Positions 1 to 33,872 of a stretch of 33,872 nucleotides of DNA are shown here, piece by piece (the first letter of the stretch is position 1; each line of letters starts with the position of its first letter). The stretch is from Draconibacterium orientale. Its GTDB lineage: Bacteria; Bacteroidota; Bacteroidia; Bacteroidales; FEN-979. Location of the stretch: the NCBI GenBank assembly GCA_020719165.1, contig DYQT01000011.1, positions 1-33,872 on the forward strand. Direction: 5' to 3'. The translations under genes were made by a program, and so were the position numbers. The notes below the pieces were generated by a model. That model was not told where the DNA came from. It saw only the letters and a list, made by a program, of their open reading frames with translations, and searched no databases.

Positions 1-2
1 TC

Positions 3-806
3 GTGATCGAACTGGCCACCGTGGCTCAATGGTTCAATCCCATCATATGGCTGGCCGGCCGCGAAATGAAAAGCATACATGAATACCTGGCTGATGAGGG
101 CGTTCTGCAGAACGGCATCAGCCGTTCCAGATACCAGCAAATGATCCTGGATGAATCCATGGGCATCCGGGTGAATAACCTGACCAATAATTTTAATGTT
201 TCATTGTTAAAAAAACGCATTATCATGATGACAAAATCGAAATCGAAAAAATGGGCGAAAAGCAAAGTGCTTATTGCCCTCCCGGCCTTGCTGGCACTAT
301 TGTTTATGCTCACAGCCAGCTCATTTAGCAAATCTGCCGTGGTGAAAACTCCCGGCAGTCAGGCGATTGTTCAAACGTTAATAACTCCCGAACCCGAACC
401 TGTAATCCAGGACAAGCCTAAAAAGGAGACACAGACCAAATTCGTTGCACCGGTTGTGCCTCCAAATGAGGTTTATACCGTTGTTGAGAAACAACCCTCC
501 TATCCGGGGGGACAGGAGGGTTACCGGAACTTTTTGATCGCCAACATCAAGTATCCTCCAGCAGCGATGAAAGACACAGTAACGGGAACCGTTTATGTCT
601 CCTTCGTCATAGAGAAAGATGGTGCAGTGACGAATGTGAAAGTTTTACGCGGAATTGGCTCCGGATGTGACGAGGAGGCGGTACGGGTGGTTAAAATGAT
701 GCCCAACTGGATCCCCGGCGAAAACAAGGGCAAGCCTGTTGCTGTTCAATACACGCTGCCAATCAAATTCTTGCTCGACAGTCATAAAAAAGATCCTAAA
801 AAGTAA
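3..806 (+). CDS. M56 (BlaR1-like) peptidase with TonB C-terminal domain, 5' truncated by window
   Basis: This is the C-terminal 267 residues of a membrane receptor-type protein; the reading frame is open to the window edge, so the GTG at position 3 is probably internal. Residues 12-35 (NPIIWLAGREMKSIHEYLAD) match the end of the M56 peptidase domain, the stretch that follows the zinc motif and supplies the downstream acidic ligand; the HExxH part would lie upstream of the window. A hydrophobic segment at about residues 88-107 is a transmembrane helix. After a Pro-rich linker (about 125-155) comes a TonB_C domain at about 165-260 with the usual YPGG...NIKYP...G.VYVSFVIEKDG pattern. In Bacteroidota such fusions normally follow a BlaI/MecI repressor gene. 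They are presumed to pair an inner-membrane protease-sensor with a periplasmic TonB-like domain (inference). The TPR gene starts 7 nt downstream, so the two are likely co-transcribed. Confidence 0.85.
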   Translation: MIELATVAQWFNPIIWLAGREMKSIHEYLADEGVLQNGISRSRYQQMILDESMGIRVNNLTNNFNVSLLKKRIIMMTKSKSKKWAKSKVLIALPALLALLFMLTASSFSKSAVVKTPGSQAIVQTLITPEPEPVIQDKPKKETQTKFVAPVVPPNEVYTVVEKQPSYPGGQEGYRNFLIANIKYPPAAMKDTVTGTVYVSFVIEKDGAVTNVKVLRGIGSGCDEEAVRVVKMMPNWIPGENKGKPVAVQYTLPIKFLLDSHKKDPKK

Positions 807-813
807 ATTTTTT

Positions 814-2133
814 ATGGGAAAACTGCTCATAATCCTGTCGATGCTGCTGCTGCTCCCGCGAACATCTGCCGCCCAGGAGCGTGAACCAGTTGAACAAATA
901 AGGTCGTTGATGGAATCATGTCAGTTCAGCCGGGCAATCAGCCTGGCTGAACTCTATCTCTTACAGGATAGTTCCCGCACCGATCTGCTATTGCTGAAGG
1001 GACGCGCTCTTGTTTCAGAGTTTCGTTACCGCGAAGCCATTGCCACGCTTCTGAAAGCGCAACACTCCGACAGCGCCAACATCAATGTACTCAATGAACT
1101 CGTTAACGTTTACCGGCTTTCGGGCGAACCCGACAAGGCTATATTAACCAACCGGAAAATATGCTCCCTTGCTCCTGATAACCGGTATTTCACTCTTCAA
1201 CTGGCCAATCTTTATTATTCAGCCGAAGCTTACCCACAGGCAGTCCGGGTACTTTTATCACTCTATTTGTCAGACTCTTCCTCGTTCTACGTGGCCAAAC
1301 AACTTGGCAACAGCTTCAATGAACTAAAGCGATCCGACTCCGCCATCCGATTTTACCGGCGGGCCCTGCGAATTAGCCCTTACGACCCCTACGTCACTGG
1401 CAAGCTTGTCAACGTGTTGATCCGCGAAGATAATATTGCCATGGCCCTTTACTGGACACAACTTTTTCTGGCGCACGACTCCACTAATATCCCCATCCTG
1501 AAGCAAAGCGGCTATTGCAACTACCTTTTAATCGATTTTAAATCGTCGGCAAAGCTATTTGGTGAATGTGCCCGACTGGGCGACTCCTCGAAATTTACCA
1601 TGAAGTACCTTGGATTATCGTACTATAAGCAGGAAAAATATGACACCGCTACACCATATTTCCGCAAAGCCTTTCTGGCCGATACCACCGACTCGGAGGT
1701 TTGCTTTTATTACGGTGTTTCAGCCTATCGTTCCCTGGCGGTTGACACAGGATTGGTTTATCTCGACCGTACCGTGCGGTTGCTGATGCCACCCGCTAAA
1801 TTCTTGTCAACCCTCTACCTGGAACTTGCCAACGCCAACACCGCAAACGGGAATGCCGACACTGCCATCGTGCTGATGAAAAAGGCGTTGGAGGCAAATC
1901 CGGAAAATAGCACCCTTCGTTTTAAAATCGCCTATCAATACGATTTTTATCTGAGGAAGCCATATATTGCCTTGCCGTTATACAGGGAGTTTTTGAAAAA
2001 TGATGTTCCCGGCCTGAAAACCGTTGAAAATCTGCCACAAGAGGTCTCTTACAGCGACTATGCTAAAAACCGGATCAGAGAGATCGACGGGACAAAAAAT
2101 CATGGCAAGATGAAAAATGCAGCCGGCAAATGA
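814..2133 (+). CDS. exported tetratricopeptide-repeat protein
   Basis: A 439-residue protein. The ATG at 814 is chosen because it directly precedes a typical signal peptide (MGKLLIILSMLLLLPRTSAAQ), whereas an upstream in-frame start would overlap the preceding gene. The mature part is almost entirely helical TPR units, with repeated patterns of small residues and Tyr/Ala at TPR spacing, for example DSAIRFYRRALRISPYDPY and DTATPYFRKAFLADTTDSE, probably eight or more. TPR proteins mediate protein-protein contacts; here in the periplasm or on the outer membrane. It lies 7 nt behind the M56/TonB-C gene, suggesting a shared function in envelope signalling (inference). Its last 95 codons are repeated 556 bp downstream as part of a duplication. 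This copy is the intact one, ending in NHGKMKNAAGK. Confidence 0.85.
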   Translation: MGKLLIILSMLLLLPRTSAAQEREPVEQIRSLMESCQFSRAISLAELYLLQDSSRTDLLLLKGRALVSEFRYREAIATLLKAQHSDSANINVLNELVNVYRLSGEPDKAILTNRKICSLAPDNRYFTLQLANLYYSAEAYPQAVRVLLSLYLSDSSSFYVAKQLGNSFNELKRSDSAIRFYRRALRISPYDPYVTGKLVNVLIREDNIAMALYWTQLFLAHDSTNIPILKQSGYCNYLLIDFKSSAKLFGECARLGDSSKFTMKYLGLSYYKQEKYDTATPYFRKAFLADTTDSEVCFYYGVSAYRSLAVDTGLVYLDRTVRLLMPPAKFLSTLYLELANANTANGNADTAIVLMKKALEANPENSTLRFKIAYQYDFYLRKPYIALPLYREFLKNDVPGLKTVENLPQEVSYSDYAKNRIREIDGTKNHGKMKNAAGK

Positions 2134-2280
2134 CAAGATGAGAAAGTCCGGATTATTCCTATTTGTTGTGTTGGTCTAAGAACTCCAGCAGCATCGCGTT
2201 AAACACTTCGGGATGCGTTTCCATCGCCATATGGCAGGCATCGGGGATCACCTTCAGTTCGATGGAAGGAACCGCTTTTT
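1849..2280. repeat. 432-bp direct duplication, left copy
   Basis: This segment, holding the 3' end of the TPR gene plus the last ~40 codons of the minus-strand hydrolase gene, recurs at 2405-2836 (offset 556). I count no differences over the first 252 bp (1849-2100) and about 11 over the last 180 bp. The hydrolase fragment in this copy (2158-2280) is a 3' remnant without the rest of its gene. Most differences fall in third codon positions of the hydrolase frame. Confidence 0.93.
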
Positions 2281-2404
2281 CCTGACTTCGACACTGGGAC
2301 ACCCCATTTTTCGCCTGGGACACCCAAACCGGTGTTTCAAAATACGCAAATTTTTGTTTATGAGGCTATTGAAAAGCGGTAGCTAAAAAAGTGTCGAAGT
2401 CAGG
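2281..2404. mobile_element. 124-bp non-coding element with 14-bp perfect terminal inverted repeats
   Basis: The segment begins with CCTGACTTCGACAC (2281-2294) and ends with its exact reverse complement GTGTCGAAGTCAGG (2391-2404). It sits exactly where homology between the two 432-bp copies stops and restarts. Inside it the 11-mer CTGGGACACCC occurs twice, at 2294-2304 and 2315-2325. Subterminal repeats of this sort are seen at the ends of some insertion sequences, IS21 family being one possibility. No open reading frame of useful size is present, so it is either a MITE-like element or the fused ends of a deleted IS. Confidence 0.7.
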
Positions 2405-2689
2405 GGGAATGCCGACACTGCCATCGTGCTGATGAAAAAGGCGTTGGAGGCAAATCCGGAAAATAGCACCCTTCGTTTTAAAATCGCCTATCAATACGAT
2501 TTTTATCTGAGGAAGCCATATATTGCCTTGCCGTTATACAGGGAGTTTTTGAAAAATGATGTTCCCGGCCTGAAAACCGTTGAAAATCTGCCACAAGAGG
2601 TCTCTTACAGCGACTATGCTAAAAACCGGATCAGAGAGATCGACGGGACAAAAAATCAGGACAAGATGAAAAAAGCAGCCGGCAAATGA
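2405..2689 (+). pseudogene. 3' fragment of the TPR gene (duplicated)
   Basis: The frame matches residues 346-439 of the TPR protein, ending NQDKMKKAAGK instead of NHGKMKNAAGK. A start codon exists at 2426 (ATG, inside the former coding region), giving at most an 87-residue open frame. It has no signal peptide and no upstream promoter or start context, so it is best read as a dead duplicate rather than a gene. Confidence 0.8.
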
Positions 2690-2836
2690 CACGATGAGAA
2701 AGTCCGGATTATTCCTGTTTGTTGTGTTGGTCTAAGAACTCCAACAGCATCGCGTTAAAAACTTCGGGATGCGTTTCCATCGCCATGTGGCAGGCATCGG
2801 GAATCACCTTCAGTTCGACGGAAGGAACGGCTTTTT
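2405..2836. repeat. 432-bp direct duplication, right copy
   Basis: Second copy of 1849-2280. It contains a headless 3' fragment of the TPR gene (2405-2689) and the true 3' end of the intact hydrolase gene. The arrangement leaves one complete copy of each gene, with the redundant halves facing the 124-bp element. Confidence 0.93.
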
Positions 2837-3689
2837 TCAGTTTCTTCCCATTCCTCAGCCTGATCGTACGGTCGTTCTTTCCCCAGATCACCAGCACCGG
2901 CAATTGGCTCAACCCGCTGGCATCGAGCTTCATGATTTCATTTGAGTTAGCCAGCAGGTTAACTACAGTCCCTGCGGTGCCCTCTATCTGCAGCGGTTCC
3001 CAATACCCGTTTGTGGTTAAAGTATCGGGCAAAAATCCGTAAGTGCCCTTTAATTCCCTTCTGAAATTATTGAACGACAAATATTTGTGTTCCGTGTAAG
3101 ATAGAAGAAGCTTTTTATATAGCGGATGATTCACAAGTCCGACAACCGTAACTTCCACATTGTCGTTCTGTATAAAGATCATCCCATCGAGGATGGTCAG
3201 GCTTTGAGTGCGGTTCGGATTCATCAGCGCCAGCGCTTCTGCGGCCCCGCCACCCATCGAATGCCCTACAATGTTCCATCTGGAGGTATCTGTACCGTCA
3301 ACCTGCCTGAGCAGTTCCCATATCATCTTACCGCGATTGCTCTGCGATTGATTGATTTTGTCGTTGCGTTCACTGTATCCAAAACCAGGGAGATCGAGCG
3401 CTAAAACTTTGTAATTGGCTGCTGCCAGTGCTTCGTAATTGTTACGCCAGCAAAAGGTCGAACCGCAAAAACCATGGATCAGCACCACTTTCCCTTTCGG
3501 GTTTTTGCAATCCCAATTCCAGGTACGGTAGTGTATTCTCACCGAGTCAATCTCAGCAAACAGGCTGTTTGGAAAAGGCATTGCCGGAATGTCCGTTTTA
3601 GGAGTTTTTCCGCGATTGCCCTTATCCCCCGACTCCCCGGAAGCAGTAAAATTAAGAAGCAAAAGGATAGGCAATACCAGTTTTAGCAT
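2709..3689 (-). CDS. exported alpha/beta hydrolase
   Basis: A 326-residue alpha/beta-hydrolase-fold enzyme. The start at 3689 is preferred over a longer frame reaching 3779 because it begins a signal peptide (MLKLVLPILLLLNFTASG), placing the enzyme in the periplasm or envelope. Visible family features are the oxyanion HG motif (VLIHGFCGS, residues 69-77), nucleophile elbow GHSMGG with Ser144, acid Asp273 (WGKNDRT) and base His301 (DACHMAMETHPE). A cap region lies between about 170 and 250. The substrate cannot be told from sequence; related proteins include esterases, lipases and C-C bond hydrolases. It is transcribed toward the TPR gene, and its 3' end is duplicated at 2158-2280. The 138-bp gap to the divergent S41 protease gene must contain its promoter. 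Confidence 0.88.
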   Translation of the reverse strand: MLKLVLPILLLLNFTASGESGDKGNRGKTPKTDIPAMPFPNSLFAEIDSVRIHYRTWNWDCKNPKGKVVLIHGFCGSTFCWRNNYEALAAANYKVLALDLPGFGYSERNDKINQSQSNRGKMIWELLRQVDGTDTSRWNIVGHSMGGGAAEALALMNPNRTQSLTILDGMIFIQNDNVEVTVVGLVNHPLYKKLLLSYTEHKYLSFNNFRRELKGTYGFLPDTLTTNGYWEPLQIEGTAGTVVNLLANSNEIMKLDASGLSQLPVLVIWGKNDRTIRLRNGKKLKKAVPSVELKVIPDACHMAMETHPEVFNAMLLEFLDQHNKQE

Positions 3690-3778
3690 AGGTGGGTTTT
3701 TATGCAAAATTCGGTTTTTTTTCACAGGGTTCTGAAGAACCGGCTTATTTATAAAGATTCTAAAAAATAAGCGCATCA

Positions 3779-3811
3779 TTGTTAATCCTATTTGATATTC
3801 CTCTAAATTTG
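3779..3811 (+). promoter_or_regulatory. probable Bacteroidota-type promoter for the S41 protease gene
   Basis: TAAATTTG at 3804-3811 fits the TAnnTTTG -7 consensus, with a TTG at 3779-3781 about 22 nt upstream as a weak -33 element. The ATG follows 16 nt after the -7 box, so the leader would be very short. Confidence 0.5.
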
Positions 3812-3827
3812 TAGTTTTAAACGGAGC

Positions 3828-5450
3828 ATGGAAAAAAAGAACAATCCTTATCTGCCAATTTGGTTTGCAGTAATTTTGATCGGTGGAATTTTACTGGGAC
3901 TTTTCCTGGGAAACCGGATCGGCAATGTCAATCTTTTTCTTTCGGATAAAGACAAATTAAAAGAAGTAATCGGCTATGTACAAGATAATTATGTCGACAC
4001 CATCGGCCGCGAAGCGCTTGAAGGGAAAGCAATAACCGGGTTATTAGAGAAACTGGATCCACATTCTGTATATATTTCGGCTGAGGAATTCAATGAAGCC
4101 AACGATCCATTGCTGGGCAGTTTTGAAGGGATTGGCGTGCAATTTCGCATTGAAAACGATACGGTCACCGTTATCAATCCGGTATCGGGCGGTCCTTCGG
4201 AGAAGTTGGGCATTCGCGCCGGCGACCGGATCGTTTCGGTTAACGGGAAAAAAATTGCCGGAATCAAGATCTCCACCAATGATGTAATGCGGAAGCTTAA
4301 AGGGCCAAAAGGAACTGAAGTAAAGGTTGAAATTTTCAGAAGAGGCGCCGGCGGGTTGCTGGATTATACCATCACACGCGATGTAATTCCTACGTATAGC
4401 CTTGATGTTGCTTACATGCCTGCCGATAACATCGGTTATATCCGCCTCAACAATTTTGCTGCCACTACACGCGACGAGGTACACAGCGCAATTGAACGTC
4501 TAAAGGAGGAGGGCATGAAGAGTTTGATCCTCGATTTGCGCAGCAATGGCGGAGGATACCTGAAGGCAGCCATCGATGTGGCGGATGAATTCCTCGGAAG
4601 CGGCGAGCTTATTGTTTATACCGAGGGGATGAACCATAAAAAGGAGGTTTTTAAAGCTACCTCCGATGGGTTGTTTGAAAACGGCAACCTGGTGATCCTG
4701 GTGGATGAGGGTACCGCATCAGCTGCCGAAATAGTTTCAGGTGCAGTTCAGGATCACGACCGCGGATTGATCGTCGGACGCCGTTCGTTCGGCAAAGGAC
4801 TAGTGCAGGAACAACTTGATTTTAAAGATGGAAGCGCATTGAGGCTTACAGTAGCCCGGTATTATACGCCAACAGGGCGCTGTATTCAAAAATCGTATAA
4901 AGACGGGTTGGAAACGTACAACAATGATTATTACCATCGTTTCATGAAGGGGGAGTTTGAGCATCCCGATTCCATAAAATTTCCGGATTCGCTCAAATAC
5001 AAAACGCCGAAAGGCAGAACCGTATATGGCGGTGGAGGCATCATGCCCGATATTTTTATTCCGATCGAAAAGGATTCGTCGTTGCAATATTACAACCAAT
5101 GCATCAACAAAGGGTTGGTTTATCAGTTTGCATTTGACTACACCGACCGGTTTCGGTCGCAACTGATGCGTTTTAAAAACCTTGACCAGTTCGAAAAGGG
5201 TTTTATTGTTGCCGACAATATTTACAATGAATTTGTTGCCTATGCCGACAAAAAAGGGGTTAAACGCACCGGCAAGGATTTGACAAAATCTGATCGGTAC
5301 GTCAGAATCATGCTGAAGGCATATATCGGACGAAATATACTGGATAATGACGGCTTTTTCCCCATTCTGAACACCATTGATCCGGGCTTTTTAAAGGCAG
5401 TTGACATGCTGAAGAAAAATGGAGGAAAATTGAAAATTCTACATTCTTAA
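3828..5450 (+). CDS. S41 family C-terminal processing peptidase
   Basis: A 540-residue membrane-anchored serine protease of the CtpA/Prc (Tsp) family, which trims or degrades periplasmic proteins from their C-termini. A single N-terminal transmembrane anchor covers residues 11-28. A PDZ domain lies at about 92-175 (GSFEGIGVQF ... GIRAGDRIVSVNG), followed by the S41 catalytic domain at about 195-370. The catalytic Ser298 is in EGTASAAEI and the general-base Lys323 in RSFGKGLVQ. The 25-residue spacing between Ser and Lys is that of the family. A helical C-terminal extension of about 130 residues is common in Bacteroidota members. sodB follows after 18 nt, so the two may share a transcript. Confidence 0.95.
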   Translation: MEKKNNPYLPIWFAVILIGGILLGLFLGNRIGNVNLFLSDKDKLKEVIGYVQDNYVDTIGREALEGKAITGLLEKLDPHSVYISAEEFNEANDPLLGSFEGIGVQFRIENDTVTVINPVSGGPSEKLGIRAGDRIVSVNGKKIAGIKISTNDVMRKLKGPKGTEVKVEIFRRGAGGLLDYTITRDVIPTYSLDVAYMPADNIGYIRLNNFAATTRDEVHSAIERLKEEGMKSLILDLRSNGGGYLKAAIDVADEFLGSGELIVYTEGMNHKKEVFKATSDGLFENGNLVILVDEGTASAAEIVSGAVQDHDRGLIVGRRSFGKGLVQEQLDFKDGSALRLTVARYYTPTGRCIQKSYKDGLETYNNDYYHRFMKGEFEHPDSIKFPDSLKYKTPKGRTVYGGGGIMPDIFIPIEKDSSLQYYNQCINKGLVYQFAFDYTDRFRSQLMRFKNLDQFEKGFIVADNIYNEFVAYADKKGVKRTGKDLTKSDRYVRIMLKAYIGRNILDNDGFFPILNTIDPGFLKAVDMLKKNGGKLKILHS

Positions 5451-5468
5451 CCTTAAAACAATAACATT

Positions 5469-6044
5469 ATGACACATGAACTTCCCAAGCTTCCTTATGC
5501 ACTGGATGCACTGGAGCCTTATATTTCGAAAAAAACCATTGAATTTCATTATGGAAAGCACCACCAGGCTTATGTAAATAACCTGAACAAACTCATCGTG
5601 GGAACCGAATTTGAAAACGCTTCGCTCAACGACATCGTCATGAAGGCCGGAGGCGGTATTTTCAACAACGGCGCCCAGGTGTGGAACCATACCTTTTACT
5701 GGAACTGCATGAAGCCACAGGGTGGTGGTGAGCCAACCGGCGCATTGGCTGAAGCCATTTTGAAGAATTTCGGCTCATTTGCCGAATTCAAGGAGAAGTT
5801 TTCAGCCTCGGCGGCAACTTTATTTGGCTCGGGGTGGGCCTGGCTTATTAAAAAGGATGACGGAACCCTTGAAATCGTGCAGGAGAGCAATGCCGGCAAT
5901 CCGCTCAAACACGGAGCAACACCCATCCTCACCTGCGATGTTTGGGAACACGCATATTATATTGACAAACAGAATGTTCGTCCCGATTATATCGCCGACT
6001 TCTGGAAGTTGGTTGACTGGGATATGGTCGCAGGAAGGTTGTAA
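5469..6044 (+). CDS. sodB: iron superoxide dismutase
   Basis: A 191-residue Fe/Mn-family superoxide dismutase, converting superoxide to oxygen and hydrogen peroxide in the cytoplasm. Metal ligands are readable as His27 (FHYGKHH), His74 (QVWNHTFYW), Asp157 and His161 (DVWEHAYY). The second-sphere glutamine is at position 70 (NNGAQVWNH), as in Fe-SOD, rather than in the C-terminal half as in Mn-SOD, so iron is the predicted metal, although cambialistic enzymes exist. Full length for the family. It sits 18 nt behind the S41 protease gene. No separate promoter was recognised. Confidence 0.95.
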   Translation: MTHELPKLPYALDALEPYISKKTIEFHYGKHHQAYVNNLNKLIVGTEFENASLNDIVMKAGGGIFNNGAQVWNHTFYWNCMKPQGGGEPTGALAEAILKNFGSFAEFKEKFSASAATLFGSGWAWLIKKDDGTLEIVQESNAGNPLKHGATPILTCDVWEHAYYIDKQNVRPDYIADFWKLVDWDMVAGRL

Positions 6045-6090
6045 TTTAATTCCGGAAAAGAGCTGATCCCGGAGGTTGCTCCTAACACCG

Positions 6091-8244
6091 CTATTGCTTT
6101 ATAATTTTATGAATCTCGGTGCCCTGCATATTTGAAGTTCTCAGAAAACATACGCCGGATGGAAGCCCGGAAAGATCGATTCTGTGCATGGTCACTCCTT
6201 TTGCCTGGCCGGAGTAAATCTTATTCCCCATCAGCCCGTGTATTTCAATTGTAACTTCTTCATTCTCTTTTAGTCCGGTAGTTTCAACGAACATTACGCC
6301 ACTGGTGGGATTAGGGTAAACCTTTATCAAACTGAGGTTGTTAGCGTGCGCAACATGCTTATTTTGGTTCCCATCCACCGTGTTGGAAGAGGTTAGCACT
6401 GATTCTTCTGTGCAATCCTCACCGGTGACCGAAATTCTGGCATGGAGGTAACCGCCTGCCTGAACAGTTGTTCCAGAGTATAAGGATATTTTTTTGGCAG
6501 CGATCAGGTTAACCGAAGATCCATCCTCAATGTCAACATTATAGGTGTAAATATTTTCGTTGGAAGCAAAGCAACCGTTGTTGCCTGTGGTAATCGTCTG
6601 ATTTTGTATAAACCGGGTTGAGTTGGTATCAAACCGAACCACCATCAAATCGCGCTGCTCACCGGGTGCATATAATCCGCTACCGGCCATTACAACATCT
6701 CCGTTTGGCTGAATTACAAAGCCTTTTACCTGATCTGTGTATTCATGGAGCATAAATCCCGGCCAACCGTACGTAATATCGAATGTTCCATCCAGGTTAA
6801 AACGCGATGTTGACCATATTCCGTCAGAGGTAAAGTGTCCTACAACCAGTTTGTTGTCGTAAAACTGGATGCCTGTCGGAATACATGCAACAGGGTGTTC
6901 GTAAACAACAACCCCGTTATTCCCAAATGCAGGATCAGAAGCGCCCGTAACCGGATCTTTTTTCATAAGCCAAATCCAGCCGGTATTCCCGGTACAACCC
7001 ATCACATAAAGCTGGTTATCCGGTCCAATGGCGATACTTTTGGGTAGCTGGCTGTTTTCCAGGGCAGGTCTCGGATCAACAACCCAGCCTCCGGTTCCAA
7101 AAGATGAAACAAGATTTCCCAGCGCATCAAATTTGTAAAACCGGTTTTCATTGGCGCCGAAAAGCATCCACATCGACCAGTTTGTCGCAACGTAAAAGTC
7201 ACCATCCTCATTGGTAACCGGGGGTGCCATGGCTTCGATCCATTCATTTTCAAAATTCGGATGAAATGTGTTTATGCCTCCTGTTCCGAAGTCGGTGTCT
7301 AATTGTCCGTTTGTAAGGTAGCGAACTAAATCGCAACGCCTTAATCCACCTTCCTGGCATACCGTACCATAACCTCCTGCAAGGATTTTTCCGTTAGGCT
7401 GAAGGGCAAGAGAGGTGAGATTATCGGAGCTATTACCGACAGGTTCTTGTGGCAGGGTGAAATTTGTAACGACAATTCCATTGGTGCCAAATCCGGGATC
7501 AAGAACCCCTTCGATACCGATGCGGATCAGGATAAAACTTCCCTGCTGCAGACAAAGCCCGACACCGTAATTTATTCCGCTGCCCCCGACAATTATTTTT
7601 CCATCGGGCTGCACCACCATCGCTTTTACCTCCACCGCATCAATGCCCGGAATATCGACACTTGCCTTTCCGTTCACACCGAAAGTGTTATCAGGCGTCC
7701 CATCAGGGTTGAACCGGCCAACCAAAAACCTGACGATGGGAATCTGTTCGTTGATTGAATCACCAGTGAGCGCTGCGCCTGCAACGATAATCTTTTGATT
7801 GTGATCGACTGCGACACATTCTGCCCAATCGTTGACTGAACTGCCCGAGAAATCGGAGTGGATGATCCCCGTTCCATTGAAGCCCTTATCAAGCATCAAT
7901 GATTTCTTAACTGCAAATGGTTCGCTGGCACAAAGCTGGTTGTTATTTCCATCATACATTCGGAAATTATACGCGGCACTTTCGCCAGGCGCAGGAAATA
8001 TAAGAGTTCCGTTTGTTTGATCGCCCAAATATTGCCAGTTTATATAGGATGTTTCTGATCCCATGTATGGATGAAGCCCCATCCATTCATTCGGTAATCC
8101 CGGTGCACCGGTAAACCCGGCAGGGATGAAAGAGGAGGTGCCAATAATGGCCGAAGGAACCGTAATTGTTTGGGATTTAACTCCTGATGAAGCAGCCAGT
8201 ATCAATACGGCAATAAGAATTTTAACGAAAGTATTTGTTCTCAT
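6091..8244 (-). CDS. T9SS-exported delta-60 repeat protein
   Basis: A 717-residue secreted protein. The start at 8244 gives a clean signal peptide (MRTNTFVKILIAVLILAASS); an in-frame ATG 13 codons upstream would add a polar leader. The central part (about residues 130-530) repeats the delta-60 motif, seen as GRFNPDGTPDNTFGVNG, PDGKIIVGGSG and NGDVVMAGSG, which forms a beta-propeller-like structure. The last ~75 residues are a type A T9SS sorting domain: VYPNPTSGVMFVE, then IEIHGLMGNKIYSG and SGLPSGVCFLRT, ending IHKIIKQ. The protein therefore crosses the outer membrane through the type IX system and is probably attached to the surface. It lies 73 bp downstream of a two-component pair on the same strand and may belong to that system's output (inference). 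Confidence 0.9.
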   Translation of the reverse strand: MRTNTFVKILIAVLILAASSGVKSQTITVPSAIIGTSSFIPAGFTGAPGLPNEWMGLHPYMGSETSYINWQYLGDQTNGTLIFPAPGESAAYNFRMYDGNNNQLCASEPFAVKKSLMLDKGFNGTGIIHSDFSGSSVNDWAECVAVDHNQKIIVAGAALTGDSINEQIPIVRFLVGRFNPDGTPDNTFGVNGKASVDIPGIDAVEVKAMVVQPDGKIIVGGSGINYGVGLCLQQGSFILIRIGIEGVLDPGFGTNGIVVTNFTLPQEPVGNSSDNLTSLALQPNGKILAGGYGTVCQEGGLRRCDLVRYLTNGQLDTDFGTGGINTFHPNFENEWIEAMAPPVTNEDGDFYVATNWSMWMLFGANENRFYKFDALGNLVSSFGTGGWVVDPRPALENSQLPKSIAIGPDNQLYVMGCTGNTGWIWLMKKDPVTGASDPAFGNNGVVVYEHPVACIPTGIQFYDNKLVVGHFTSDGIWSTSRFNLDGTFDITYGWPGFMLHEYTDQVKGFVIQPNGDVVMAGSGLYAPGEQRDLMVVRFDTNSTRFIQNQTITTGNNGCFASNENIYTYNVDIEDGSSVNLIAAKKISLYSGTTVQAGGYLHARISVTGEDCTEESVLTSSNTVDGNQNKHVAHANNLSLIKVYPNPTSGVMFVETTGLKENEEVTIEIHGLMGNKIYSGQAKGVTMHRIDLSGLPSGVCFLRTSNMQGTEIHKIIKQ

Positions 8245-8317
8245 GTGGTGTGGGATTAGTTGAGAACAAATATTGGGGTTCATGCTGTTTTCTGCAATAC
8301 CCCGTTCGGGTGATTTT

Positions 8318-8953
8318 TCATTTACGAACCAGCTGCTCCTTCAACGCTTTTGCCACCACCTCGGCCCGGTTGTGTACCTGGAGTTTGGCGTAGATGTTTT
8401 TTACATGGCTCCTGACAGTTTGCGGACTGATGAATAGTTTTTCTCCAATTTTTTCATTGATCTGCCCTTCAATCAGCAAGGTTAATATCTCCTTTTCTCT
8501 CGTTGTCAAATCGTTTTCAGGCACCGGATGAACAGATTCAGCTTTAAACAAACTAAAAATCTGTCGTGCTACGATCGGGGTTAAGACAGCGCCCCCTTCC
8601 ATAACCTGCTGAATCGCTTCAGGAATTTTATGAGGATGAGTCTTTTTCAGGATATAACCATCAGCGCCGGCAGTGATCGCCTGAATGATGTGGGCAGCAT
8701 CTTCCAGAACGGTGAGCATGATGATCCGGGTACCGGGAAACTGTTTGTTGAACAGAGGAATAGCCTCGATTCCGGAAATCGCCGGCAGATTGATATCAAG
8801 CAAAATTACATCAACATCAGAGCCTTCAGCCAAAGCCTCTTCAACCGAGCCGAAATTCCATGCTACCGTGAAATCAGACATGCCGGTAAACATAAAGACC
8901 AGGCCCAGCCTGAACTCTGTATGGTCTTCAACGATGCCTATTTTGAACTGCAT
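8318..8953 (-). CDS. NarL/FixJ-type response regulator
   Basis: A 211-residue regulator with a receiver domain (residues 1-120) and a LuxR-type helix-turn-helix (about 145-205). The phospho-acceptor is Asp53 (LLDINLP), with acidic pocket Glu9-Asp10, Thr81 and Lys103. The DNA-binding part reads LTTREKEILTLL ... FISPQTVRSHVKNIYAKL, a textbook LuxR signature. The ATG at 8953 is chosen over a TTG three codons upstream. It lies 57 nt downstream of the large histidine kinase, which is of the matching HisKA_3 class, so the two form a cognate pair. Target genes are unknown; the T9SS protein gene directly downstream is one candidate. Confidence 0.93.
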   Translation of the reverse strand: MQFKIGIVEDHTEFRLGLVFMFTGMSDFTVAWNFGSVEEALAEGSDVDVILLDINLPAISGIEAIPLFNKQFPGTRIIMLTVLEDAAHIIQAITAGADGYILKKTHPHKIPEAIQQVMEGGAVLTPIVARQIFSLFKAESVHPVPENDLTTREKEILTLLIEGQINEKIGEKLFISPQTVRSHVKNIYAKLQVHNRAEVVAKALKEQLVRK

Positions 8954-9010
8954 AACTGGCAATAAAATTAAAATATTTCGACCTTATGTAAATCCCCCGT
9001 TCGAGGGATT

Positions 9011-12000
9011 TCAAAAAGTCATTTGAATAGAGGTACCGTTTTGTGTTCCTGATTTTATTACAAATGTTATCGATGATTCAGCTGCCCGCCGGTGCATGTT
9101 GATGATTCCGTTACCGTGTATTGGCTTATCCTCGGTATATTGGTTGTCGAATCCCTTTCCGTTGTCTGATAATAATATAGTGGTGCGATGGTCGATTTTT
9201 TTCACTGTAAAGGTAACTTCTTTGGCCCTGCTATGTTTCAGGATGTTGTTCATGGCCTCCTTGAGGATCAGAAAGAGGTTATTGCGCACACCTTCCTTTA
9301 AAAAAACCGGGAGCTCTTCCATTTGGATTTCCTGGGTAAATTTTATATCGGCTTCATGGAATGTCTCCGCCATTAAACTTCCGATCTTAACAACCAACCC
9401 TTGCAAACTATCATTTCGGGGAGAGGTCATCCAGATGATATCGGTGATGGATTGCTTGGCGAAATGGGTTAAATCTGAGATTTTTTCCGACAATTTTCCG
9501 ACATATTCCTTCGATGGTGCTTTTGCCGCATTCAAGGAATCCGCGTAGATAGAAATTGTGCCCAGGGTTGAAGCAAGGTCATCATGAAGGTCGCGAGCGA
9601 TTTTCTCACGCAGATGCAATTTTTCGTTTTCGGTAATTCTCTTAAGAAGCAGCCGCTCTGTGATAAGATGGATCAGAAAAAGTCCGATGATTGCAGTTGC
9701 CGGCGCCACATAAAACAAAACCTGCGATTGCTGAAAAACGAGCAATTGATTGATGATGACAAACAGGACAAATAGAAGAATGATTGTAACCAGTCTGATT
9801 ACAAAAATCTTCTTGTATCCTTTCCGATTTGACAACATATATGCAAGCAAGAGGATGATTATGAGCAAGTATTTGGTAATTTCCAAAAGAATCTCACGGT
9901 CGGTTGTAATGCGATATAAAAAGCGCCCCGTTTGTATCAGCGATCTTCGTGTACCAGTAATTTCATATACATCGATGGTTGTTCCCGGCACGATGGTATC
10001 GATAAATAGCGTATCGACACTGGAAGGAAATTTGATAACAGCATGATAGTCCATTGAAGAACTGACAACAAACAGAACTTTTTTACTGTTTACAGATCCG
10101 TAACCTTCCCCGCATGTGATTTCCCGGTATCCTGCAAGCGAATCACGTCCGGTTAGGAGACTTTTGGCATACAACCAGATTTTGGAACCGATCGCATCTC
10201 TGTTTGAACGTATTCCCCTGATGTTGAACGTCACACTCTTTTTTCCGTCCATCCGGTTGATATACAACATACTGTTTTCATTGATATAGTTGCTCACATA
10301 TAAATCCAGGTCTCCATCGTTGTCGATATCCGACACAGCACAGCCTGTGCTATAGCCTTCGGCATCCAGACCATAATCAGGGGTGGCATCATTAAAGTAC
10401 AGTCCATGTTGATTTTCGAAGAATACGTTGCCGCCCACATTGGCCAGAAAAAGATCGGGATACCCGTCGAGGTTCATGTCAGCAAACACCGCTCCATTGG
10501 TCAGCATCACCGAATCGGGAAAATATTGATGCGTACGATCGGTGAATGTGCCATGTTTGGTGTTTATGTACAGATGGTTGACCGAATTTCGACCTGCAAC
10601 AAAAAGATCAGGCCACCCGTCGTTGTTAACATCGGCAAAGGCTGCTGCATTGCTTTTTGCCGTTTTGGTTTGGGCAAGCGGAGAATTCGCAGTAATATCA
10701 GTGAACCTTATTTTTCCGTTTGAAGTTTCATTTACATATAGCCGCGACCCTGCGTTCCAGAATGAAACGCACAAATCAGGCAAACCATCATGATTGAAAT
10801 CACTGAAAGCCGGGCACATCCCTCCGCCGGTGGTTGTCAGGCCGGCCTGACCTGAAACATCCGAAAAGTGTCCCGTGCCATCATTGATAAAAAGCCGGTT
10901 TGAGCCATTCTCGCTGGTAACGAATATGTCGAGATCTCCATCCAGATCAACATCAGCAAAAGAGGCTGCATTCGACCGGTTCAGATTTTCACAGGCCCGG
11001 TTTTTCTGATGGGAAACATCGCGGAAAAAGCCTTTGCCGTTGTTGATCAGTAATTTGTTTCGGGAGTTCAACGAGCAAAGGTAGATATCCTGGTCGCCAT
11101 CATTGTCAACATCGGCCACGGCCACACCGAGGAACAGCTCCGAAGGTGATGAAAAAGCCAGGGGGTTGCTGATTCCCGAGGCGCGGCGGGTCATTGCCTC
11201 TTCACTGAAACCTGCTTCGGGATAGATGCCATCCGTTTCATCCATAGAATTGATATAAAGTCTGTTAGGGTTATAAATCCGCACAGCATATATCTCCTCT
11301 TTGCCATCACCGTTTAGATCTGCAAAAGCAACCCCATATTCATCATCTGCCTTTATGCCAAATTCGAGGATTTTATGCCCGGTAAAGCCCGGCTTCAACG
11401 AGTCGTAGGGTTTTGGCTGCCCTTTACCACTGTACAGCAGCAGTCCATGATCACCATAGATCCATACTTCATCGGAACCATTAATGAATATTCCACGGAA
11501 GCTTTGTCCGGGATATGTTGCCATGAGTTGCCACGCGCCGCCCTTTGTGTTAAATATTTTCCCTATTTGAGTCAGCCAGATTGTGCCCGAGTTGGTCACG
11601 GCAATTTTCATCATTACCTGCAGCCTTTTATCAGAAAGAATAGGCTCCGGATGACCATGATTCAGCCGGTAAATTGTTTTATCGCAAAGTATTGCCGTGG
11701 ATGTATTGTTCATGTAAAAATCCCTGACCGTTTCGTTTGGAAGCGCTGGTTGATAGCCCGAACCGGAATAATGAAACAATCGGCCCTGTCGGGTTAATGC
11801 CCAAAAATTTTTGCTACTGATTACATGCATTTTTGTAATGTGATAACTGCCTGGTAGCGGCTCTAACATAAAAAAGCCCTCTTTAGTCCAAAGGGCAACC
11901 TCCGAAAAACTGGCAAAAAGCACTGTGTCAGGGTTCGTGCTGCTGATAGAGGTAACTTCATTGGCGAAAATTGAATGTACACTGGTAAGAGAGGATTTTA

Positions 12001-12361
12001 CAAAATGGAATATCTCCGATGTGCTCGACTCATTATTTATGGTGAACCAATAATCATCGGGAGCAGAGGCATAAAACAACGAGGCTTTGGCGTTTCCGTT
12101 GTGATATAAAAGTTTCCAGTCTCCATTTTTCAGATGATGGATTTTATCAGATACCAGGAATCCTTCGGAATCGGAAAACATATTAAAGTACCTGATGTCT
12201 GACCTGGTTCCGGGATTTAAACGTTGAAAAGGCTGGGCAAATTCCGGAAGCGGAAAACCAAACCATAAGAGCAGTAATGATTTAAGGAATAGCGCCCTGC
12301 CCGGAGAAATCCAATTCCGGGCAGTTAATCCTTTGAAAATTCTTTTTCGTTTAAAAGGCAT
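9011..12361 (-). CDS. sensor histidine kinase with VCBS repeats and ASPIC/UnbV sensor domain
   Basis: An 1116-residue hybrid sensor. The start at 12361 follows a purine-rich GGGGGGTACT leader and precedes a hydrophobic export segment (about 22-42). Residues 50-330 look like beta-propeller blades of no recognised family. From about 340 to 700 there are seven VCBS/FG-GAP calcium loops of the form DxNxDGxxD, at about 348, 418, 470, 521, 577, 628 and 678 (for example DVDLDGDLDIF). Residues 710-800 match the ASPIC/UnbV domain (IRSNRDAIGSKIWLY ... REITCGEGYGS), known from CRTAC1-like secreted proteins. Three transmembrane helices follow (about 829-845, 853-873, 883-903). The kinase core is HisKA_3 with His926 in RDLHDDLAS, then a HATPase domain with the N box near 1035 and the G box DNGKGFD. 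This gives a large periplasmic ligand-binding part and a cytoplasmic kinase, paired with the regulator downstream. The ligand is unknown, possibly carbohydrate or protein. Confidence 0.9.
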   Translation of the reverse strand: MPFKRKRIFKGLTARNWISPGRALFLKSLLLLWFGFPLPEFAQPFQRLNPGTRSDIRYFNMFSDSEGFLVSDKIHHLKNGDWKLLYHNGNAKASLFYASAPDDYWFTINNESSTSEIFHFVKSSLTSVHSIFANEVTSISSTNPDTVLFASFSEVALWTKEGFFMLEPLPGSYHITKMHVISSKNFWALTRQGRLFHYSGSGYQPALPNETVRDFYMNNTSTAILCDKTIYRLNHGHPEPILSDKRLQVMMKIAVTNSGTIWLTQIGKIFNTKGGAWQLMATYPGQSFRGIFINGSDEVWIYGDHGLLLYSGKGQPKPYDSLKPGFTGHKILEFGIKADDEYGVAFADLNGDGKEEIYAVRIYNPNRLYINSMDETDGIYPEAGFSEEAMTRRASGISNPLAFSSPSELFLGVAVADVDNDGDQDIYLCSLNSRNKLLINNGKGFFRDVSHQKNRACENLNRSNAASFADVDLDGDLDIFVTSENGSNRLFINDGTGHFSDVSGQAGLTTTGGGMCPAFSDFNHDGLPDLCVSFWNAGSRLYVNETSNGKIRFTDITANSPLAQTKTAKSNAAAFADVNNDGWPDLFVAGRNSVNHLYINTKHGTFTDRTHQYFPDSVMLTNGAVFADMNLDGYPDLFLANVGGNVFFENQHGLYFNDATPDYGLDAEGYSTGCAVSDIDNDGDLDLYVSNYINENSMLYINRMDGKKSVTFNIRGIRSNRDAIGSKIWLYAKSLLTGRDSLAGYREITCGEGYGSVNSKKVLFVVSSSMDYHAVIKFPSSVDTLFIDTIVPGTTIDVYEITGTRRSLIQTGRFLYRITTDREILLEITKYLLIIILLLAYMLSNRKGYKKIFVIRLVTIILLFVLFVIINQLLVFQQSQVLFYVAPATAIIGLFLIHLITERLLLKRITENEKLHLREKIARDLHDDLASTLGTISIYADSLNAAKAPSKEYVGKLSEKISDLTHFAKQSITDIIWMTSPRNDSLQGLVVKIGSLMAETFHEADIKFTQEIQMEELPVFLKEGVRNNLFLILKEAMNNILKHSRAKEVTFTVKKIDHRTTILLSDNGKGFDNQYTEDKPIHGNGIINMHRRAAESSITFVIKSGTQNGTSIQMTF

Positions 12362-12384
12362 AGTACCCCCCCTGATGTGAGGAG

Positions 12385-12392
12385 CAAAGTTA
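12385..12392 (-). promoter_or_regulatory. possible -7 box upstream of the histidine kinase
   Basis: The minus strand reads TAACTTTG, fitting TAnnTTTG, 23 nt ahead of the kinase start codon. No convincing -33 element was seen at the right distance. Confidence 0.4.
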
Positions 12393-12487
12393 AAGGCACA
12401 AAGCACATTCTGCAGCTTTTAAAAATATAAATTTCTTTCGGCACATTATTAAACAAATATTTAAACTGGCTCGTTAGGCGACGAAAT

Positions 12488-12940
12488 TTACTTTTTTGAA
12501 ATTTTATTTTCACGAAGTTTAAAGAGTTCATCCGTGTTTATGATATTTGTAAACCCCTTTTTAACAAGGCCATTTCGCAATGCCTTATCACCAGACCATA
12601 ATTTGCACCTGAAATATTTTGTGAATGCGACATAAGCAACATCTTTGGGATCTATATCTTTTACCAGATGTTCAGAGGAAACCCTAATTGAGAGAGGAAT
12701 GTGTACTTCGGAAATGAATGAAATGGGTTTGTATACTTTATCTTCGATTTCACTGAGTTCTGAATTTGAATAACCTGAAATCAGCAATATCTTTTTTTGA
12801 TATTTTCGAATCTCATCTTTTAAGAATCGAGGGGCAATGAATTCATAAATATTATGGGAGTTGAGCAGGACATCCCCAATTTTGCCATCGGTATTAAGTA
12901 TAGCACTGAAAATGATATTGGCATCAACAATGATTCTCAT
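12488..12940 (-). CDS. PIN-domain toxin-like ribonuclease
   Basis: A 150-residue PIN-fold protein, predicted to be an Mg-dependent RNase and the toxin of a type II toxin-antitoxin module. Acidic active-site candidates are Asp6 (RIIVDANIIFSA), Glu43 (FLKDEIRKY), the cluster Asp95/Asp97/Asp100 (DIDPKDVAYVAF) and Asp118 (WSGDKAL). It looks closest to the PIN_2-type subgroup with a long insertion between the first two motifs. The start overlaps the stop of the upstream 67-residue gene by 4 nt (ATGA), the usual antitoxin-first layout with translational coupling. RNA targets cannot be inferred. Confidence 0.85.
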   Translation of the reverse strand: MRIIVDANIIFSAILNTDGKIGDVLLNSHNIYEFIAPRFLKDEIRKYQKKILLISGYSNSELSEIEDKVYKPISFISEVHIPLSIRVSSEHLVKDIDPKDVAYVAFTKYFRCKLWSGDKALRNGLVKKGFTNIINTDELFKLRENKISKK

Positions 12941-13140
12941 TGAATAAAGCTGTTCTTATTCTTCTCCCACCAGGCTTGATTAAGCTCATTAGCGAGTTTA
13001 TCAGCATCCGATTTTTTGGCCTTACTTTTTGAGGTTATTTCCAAATATTCCAAATAATCCAGAATTCGTTGAAAGCCAAAGACGTCTACTTTTTGGGATA
13101 TCTTAATAAGTATCTGATCTTTTGTTTTTTCGATTATCAT
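12937..13140 (-). CDS. putative antitoxin of the PIN module
   Basis: A 67-residue protein encoded immediately upstream of, and overlapping, the PIN toxin gene. It begins with a short beta-rich segment (MIIEKTKDQILIKISQKVD) and continues as charged helices ending in ELNQAWWEKNKNSFIQ. The Trp-rich C-terminal tail resembles toxin-wrapping tails of other small antitoxins. No AbrB, RHH or Phd/YefM motif was recognised, so the assignment rests on size, overlap and order. Confidence 0.7.
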   Translation of the reverse strand: MIIEKTKDQILIKISQKVDVFGFQRILDYLEYLEITSKSKAKKSDADKLANELNQAWWEKNKNSFIQ

Positions 13141-13458
13141 ATGGTGAATCTTTACTTCAAAGATAAAAAAAATTAAAACATTAAATTTGAGTATGCTTTT
13201 TTTGTTGCCTAACTAAATATATAATACTGCCAGAATTGCACCAAAATGCACCAAAATCATCAATAACATTCGTCTTCGAACTATTCTTTACATCGGATAT
13301 ATTATTACATCTGAGGAGTCTCCAAAAACAAATGGTAAAGAATAATTTCAACAAAGTAAAGTTGTCGATAAGTTATTTATTGACATAGCAATCAAAGCAC
13401 AAAACTATTTCAGATTACAGTTGCAACGAACCTGGGAAGATGGTTTTGTCGTGAGATT
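13141..13458. other. gene-free stretch between the TA module and an exported protein gene
   Basis: About 320 bp of A/T-rich sequence. It holds the TA promoter at its left end and a tandem pair of the decamer GCACCAAAAT near 13237-13256. I see no coding frame, RNA gene or convincing terminator. Confidence 0.5.
13158..13165 (-). promoter_or_regulatory. -7 box for the toxin-antitoxin operon
   Basis: The minus strand reads TATCTTTG, a perfect TAnnTTTG, 17 nt upstream of the antitoxin ATG. The preceding sequence is A/T-rich; the -33 element is unclear. Confidence 0.5.
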
Positions 13459-14052
13459 TCAGAAATTATAGACGAGAGAAATTCCCTGCACCTGTGGAGT
13501 GCATTTGATTTTCAAGGAGAGTCCCTGCTCCCGTTTATATGCCGACAAACTCGAACTATTGACCGCCAGAATAATCCCTCCTGAAACAAATAATCCGGTT
13601 CCCATAATCATCCCCATGACGCTGAATACGGCTCCAAGCACCTGGTCTGCATCTTCGGCTTTATGTGTTCCGCTCCATCCCAGTATTCCGGCAATTCCCA
13701 GAACCGCACCCGTACCCATCATGATACCACCCGTTTTGATATTCTTTTTATACTTCCAATATTCTTTATCATGAATGGTGGTGCCAGCCTGGCTTGTGGG
13801 TTGATAATCTTTGACGCCTGCAACAGCCTCAATTTTTAATACATGATCCATTGTCTCTGTGTAAATAACAGTCGGGGCCTCCGGCTTGTAATACTGAATG
13901 GTATCCTTTGTCTGGTAGGTAATAAAAACTTTCAGCGCCGAACCATTGGTAAAGGTTATCAGCTGCTGTGAACGTGATTCAAGGGAAGCGATAAGTGATA
14001 TAACAATCATCCCGGCAATCGCGATGAATGTGCGTAAGGATAAATTTTTCAT
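13459..14052 (-). CDS. exported or membrane protein of unknown function
   Basis: A 197-residue protein that I do not recognise. The start at 14052 precedes a signal-like hydrophobic segment (LRTFIAIAGMIVISLIASL). A much longer open frame reaching 14274 lacks any export signal and is unlikely. The N-terminal half after the signal is a small beta-rich domain ending near VYTETMDHVLKIEAV, a pattern common in Bacteroidota proteins that begin with a 'trace of a string-to-value table' style domain. Two glycine-rich hydrophobic segments (GGIMMGTGAVLGIAGILGW and SVMGMIMGTGLFVSGGIIL) form a probable helical hairpin in the membrane. A short polar tail ends in VYNF. Nothing in the neighbourhood indicates its role. 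Confidence 0.7.
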   Translation of the reverse strand: MKNLSLRTFIAIAGMIVISLIASLESRSQQLITFTNGSALKVFITYQTKDTIQYYKPEAPTVIYTETMDHVLKIEAVAGVKDYQPTSQAGTTIHDKEYWKYKKNIKTGGIMMGTGAVLGIAGILGWSGTHKAEDADQVLGAVFSVMGMIMGTGLFVSGGIILAVNSSSLSAYKREQGLSLKIKCTPQVQGISLVYNF

Positions 14053-14440
14053 GGCTCGTGGTTTTAAAGTTGCAAAGACAAAAGTAGGACACCGGAATCC
14101 ATGAAGGAAATTGAATTTTACAAGCGGCAACATCCTTTTGGTAATATTTGCAACAACCGGATAGTTCTTCATTCCGGCAAGGCCGATATCCCAAATTGGC
14201 GCATCAGGGAATGATGATTTGGGAAATTTTGCAATAAAAGGATGGCCGATTTGCAAAAAATGCAAGAGATACAACTGAAGTCAAACAGCAAGTGTGGTTC
14301 CTTTACCTGTTGTTATCTTCGGATGTGAGAAAGACAACACCCAGCCCTGAAAGGGCGTAATCTGTCAACACAGGGTGAAGCCCTGTGCAACAGGTGATTA
14401 GAAGCAGGCAGCACTGAAAGGGCGAAATATGTTGATTTTG
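14053..14440. other. gene-free stretch with short hairpin repeats
   Basis: Apart from a promoter at the left end, this ~390-bp gap holds two tight hairpins: GCCCT-gaa-AGGGC at 14344-14356 and CACAGGG-tgaag-CCCTGTG at 14369-14387. A degenerate third motif (CACTGAAAGGGCG) lies at about 14411-14423. They lie just downstream of the DUF1566-type gene's stop codon and could act in termination, but no U-tract follows. Confidence 0.6.
14079..14086 (-). promoter_or_regulatory. -7 box for the 13459-14052 gene
   Basis: The minus strand reads TACTTTTG (TAnnTTTG), 26 nt ahead of the chosen ATG, which also supports that start over the longer frame. Confidence 0.45.
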
Positions 14441-15184
14441 TTAAAAAGCCCGGATAGCACGCACATTGAAGGTGTTTGTTTTTTGGTTGGTGTTCTGGGA
14501 GCCATCGACGAAATTTTGTGCAATGGCGCGGACATAACTAAACTCCGATGAACTCCAATAGGAGCCATTGGTAAAGCCGCCAATTACATTTCTTTGTAGG
14601 TACATTTGGTTCAGTTCATCTTGTGATGGCAGAAACCAATCGCTATATTCATTAAGAACAAGATCATCACAAATTCGCGCAGCTATCCCTGCATCACTGC
14701 ATCCGTTTATAATAATCAAGGTATTATCCTGACCGGCGCCAATGGCTGCTGATGTCCCCGGAATGGAGGTTAAGAAACAACCCCACTCCACGCCTGCGCT
14801 TTGATCGGTTGTTGCTGAAATCAGTCCATGCACCCCTGTGATATCAACATAAAAAATTACACCTCCGCCATAGGTCATGCCAATCGAAAAAGGTGCAGAA
14901 GCTGCACCACCAATCATGTTCGTCCAGTTTGTGCCGTTAAATACCTGTAATTCGCCCTTTGTGCCACAGTCTGTACACCAGACCATAAGCCCCGCAGGCG
15001 CTCCGGGAATGTCATTTCGTTCTATACATGTAACACGGGGAGGTAAAAACCCTTTATTGGTGAACTTCACATCCAGTCCTGCAGCAGGATCAGGTTCACT
15101 GTTGTCATCATTGATGCCCACCTGCGCGAACATTGTGCTACCTAAAAGCAAAAAAACCATGATTAAAAAGGTTATTGATCTCAT
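14441..15184 (-). CDS. exported DUF1566/Lcl-C-like surface protein
   Basis: A 247-residue protein with a signal peptide (MRSITFLIMVFLLLGSTMFAQ). Next comes the short N-terminal module common in Bacteroidota surface proteins (VGIN ... AAGLDV ... KGFLPPRVT) at about residues 20-75. The C-terminal domain (about 95-247) is of the DUF1566/Lcl_C type, recognised by SDWFLPSQDELNQMY, NGSYWSSSEF and the final FNVRAIRAF. Such domains are carbohydrate- or surface-associated C-type-lectin-like folds of unknown detailed role. The in-frame ATG nine codons upstream was rejected because it adds a polar stretch before the signal. It shares its N-terminal module with the FISUMP gene 1 kb away on the other strand, indicating a common family origin. 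Confidence 0.82.
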   Translation of the reverse strand: MRSITFLIMVFLLLGSTMFAQVGINDDNSEPDPAAGLDVKFTNKGFLPPRVTCIERNDIPGAPAGLMVWCTDCGTKGELQVFNGTNWTNMIGGAASAPFSIGMTYGGGVIFYVDITGVHGLISATTDQSAGVEWGCFLTSIPGTSAAIGAGQDNTLIIINGCSDAGIAARICDDLVLNEYSDWFLPSQDELNQMYLQRNVIGGFTNGSYWSSSEFSYVRAIAQNFVDGSQNTNQKTNTFNVRAIRAF

Positions 15185-15390
15185 GTTGGTCAGATTTAAA
15201 GGTAAATACATCTAATTCCGGCAAATCACGTAACTTTTATTCCAGATGTCGCCAATTTCATAAAGGCAAAATTATAATATTTATTTTAATATAGACCAAA
15301 TATAAATAACGAACAATCATTGATCGCAATAATACCAGTGATGTCAACATTTCATATCAATGCATTTCATGTTAGGATTATAGTAACAAG

Positions 15391-15459
15391 TCGCACCGTA
15401 GATGCGAAATTATTCCCGGAAAATCAAATCCAATAATAATTGTGCACCTACGGTGCGCA
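15391..15459. repeat. inverted pair of GCACCGTAG motifs
   Basis: CGCACCGTAGATGCG at about 15392-15406 faces TGCACCTACGGTGCG at 15443-15457, complementary at 13 of 15 positions, with a 36-nt spacer. Each half can also fold on itself. Confidence 0.6.
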
Positions 15460-15610
15460 ATGGTCGGGGTGGGGGCATACCAGCTACCAATATTTGGCTC
15501 TTACGAAGCCTGGAAGAGTTATTGATAAAATGTACCTCCAAATACGAATGGTTTTGCTAAATTCAATTCTGCTGGTACAATTGCGCTCAATCAATTTGCA
15601 TTATTTTTAA

Positions 15611-15735
15611 ATCCCGTCAGGGATTTCATATCGGTAGAAAAGCAGGCATTGGTGCATGATTTCGTCCCGTACGGGACGAGATGGCTTTTCAAACATTCGT
15701 ATGCTACCCATATCTTGTGCCTACGGCACAGGTTA
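15611..15735 (+). repeat. 125-bp triple-hairpin repeat, copy A
   Basis: The unit carries three palindromes in fixed order: ATCCCGTCAGGGAT, TCGTCCCGTACGGGACGA and TGTGCCTACGGCACA. The same 125 bp recurs in the same orientation at 17222-17346 with three mismatches. Conservation covers the sequence between palindromes too, so the whole unit has been copied. Confidence 0.92.
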
Positions 15736-16224
15736 AGCCAAGAGGTGCAAAATGAAACGGATCCTTCTCCAAAAGCATCGCTATATAAATCAACCACCTC
15801 CGTAAAATCCTATTCATTCAGGGTTTCGGTAGCAATTATTTGTACCGGGATCGGAACAAGATTGTTACTTGTGGGGATATTCTATCTTTGTTGGAAATTT
15901 TCAGGTAATGGCATCGGTAATATTTGAGTGATTTTTTTATTCAGTAAACAATTTAGATACTAACAAACATGGAACACGGATGTAAACGCAGAGTAATGCA
16001 GAAAGAGTTTGCGGGCTTTTGCGCTTTCCTTTGCGCGCCTTTGCGGTTCCCACCGTTGAGTAAAAACCAAAGTGTTCAAGTCTTTATTTATGTCAAGCAA
16101 GGTCATGAGTAGGCGAAACGATATTGATGTGTCCGAAAGTGATGAATCGAATTTTTTTTGTTGGGCTGTAAATGATACGAAAATTAAGTTTAAATTTACC
16201 CTTACACGTTCAAAAGACAATCCT

Positions 16225-17121
16225 ATGAGAAATTTGTACAAAATTTTGGTTACATTGATTTTTTTTACAATCTCGACTTTTTGCCTTTTTGCCCAGGTGG
16301 GCATCAATACCGACAACAGCCTTCCGAATAGCTCGGCAATGCTTGATGTGCGTTCTACAAGCAAAGGATTGTTGCCACCGCGGATGACAACCATGGAACG
16401 AAATGCGATTGCATCTCCTGCTGCAGGATTGGTTATTTACAATACAGATGACAAAGCGTTGAATCTGTTTAACGGCGAGACATGGAATTCAATGACACCC
16501 GTCCCATCGTTTGGCTGCGGGTTATCCATTCGCATTAACCACGTGATTACAAGGGGTGTGGCTCCTGCAAATAAAACAGTTGAATATATTACTGTCTCCG
16601 GAATTCCCGGCGAACTTACCAAGTGCTGGATTACCCGCAACCTTGGCGCTGCCCAGCAGGCCGCTGCCGTTTCTGAAGCCACCGAGGCCTCTGCAGGCTG
16701 GTACTGGCAGTTTAACCGTAAACAGGGGTATCAATACATCAGTTCCAGGGTTCCAACAAGTACCTGGATAAGCAGTATTAACGAAAATTCAGATTGGACA
16801 ACAGCAAACGACCCTTGCGCAATAGAACTTGGTGCCGGCTGGCGCATCCCGACCAAAACCGAATGGACCAACGTTGATGCCATTGGCAGTTGGACCACCT
16901 GGAACGGCCCTTACGGCTCGGCATTAAAACTCCATGCTGCCGGAGCCTTGGTCAGCACCGATGGTTCGCTTTACAGTCGCGGCTCAGGCGGCTACTTTTG
17001 GAGTAGTACCCAGAGCGGTGCTACCGACGGCTGGAACCTGGTCTTCTACAGTGGCGGCTGCAGCATGGGCATCAGCGGCAAGGCGAATAGCTTCTCAGCC
17101 CGGTGCGTAAGAGACCAATAA
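16225..17121 (+). CDS. exported FISUMP-domain protein
   Basis: A 298-residue surface or secreted protein. The start at 16225 begins a signal peptide (MRNLYKILVTLIFFTISTFC). It carries the Bacteroidota N-terminal module (VGINTDNS ... SAMLDVRSTSKGLLPPRMT, residues 26-60). A FISUMP domain (Fibrobacter succinogenes major paralogous domain) follows at about 115-298, seen as CWITRNLG, WYWQFNRKQGYQY, GAGWRIPTKTEW, GGYFWSSTQ and the final FSARCVRDQ. Members are numerous, variable surface proteins of unknown function with a lectin-like fold. The gene is bracketed by two direct copies of a 125-bp hairpin repeat. An upstream in-frame start at 16072 lacks support. Confidence 0.85.
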   Translation: MRNLYKILVTLIFFTISTFCLFAQVGINTDNSLPNSSAMLDVRSTSKGLLPPRMTTMERNAIASPAAGLVIYNTDDKALNLFNGETWNSMTPVPSFGCGLSIRINHVITRGVAPANKTVEYITVSGIPGELTKCWITRNLGAAQQAAAVSEATEASAGWYWQFNRKQGYQYISSRVPTSTWISSINENSDWTTANDPCAIELGAGWRIPTKTEWTNVDAIGSWTTWNGPYGSALKLHAAGALVSTDGSLYSRGSGGYFWSSTQSGATDGWNLVFYSGGCSMGISGKANSFSARCVRDQ

Positions 17122-17466
17122 TTCATTGGGAGGGCAGGTCTGGGCCTGATTTCACCGATATAGTTGCAATTAATCATATAATATGGGCAGCTTCGGGAAT
17201 TGGATTGTGCAGATTCCGCCCATCCCGTCAGGGATTTCATATCGGTAGAAAAGCAGGCATTGGTGCATGATTTCGTCCCGTACGGGACGAGATGGCTTTT
17301 CATACATTCGACTGCTACCCATATCTTGTGCCTACGGCACAGGTTATATCAAGAGATACAATTGAATTAAGAAAATTAAGCAGTCCCGAAAGGCTCTGCA
17401 GAAATTTTCCGGAGGAGTTTCCTTGGAGTGTATGGCATTTACATGCAACAACCATGCGTATCGGAA
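17122..17466. other. gene-free stretch between convergent FISUMP and glmS genes
   Basis: About 345 bp. Apart from the 125-bp repeat copy B, I see no coding frame and no classical terminator. The hairpins of the repeat are the only strong secondary-structure candidates between the two converging genes. Confidence 0.5.
17222..17346 (+). repeat. 125-bp triple-hairpin repeat, copy B
   Basis: Direct copy of 15611-15735, offset 1611 bp, with differences confined to a short stretch near 17303-17313. It begins 100 bp after the FISUMP stop codon. Confidence 0.92.
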
Positions 17467-19305
17467 CTACTCCACCGTTACCGACTTAGCCAAATTCCTT
17501 GGCTGGTCAACATTGCAGTGTCTCATCACCGCGATGTGGTACGACAACAGTTGCAGGGGGACGGTAGCGAGCAGGGGGATCAGCATCTCCTCGGTGTCGG
17601 GGATTTCGATGCAATGGTCGGCCAGGTTTGTAACGGTTTTGTCGCCTTCGGTCACAATGGCAATGATTCGGCCTTTCCGCGCTCTTACCTCTTCGATGTT
17701 GGTGATTACCTTCTCGTAAATCCCACGGCGGGTAGCAATAAATAAAACGGGCATGTGCTCATCGATCAGAGCGATGGGGCCGTGCTTCATCTCTGCCGCT
17801 GGATACCCCTCGGCATGGATGTACGAAATCTCTTTCAACTTCAGCGCACCCTCAAGGGCAACCGGGAAATTATATCCGCGGCCCAGGTAAAGGGAGTTCT
17901 TCACATCCTTGTAAATGGTGGCAATGTTTCGGATGGTCTCATTCAGTGCCAGAATCCGTTCTACTTTGGCGGGAATAGAGTCCAGTTCAAGCAGAATTTT
18001 CTGGAAACGGGAGGTGGGGATGGTGCCTTTTTTTTGTGCAAGCAGCAACCCCAGAAGGGTGAGTACTGCTACCTGGGCTGTAAATGCTTTGGTTGAAGCC
18101 ACACCAATTTCAGGGCCGGCATGCGTGTAAACCCCGGCATGGGTGGCACGCGCAATAGAGGAACCGACTACATTGCAGATTCCGAGAACGGTGGCCCCCT
18201 TCGATTTTGCCAGGTCTATCGCGGCAAGGGTATCGGCAGTTTCACCCGATTGTGAGATGGCAATCACCACATCGTCTTCGCCCAGGATTGGGTTTCGGTA
18301 ACGGAATTCGGAGGAGTATTCCACTTCAACCGGAATCCGCGCCAGATCTTCAATCAGGTATTCGCCAACCAGTCCGGCATGCCAGGATGTTCCGCAGGCT
18401 GTAATGATGATGCGTTTGGCGTTGAGTATCTTTTGCTCATAATCCCTGATTCCGCCAAGGGTCACAATGCCCTGGTCAACATGCAGGCGGCCACGCATGG
18501 AGTCGGTGATAGAGCGGGGTTGTTCATAAATCTCCTTGAGCATGAAGTGTTCAAACCCTCCTTTTTCTATCTCACTCAGGCTAAGCGCCAGTTTTTGAAT
18601 GTATGGGGTGTGAATTTGATTTTCAATTGTTCTGATTTTCAGCTCGGAGTCGCGTTCAATGATGGCAATCTCCTCATCGTTCAGGTAAACCACATTGTCG
18701 GTGTATTCAATAAGCGGTGTTGCATCTGAGGCCACAAAAAATTCCCCTTTGCCAATCCCGATCACCATCGGACTCCCTTTGCGGGCAGCAATGATTTTAT
18801 TTGGAAAATCTTTTGCGAGAATCACGATGGCATAGGCGCCGATTACCTGGTTGAGGGCAACCCTTACTGCCTCTTCCACCGACACCTGCTCGTTGATCAT
18901 GATGTCTTCAATGAGGTGGATCAATACCTCTGTGTCGGTTTCGCTGGTAAAGGAATACCCTCTTTTTTTCAGCTCACTCCGCAGCACCGAATAATTTTCA
19001 ATAATCCCGTTATGAATGATGGCCAACGTTTTATTCTGCGAAAAATGCGGATGCGCGTTGATGGTGTTGGGTTCACCATGGGTCGCCCAACGGGTGTGGG
19101 CCATTCCGATGTTGCCTGTTATGTTTTTCCCATCAACAAAAGTTTCAAGATCGGCAACTTTTCCTTTGCATTTATAAACCCTGATGTCTCCGTTCAGAAG
19201 GCAAATCCCGGCGCTGTCGTATCCGCGGTATTCAAGCCTGTGAAGCCCCTTCATCAGAATGGGGTAAGCCTCATTCGGACCGATGTAAGCGATAATTCCA
19301 CACAT
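17467..19305 (-). CDS. glmS: glutamine-fructose-6-phosphate aminotransferase (isomerizing)
   Basis: A 612-residue cytoplasmic enzyme making glucosamine-6-phosphate from fructose-6-phosphate and glutamine, the first step to UDP-GlcNAc for peptidoglycan and LPS. The start MCGIIAYIG places the catalytic Cys of the glutamine amidotransferase domain at position 2, which becomes N-terminal after Met removal, so the start is certain. The amidotransferase domain spans about 2-220 (RLEYRGYDSAG, THGEPNTINAHPH). Two SIS sugar-isomerase domains follow, at about 290-430 (ACGTSWHAG, SQSGETADT) and 460-600. The C-terminus NLAKSVTVE is the family's conserved ending that closes the active site. It is the last gene of an operon with the DUF4270 lipoprotein (10-nt gap). 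Confidence 0.97.
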   Translation of the reverse strand: MCGIIAYIGPNEAYPILMKGLHRLEYRGYDSAGICLLNGDIRVYKCKGKVADLETFVDGKNITGNIGMAHTRWATHGEPNTINAHPHFSQNKTLAIIHNGIIENYSVLRSELKKRGYSFTSETDTEVLIHLIEDIMINEQVSVEEAVRVALNQVIGAYAIVILAKDFPNKIIAARKGSPMVIGIGKGEFFVASDATPLIEYTDNVVYLNDEEIAIIERDSELKIRTIENQIHTPYIQKLALSLSEIEKGGFEHFMLKEIYEQPRSITDSMRGRLHVDQGIVTLGGIRDYEQKILNAKRIIITACGTSWHAGLVGEYLIEDLARIPVEVEYSSEFRYRNPILGEDDVVIAISQSGETADTLAAIDLAKSKGATVLGICNVVGSSIARATHAGVYTHAGPEIGVASTKAFTAQVAVLTLLGLLLAQKKGTIPTSRFQKILLELDSIPAKVERILALNETIRNIATIYKDVKNSLYLGRGYNFPVALEGALKLKEISYIHAEGYPAAEMKHGPIALIDEHMPVLFIATRRGIYEKVITNIEEVRARKGRIIAIVTEGDKTVTNLADHCIEIPDTEEMLIPLLATVPLQLLSYHIAVMRHCNVDQPRNLAKSVTVE

Positions 19306-19315
19306 TTTTGTATAA

Positions 19316-20674
19316 TTAATTCAATACAGTATAGGTCATTTTAAGTTGAAAACGATTGTTGTTTTCGCCGGGAACCGCCGATTTTGTTCCATACATCATA
19401 ATCCGGTATGGGGTGATCGCACTGGTTACCGGAGTGTTTACCATCAGGTAAAGGTCAAAGCTTGTGGAATAGTCATTTTGCACCACTTTCTGAAAATGCT
19501 GAGTCATACGAAAGAAATAGGCTCCTGTTGTGGTATTATAGGTGCCGCCGAAATAGCCCGAACCCTCGTTTTCATCAACCAGGTAGCCAATTCTGCCGAT
19601 GCTGTCCTGCCGAACCATGGTTAAGGTAGAAGGCGCAAAAAGGATGGTGTCCATCTCCATGTTTTTCATCAGAAGTACCGCATCGTTGATGGCAATAACT
19701 TTGCCTTTACCCAGGTTTTTCAAATAGGGAAATTTTAATTTGACTTTAACGCCGCCCATTCCCTGCAGAAACAATTTGTTTACACCCAGGGTTGAGTCAC
19801 GGTTGAGAATTTGCTGTTTCAGATCAGGGCTGGCATCGAGGTATCCGTGGTGGTCAACATGTATAAAACGTCCGCTGATCTCATTGAAAATCATGTCGAA
19901 GTGCAACGAATCGTCGGCAGGGTCATCGCCATTGTGAAAATAGACCACCATTTTGGACACTCCTGAATTAACGGCGAAATTCAACATGGCGCCCTTGCTG
20001 TTCACCGGGCTGGCAGTGACGTAAAGTCCTTTCATGAATTTGAGAAACGCGGCATTGGATGCCAATACATCAGCGGGGGCATTGAGGATTTTTTGCCCGA
20101 GATAATTGGTTTGTTTGTTGAGGTTGATGCGAAGATGAGGGGCGATTTTTTCCTTGTACACCGTCACACTGTCTTTGATTCTGGGATAGAAATTCTGGTC
20201 GGCCAGAACGGTAGGGTAGGTGGTAAGGCTCTGGTTTGAAAAGTGCAGACTGTCGTATGAGAAGTCCTGGCTGATTTCATATACCTTGACGTTTTGTTGT
20301 GTCAGGGTATCGCCGTAATAGCCGGTGTAAAAAAGCATGAGCACCACTGAGTCGAGAACCGGATTTGTTCCGAACTCGGCACCGTCGGTTGAAAGCCGGG
20401 GTTGTGCAAAAAAGCCTGCCGTGGTTTTACCGAAGATGGGGTCTATCATGGAACCAAGCATGAGCGACGACACCTTATCTGTACGCACCGAATCCTGGAT
20501 CATTGAAAATGCCTCAACGGTACAGGTATCGGTTGTGATTACATTCAGGGTGTCGGTTGGCGGCAGCAGGTCAAATCCAAGTTCATACGGATCTTTTTTG
20601 CACGAAAGGATGGCCAGAATGAGCAGCAAGCCAATAATAAGTGACGCGGGTAGTTTAGACAGGTAGGATTTCAA
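19316..20674 (-). CDS. DUF4270 family lipoprotein
   Basis: A 452-residue lipoprotein with a lipobox at LAILSC (Cys25), and the KKDPYELGFDLLPP start typical of the DUF4270 family. Family members are Bacteroidota-specific and beta-rich, and their biochemical role is not known to me. The gene lies between a starch-synthase-like gene (24 nt upstream) and glmS (10 nt downstream) on the same strand. This order recurs in Bacteroidota genomes as far as I recall. The company suggests a link to envelope polysaccharide, but that is inference. The protein ends in LKMTYTVLN, a beta-strand-like tail. Confidence 0.88.
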   Translation of the reverse strand: MKSYLSKLPASLIIGLLLILAILSCKKDPYELGFDLLPPTDTLNVITTDTCTVEAFSMIQDSVRTDKVSSLMLGSMIDPIFGKTTAGFFAQPRLSTDGAEFGTNPVLDSVVLMLFYTGYYGDTLTQQNVKVYEISQDFSYDSLHFSNQSLTTYPTVLADQNFYPRIKDSVTVYKEKIAPHLRINLNKQTNYLGQKILNAPADVLASNAAFLKFMKGLYVTASPVNSKGAMLNFAVNSGVSKMVVYFHNGDDPADDSLHFDMIFNEISGRFIHVDHHGYLDASPDLKQQILNRDSTLGVNKLFLQGMGGVKVKLKFPYLKNLGKGKVIAINDAVLLMKNMEMDTILFAPSTLTMVRQDSIGRIGYLVDENEGSGYFGGTYNTTTGAYFFRMTQHFQKVVQNDYSTSFDLYLMVNTPVTSAITPYRIMMYGTKSAVPGENNNRFQLKMTYTVLN

Positions 20675-20698
20675 TCGGATCGAATTAGTAAGTTACAC

Positions 20699-21526
20699 TT
20701 AACTCATTGTTACCGGCTCGTTTACGAGAACCTCATCGTAAAAATCGTTGTAGGCATCCACGTAACGGTCCATGGTTTGGTATTCAAGATAAGGCTTATC
20801 AATCTCCTTCAGATAGCTGACTAGTTCGGGGTTGATTTTAGGCGACCCGATAATTACGCCATCGGAGAAGTCGATTGCAGCCTTGATAACACTAACGTAG
20901 TTTGGTGTTTTATAGTGTTTGAGATCTTTGGAAGAAATTCCTTCGAGTTTGATTTTGGCGGCAAAATCTTTGTGCATGAGCTCCTCAAAATCATCATCGT
21001 AAATGGAATAGATGATTTTGGTGTCGCTGAACAACGGATTGTCGCAATAGGCTTTTTTAATGTAAATCGGCACCAGACTGGTCATCCATCCGTGGCAATG
21101 AACCACATCGGGACCCCAACCCAGCTTTTTAACGGTTTCGAGTACCCCGCGTGAGAAAAAGATGGCACGTTCGTCGTTGTCGGAAAAGAATTTGTTGTTT
21201 TTATCATGCAATGAGTATTTCCTTTGAAAATAGTCTTCATTGTCGATAAAATATATCTGCATGCGTGCCTGCTGAATGGAGGCAACCTTGATGATGAGGG
21301 GATGATCGGTGTCGTCGATAATCAGATTCATGCCTGATAATCTGATAACTTCATGAAGCTGATTGCGGCGCTCATTGATACTGCCGTAGCGGGGCATGAA
21401 TGTGCGGATTTCCCTCCCTTTTTCCTGAATTCCCTGTGGAAGGTACCGGCCGATTGTACCCATCGGACTCTCTTTCAGATACGGCGTGATCTCCTGCGCA
21501 ACAAACAAAACTTTCGCTTTTTCCAT
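20699..21526 (-). CDS. starch/glycogen synthase catalytic-domain protein (GT5, N-terminal half only)
   Basis: A 275-residue protein matching the N-terminal Rossmann domain of GT5 glycogen/starch synthases: KVLFVAQEITPYLKESPMGTIGRYLP at the start, PRYGSINERRN, then DVVHCHGWMTSLVPIYIK near residue 145. Full GT5 enzymes are about 470-500 residues, with a C-terminal nucleotide-sugar-binding domain that is absent here, and the canonical K-x-G-G-L motif reads KESPMGT instead. Short versions of this sort are widespread in Bacteroidota beside DUF4270 and glmS, so this is a family form and not a local truncation. Catalysis of glucan synthesis is doubtful; a regulatory or modified transferase role is possible. 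It is the first gene of the three-gene operon. Confidence 0.85.
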   Translation of the reverse strand: MEKAKVLFVAQEITPYLKESPMGTIGRYLPQGIQEKGREIRTFMPRYGSINERRNQLHEVIRLSGMNLIIDDTDHPLIIKVASIQQARMQIYFIDNEDYFQRKYSLHDKNNKFFSDNDERAIFFSRGVLETVKKLGWGPDVVHCHGWMTSLVPIYIKKAYCDNPLFSDTKIIYSIYDDDFEELMHKDFAAKIKLEGISSKDLKHYKTPNYVSVIKAAIDFSDGVIIGSPKINPELVSYLKEIDKPYLEYQTMDRYVDAYNDFYDEVLVNEPVTMS

Positions 21527-21889
21527 GTTTTTCCTCTCGATTATATCCTTATTTGAAATTCGGCTGCAAAGATACTAAAAATTTTTCAGATAATTTCCAA
21601 GCTAAAAGTGTAAAATAATGATACATATCGGATTATAATTTTTTAACAAACTTTTTTAAAAAAAAGTGCTGTTTAATGTATTACCTTTTTCTCTTTTTCC
21701 GATTAAGCAATAAATCAACGAAAATCGGAGGAGGGAATTCAAATGAAGTGAAAGGATACAAAGAAAGGATGCCGGGGATCGGTATTTTTTCAGGTAGGCA
21801 GGTCGAACTTCCAAAACATCTCGACGATGGTCATGCTGTCAACAGAATAGTGTGACGGCAAACATTTCAAAAATCTAAATTCTGAAGAC
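21527..21889. other. intergenic region between divergent operon and exported protein gene
   Basis: About 360 bp, strongly A/T-rich in its left two thirds. It holds the minus-strand operon promoter. I see no further gene or structured RNA and no clear -7 box for the plus-strand gene at 21890. Confidence 0.5.
21567..21596 (-). promoter_or_regulatory. promoter of the GT5-DUF4270-glmS operon
   Basis: The minus strand has TATCTTTG at 21574-21567 (perfect TAnnTTTG followed by C) and a TTGG about 22 nt upstream as -33 candidate. The box lies about 40 nt ahead of the start codon at 21526. Confidence 0.6.
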
Positions 21890-22366
21890 ATGAAAAAGAT
21901 CGTATTATTATCAATGCTGGGTTTGATGTTTCTGAACGAATCGTTACTGGCAGCAGAAAATAAATCCTGTACATCGCCACCAGCGGCAGTATGGATCAAA
22001 TTACTGATAACCTTTCATCGCCCGAAATTCAATTGCGAAAGCGGGTTCAGTATCTGCTTTCTGGTAACCTGGGGACTTGAAGCTCCGGTTGGATCTTCCG
22101 AAAAAAAAACCTGTGCCGCCCGCGGACTGCTCAACGAACGCAACCAGCTAATTGTGGAGGTGGACGAGGATGCCCTGACAAAATATGAAGGTGGTGCGGC
22201 GCTTCGCTATTTCAAGGATAAAACATCGATCCCGATTCCCGATCCTTATGCCATACCGGAAGCTACCTGCCGGGCACTGGGTTCTACCTTGCCCCTTATC
22301 ATCAGGCAGGGGAACTACCCGGTTACTTTCCAGAACGGAGTTTATACGGTGGTATTCCAATTGTAA
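21890..22366 (+). CDS. small exported protein of unknown function
   Basis: A 158-residue protein with a signal peptide (MKKIVLLSMLGLMFLNESLLA, cleavage probably after AA near residue 22). The mature part contains four or five cysteines (CTSPP, NCESGFSIC, KKTCAARG, TCRALG), compatible with disulphides in the periplasm. It has a proline-rich DPYAIPEATC segment and ends with a beta-strand pattern (FQNGVYTVVFQL). I do not recognise a family. It is followed by a hairpin that may terminate transcription. Confidence 0.75.
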   Translation: MKKIVLLSMLGLMFLNESLLAAENKSCTSPPAAVWIKLLITFHRPKFNCESGFSICFLVTWGLEAPVGSSEKKTCAARGLLNERNQLIVEVDEDALTKYEGGAALRYFKDKTSIPIPDPYAIPEATCRALGSTLPLIIRQGNYPVTFQNGVYTVVFQL

Positions 22367-22373
22367 CGAGTGG

Positions 22374-22430
22374 CTGCCATCAACCGGGAGGGATAAATCA
22401 TGGTTGAATTCCTGGTTGATGGCAGTCTTT
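22374..22430 (+). terminator. possible intrinsic terminator
   Basis: CTGCCATCAACC (22374-22385) pairs perfectly with GGTTGATGGCAG (22414-22425) over a 28-nt loop, followed by TCTTTAATTT. It begins 8 nt after the stop of the gene at 21890-22366. The stem is strong, but the loop is long and the T-tract imperfect. Confidence 0.55.
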
Positions 22431-22462
22431 AATTTATCAGAAATTATCGAAAGCTGACTCCA

Positions 22463-23083
22463 ATGAAAACAAATAGCAGGATAATGAAGTTGGTCGCAAT
22501 TGCCCTTTTGCTCGCTGGGTTAACCGGATGCAAAACCTACATGCAATTAAAATACGGGATGAAACAGCCGGAAGAGGAAACTCCGGCAAAGCTTTATTCA
22601 TTTCTTCAAAAGCATCATTTCCCGACTGAGAACATCTACCTGTTTTCCGACTCTGCCGCCTTCTGCCGGATGGTGCGGAATTCAGAATTCAGAAAATATC
22701 TTTTAAGCCACATGATTTTTAACCGCGAAGGAATTTTAATCCGGCACGACACAACGAAATGCCAGTGGGCGGGTTATGACATCATTAAATCACTGAACCG
22801 CGACTCTGTGTATGAAACAAGCAATGAGTTGAAAATGAGTCAGATTCTTGACAAAATCGCGCCCATGGAGGGAGCATCCGCACGAAACGATTCTTTCGGG
22901 GATCCCGATTTTACGGTTGTGGTAACCTGGGCAAAATTCATCGGAGCTTACAACTACCGGCTTTTTATCCTGGCCGAAGCAGCCGACCTGAGCCAAAAAT
23001 CGAGGATCAGGATGATTTGGCTCAATGTTGATATGCAACAAAGCTGGGAGTTAACCGATCAACAAAAGATTGCCATCCGATAA
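22463..23083 (+). CDS. lipoprotein of unknown function
   Basis: A 206-residue protein with a lipoprotein signal: charged start MKTNSRIMK, hydrophobic core, and lipobox LTGC at Cys23, so it is anchored to a membrane by its N-terminus. The region after Cys (KTYMQLKYGMKQPEEETPAKL) suggests the start of a domain that compares a stored state across a 'LYSFLQKHHFP' helix. The central part with LFSDSAAFCRMV and WAGYDII has a thioredoxin-like feel, but no CxxC is present. I cannot assign a function. It lies between two other envelope proteins on the same strand, separated from the first by a probable terminator and from the second by about 105 bp. Confidence 0.75.
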   Translation: MKTNSRIMKLVAIALLLAGLTGCKTYMQLKYGMKQPEEETPAKLYSFLQKHHFPTENIYLFSDSAAFCRMVRNSEFRKYLLSHMIFNREGILIRHDTTKCQWAGYDIIKSLNRDSVYETSNELKMSQILDKIAPMEGASARNDSFGDPDFTVVVTWAKFIGAYNYRLFILAEAADLSQKSRIRMIWLNVDMQQSWELTDQQKIAIR

Positions 23084-23188
23084 GGTGTTCTGATATTTGC
23101 CTTTTGCGGGCGGACTTAAGTTTATAAATTGAAGCAGATAAAAATACCCGGATTATGAATCCGCACAAAAAGAAAGCAGGGGTTGGAA

Positions 23189-24124
23189 ATGGTGGCGAGG
23201 GGATGGTTGCTTATGCTGTGTATCTGGCTGATTTCAGCCATGGGAGCCGGGCAAAAACTGGTTCAGGATGACACCCTGGTGCTGAAGACGTTACAAAGCC
23301 CCGCCGGCCCGGGAGATTCAATGGTGATGTTCAGCCTGCTGCAGGAGTTGGAATATAACCTGGCGGGCACCTCGATGGTTTTCTACAACTGGCACCAGGG
23401 AAACAATACGAATTTATTTACATTGGTGCATTTTCTGAAGTACAGGTCGGTTTTTACCCGGATTAAAAATGTAAAAATCATCAACTATTTCTTTCATACC
23501 CTGGGGATACAATATTATTTCGACAGCATTTCCCGCTTCCAGCCCGATGAAAACACCCTGGATACCCGAATTGAGGTGAGGGTTGGCAAACGACTTACTT
23601 TTACCCTATTTTCAAATCTTACTACGCGCATTTTCAACTCATTTTGCTATACAACCGATCAGAACGGGAATCTTATAAAAGCCCTCAATGCCTCGTTTTT
23701 GACACCGCTGCTGTGGACCTTTTCAACCGGATTCGGATGGACGCTGCCCGACCTTGGTTTTTTCAGTGTGGGTCTTTCCGCCGGGAAGTTCACTTGGATT
23801 CGCGACAAGAGGGTTTTCGACCAGCAAAACTGCAATTCATTTTATGGTGTTTCGCGCGGGAACAACCACCTTTTTGAGTATGGTTTGAGTATGCATGTGC
23901 TGATCGACAAGGAGTTTCAGAAGCGGATTCACTGGAACTGTGATCTACTGGTGTTTAAAGATGCCGGAAAACCGTTTGATGTGGTGCTGAAGAACATTGT
24001 TGGAATCAGAATCAGCAAATTTTTAAAATCAACCATTCAAACGCGGCTTTACTATGAAAAAGAGGTTAGTAAAAATATCCAGGTTGAAAATCTTGTATCC
24101 CTGGGATTTTATTTCAATCTCTGA
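23189..24124 (+). CDS. probable outer-membrane beta-barrel protein
   Basis: A 311-residue protein. The start at 23189 gives a signal peptide (MVARGWLLMLCIWLISAMGAG). The body alternates hydrophobic and polar residues in about ten short strands (for example LDTRIEVRVGKRLTFTLFSNL and GFFSVGLSAGKFTWI), and it ends in SLGFYFNL, an aromatic-rich final strand of the kind recognised by the BAM machinery. It resembles DUF3078-type outer-membrane proteins of Bacteroidota, but I would not assign that family firmly. A second ATG at 23155 is in another frame and leads to a 38-codon dead end. Function unknown. Confidence 0.75.
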   Translation: MVARGWLLMLCIWLISAMGAGQKLVQDDTLVLKTLQSPAGPGDSMVMFSLLQELEYNLAGTSMVFYNWHQGNNTNLFTLVHFLKYRSVFTRIKNVKIINYFFHTLGIQYYFDSISRFQPDENTLDTRIEVRVGKRLTFTLFSNLTTRIFNSFCYTTDQNGNLIKALNASFLTPLLWTFSTGFGWTLPDLGFFSVGLSAGKFTWIRDKRVFDQQNCNSFYGVSRGNNHLFEYGLSMHVLIDKEFQKRIHWNCDLLVFKDAGKPFDVVLKNIVGIRISKFLKSTIQTRLYYEKEVSKNIQVENLVSLGFYFNL

Positions 24125-24183
24125 ATCAATCCCCGCCTGTGAATAAATTAACAGTGGAGGCGTTTTTGGATTGGGAAAATCTG

Positions 24184-24191
24184 TAATTTTG
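24184..24191 (+). promoter_or_regulatory. -7 box upstream of the large flavoprotein gene
   Basis: TAATTTTG fits TAnnTTTG and is followed by C, as is typical; it lies 22 nt before the ATG at 24214. A TTTG at 24165-24168 is closer (15 nt) than the usual 19-21 nt spacing. Confidence 0.5.
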
Positions 24192-24213
24192 CAGCCTGAA
24201 AACTCAACCGGCT

Positions 24214-27200
24214 ATGTATAAAATTACAAAACATCCCATTCTCGATATTCAGGAACACAAGCAGACCTCCTTTGTGTTTAACGGTCAGCAGGTTACCGGC
24301 GACCGTGGATTCACAATTGCTGCCGCTCTTCATCAGGCAGGGCACCCTGTTCACAGTCACAGTTTAAGCAACCGCGAGCGAAGCCTCGAATGCGGAATCG
24401 GCAAGTGCGGCGCCTGCGAAATGCTGGTTGACGGACAAATCAAGCGTATCTGCATCACCTGCGTTGATGGAGTTAAAGAGGTTAAGGAGATTCCGCACGA
24501 CTATGCACCATGCGCCGTTCCGGTGACAAAAGAGACGCCGCTCAACGTTTATAAAACCACCGTGGCCATTATTGGCGCAGGCCCTGCCGGATTGGCAGCC
24601 CGCGAAGAGCTGAACAAGCATCAGATGGCCAATATCGTAATAGATAATAACGACAAAATTGGCGGACAGTTTTTAATGCAGACGCATCAGTTTTTCTTTT
24701 TCGAGAAGGAGCAGAAATTCGGAGGCATGCGCGGCTTTGACATAGCCAAAACACTGGCAGGGGAGAGCCACGAAGGAATTTTCCTGAATTCTACTGTCTG
24801 GGACATCCTGGAAGGGGGAAGGATTGCCGTGAAGAACATCCGATCGGGGGAAATTTATTTTGTCGATGCCGAATACATGATTGTGGCAACCGGTGCCGTT
24901 CCCTTTATGCCAACCTTTGAAAATGATGATCTCCCGGGCGTGTTCACCGCAGCCGTTGTGCAAAAGATGATGAACCAGGAGCTGACCCTGCTGGGTAAGA
25001 ACATTCTCACGGTTGGAGCAGGCAACATCGGCTATCTCACCTCTTATCAGCTCATGCAGGCCGGAGCCAATGTAAAAGCGATTCTTGAGGCCATGCCCGG
25101 CGAAGGGGGTTTTCCGGTTCAGGCAAATCGCGTGAGGCGGCTGGGGATTCCGATCCTTACCTCCCACATCCTGTTAAAGGCGATCCCCAACGAACATCAC
25201 GATGGCATTATTGGTGCGGTGGTGGCTGAATGTGAAAATTTTAAGCCCATCCCCGGAACAGAAAAGATCATCGATGGCATTGATGCCATTAATATTTGCA
25301 CCGGATTGGTTCAGGACGACCAGTTGCTCATCAAAGGCAATGAAATTTTTGGCCGCCGGTGTTTCGGTGCGGGAGATGCCATCAGGATTGGGGAGGGTAC
25401 CAGCGCTGTGCTGCGAGGGAAACAGGCTGCTTTTGATGTGCTTCAGGAGATGGGCGAACATTATAGTTATGACGAATTTCTCTCCTTGTCAAAAGAATAC
25501 ATCGATTCACAACAACATCCGGTCAGGGTGATCGGGGAGGCGGCTCAGCCAACATCTCAGCGGATGAAAGATAAGGGTTTTGTCCTGATCGACTGTTTGT
25601 ATGGATTTGCCTGCAATCCATGCGCCTTTGCATGTCCGCATGGCGCCATTACCAAATCGTCGACCAGCACCGTACCTGAGATTGATTTTCAAAAATGCAT
25701 CGGATGCATGGATTGTGTTTACCAATGCCCGGGTTTGGCCATTTTTGGTTATAACCTGAAAAAAGATTGGCTGTTTTTACCCATTGAATATGAAGTTGCT
25801 GAAAAATCGGCCTGCTTTCTCGTCGACAATCAGGGGAAACAACTTGGAGAGGGCATTGTGGAGAAAGTTTTGCGAAAACCAAATAAAACCAACATTGCCA
25901 GGGTCTTATCACTCACAGTTCACGGGGAGGAACTTACCAAAGTACGCGGCTTCATTGGCAAAGAAAATTACCCAAAGCCCATCGAATTTAAACCATATAC
26001 CACAGAGCCCAAGGAAACAACCTATGTTTGTCACTGTGATGATGTAACGATGGAGGAGGTTCTGGAGACCATCGGCGAACGTAAATTCATCTCGGTGGAT
26101 GAGGTAAAGCACACCACCCGCCTCGGCATGGGAGCCTGTCGCGGAAAGCGTTGCATCAAGCGGTTGAAGTCGACCCTTTATGGATCAGGGATATCCATTG
26201 TGGGAGAACCAACACCGCGCGGGCCGTTATCGAACCAGGTGGCCATGGGCGAGCTCTATCCAAGGTTGGTACATGAACAGGTGATTACCAGTGTGAATGG
26301 TGTCAAACCGCAGAAAACACGCGTAAAATCGCTTGTAGCCGGAGGGGGCATCGGGGGCAGCGCTTTATTCAGGTATCTGAGTGAAGCCGGTATGGAGCCG
26401 GTATTGCTGAATTATGGTCGTGGCGCTTCATGGCGTAACATAGCCGGTGGCCGCCCGAACTTCTCACTGCCTGAATTGTCGGATATTGCCTCCAAAAACC
26501 ATGAGATATTCAAAGATTTGCAAAAGATTCATAATATTGATTATCGTCCGATTCTCTATGTAACGTTTGCCCATGATGAGGCCATGTACAAGGCGCTGGT
26601 CGATTCGATGTCGTGGTCGGATGCTTACATGGTTGAGCCGGGAGATTTTGCCAAAAAAATTGCGCCGGGCATCAATCCGGGCCTGAATACCTACCAGGCT
26701 GCCCTGATTACCCGCGATTGCTGGCAGGCCACTCCGGGCAGGGTTATCGATCTGGTTCGGCGGCTCGGGATCGACAACGGCGGGCGGGTTGAGGAGGATT
26801 GCAAACTCATTGATGTGCGCCTGGAGAAAGGATTGTATTCAGTGTTGGTTCAAAACCATCAGCGGAAATATATTGAATACGAAACGGAGGTGTTTATCAA
26901 TGCCCTGGGTCCGGAGGGCGAGAAATTTGCCAGTCAGCTGAATATCGAAACAGGCCTCTATCCGGTGAAGCATCAGGCGTTTATTACCCGGCGGTTGCCA
27001 ATGCTCGGGGTGAACGGAGCTCCGTTGCCAATGCTTATCGACCGCCGGAGATACAAGGGATTTACCGCAGTTTATGGACAGCAGCTGGCCGAAACCGGGC
27101 AGATTATCGGCTGTGCATCGCCTGCCATTGAAGCAATGGAGGCCGACAAAAACATCAAAATCAACTCTCAGGATTTTATTGAGATTGCCTCTGAGATATT

Positions 27201-27447
27201 CACCAATTGGATACCCGAACTCTCTTCGGTCGGTTTCCAGGCGGTGTGGGCCGGTTATTATGTGGAACCCCGCATGATCATAGATCCGGAACTCGGGTTG
27301 TTTCTTGGGCTTCGCGGACAAGGTTTCATGCTGGGGCAATACCTCGCCAAGATGTATGTTGACAAGCTTTTAGGAAAACCTGCCCCTGAATATTTCAACC
27401 GGTTGAAACTGGGTGGGGACGGGTTGCTGGAGAAGGCTTTTAAGTAA
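24214..27447 (+). CDS. multi-domain FAD/iron-sulfur dehydrogenase, fused HcnABC / dye-linked L-proline dehydrogenase-like
   Basis: A 1077-residue polypeptide that joins parts normally encoded by separate genes. In order: a [2Fe-2S] domain of the Fer2_4 type (Cys60, 65, 68 and 80); an FAD/NAD disulfide-oxidoreductase domain with GAGPAG at 121-126 and GAGNIG at 268-273; and an 8-cysteine ferredoxin insert (Cys461/467/470/474 and 495/498/501/505). Then come a BFD-like [2Fe-2S] domain (Cys606, 608, 642, 647) and a DAO-type FAD oxidase domain from about 703 (GGGIGG at 710-715) to the end. HcnA+B+C of hydrogen cyanide synthase, opine/nopaline oxidases, sarcosine oxidase alpha and archaeal dye-linked L-proline dehydrogenase share this plan. 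Oxidation of a secondary amine or imino acid with electrons passed through Fe-S centres is therefore likely; the proline dehydrogenase gene next door favours proline or hydroxyproline (inference). No transmembrane helix is seen. Its TAA stop is also the first TAA of an octamer array. Confidence 0.9.
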   Translation: MYKITKHPILDIQEHKQTSFVFNGQQVTGDRGFTIAAALHQAGHPVHSHSLSNRERSLECGIGKCGACEMLVDGQIKRICITCVDGVKEVKEIPHDYAPCAVPVTKETPLNVYKTTVAIIGAGPAGLAAREELNKHQMANIVIDNNDKIGGQFLMQTHQFFFFEKEQKFGGMRGFDIAKTLAGESHEGIFLNSTVWDILEGGRIAVKNIRSGEIYFVDAEYMIVATGAVPFMPTFENDDLPGVFTAAVVQKMMNQELTLLGKNILTVGAGNIGYLTSYQLMQAGANVKAILEAMPGEGGFPVQANRVRRLGIPILTSHILLKAIPNEHHDGIIGAVVAECENFKPIPGTEKIIDGIDAINICTGLVQDDQLLIKGNEIFGRRCFGAGDAIRIGEGTSAVLRGKQAAFDVLQEMGEHYSYDEFLSLSKEYIDSQQHPVRVIGEAAQPTSQRMKDKGFVLIDCLYGFACNPCAFACPHGAITKSSTSTVPEIDFQKCIGCMDCVYQCPGLAIFGYNLKKDWLFLPIEYEVAEKSACFLVDNQGKQLGEGIVEKVLRKPNKTNIARVLSLTVHGEELTKVRGFIGKENYPKPIEFKPYTTEPKETTYVCHCDDVTMEEVLETIGERKFISVDEVKHTTRLGMGACRGKRCIKRLKSTLYGSGISIVGEPTPRGPLSNQVAMGELYPRLVHEQVITSVNGVKPQKTRVKSLVAGGGIGGSALFRYLSEAGMEPVLLNYGRGASWRNIAGGRPNFSLPELSDIASKNHEIFKDLQKIHNIDYRPILYVTFAHDEAMYKALVDSMSWSDAYMVEPGDFAKKIAPGINPGLNTYQAALITRDCWQATPGRVIDLVRRLGIDNGGRVEEDCKLIDVRLEKGLYSVLVQNHQRKYIEYETEVFINALGPEGEKFASQLNIETGLYPVKHQAFITRRLPMLGVNGAPLPMLIDRRRYKGFTAVYGQQLAETGQIIGCASPAIEAMEADKNIKINSQDFIEIASEIFTNWIPELSSVGFQAVWAGYYVEPRMIIDPELGLFLGLRGQGFMLGQYLAKMYVDKLLGKPAPEYFNRLKLGGDGLLEKAFK

Positions 27448-27649
27448 TGTGCTGATGTGCTGATGTGATGATGTGATGTGCTAATGTGCTAATGTGCTGA
27501 TGTGCGAATGTGATGATGTGCTGATGTGCTGATGTGATGGTGTGATGATGTGATGATGTGATGATGTGCTGATGTGATGATGTGCTGATGTGCTGATGTG
27601 CTAATGTGCTGATGTGCTAATGTGCTGATGTGATGATGTGCTGGTGTGA
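27445..27649 (+). repeat. octamer array TRATGTGM, 25 full units
   Basis: Head-to-tail octamers (mostly TGATGTGC, TGATGTGA and TAATGTGC) with one 5-nt partial unit near 27477-27481. No spacers are present, so this is not CRISPR. The first unit, TAATGTGC at 27445-27452, contains the stop codon of the upstream flavoprotein gene. An inverted array of the same octamer ends the segment at 28053-28116. Confidence 0.95.
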
Positions 27650-27667
27650 TGATTATTTAAGATTGAA

Positions 27668-28018
27668 TTATTTGGGGGAGTTTTTCGAGGTTGAGATAAT
27701 TTTTGACAATATCTTTTTTAGGACTATGATTTTATCAAGTAGTTGATCAGGTGAGGGATAGAATTTTGAGTGTTTGCACAGAAGAAGCCAATACTCTGTC
27801 TCTTCCGCTTCTTTCGAAGATATTTTCATCTTATGTATGAAATCAATTTTACTTTCTGCAGATTGTGCTTCACGAATATTTGCACCGATCGATGTCCCGG
27901 ATTTTAACAACTGATGTGAGATCACAAATCGACGTTTTTCTTCAAGAAGTTCGCAATAATCAACAACAAGTAGCGCAAACTCAAACGATAAATCCAAAAT
28001 CTGATTTTCTTTTACCAT
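27668..28018 (-). CDS. four-helix-bundle protein (S23 / bAvd family)
   Basis: A 116-residue protein matching the four-helix-bundle family first known from 23S rRNA intervening sequences and related to Avd, the accessory protein of diversity-generating retroelements. Diagnostic stretches are LSFEFALLVVDYCELL, the central HQLLKSGTSIGANIREAQSA (helix turn with conserved Ser-Gly and Asn-Ile-x-Glu-Ala) and KISSKEAEETEYWLLL. Length is normal for the family. The start at 28018 (ATG) is preferred to a TTG six codons upstream. The protein is basic and presumed to bind nucleic acid; no reverse transcriptase or template repeat is present, so this is not a complete DGR. The gene sits alone between inverted octamer arrays. 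Confidence 0.92.
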   Translation of the reverse strand: MVKENQILDLSFEFALLVVDYCELLEEKRRFVISHQLLKSGTSIGANIREAQSAESKIDFIHKMKISSKEAEETEYWLLLCKHSKFYPSPDQLLDKIIVLKKILSKIISTSKNSPK

Positions 28019-28052
28019 AAAAATCTGAATTATCAAATTAATCCATTATTAA

Positions 28053-28116
28053 TCACATCATCCCATCAGCAAATTAGCACATTAGCACATCAGCACATCA
28101 GCACATTAGTACATTA
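28053..28116 (-). repeat. octamer array in inverted orientation, 8 units
   Basis: Read on the minus strand, eight contiguous octamers: TAATGTAC, TAATGTGC, TGATGTGC, TGATGTGC, TAATGTGC, then three degenerate ones. They are the reverse complement of the array at 27445-27649. The outermost unit contains the TAA stop of proline dehydrogenase (28116-28114). Confidence 0.93.
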
Positions 28117-29025
28117 GCCTTTTACAAACAAAGCCTTGATAATATGTGTCGCCATCTTCGGGTTTTCTTTTAACCGGCGGGTTGAATAACCAAACCATTC
28201 TTTTCCGAAGGGGACATATACCCGCATGGTGTGGCCTTTGTTAACAATCGATTGACGCAGATCGGGGGTGACGCCATACAGCATCTGAAACTCGTATCTG
28301 TTTTTTGGGACTTTGTACTTTTCGATCAATTTATAAGCGCCTTCAACCAGAGGTTTGTCGTGGGTGGCGATGCCCGGATACATCCCCTGCTGAAACATGT
28401 ATTCAAGATCTTCGAGATAATGATCATTAATTTCCTGGTAATTTTTATAGGCAATGCTGGCGGGTTCCACATAAATTCCTTTGCACAGGCGAAAGTTCAG
28501 GGGAGTTCCGGCCTTGTGAAGATCTTTCATGTTTTTAATGTCAGTCAGGGTGCGTCGCATGTAAGCCTGCAAAACGAGTCCGACATGCGCGGGGAATTCG
28601 CTGTGCAATTTTCTGAAGAGGTCAATTTCGAGGTCGGTACATTGTGAGTCTTCCATGTCGACCCGAACGAAATTTCCATAGGCGGCCGATTTCGCAACAA
28701 TTTCGCGGATGTTCCGGTAGCAGGCCTCCGGGTCAATCAGCAAGCCGAAACTGGTTGGCTTGAGCGAATAATTGCCAACAATCTTCTCTCTTTCTATCTG
28801 TTCGATGATGTCGAGGTAGGCGTTTTTATTGGCGGTAGCCTCTTCGAGCCGGGTGATAAACTCACCCAGAAGGTCGATGGTGATTTTTACATTTTGACCA
28901 TTCAGAACGCGGCAAACCCTTATTGCATCGTTCATTGTTTCCCCGGCGATATATTTTCGTGAAAAAATCCACACCAGCTTTTTGGGCATCAGAGGGAGCA
29001 TTTTTGTTATCAATAGGTTGATCAT
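28114..29025 (-). CDS. proline dehydrogenase
   Basis: A 303-residue monofunctional FAD-dependent proline dehydrogenase (ProDH domain of PutA), oxidising proline to pyrroline-5-carboxylate and passing electrons to the quinone pool. Seen motifs are VRVDMEDS, the strand-helix FRLCKGIY, YEFQMLYG and VYVPFGKEWFGYSTRRLKEN, whose paired arginines bind the proline carboxylate. The length fits the short stand-alone enzymes of Gram-positive and Bacteroidota type. The ATG at 29025 is chosen over an upstream GTG. It is divergent from the DUF177-rpmF operon and convergent with the large flavoprotein, another likely amino- or imino-acid dehydrogenase. The P5C dehydrogenase is not in the window. Confidence 0.95.
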   Translation of the reverse strand: MINLLITKMLPLMPKKLVWIFSRKYIAGETMNDAIRVCRVLNGQNVKITIDLLGEFITRLEEATANKNAYLDIIEQIEREKIVGNYSLKPTSFGLLIDPEACYRNIREIVAKSAAYGNFVRVDMEDSQCTDLEIDLFRKLHSEFPAHVGLVLQAYMRRTLTDIKNMKDLHKAGTPLNFRLCKGIYVEPASIAYKNYQEINDHYLEDLEYMFQQGMYPGIATHDKPLVEGAYKLIEKYKVPKNRYEFQMLYGVTPDLRQSIVNKGHTMRVYVPFGKEWFGYSTRRLKENPKMATHIIKALFVKG

Positions 29026-29059
29026 AAGCACATCATGTTAAATTGTTCAATGAATGGCA

Positions 29060-29067
29060 CAAAGATA
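29060..29067 (-). promoter_or_regulatory. -7 box of the proline dehydrogenase gene
   Basis: The minus strand reads TATCTTTG (TAnnTTTG) 34 nt ahead of the start codon. It lies back to back with the plus-strand promoter at 29082-29113, so the two promoters share a short region. Confidence 0.55.
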
Positions 29068-29081
29068 GAGCTAAATAGGTA

Positions 29082-29113
29082 TTTGGTATTCATCAAATTA
29101 ATTTTTAATTTTG
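29082..29113 (+). promoter_or_regulatory. promoter of the DUF177-rpmF-plsX-fabH operon
   Basis: TTTG at 29082-29085, a 20-nt spacer, and TAATTTTG at 29106-29113: both elements of the Bacteroidota promoter at the expected distance. Its position rules out the ATG at 29035 as the operon's translation start and supports the GTG at 29134. Confidence 0.7.
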
Positions 29114-29133
29114 TAGACTTTTTTAGTAGAAAG

Positions 29134-29658
29134 GTGAATCAGGCGGATCAATATCAAATTGCGTTCAGCGGACTAAATGCCGGAACGCATACATTCGATT
29201 TTCAGATCGGCAAGACTTTCTTTGAACAGGTTAAAGATGCTGAGATCACGGGTGGAGAGGTGACGGTGATTGTTACCATGGAGAAGGAAGAACGCATGAT
29301 GGACCTTCATCTGGCGATTCGGGGCAAAGTAGAAGTACCGTGCGATCGGTGTAACGAGATGATGGATGTTGACATAGAGGGAAATGAGCGCCTGATTATC
29401 AAGTTGGGGGATCATTATTATGAAGAAAGTGAAGATGTGCAGGTTATACCCGACACATCTCACCAATTTGACTTGAGTCCCTTCTTGTATGAGTATATTC
29501 ATTTGCTGCTTCCCATCCGCAGGGTTCATCCGGAGGATGAAGACGGCGAAAGTCAATGTGATCCTGAGGTTATTAAAAAGCTTAGGGAGTTGAGTGAGCG
29601 TCACGTGCAGGATCCCAGGTGGGAAGCCCTGAATCAATTGAAAAAGAAAAAAGAGTAA
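29134..29658 (+). CDS. DUF177 (YceD-like) protein
   Basis: A 174-residue cytoplasmic protein of the DUF177/YceD family, nearly always encoded directly before rpmF. It is linked in plants and bacteria to 23S rRNA accumulation or processing. The GTG at 29134 is taken as start because family members begin just before the (Y)QIAFSGLNAGTHTFDF strand, and the promoter lies between it and the upstream ATG at 29035. The conserved CxxC (VPCDRCNE) and the C-terminal CDPEVIKKLREL helix followed by DPRWEALNQL are family hallmarks. It is first in the rpmF-plsX-fabH operon. A short heptamer array separates it from rpmF. Confidence 0.88.
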   Translation: MNQADQYQIAFSGLNAGTHTFDFQIGKTFFEQVKDAEITGGEVTVIVTMEKEERMMDLHLAIRGKVEVPCDRCNEMMDVDIEGNERLIIKLGDHYYEESEDVQVIPDTSHQFDLSPFLYEYIHLLLPIRRVHPEDEDGESQCDPEVIKKLRELSERHVQDPRWEALNQLKKKKE

Positions 29659-29686
29659 GTTTCAATCCGATCAATCAAGGAAGTTG

Positions 29687-29721
29687 AAATCGTAAATCGT
29701 AAATCGTAAATCATAAATCAT
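29687..29721 (+). repeat. heptamer array AAATCRT, 5 units
   Basis: Three AAATCGT units followed by two AAATCAT units in the 77-bp gap between the DUF177 gene and rpmF, ending 14 nt before the rpmF start. It could affect translation initiation of rpmF, but nothing shows that it does. Confidence 0.85.
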
Positions 29722-29735
29722 AAATACCCAGTACT

Positions 29736-29921
29736 ATGCCACATCCGAAACATAAAATTTCGACAACCCGCAGGGATAAGAGAAGAACGCACGACAAAGC
29801 AGTTGCCCGTACAACCATTGTATGTTCCAATTGCGGGGCCCCGGTTTTATACCACAGGGTTTGCCCCGAATGTGGTTATTACCGTGGAAAACAAGCTGTT
29901 GTGAAGGCTACGGCGGAATAG
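29736..29921 (+). CDS. rpmF: 50S ribosomal protein L32
   Basis: A 61-residue L32 of standard length. MPHPKHKISTTRRDKRRTHD is the usual basic N-terminus, and the zinc ribbon has all four ligands, Cys30, Cys33, Cys43 and Cys46 (CSNCG ... CPECG), so this is the zinc-dependent C+ form. It binds 23S rRNA near the exit region of the large subunit. It lies in the conserved order DUF177-rpmF-plsX-fabH, coupling ribosome and lipid synthesis; plsX follows after 23 nt. Confidence 0.96.
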   Translation: MPHPKHKISTTRRDKRRTHDKAVARTTIVCSNCGAPVLYHRVCPECGYYRGKQAVVKATAE

Positions 29922-29944
29922 TTTTTTTACCTAAATCGCTGCCA

Positions 29945-30904
29945 ATGAAAATCGGTCTGGATGTTTTAGGCGGAGATTTTGCTCCGAAAGCCACGATACT
30001 CGGTGCTATCCTGGCTCAAAAGGAACTCCCCGCTACTGATCAAATTGTGTTGATTGGTGACCAGGAAGCCATTTTGGCTTTTCTGAAGGTAGAGGGCGTG
30101 CGGCCTGATATGTTTGAAATTGTAGATGCTCCTGACTTGATCGAAATGGATGAGCATCCCACGAAAGCCTTGGTAAACAAGCCTAATTCCAGCATTTCTG
30201 TTGGGTTCAGGATGTTGAAGCATAAGGAGATTCATGCATTCGCCAGCGCCGGCAGCAGTGGTGCCATGATGGTAGGGGCAATTTACAGTGTCAATACCAT
30301 TCAGGGAATTATCAGACCAAGTACCACTGCGTATATTCCCAAGGAGAATGGCGGGTCGTCGGTACTTATTGATGTGGGTACAAACCCTGATGCCAAGCCT
30401 GATGTGATGTACCAGTTCGGGATACTTGGTTCGCTTTTTGCCGAACATGTATTTCACATAATAAAACCCCGTGTAGGTTTGCTGAATATCGGCGCTGAAG
30501 AAAAGAAAGGCAGCCTTACGGCGCAATCGGCCTTCCAGTTGATGAAAGACTCCAAGGATTTCCATTTTGTCGGAAATGTGGAAGGTCGTGAACTGTTTCG
30601 GGATACCGTTGATGTGATCGTATGCGATGGTTTTGTGGGAAACATAGTGCTTAAACAGGTTGAAGCCATGTACCGGGTATTGGTTAAAAGGGGGATTAAA
30701 GATGCATATCTCGACAGGTTTAACTACGAAACCTATGGCGGAACTCCCATCCTGGGCATCAATTCAACTGTGGTGGTGGGTCACGGTATATCCAATGCAA
30801 ATGCCATCCGAAAAATGATCTTAATGTCAAAAGAGGTGCACGATGCCAAACTTGCTCAAAGGATAAAGCACGCGCTCGAACAATTTTCTCTTAACAATAT
30901 TTAG
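29945..30904 (+). CDS. plsX: phosphate acyltransferase PlsX
   Basis: A 319-residue peripheral membrane enzyme converting acyl-ACP to acyl-phosphate for phosphatidic acid synthesis with PlsY. The start MKIGLDVLGGDFAPKATILGA is the family's N-terminal signature (GGDFAP), so the ATG at 29945 is preferred to in-frame starts inside rpmF. Further signatures are SAGSSGAMMVGA, LIDVGTNPDAKPD, VGLLNIGAEEKKG and VCDGFVGNIVLK. The C-terminal VVVGHGISNANAI is normal. fabH begins 6 nt downstream, so translation is probably coupled. Confidence 0.97.
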   Translation: MKIGLDVLGGDFAPKATILGAILAQKELPATDQIVLIGDQEAILAFLKVEGVRPDMFEIVDAPDLIEMDEHPTKALVNKPNSSISVGFRMLKHKEIHAFASAGSSGAMMVGAIYSVNTIQGIIRPSTTAYIPKENGGSSVLIDVGTNPDAKPDVMYQFGILGSLFAEHVFHIIKPRVGLLNIGAEEKKGSLTAQSAFQLMKDSKDFHFVGNVEGRELFRDTVDVIVCDGFVGNIVLKQVEAMYRVLVKRGIKDAYLDRFNYETYGGTPILGINSTVVVGHGISNANAIRKMILMSKEVHDAKLAQRIKHALEQFSLNNI

Positions 30905-30910
30905 AATATA

Positions 30911-31900
30911 ATGTCAAAAATCAGAGCAAAGATTTCAGGAGTCCATGGGTGGGTTCCCCCTTATATATTGACTAATAAGGAGCTGGAAACGATGGTGGAG
31001 ACCACGGATGAGTGGATCATGACACGCACCGGAATCAGGGAACGGCATATATTGAAGGGAGAAGGTTTGGGAACTTCCGATATGGGCGCTGAGGCGGTAA
31101 AGGGCTTGCTTGAAAAGACCGGAACCAGACCGGAAGATATTGACCTGTTGATTTGTGCCACCGTTACACCCGATATGACATTTCCGGCCACCGCGAATAT
31201 CATCAGTGACAAGGCAGGGTTAAAGAATGCCTTTAGTTTTGATATCAATGCTGCCTGTTCGGGTTTATTGTTTACCCTTATTACCGCTTCAAAATATGTT
31301 GAAACGGGCATGTATAAAAAAGTAATTGTCGTGGGCGCCGATAAAATGTCGGGAATAACCGATTATACCGCCCGCGAAACCTGTGTTTTGTTTGGCGATG
31401 CTGCCGGCGCTTTATTGCTTGAGCCTACCACAGAAGAGGTTGGGATCATGGATTCGATTGCGGGAACTGATGGCTCGGGCCGAAACTACCTGCACATGAA
31501 GGCCGGTGGTTCCCTGAGACCACCATCACATGAAACAGTGGATGCCAAGGAACATTTTATTTATCAGGAGGGCCAGCCGGTATTCAAATTTGCCGTGACA
31601 CGGATGGCAGATGTTTCAGCGGAGATCATGGAGCGTAACAACCTTACTTCCGACGACATCTCTTTTCTGGTTCCGCATCAGGCCAATTTACGCATCATCG
31701 ATGCTACAGCCCGTCGCATGGGCATTGGCAAAGACAAAGTGATGATCAACATCGACCGGTATGGTAACACCACTGATGCCACCATTCCGCTTTGCCTCTG
31801 GGAATGGGAAAACAAACTTAAAAAGGGCGATAACATCATTCTTGCCGCATTCGGAGGAGGATTTACCTGGGGAAGCATCTGGGTGAAGTGGGCATATTAG
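30911..31900 (+). CDS. fabH: beta-ketoacyl-ACP synthase III
   Basis: A 329-residue KAS III initiating fatty-acid synthesis by condensing acetyl-CoA with malonyl-ACP. The catalytic triad is readable: Cys116 (NAACSGLLF), His256 (VPHQANLRI) and Asn286 ([10 protein letters not shown]). The [13 protein letters not shown] ending is typical. Position 289 carries Asp (NTTDAT) where many enzymes have Ser or Gly, a small variation near the active site. It is the last gene of the operon. Its stop is 4 nt from the stop of the convergent CNNM/CBS gene, leaving no room for separate terminators. Confidence 0.96.
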
Positions 31901-31904
31901 GCAG

Positions 31905-33197
31905 TTAATTTGCCTTGTCTACCTTTTTGATAATCAGCTTGTCGATGCGGTTGCCATCAAGATCTACAATTTCAAATTCAAAATCTTTCCATGTGAATTT
32001 CTCGCCAGGCTTTGGGATGTGCCTCAGAATGTTCATGGCAAGGCCGGCCATGGTATCAAATTTGATTTTGTTTTTATCAAATCCCTGGACATTAAATTCA
32101 TAGGCAAATTCATAGAATGACATCTGTCCGTCGGCCAGCCAGGTTCCATCATCGCGCTGATTGATCTGTGGCTCATCCGGGTCCGGTTCATTAAAATCAC
32201 CCACAAGCGCCTCCAGAATATCATTCAGGGTAACCATTCCAACCGTTGATCCGTATTCATCGACCACAAGGCCATAATGTATTTTATTTTGTTTGAAAAT
32301 CTCCAGCGTTTCATAGGCCGTTAACGTTTCGTGTACAAACTGCGCCGGCTTGACCTGGGCTTTAAGGTCGAAATCAGCATCGCAGATATTGACCAGAAAC
32401 AGATCCTTGATGTAGATCACCCCCAAAACATTGTCGAGGTCATCTTCACAAACAGGATAAACGGAATGCAGATCTGCACGCATTTTTTCCCTGATTACCT
32501 CGGAAGTGTCGTTAATGTCAAGCCATTCCATATCAGAATGATGCGTCATGAGCGAAGAAACTTTCCGGTCGCCCAGATGAAAAACACGTTCAACAATATC
32601 CTGTTCAATCTCCTGAACCTCCCCATCTTCAGCTCCCTCCTGCACCATGGCTTTAATCTCTTCTTCAGTGACTTTCGAATCGAGAGAGGGTTTAATGCGA
32701 AGAAACCAGAGGATAAAATCCCCGGCTTTTGATAGAATAAAAGCAAACGGGTAAAATATCATTGTCAGCAATTGCAGTGGCCTGGCAGTTGCTTTTGCTA
32801 TTAATTCGGGGTTAATCATACCGATACGCTTGGGAACCAGTTCCCCGATCAGAATGGAGGCAAACGTAACCACAATCACCACGCAGGTAAGTGCCAGTGA
32901 ATGGCTCAGGGCTTGACTAATACCAAAGCCCGTAAGCAGTGTGGTCATTGAATGTGTGATTTCATCGCTGGAAAAAACACCGGTAAGAATCCCGATCAGG
33001 GTGATGCCGATCTGCATGGTCGATAATATTCTCGAGGGAGAGGTGGCGTTGTCAAGCGCCATCTGAGCCATTTTATCCCCCCGTCGGGCATCGAGTTCAA
33101 GCTTTGATTTTCGTGCCGAAACAAGCGCAATCTCAGCCATTGAAAAGATGCCATTTATTAAAAACAGGATCAGTAAGATGATGATTGCGGATATCAT
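31905..33197 (-). CDS. CNNM/CBS/CorC-HlyC transporter-like protein
   Basis: A 430-residue membrane protein of the so-called hemolysin/CorC family. The CNNM transmembrane domain (about 1-190) has four hydrophobic segments, beginning IIILLILFLINGIFSMAEIALVSARKSK, which holds the conserved NGIFSMAE-type motif. Two CBS domains follow (about 210-330), including DEYGSTVGMVTLNDILEALVG, and a CorC_HlyC domain (about 345-425) closes the protein. Relatives export or regulate Mg2+ and Co2+; the haemolysin name is historical. In some Bacteroidota a paralogue near rpmF-fabH is termed GldE-like, but I cannot decide that here. Confidence 0.93.
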   Translation of the reverse strand: MISAIIILLILFLINGIFSMAEIALVSARKSKLELDARRGDKMAQMALDNATSPSRILSTMQIGITLIGILTGVFSSDEITHSMTTLLTGFGISQALSHSLALTCVVIVVTFASILIGELVPKRIGMINPELIAKATARPLQLLTMIFYPFAFILSKAGDFILWFLRIKPSLDSKVTEEEIKAMVQEGAEDGEVQEIEQDIVERVFHLGDRKVSSLMTHHSDMEWLDINDTSEVIREKMRADLHSVYPVCEDDLDNVLGVIYIKDLFLVNICDADFDLKAQVKPAQFVHETLTAYETLEIFKQNKIHYGLVVDEYGSTVGMVTLNDILEALVGDFNEPDPDEPQINQRDDGTWLADGQMSFYEFAYEFNVQGFDKNKIKFDTMAGLAMNILRHIPKPGEKFTWKDFEFEIVDLDGNRIDKLIIKKVDKAN

Positions 33198-33223
33198 TGG
33201 GTCGGAAATTATAATTTTTGGGG

Positions 33224-33231
33224 CAAATATA
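33224..33231 (-). promoter_or_regulatory. -7 box of the CNNM/CBS gene
   Basis: The minus strand reads TATATTTG (TAnnTTTG) followed by CCCC, 26 nt upstream of the start codon at 33197. Confidence 0.5.
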
Positions 33232-33286
33232 CAAAAAAGGAGGGTGAAATGGGTGAGGAGGGATGAAGGATACGTGAAGTGAGCCT

Positions 33287-33328
33287 CGTGACGCGTGACA
33301 CGTGACGGGTGACACGTGACAGATGACG
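33287..33328 (+). repeat. heptamer array CGTGACR, 6 units
   Basis: Six consecutive heptamers (CGTGACG, CGTGACA, CGTGACG, GGTGACA, CGTGACA, GATGACG) between the CNNM/CBS gene and the last gene. The TGAC core recurs in the reverse complement of the coding heptamer array 326 bp downstream. Confidence 0.88.
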
Positions 33329-33361
33329 TGAGACCGATGAAAAGTGAGCTGGTTTTTTAAG

Positions 33362-33369
33362 TAACTTTG
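33362..33369 (+). promoter_or_regulatory. -7 box of the last gene
   Basis: TAACTTTG fits TAnnTTTG, 33 nt before the ATG at 33403. No convincing -33 element precedes it. Confidence 0.45.
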
Positions 33370-33402
33370 TCTTGTTTTGAAAATGACACAGAAACCTTTT
33401 TT

Positions 33403-33872
33403 ATGAAGATTTATAAGATTTTATCCATTCTTTTATTAATAGCCTCTTCGGCAGTTGTATTTGGTCAAACGGCCAGGATGTTGCCTGAGGTTACCCCCGC
33501 CGGAAAAGGAAAGGTGAACACCATGGTCGACAACATTGGCTACTGGTCGCGGATGGTTCAGCTCGGATATGTCAAAGCCAATCCAAAAACAAACATTCCA
33601 CCGGCCCACTTCAATGGATCAACGATAATTGTATATGACCCGGCATCTGATTCCCGTCATTCGTCATTCGTCACTCGTCATTCGTCACTCGTCATTCGTC
33701 ATTCGTCACTCGTCACTCGTCATTCGTCATTCGTCACTCGTCATTCGTCATTCATACAAAACTCCCCCGATGTTCCGGTAACCGGCGAAACCAACGTTAC
33801 CCAGAGCGAAAATTCCCTTTTCATTGATCCGGCAGATGAGAACGTGGTGCTGAACTCCAATAATTCGAGCAG
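33403..33872 (+). CDS. secreted protein with in-frame heptamer array, 3' end beyond window
   Basis: The frame is open from the ATG at 33403 to the window end (156 codons). It starts with a signal peptide (MKIYKILSILLLIASSAVVFG, then QTARMLPEV). Residues 85-117 are encoded by 14 tandem heptamers and read as a low-complexity RHSSFVT-type repeat. On either side the sequence is ordinary: NGSTIIVYDPASDS before, and NSPDVPVTGETNVTQSENSLFIDPADENVVLNSNNSS after. The latter resembles the opening of large Bacteroidota exported proteins with sialidase/BNR-type repeats and a T9SS tail, but too little is visible to be sure. The gene is preceded by a TAnnTTTG box and a second heptamer array. Confidence 0.8.
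   Translation, partial: MKIYKILSILLLIASSAVVFGQTARMLPEVTPAGKGKVNTMVDNIGYWSRMVQLGYVKANPKTNIPPAHFNGSTIIVYDPASDSRHSSFVTRHSSLVIRHSSLVTRHSSFVTRHSSFIQNSPDVPVTGETNVTQSENSLFIDPADENVVLNSNNSS
33655..33752 (+). repeat. 14-unit heptanucleotide array CGTCAYT inside a coding sequence
   Basis: Fourteen uninterrupted heptamers, nine CGTCATT and five CGTCACT, 98 nt in all, starting exactly at codon 85. The plus strand has no stop in any frame of the unit, whereas the minus strand does (AATGACGAATGACG gives TGA). Confidence 0.95.

Follow-up and report, generated by a model that had tools for sequence, protein, structure and literature searches.

Inverted arrays of lineage-specific short repeats around bacterial S23 genes: a probable family of selfish elements

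Background

In Draconibacterium orientale (assembly GCA_020719165.1, contig DYQT01000011.1), a single gene of the S23 family, set between two inverted arrays of the octamer TRATGTGM, fills the space between two convergent genes coding for a flavoprotein and a proline dehydrogenase. What kind of unit is this, and is it peculiar to this site? An initial annotation of the 33,872-nucleotide stretch of DNA analysed here (hereafter the window) proposed a small non-autonomous mobile or RNA-level unit. In this study we examined the element and its protein, S23 loci in related genomes, in named genomes and on plasmids, and the orthologous junction in relatives of the source genome.

Results

The element and its neighbours

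The 25 left and eight inverted right octamers initially described as enclosing one S23-type gene are all present (Table 1), 22 of the former and five of the latter matching TRATGTGM exactly. Also as described, the outermost units supply the stop codons of both neighbours: the TAA of the flavoprotein gene lies inside TAATGTGC, the outermost left unit at 27445, and that of the proline dehydrogenase gene inside TAATGTAC, the outermost right unit read from 28116. The S23 ORF stands alone between the arms, with no Y1-type transposase gene, and its start codon is likely the ATG at 28018 rather than the TTG at 28036. No target-site duplication was recognised by eye around the element, whose outer units are merged with the neighbours' stop codons, so that the original target bases are indistinguishable.

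Table 1. Features of the window element and of the genes on either side
Feature	Position in window	Strand	Description
Flavoprotein (FAD-dependent oxidoreductase)	24214..27447	+	1077 aa; DAO, Pyr_redox_2 and Fer2 domains; neighbour
Left array (3' arm seen from S23)	27445..27649	+	25 TRATGTGM octamers and one 5-base partial unit
S23 / four-helix-bundle gene	27668..28018	-	116 aa from ATG at 28018; PF05635, TIGR02436
Right array (5' arm of the element)	28053..28116	-	8 octamers, inverted relative to the left array
Proline dehydrogenase	28114..29031	-	305 aa; neighbour

When the upstream flank of the S23 gene was aligned to its reverse-complemented downstream flank, the local score was 52, against a median of 12 for 142 control ORFs, a set that includes the S23 gene itself and in which no other ORF scores above 33.6. 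The arms can indeed pair into a stem around the gene, as had been suggested, with an RNA fold z of -5.9 (20 shuffles), a strength expected from their complementarity.

Other short-period arrays occur in the window. A solitary AAATCGT array (29687-29725, 5.6 copies), with no adjacent S23 gene, separates an ORF whose end is at 29658 from the small gene that follows, the two being putatively yceD/DUF177 and rpmF. A CGTGACA heptamer array (33287-33328) lies upstream of an open frame which begins at 33403 and reaches the window end without a stop; inside this frame, a CGTCATT array of 14 copies (33655-33753) runs in the stop-free direction.

The enclosed protein

In profile searches the protein passes the cut-offs of both PF05635 (78.3 bits against 33.8) and TIGR02436 (90.6 bits against 24). 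Its AlphaFold model (pLDDT 93) is a four-helix bundle that matches the S23 protein of B. thetaiotaomicron (2rld, E 4.5e-7) and also Xcc0516 (2gsc). Each of these two structure entries holds five chains, and Xcc0516 has been reported as a homopentamer (PMC4990558). Matches to Avd, the accessory protein of diversity-generating retroelements (DGR), are far weaker (8ub7_B, TM 0.72, E 0.58; 4dwl_D, TM 0.58, E 0.68) and rank below plant invertase/PMEI inhibitor bundles; since the latter score equally well, the resemblance to Avd is weak. The charge of the window protein is nearly neutral (18 K+R vs 16 D+E) and thus offers no charge-based argument for nucleic-acid binding. Across 50 pairs of S23 genes, non-independent because they share members, the median dN/dS is 0.155, indicating that the protein is maintained by purifying selection.

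The boxed layout is general around S23 genes

S23 genes occur in at least 53 of 61 related genomes, often several per genome. The loci taken from relatives are the better-scoring part of a longer list (29 loci beyond those of the source genome; 60 stretches), so that the sample is biased towards intact genes. Inverted flank comparison gave a median local score of 33 over 108 S23 loci, against 12 in the 142 control ORFs, 13 in direct orientation and 13 when partners were swapped between loci; the inverted score exceeded the direct one in 92 of the 108 loci and was lower in 16.

Of 109 S23 loci, 12 on plasmids and the others in relatives, 79 have clear tandem arrays above threshold on both flanks and eight on neither; two duplicates (L069 and L085, of L035 and L033) and loci with a flank below 120 bases are left out of these counts. 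Among the 79 two-armed loci, the period was equal in 77 and the arms were reverse complements within two mismatches in 69, the upstream period being 7 (47 loci), 8 (25), 9 (6) or 10 (1). Only one of 98 control genes had arrays on both sides, namely the S23 gene of genome G017, and 29 had a one-sided array, so arrays are also common near other genes. The layout recurred in a scan of named genomes (80 loci kept, 78 usable), with both arms present at 52 of 78 loci, of equal period in all 52 and reverse complementary in 50; titles included Bacteroidota, Clostridia, Verrucomicrobia, Sulfurovum and Alcanivorax, and the loci of some phyla failed.

Plasmid records were examined for 12 of 25 listed and for a further 6 of 31. 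The first 12 loci (cyanobacteria, Treponema, Monoglobus, Chlorohelix and Bernardetia) all showed a best period of 7 or 14 on both sides, inverted within two mismatches in eight and direct in L183, L185 and L186. Outside the 109-locus counts stand the six later plasmid loci, of which L308-L310 have clear arms, L312 and L313 weaker ones and L311 doubtful ones, and a single phage locus (L314, one of two listed), where no arrays were found. Four of the 18 plasmid S23 genes (L182, L183, L186 and L311) lie inside or beside defence operons, set respectively between the two members of the hsdS/hsdR, cas2/cas1, drmD/MmeI-type enzyme and cas10/Cmr3 gene pairs.

The boxing of S23 genes is therefore a real and general association. 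The idea of a purely local oddity is ruled out by its recurrence in many bacteria, and the expectation of the initial annotation that arrays would flank S23 genes in relatives was borne out, TRATGTGM arrays among them.

The repeat unit follows the protein

Of 39 pairs of S23 proteins more than 70% identical, 97% have a common period and 74% a common unit (6 of 7 or better); in pairs below 45% identity, the unit is shared in about 1%. A Mantel test of unit against protein over 86 elements, same-locus orthologues counted in, gave r 0.21 (p 0.0005). The drift is stepwise among relatives of the window S23, through TRATGTGM, TTGATGAG and ATTTGAAG, and in elements occupying one conserved locus both arms drift alike (e.g. 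TAGGGAT, TAGCGAT, AGCCATG), which points to homogenisation between the two arms of an element.

Across 61 genomes, those bearing arrays of a unit tend to have the closer S23: the AUC is 0.78 for TRATGTGM arrays (p 9e-4) and 0.93 for GGACARGY arrays (p 4e-7), genomes without a listed S23 match being set to 15 bits. Repeating the rank test within one family, by which kinship is partly controlled, gave 0.71 (p 0.02) and 0.89 (p 4e-5), respectively; swapped pairings of unit and S23 gave 0.64 and 0.66, not significant. At a 60% identity cut, an S23 like that of the window was found in nine of 13 genomes with TRATGTGM arrays, four of the nine being fragments, and in six of the 48 others (Fisher p 1.3e-4); thus four genomes have the arrays without such an S23 and six the reverse. 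In genome G006 both occur together, its window-like S23 having arms of ATTTGAAG. From these sequence comparisons, each S23 lineage appears to have its own repeat, the unit co-varying with the protein.

Placement, polarity and flanks

Arrays tend to begin at gene 3' ends. Of 80 5' arms, 44 are entered by an open frame of 100 codons or more, which in 39 of the 44 stops between -15 and +16 relative to where the array begins; of 83 3' arms, 34 are so entered, with a stop in that range in 22; at random flank points a frame runs in at 560 of 785, with only 18 of the 560 stopping in range. A frame enters 18 of 38 TRATGTGM arrays, mostly solitary (contigs C88 and C367 included), and all 18 stop in range, seven of them exactly on the first unit; stops that fall inside an array are in part dictated by the repeat itself, but not those ahead of it.

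Arms have a polarity, the unit on the strand 5' of S23 being G-rich in 72 of 86 elements and C-rich in five. Solitary arrays, which would weaken the initial annotation if oriented at random, are also biased: of 27 examined, 14 have a gene that ends into their F side, four have one that ends into their R side, and 12 have neither.

Related elements stand in unrelated flanks. We compared 95 pairs of loci that have 700 bases of flank and whose genes are 70% or more identical as DNA: in 75 the DNA homology ends within 350 bases of the gene, many of the 75 resting on short partial alignments, and in 20 it extends into a flank. Six of the 75 share a flank protein. Clear cases are L126/L147 and L137/L147, with 81-83% identity over about 430 bases ending ~70 before and 55 after the S23 domain. 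A Calothrix S23 on two plasmids was considered as a recent transposition and rejected: judging by the gene tables, what the two plasmids have in common is a larger block of several genes, which is hence uninformative on S23 transposition.

The flavoprotein/proline dehydrogenase junction in relatives

The two neighbours are convergent in many relatives. Both gene ends were located in 18 of 30 relatives' loci, the flavoprotein gene not being found nearby elsewhere; spacers range from 0 to 666 bases and measure 0-47 bases in 11 of the 18. Occupied junctions vary. That of G012 holds a 435-base TRATGTGM element, its interior inverted relative to the window and its S23 gene internally deleted; G016 has a long related array and a partial S23 gene before the contig ends; G017 has a different S23 gene with different octamer arrays, within 553 bases; in G018 there is an inverted pair of octamer arrays but no S23; and in G011 and G015 the arrays are short and made up of other octamers. 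This site has been used repeatedly by different arrays. A short or differently occupied junction is as expected of the mobile unit that had been proposed, and no S23 gene without arrays, the initial annotation's counter-case, was met at this place, that of G017 being flanked by another octamer.

Arrays elsewhere in the source genome

The source genome is a draft of 3.88 Mb in 520 contigs, 81% complete. Overlapping matches to three TRATGTGM units number 101 forward and 61 reverse genome-wide, and the reversed control pattern of three units has none. A solitary single array was found in 16 of the 20 stretches examined, several ending at the contig end. Contigs C81, C112, C140, C233, C316, C398 and C471 terminate in or near an octamer array; the arrays thus probably break the assembly and are under-counted. 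Contig C88 carries a second element, with inverted arrays around a shortened homologue of the window S23 gene, and contig C367 a minimal inverted pair of 3 + 5 units, 6 bases apart, which begins at the TGA stop of the preceding gene. Internally deleted and S23-less copies therefore exist.

The genome has five PF05635 matches, three above the cut-off. A weak one (23.4 bits; contig C302, 1056-2088; L034, L227) lies directly ahead of the sole RVT_1 match of the genome, and this pair of an Avd-like gene and a reverse transcriptase is probably a diversity-generating retroelement; no TRATGTGM array was found at that Avd-like gene. Two Y1_Tnp genes are present, both on contigs other than the window's.

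Discussion

The S23 element family is well supported. With a probability of about 0.6, we read the window feature as a member of a large family of selfish S23 elements, roughly 0.5-0.9 kb in size with units mostly of 7 or 8 bases, in which inverted lineage-specific arrays, set against the 3' ends of host genes, enclose an S23 gene whose product acts on its own repeat. Binding of S23 to that repeat, and movement of the element, are what we infer from comparing loci. An S23 oligomer, a pentamer in solved relatives, would recognise its repeat as RNA or as single-stranded DNA folded by the arms; together with host replication or repair or a borrowed enzyme, it could then lengthen arrays, homogenise them between arms and carry them to further gene ends. 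On this view, arrays that stand alone and inverted pairs that lack S23 would derive from complete elements and depend on an S23 protein acting in trans, much as REPINs depend on RAYT transposases, but S23 has no known catalytic site. Several observations speak against this reading: the 16 loci with the higher direct score, the eight loci lacking both arms, the one-sided arrays at 29 control genes, the genomes that have the arrays or the window-like S23 but not both, the ATTTGAAG arms in G006, the phage locus without arrays and the nearly neutral charge of the protein. The initially proposed mobile or RNA-level unit gains from the recurrence of the layout, the pairing arms and the short or otherwise occupied junctions; its non-autonomous character is not retained, given that S23 copies look complete and the S23-less arrays look like the derivatives; the protein may bind the arms, as was also proposed, in line with the co-variation of unit and protein.

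Two other explanations deserve weighing, neither of which we consider likely. The element may act at the RNA level, the arms forming a long double-stranded stem in the transcript that RNase III cleaves, as it does in rRNA intervening sequences, with S23 binding or protecting it, arrays serving processing or termination, and movement being rare. Complementary arms of fixed polarity around the S23 gene would suit such a role, as would the report that in Coxiella the RNase III site lies where the first heptamer ahead of the S23 ORF begins (PMC4990558), but on its own it leaves unexplained the solitary arrays, the different units at one junction and the related elements in unrelated flanks. It is likewise doubtful that an unrelated enzyme, of the Y1/RAYT transposase or DGR reverse transcriptase type, moves the elements in trans with S23 as an accessory nucleic-acid binder. 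The two Y1_Tnp genes of the source genome, its reverse transcriptase beside an Avd-like gene and the fold common to S23 and Avd speak for this; against it, array-bearing genomes G004, G010, G031 and G034 have no Y1_Tnp match (three are only 86-88% complete) and the Avd-like gene of the source genome has no TRATGTGM array, so that dependence on a RAYT is disfavoured. It is very improbable that slippage at gene ends, as proposed for bacterial heptamers (PMC4692102), makes arrays independently of S23 genes that merely happen to insert there, since the many arrays without S23 would agree with it but the inverted unit shared by both arms, the tracking of S23 lineage by unit, and the polarity would not.

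On the reading as selfish S23 elements, the finding joins S23 genes to the heptamer repeats of bacterial intergenic DNA, which lack an accepted cause, and such elements may be giving rise to short bacterial repeats that have had no explanation. More tentatively, and at somewhat less than even odds, S23 genes may define a widespread, unnamed class of mobile elements whose pentamer reads the unit and builds, homogenises and disperses arrays; most of the unexplained bacterial heptamer and octamer arrays would then stem from it, and rRNA intervening sequences would be members of the class that came to lie in rRNA genes. The finding makes the origin of rRNA intervening sequences testable and, as each S23 lineage seems to have its own repeat, lends itself readily to binding or genetic tests.

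Comparison with known systems

Several known classes were considered for the window element and set aside. It shows neither the reverse transcriptase nor the template/variable repeat of a diversity-generating retroelement, the only RVT_1 match of the genome being on contig C302; the likeness to that system is limited to the four-helix-bundle fold which S23 shares, in a weak match, with Avd. It is not a REPIN-RAYT system (PMC3116915), since it has no Y1-type transposase gene and both Y1_Tnp genes of the genome are on other contigs. The two systems are alike in their short inverted repeat pairs, around and away from the gene, and in a repeat class tied to protein lineage, and differ in that REPIN-RAYT combines a Y1 transposase with REP palindromes and S23 elements a four-helix bundle with tandem 7-8-mers. 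A MITE with a minisatellite has also been described (PMC4596501).

Heptamer arrays without an accepted cause are on record, namely TAACTGA (PMC4679880) and GGGNATC in Xanthomonas and Nostoc (PMC4692102), with about 70 inverted pairs of heptamer arrays in Xcc (PMC4692102). As reported there, these tandem 7-mers are mostly intergenic and some overlap stop codons, like the S23 arrays; the main texts of both papers make no mention of S23. Among the matches listed, from a search that left subscription papers and preprints mostly outside, no paper connects heptamer or octamer arrays with S23 genes at large.

The nearest known relatives are the S23-bearing intervening sequences of 23S rRNA, reported in Coxiella and Leptospira (PMC4990558), where an S23 ORF likewise lies between complementary ends. 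In Coxiella, two to three tandem heptamers precede the S23 ORF and RNase III cuts at a heptamer start (PMC4990558). The window element has the complementary ends and is nevertheless not such a sequence by location, its flanks being two protein genes and its site intergenic, whereas intervening sequences sit in the 23S rRNA gene. It further differs in its long, lineage-specific 7-8-mer arms and in the many S23-less copies, and the S23 gene described as decaying in the Coxiella intervening sequence (PMC4990558) is under purifying selection in the elements studied here. The window element is best classed as a variant of S23-bearing selfish elements, an association that was not found described among the matches listed, with the intervening sequences of 23S rRNA as its closest known kin.
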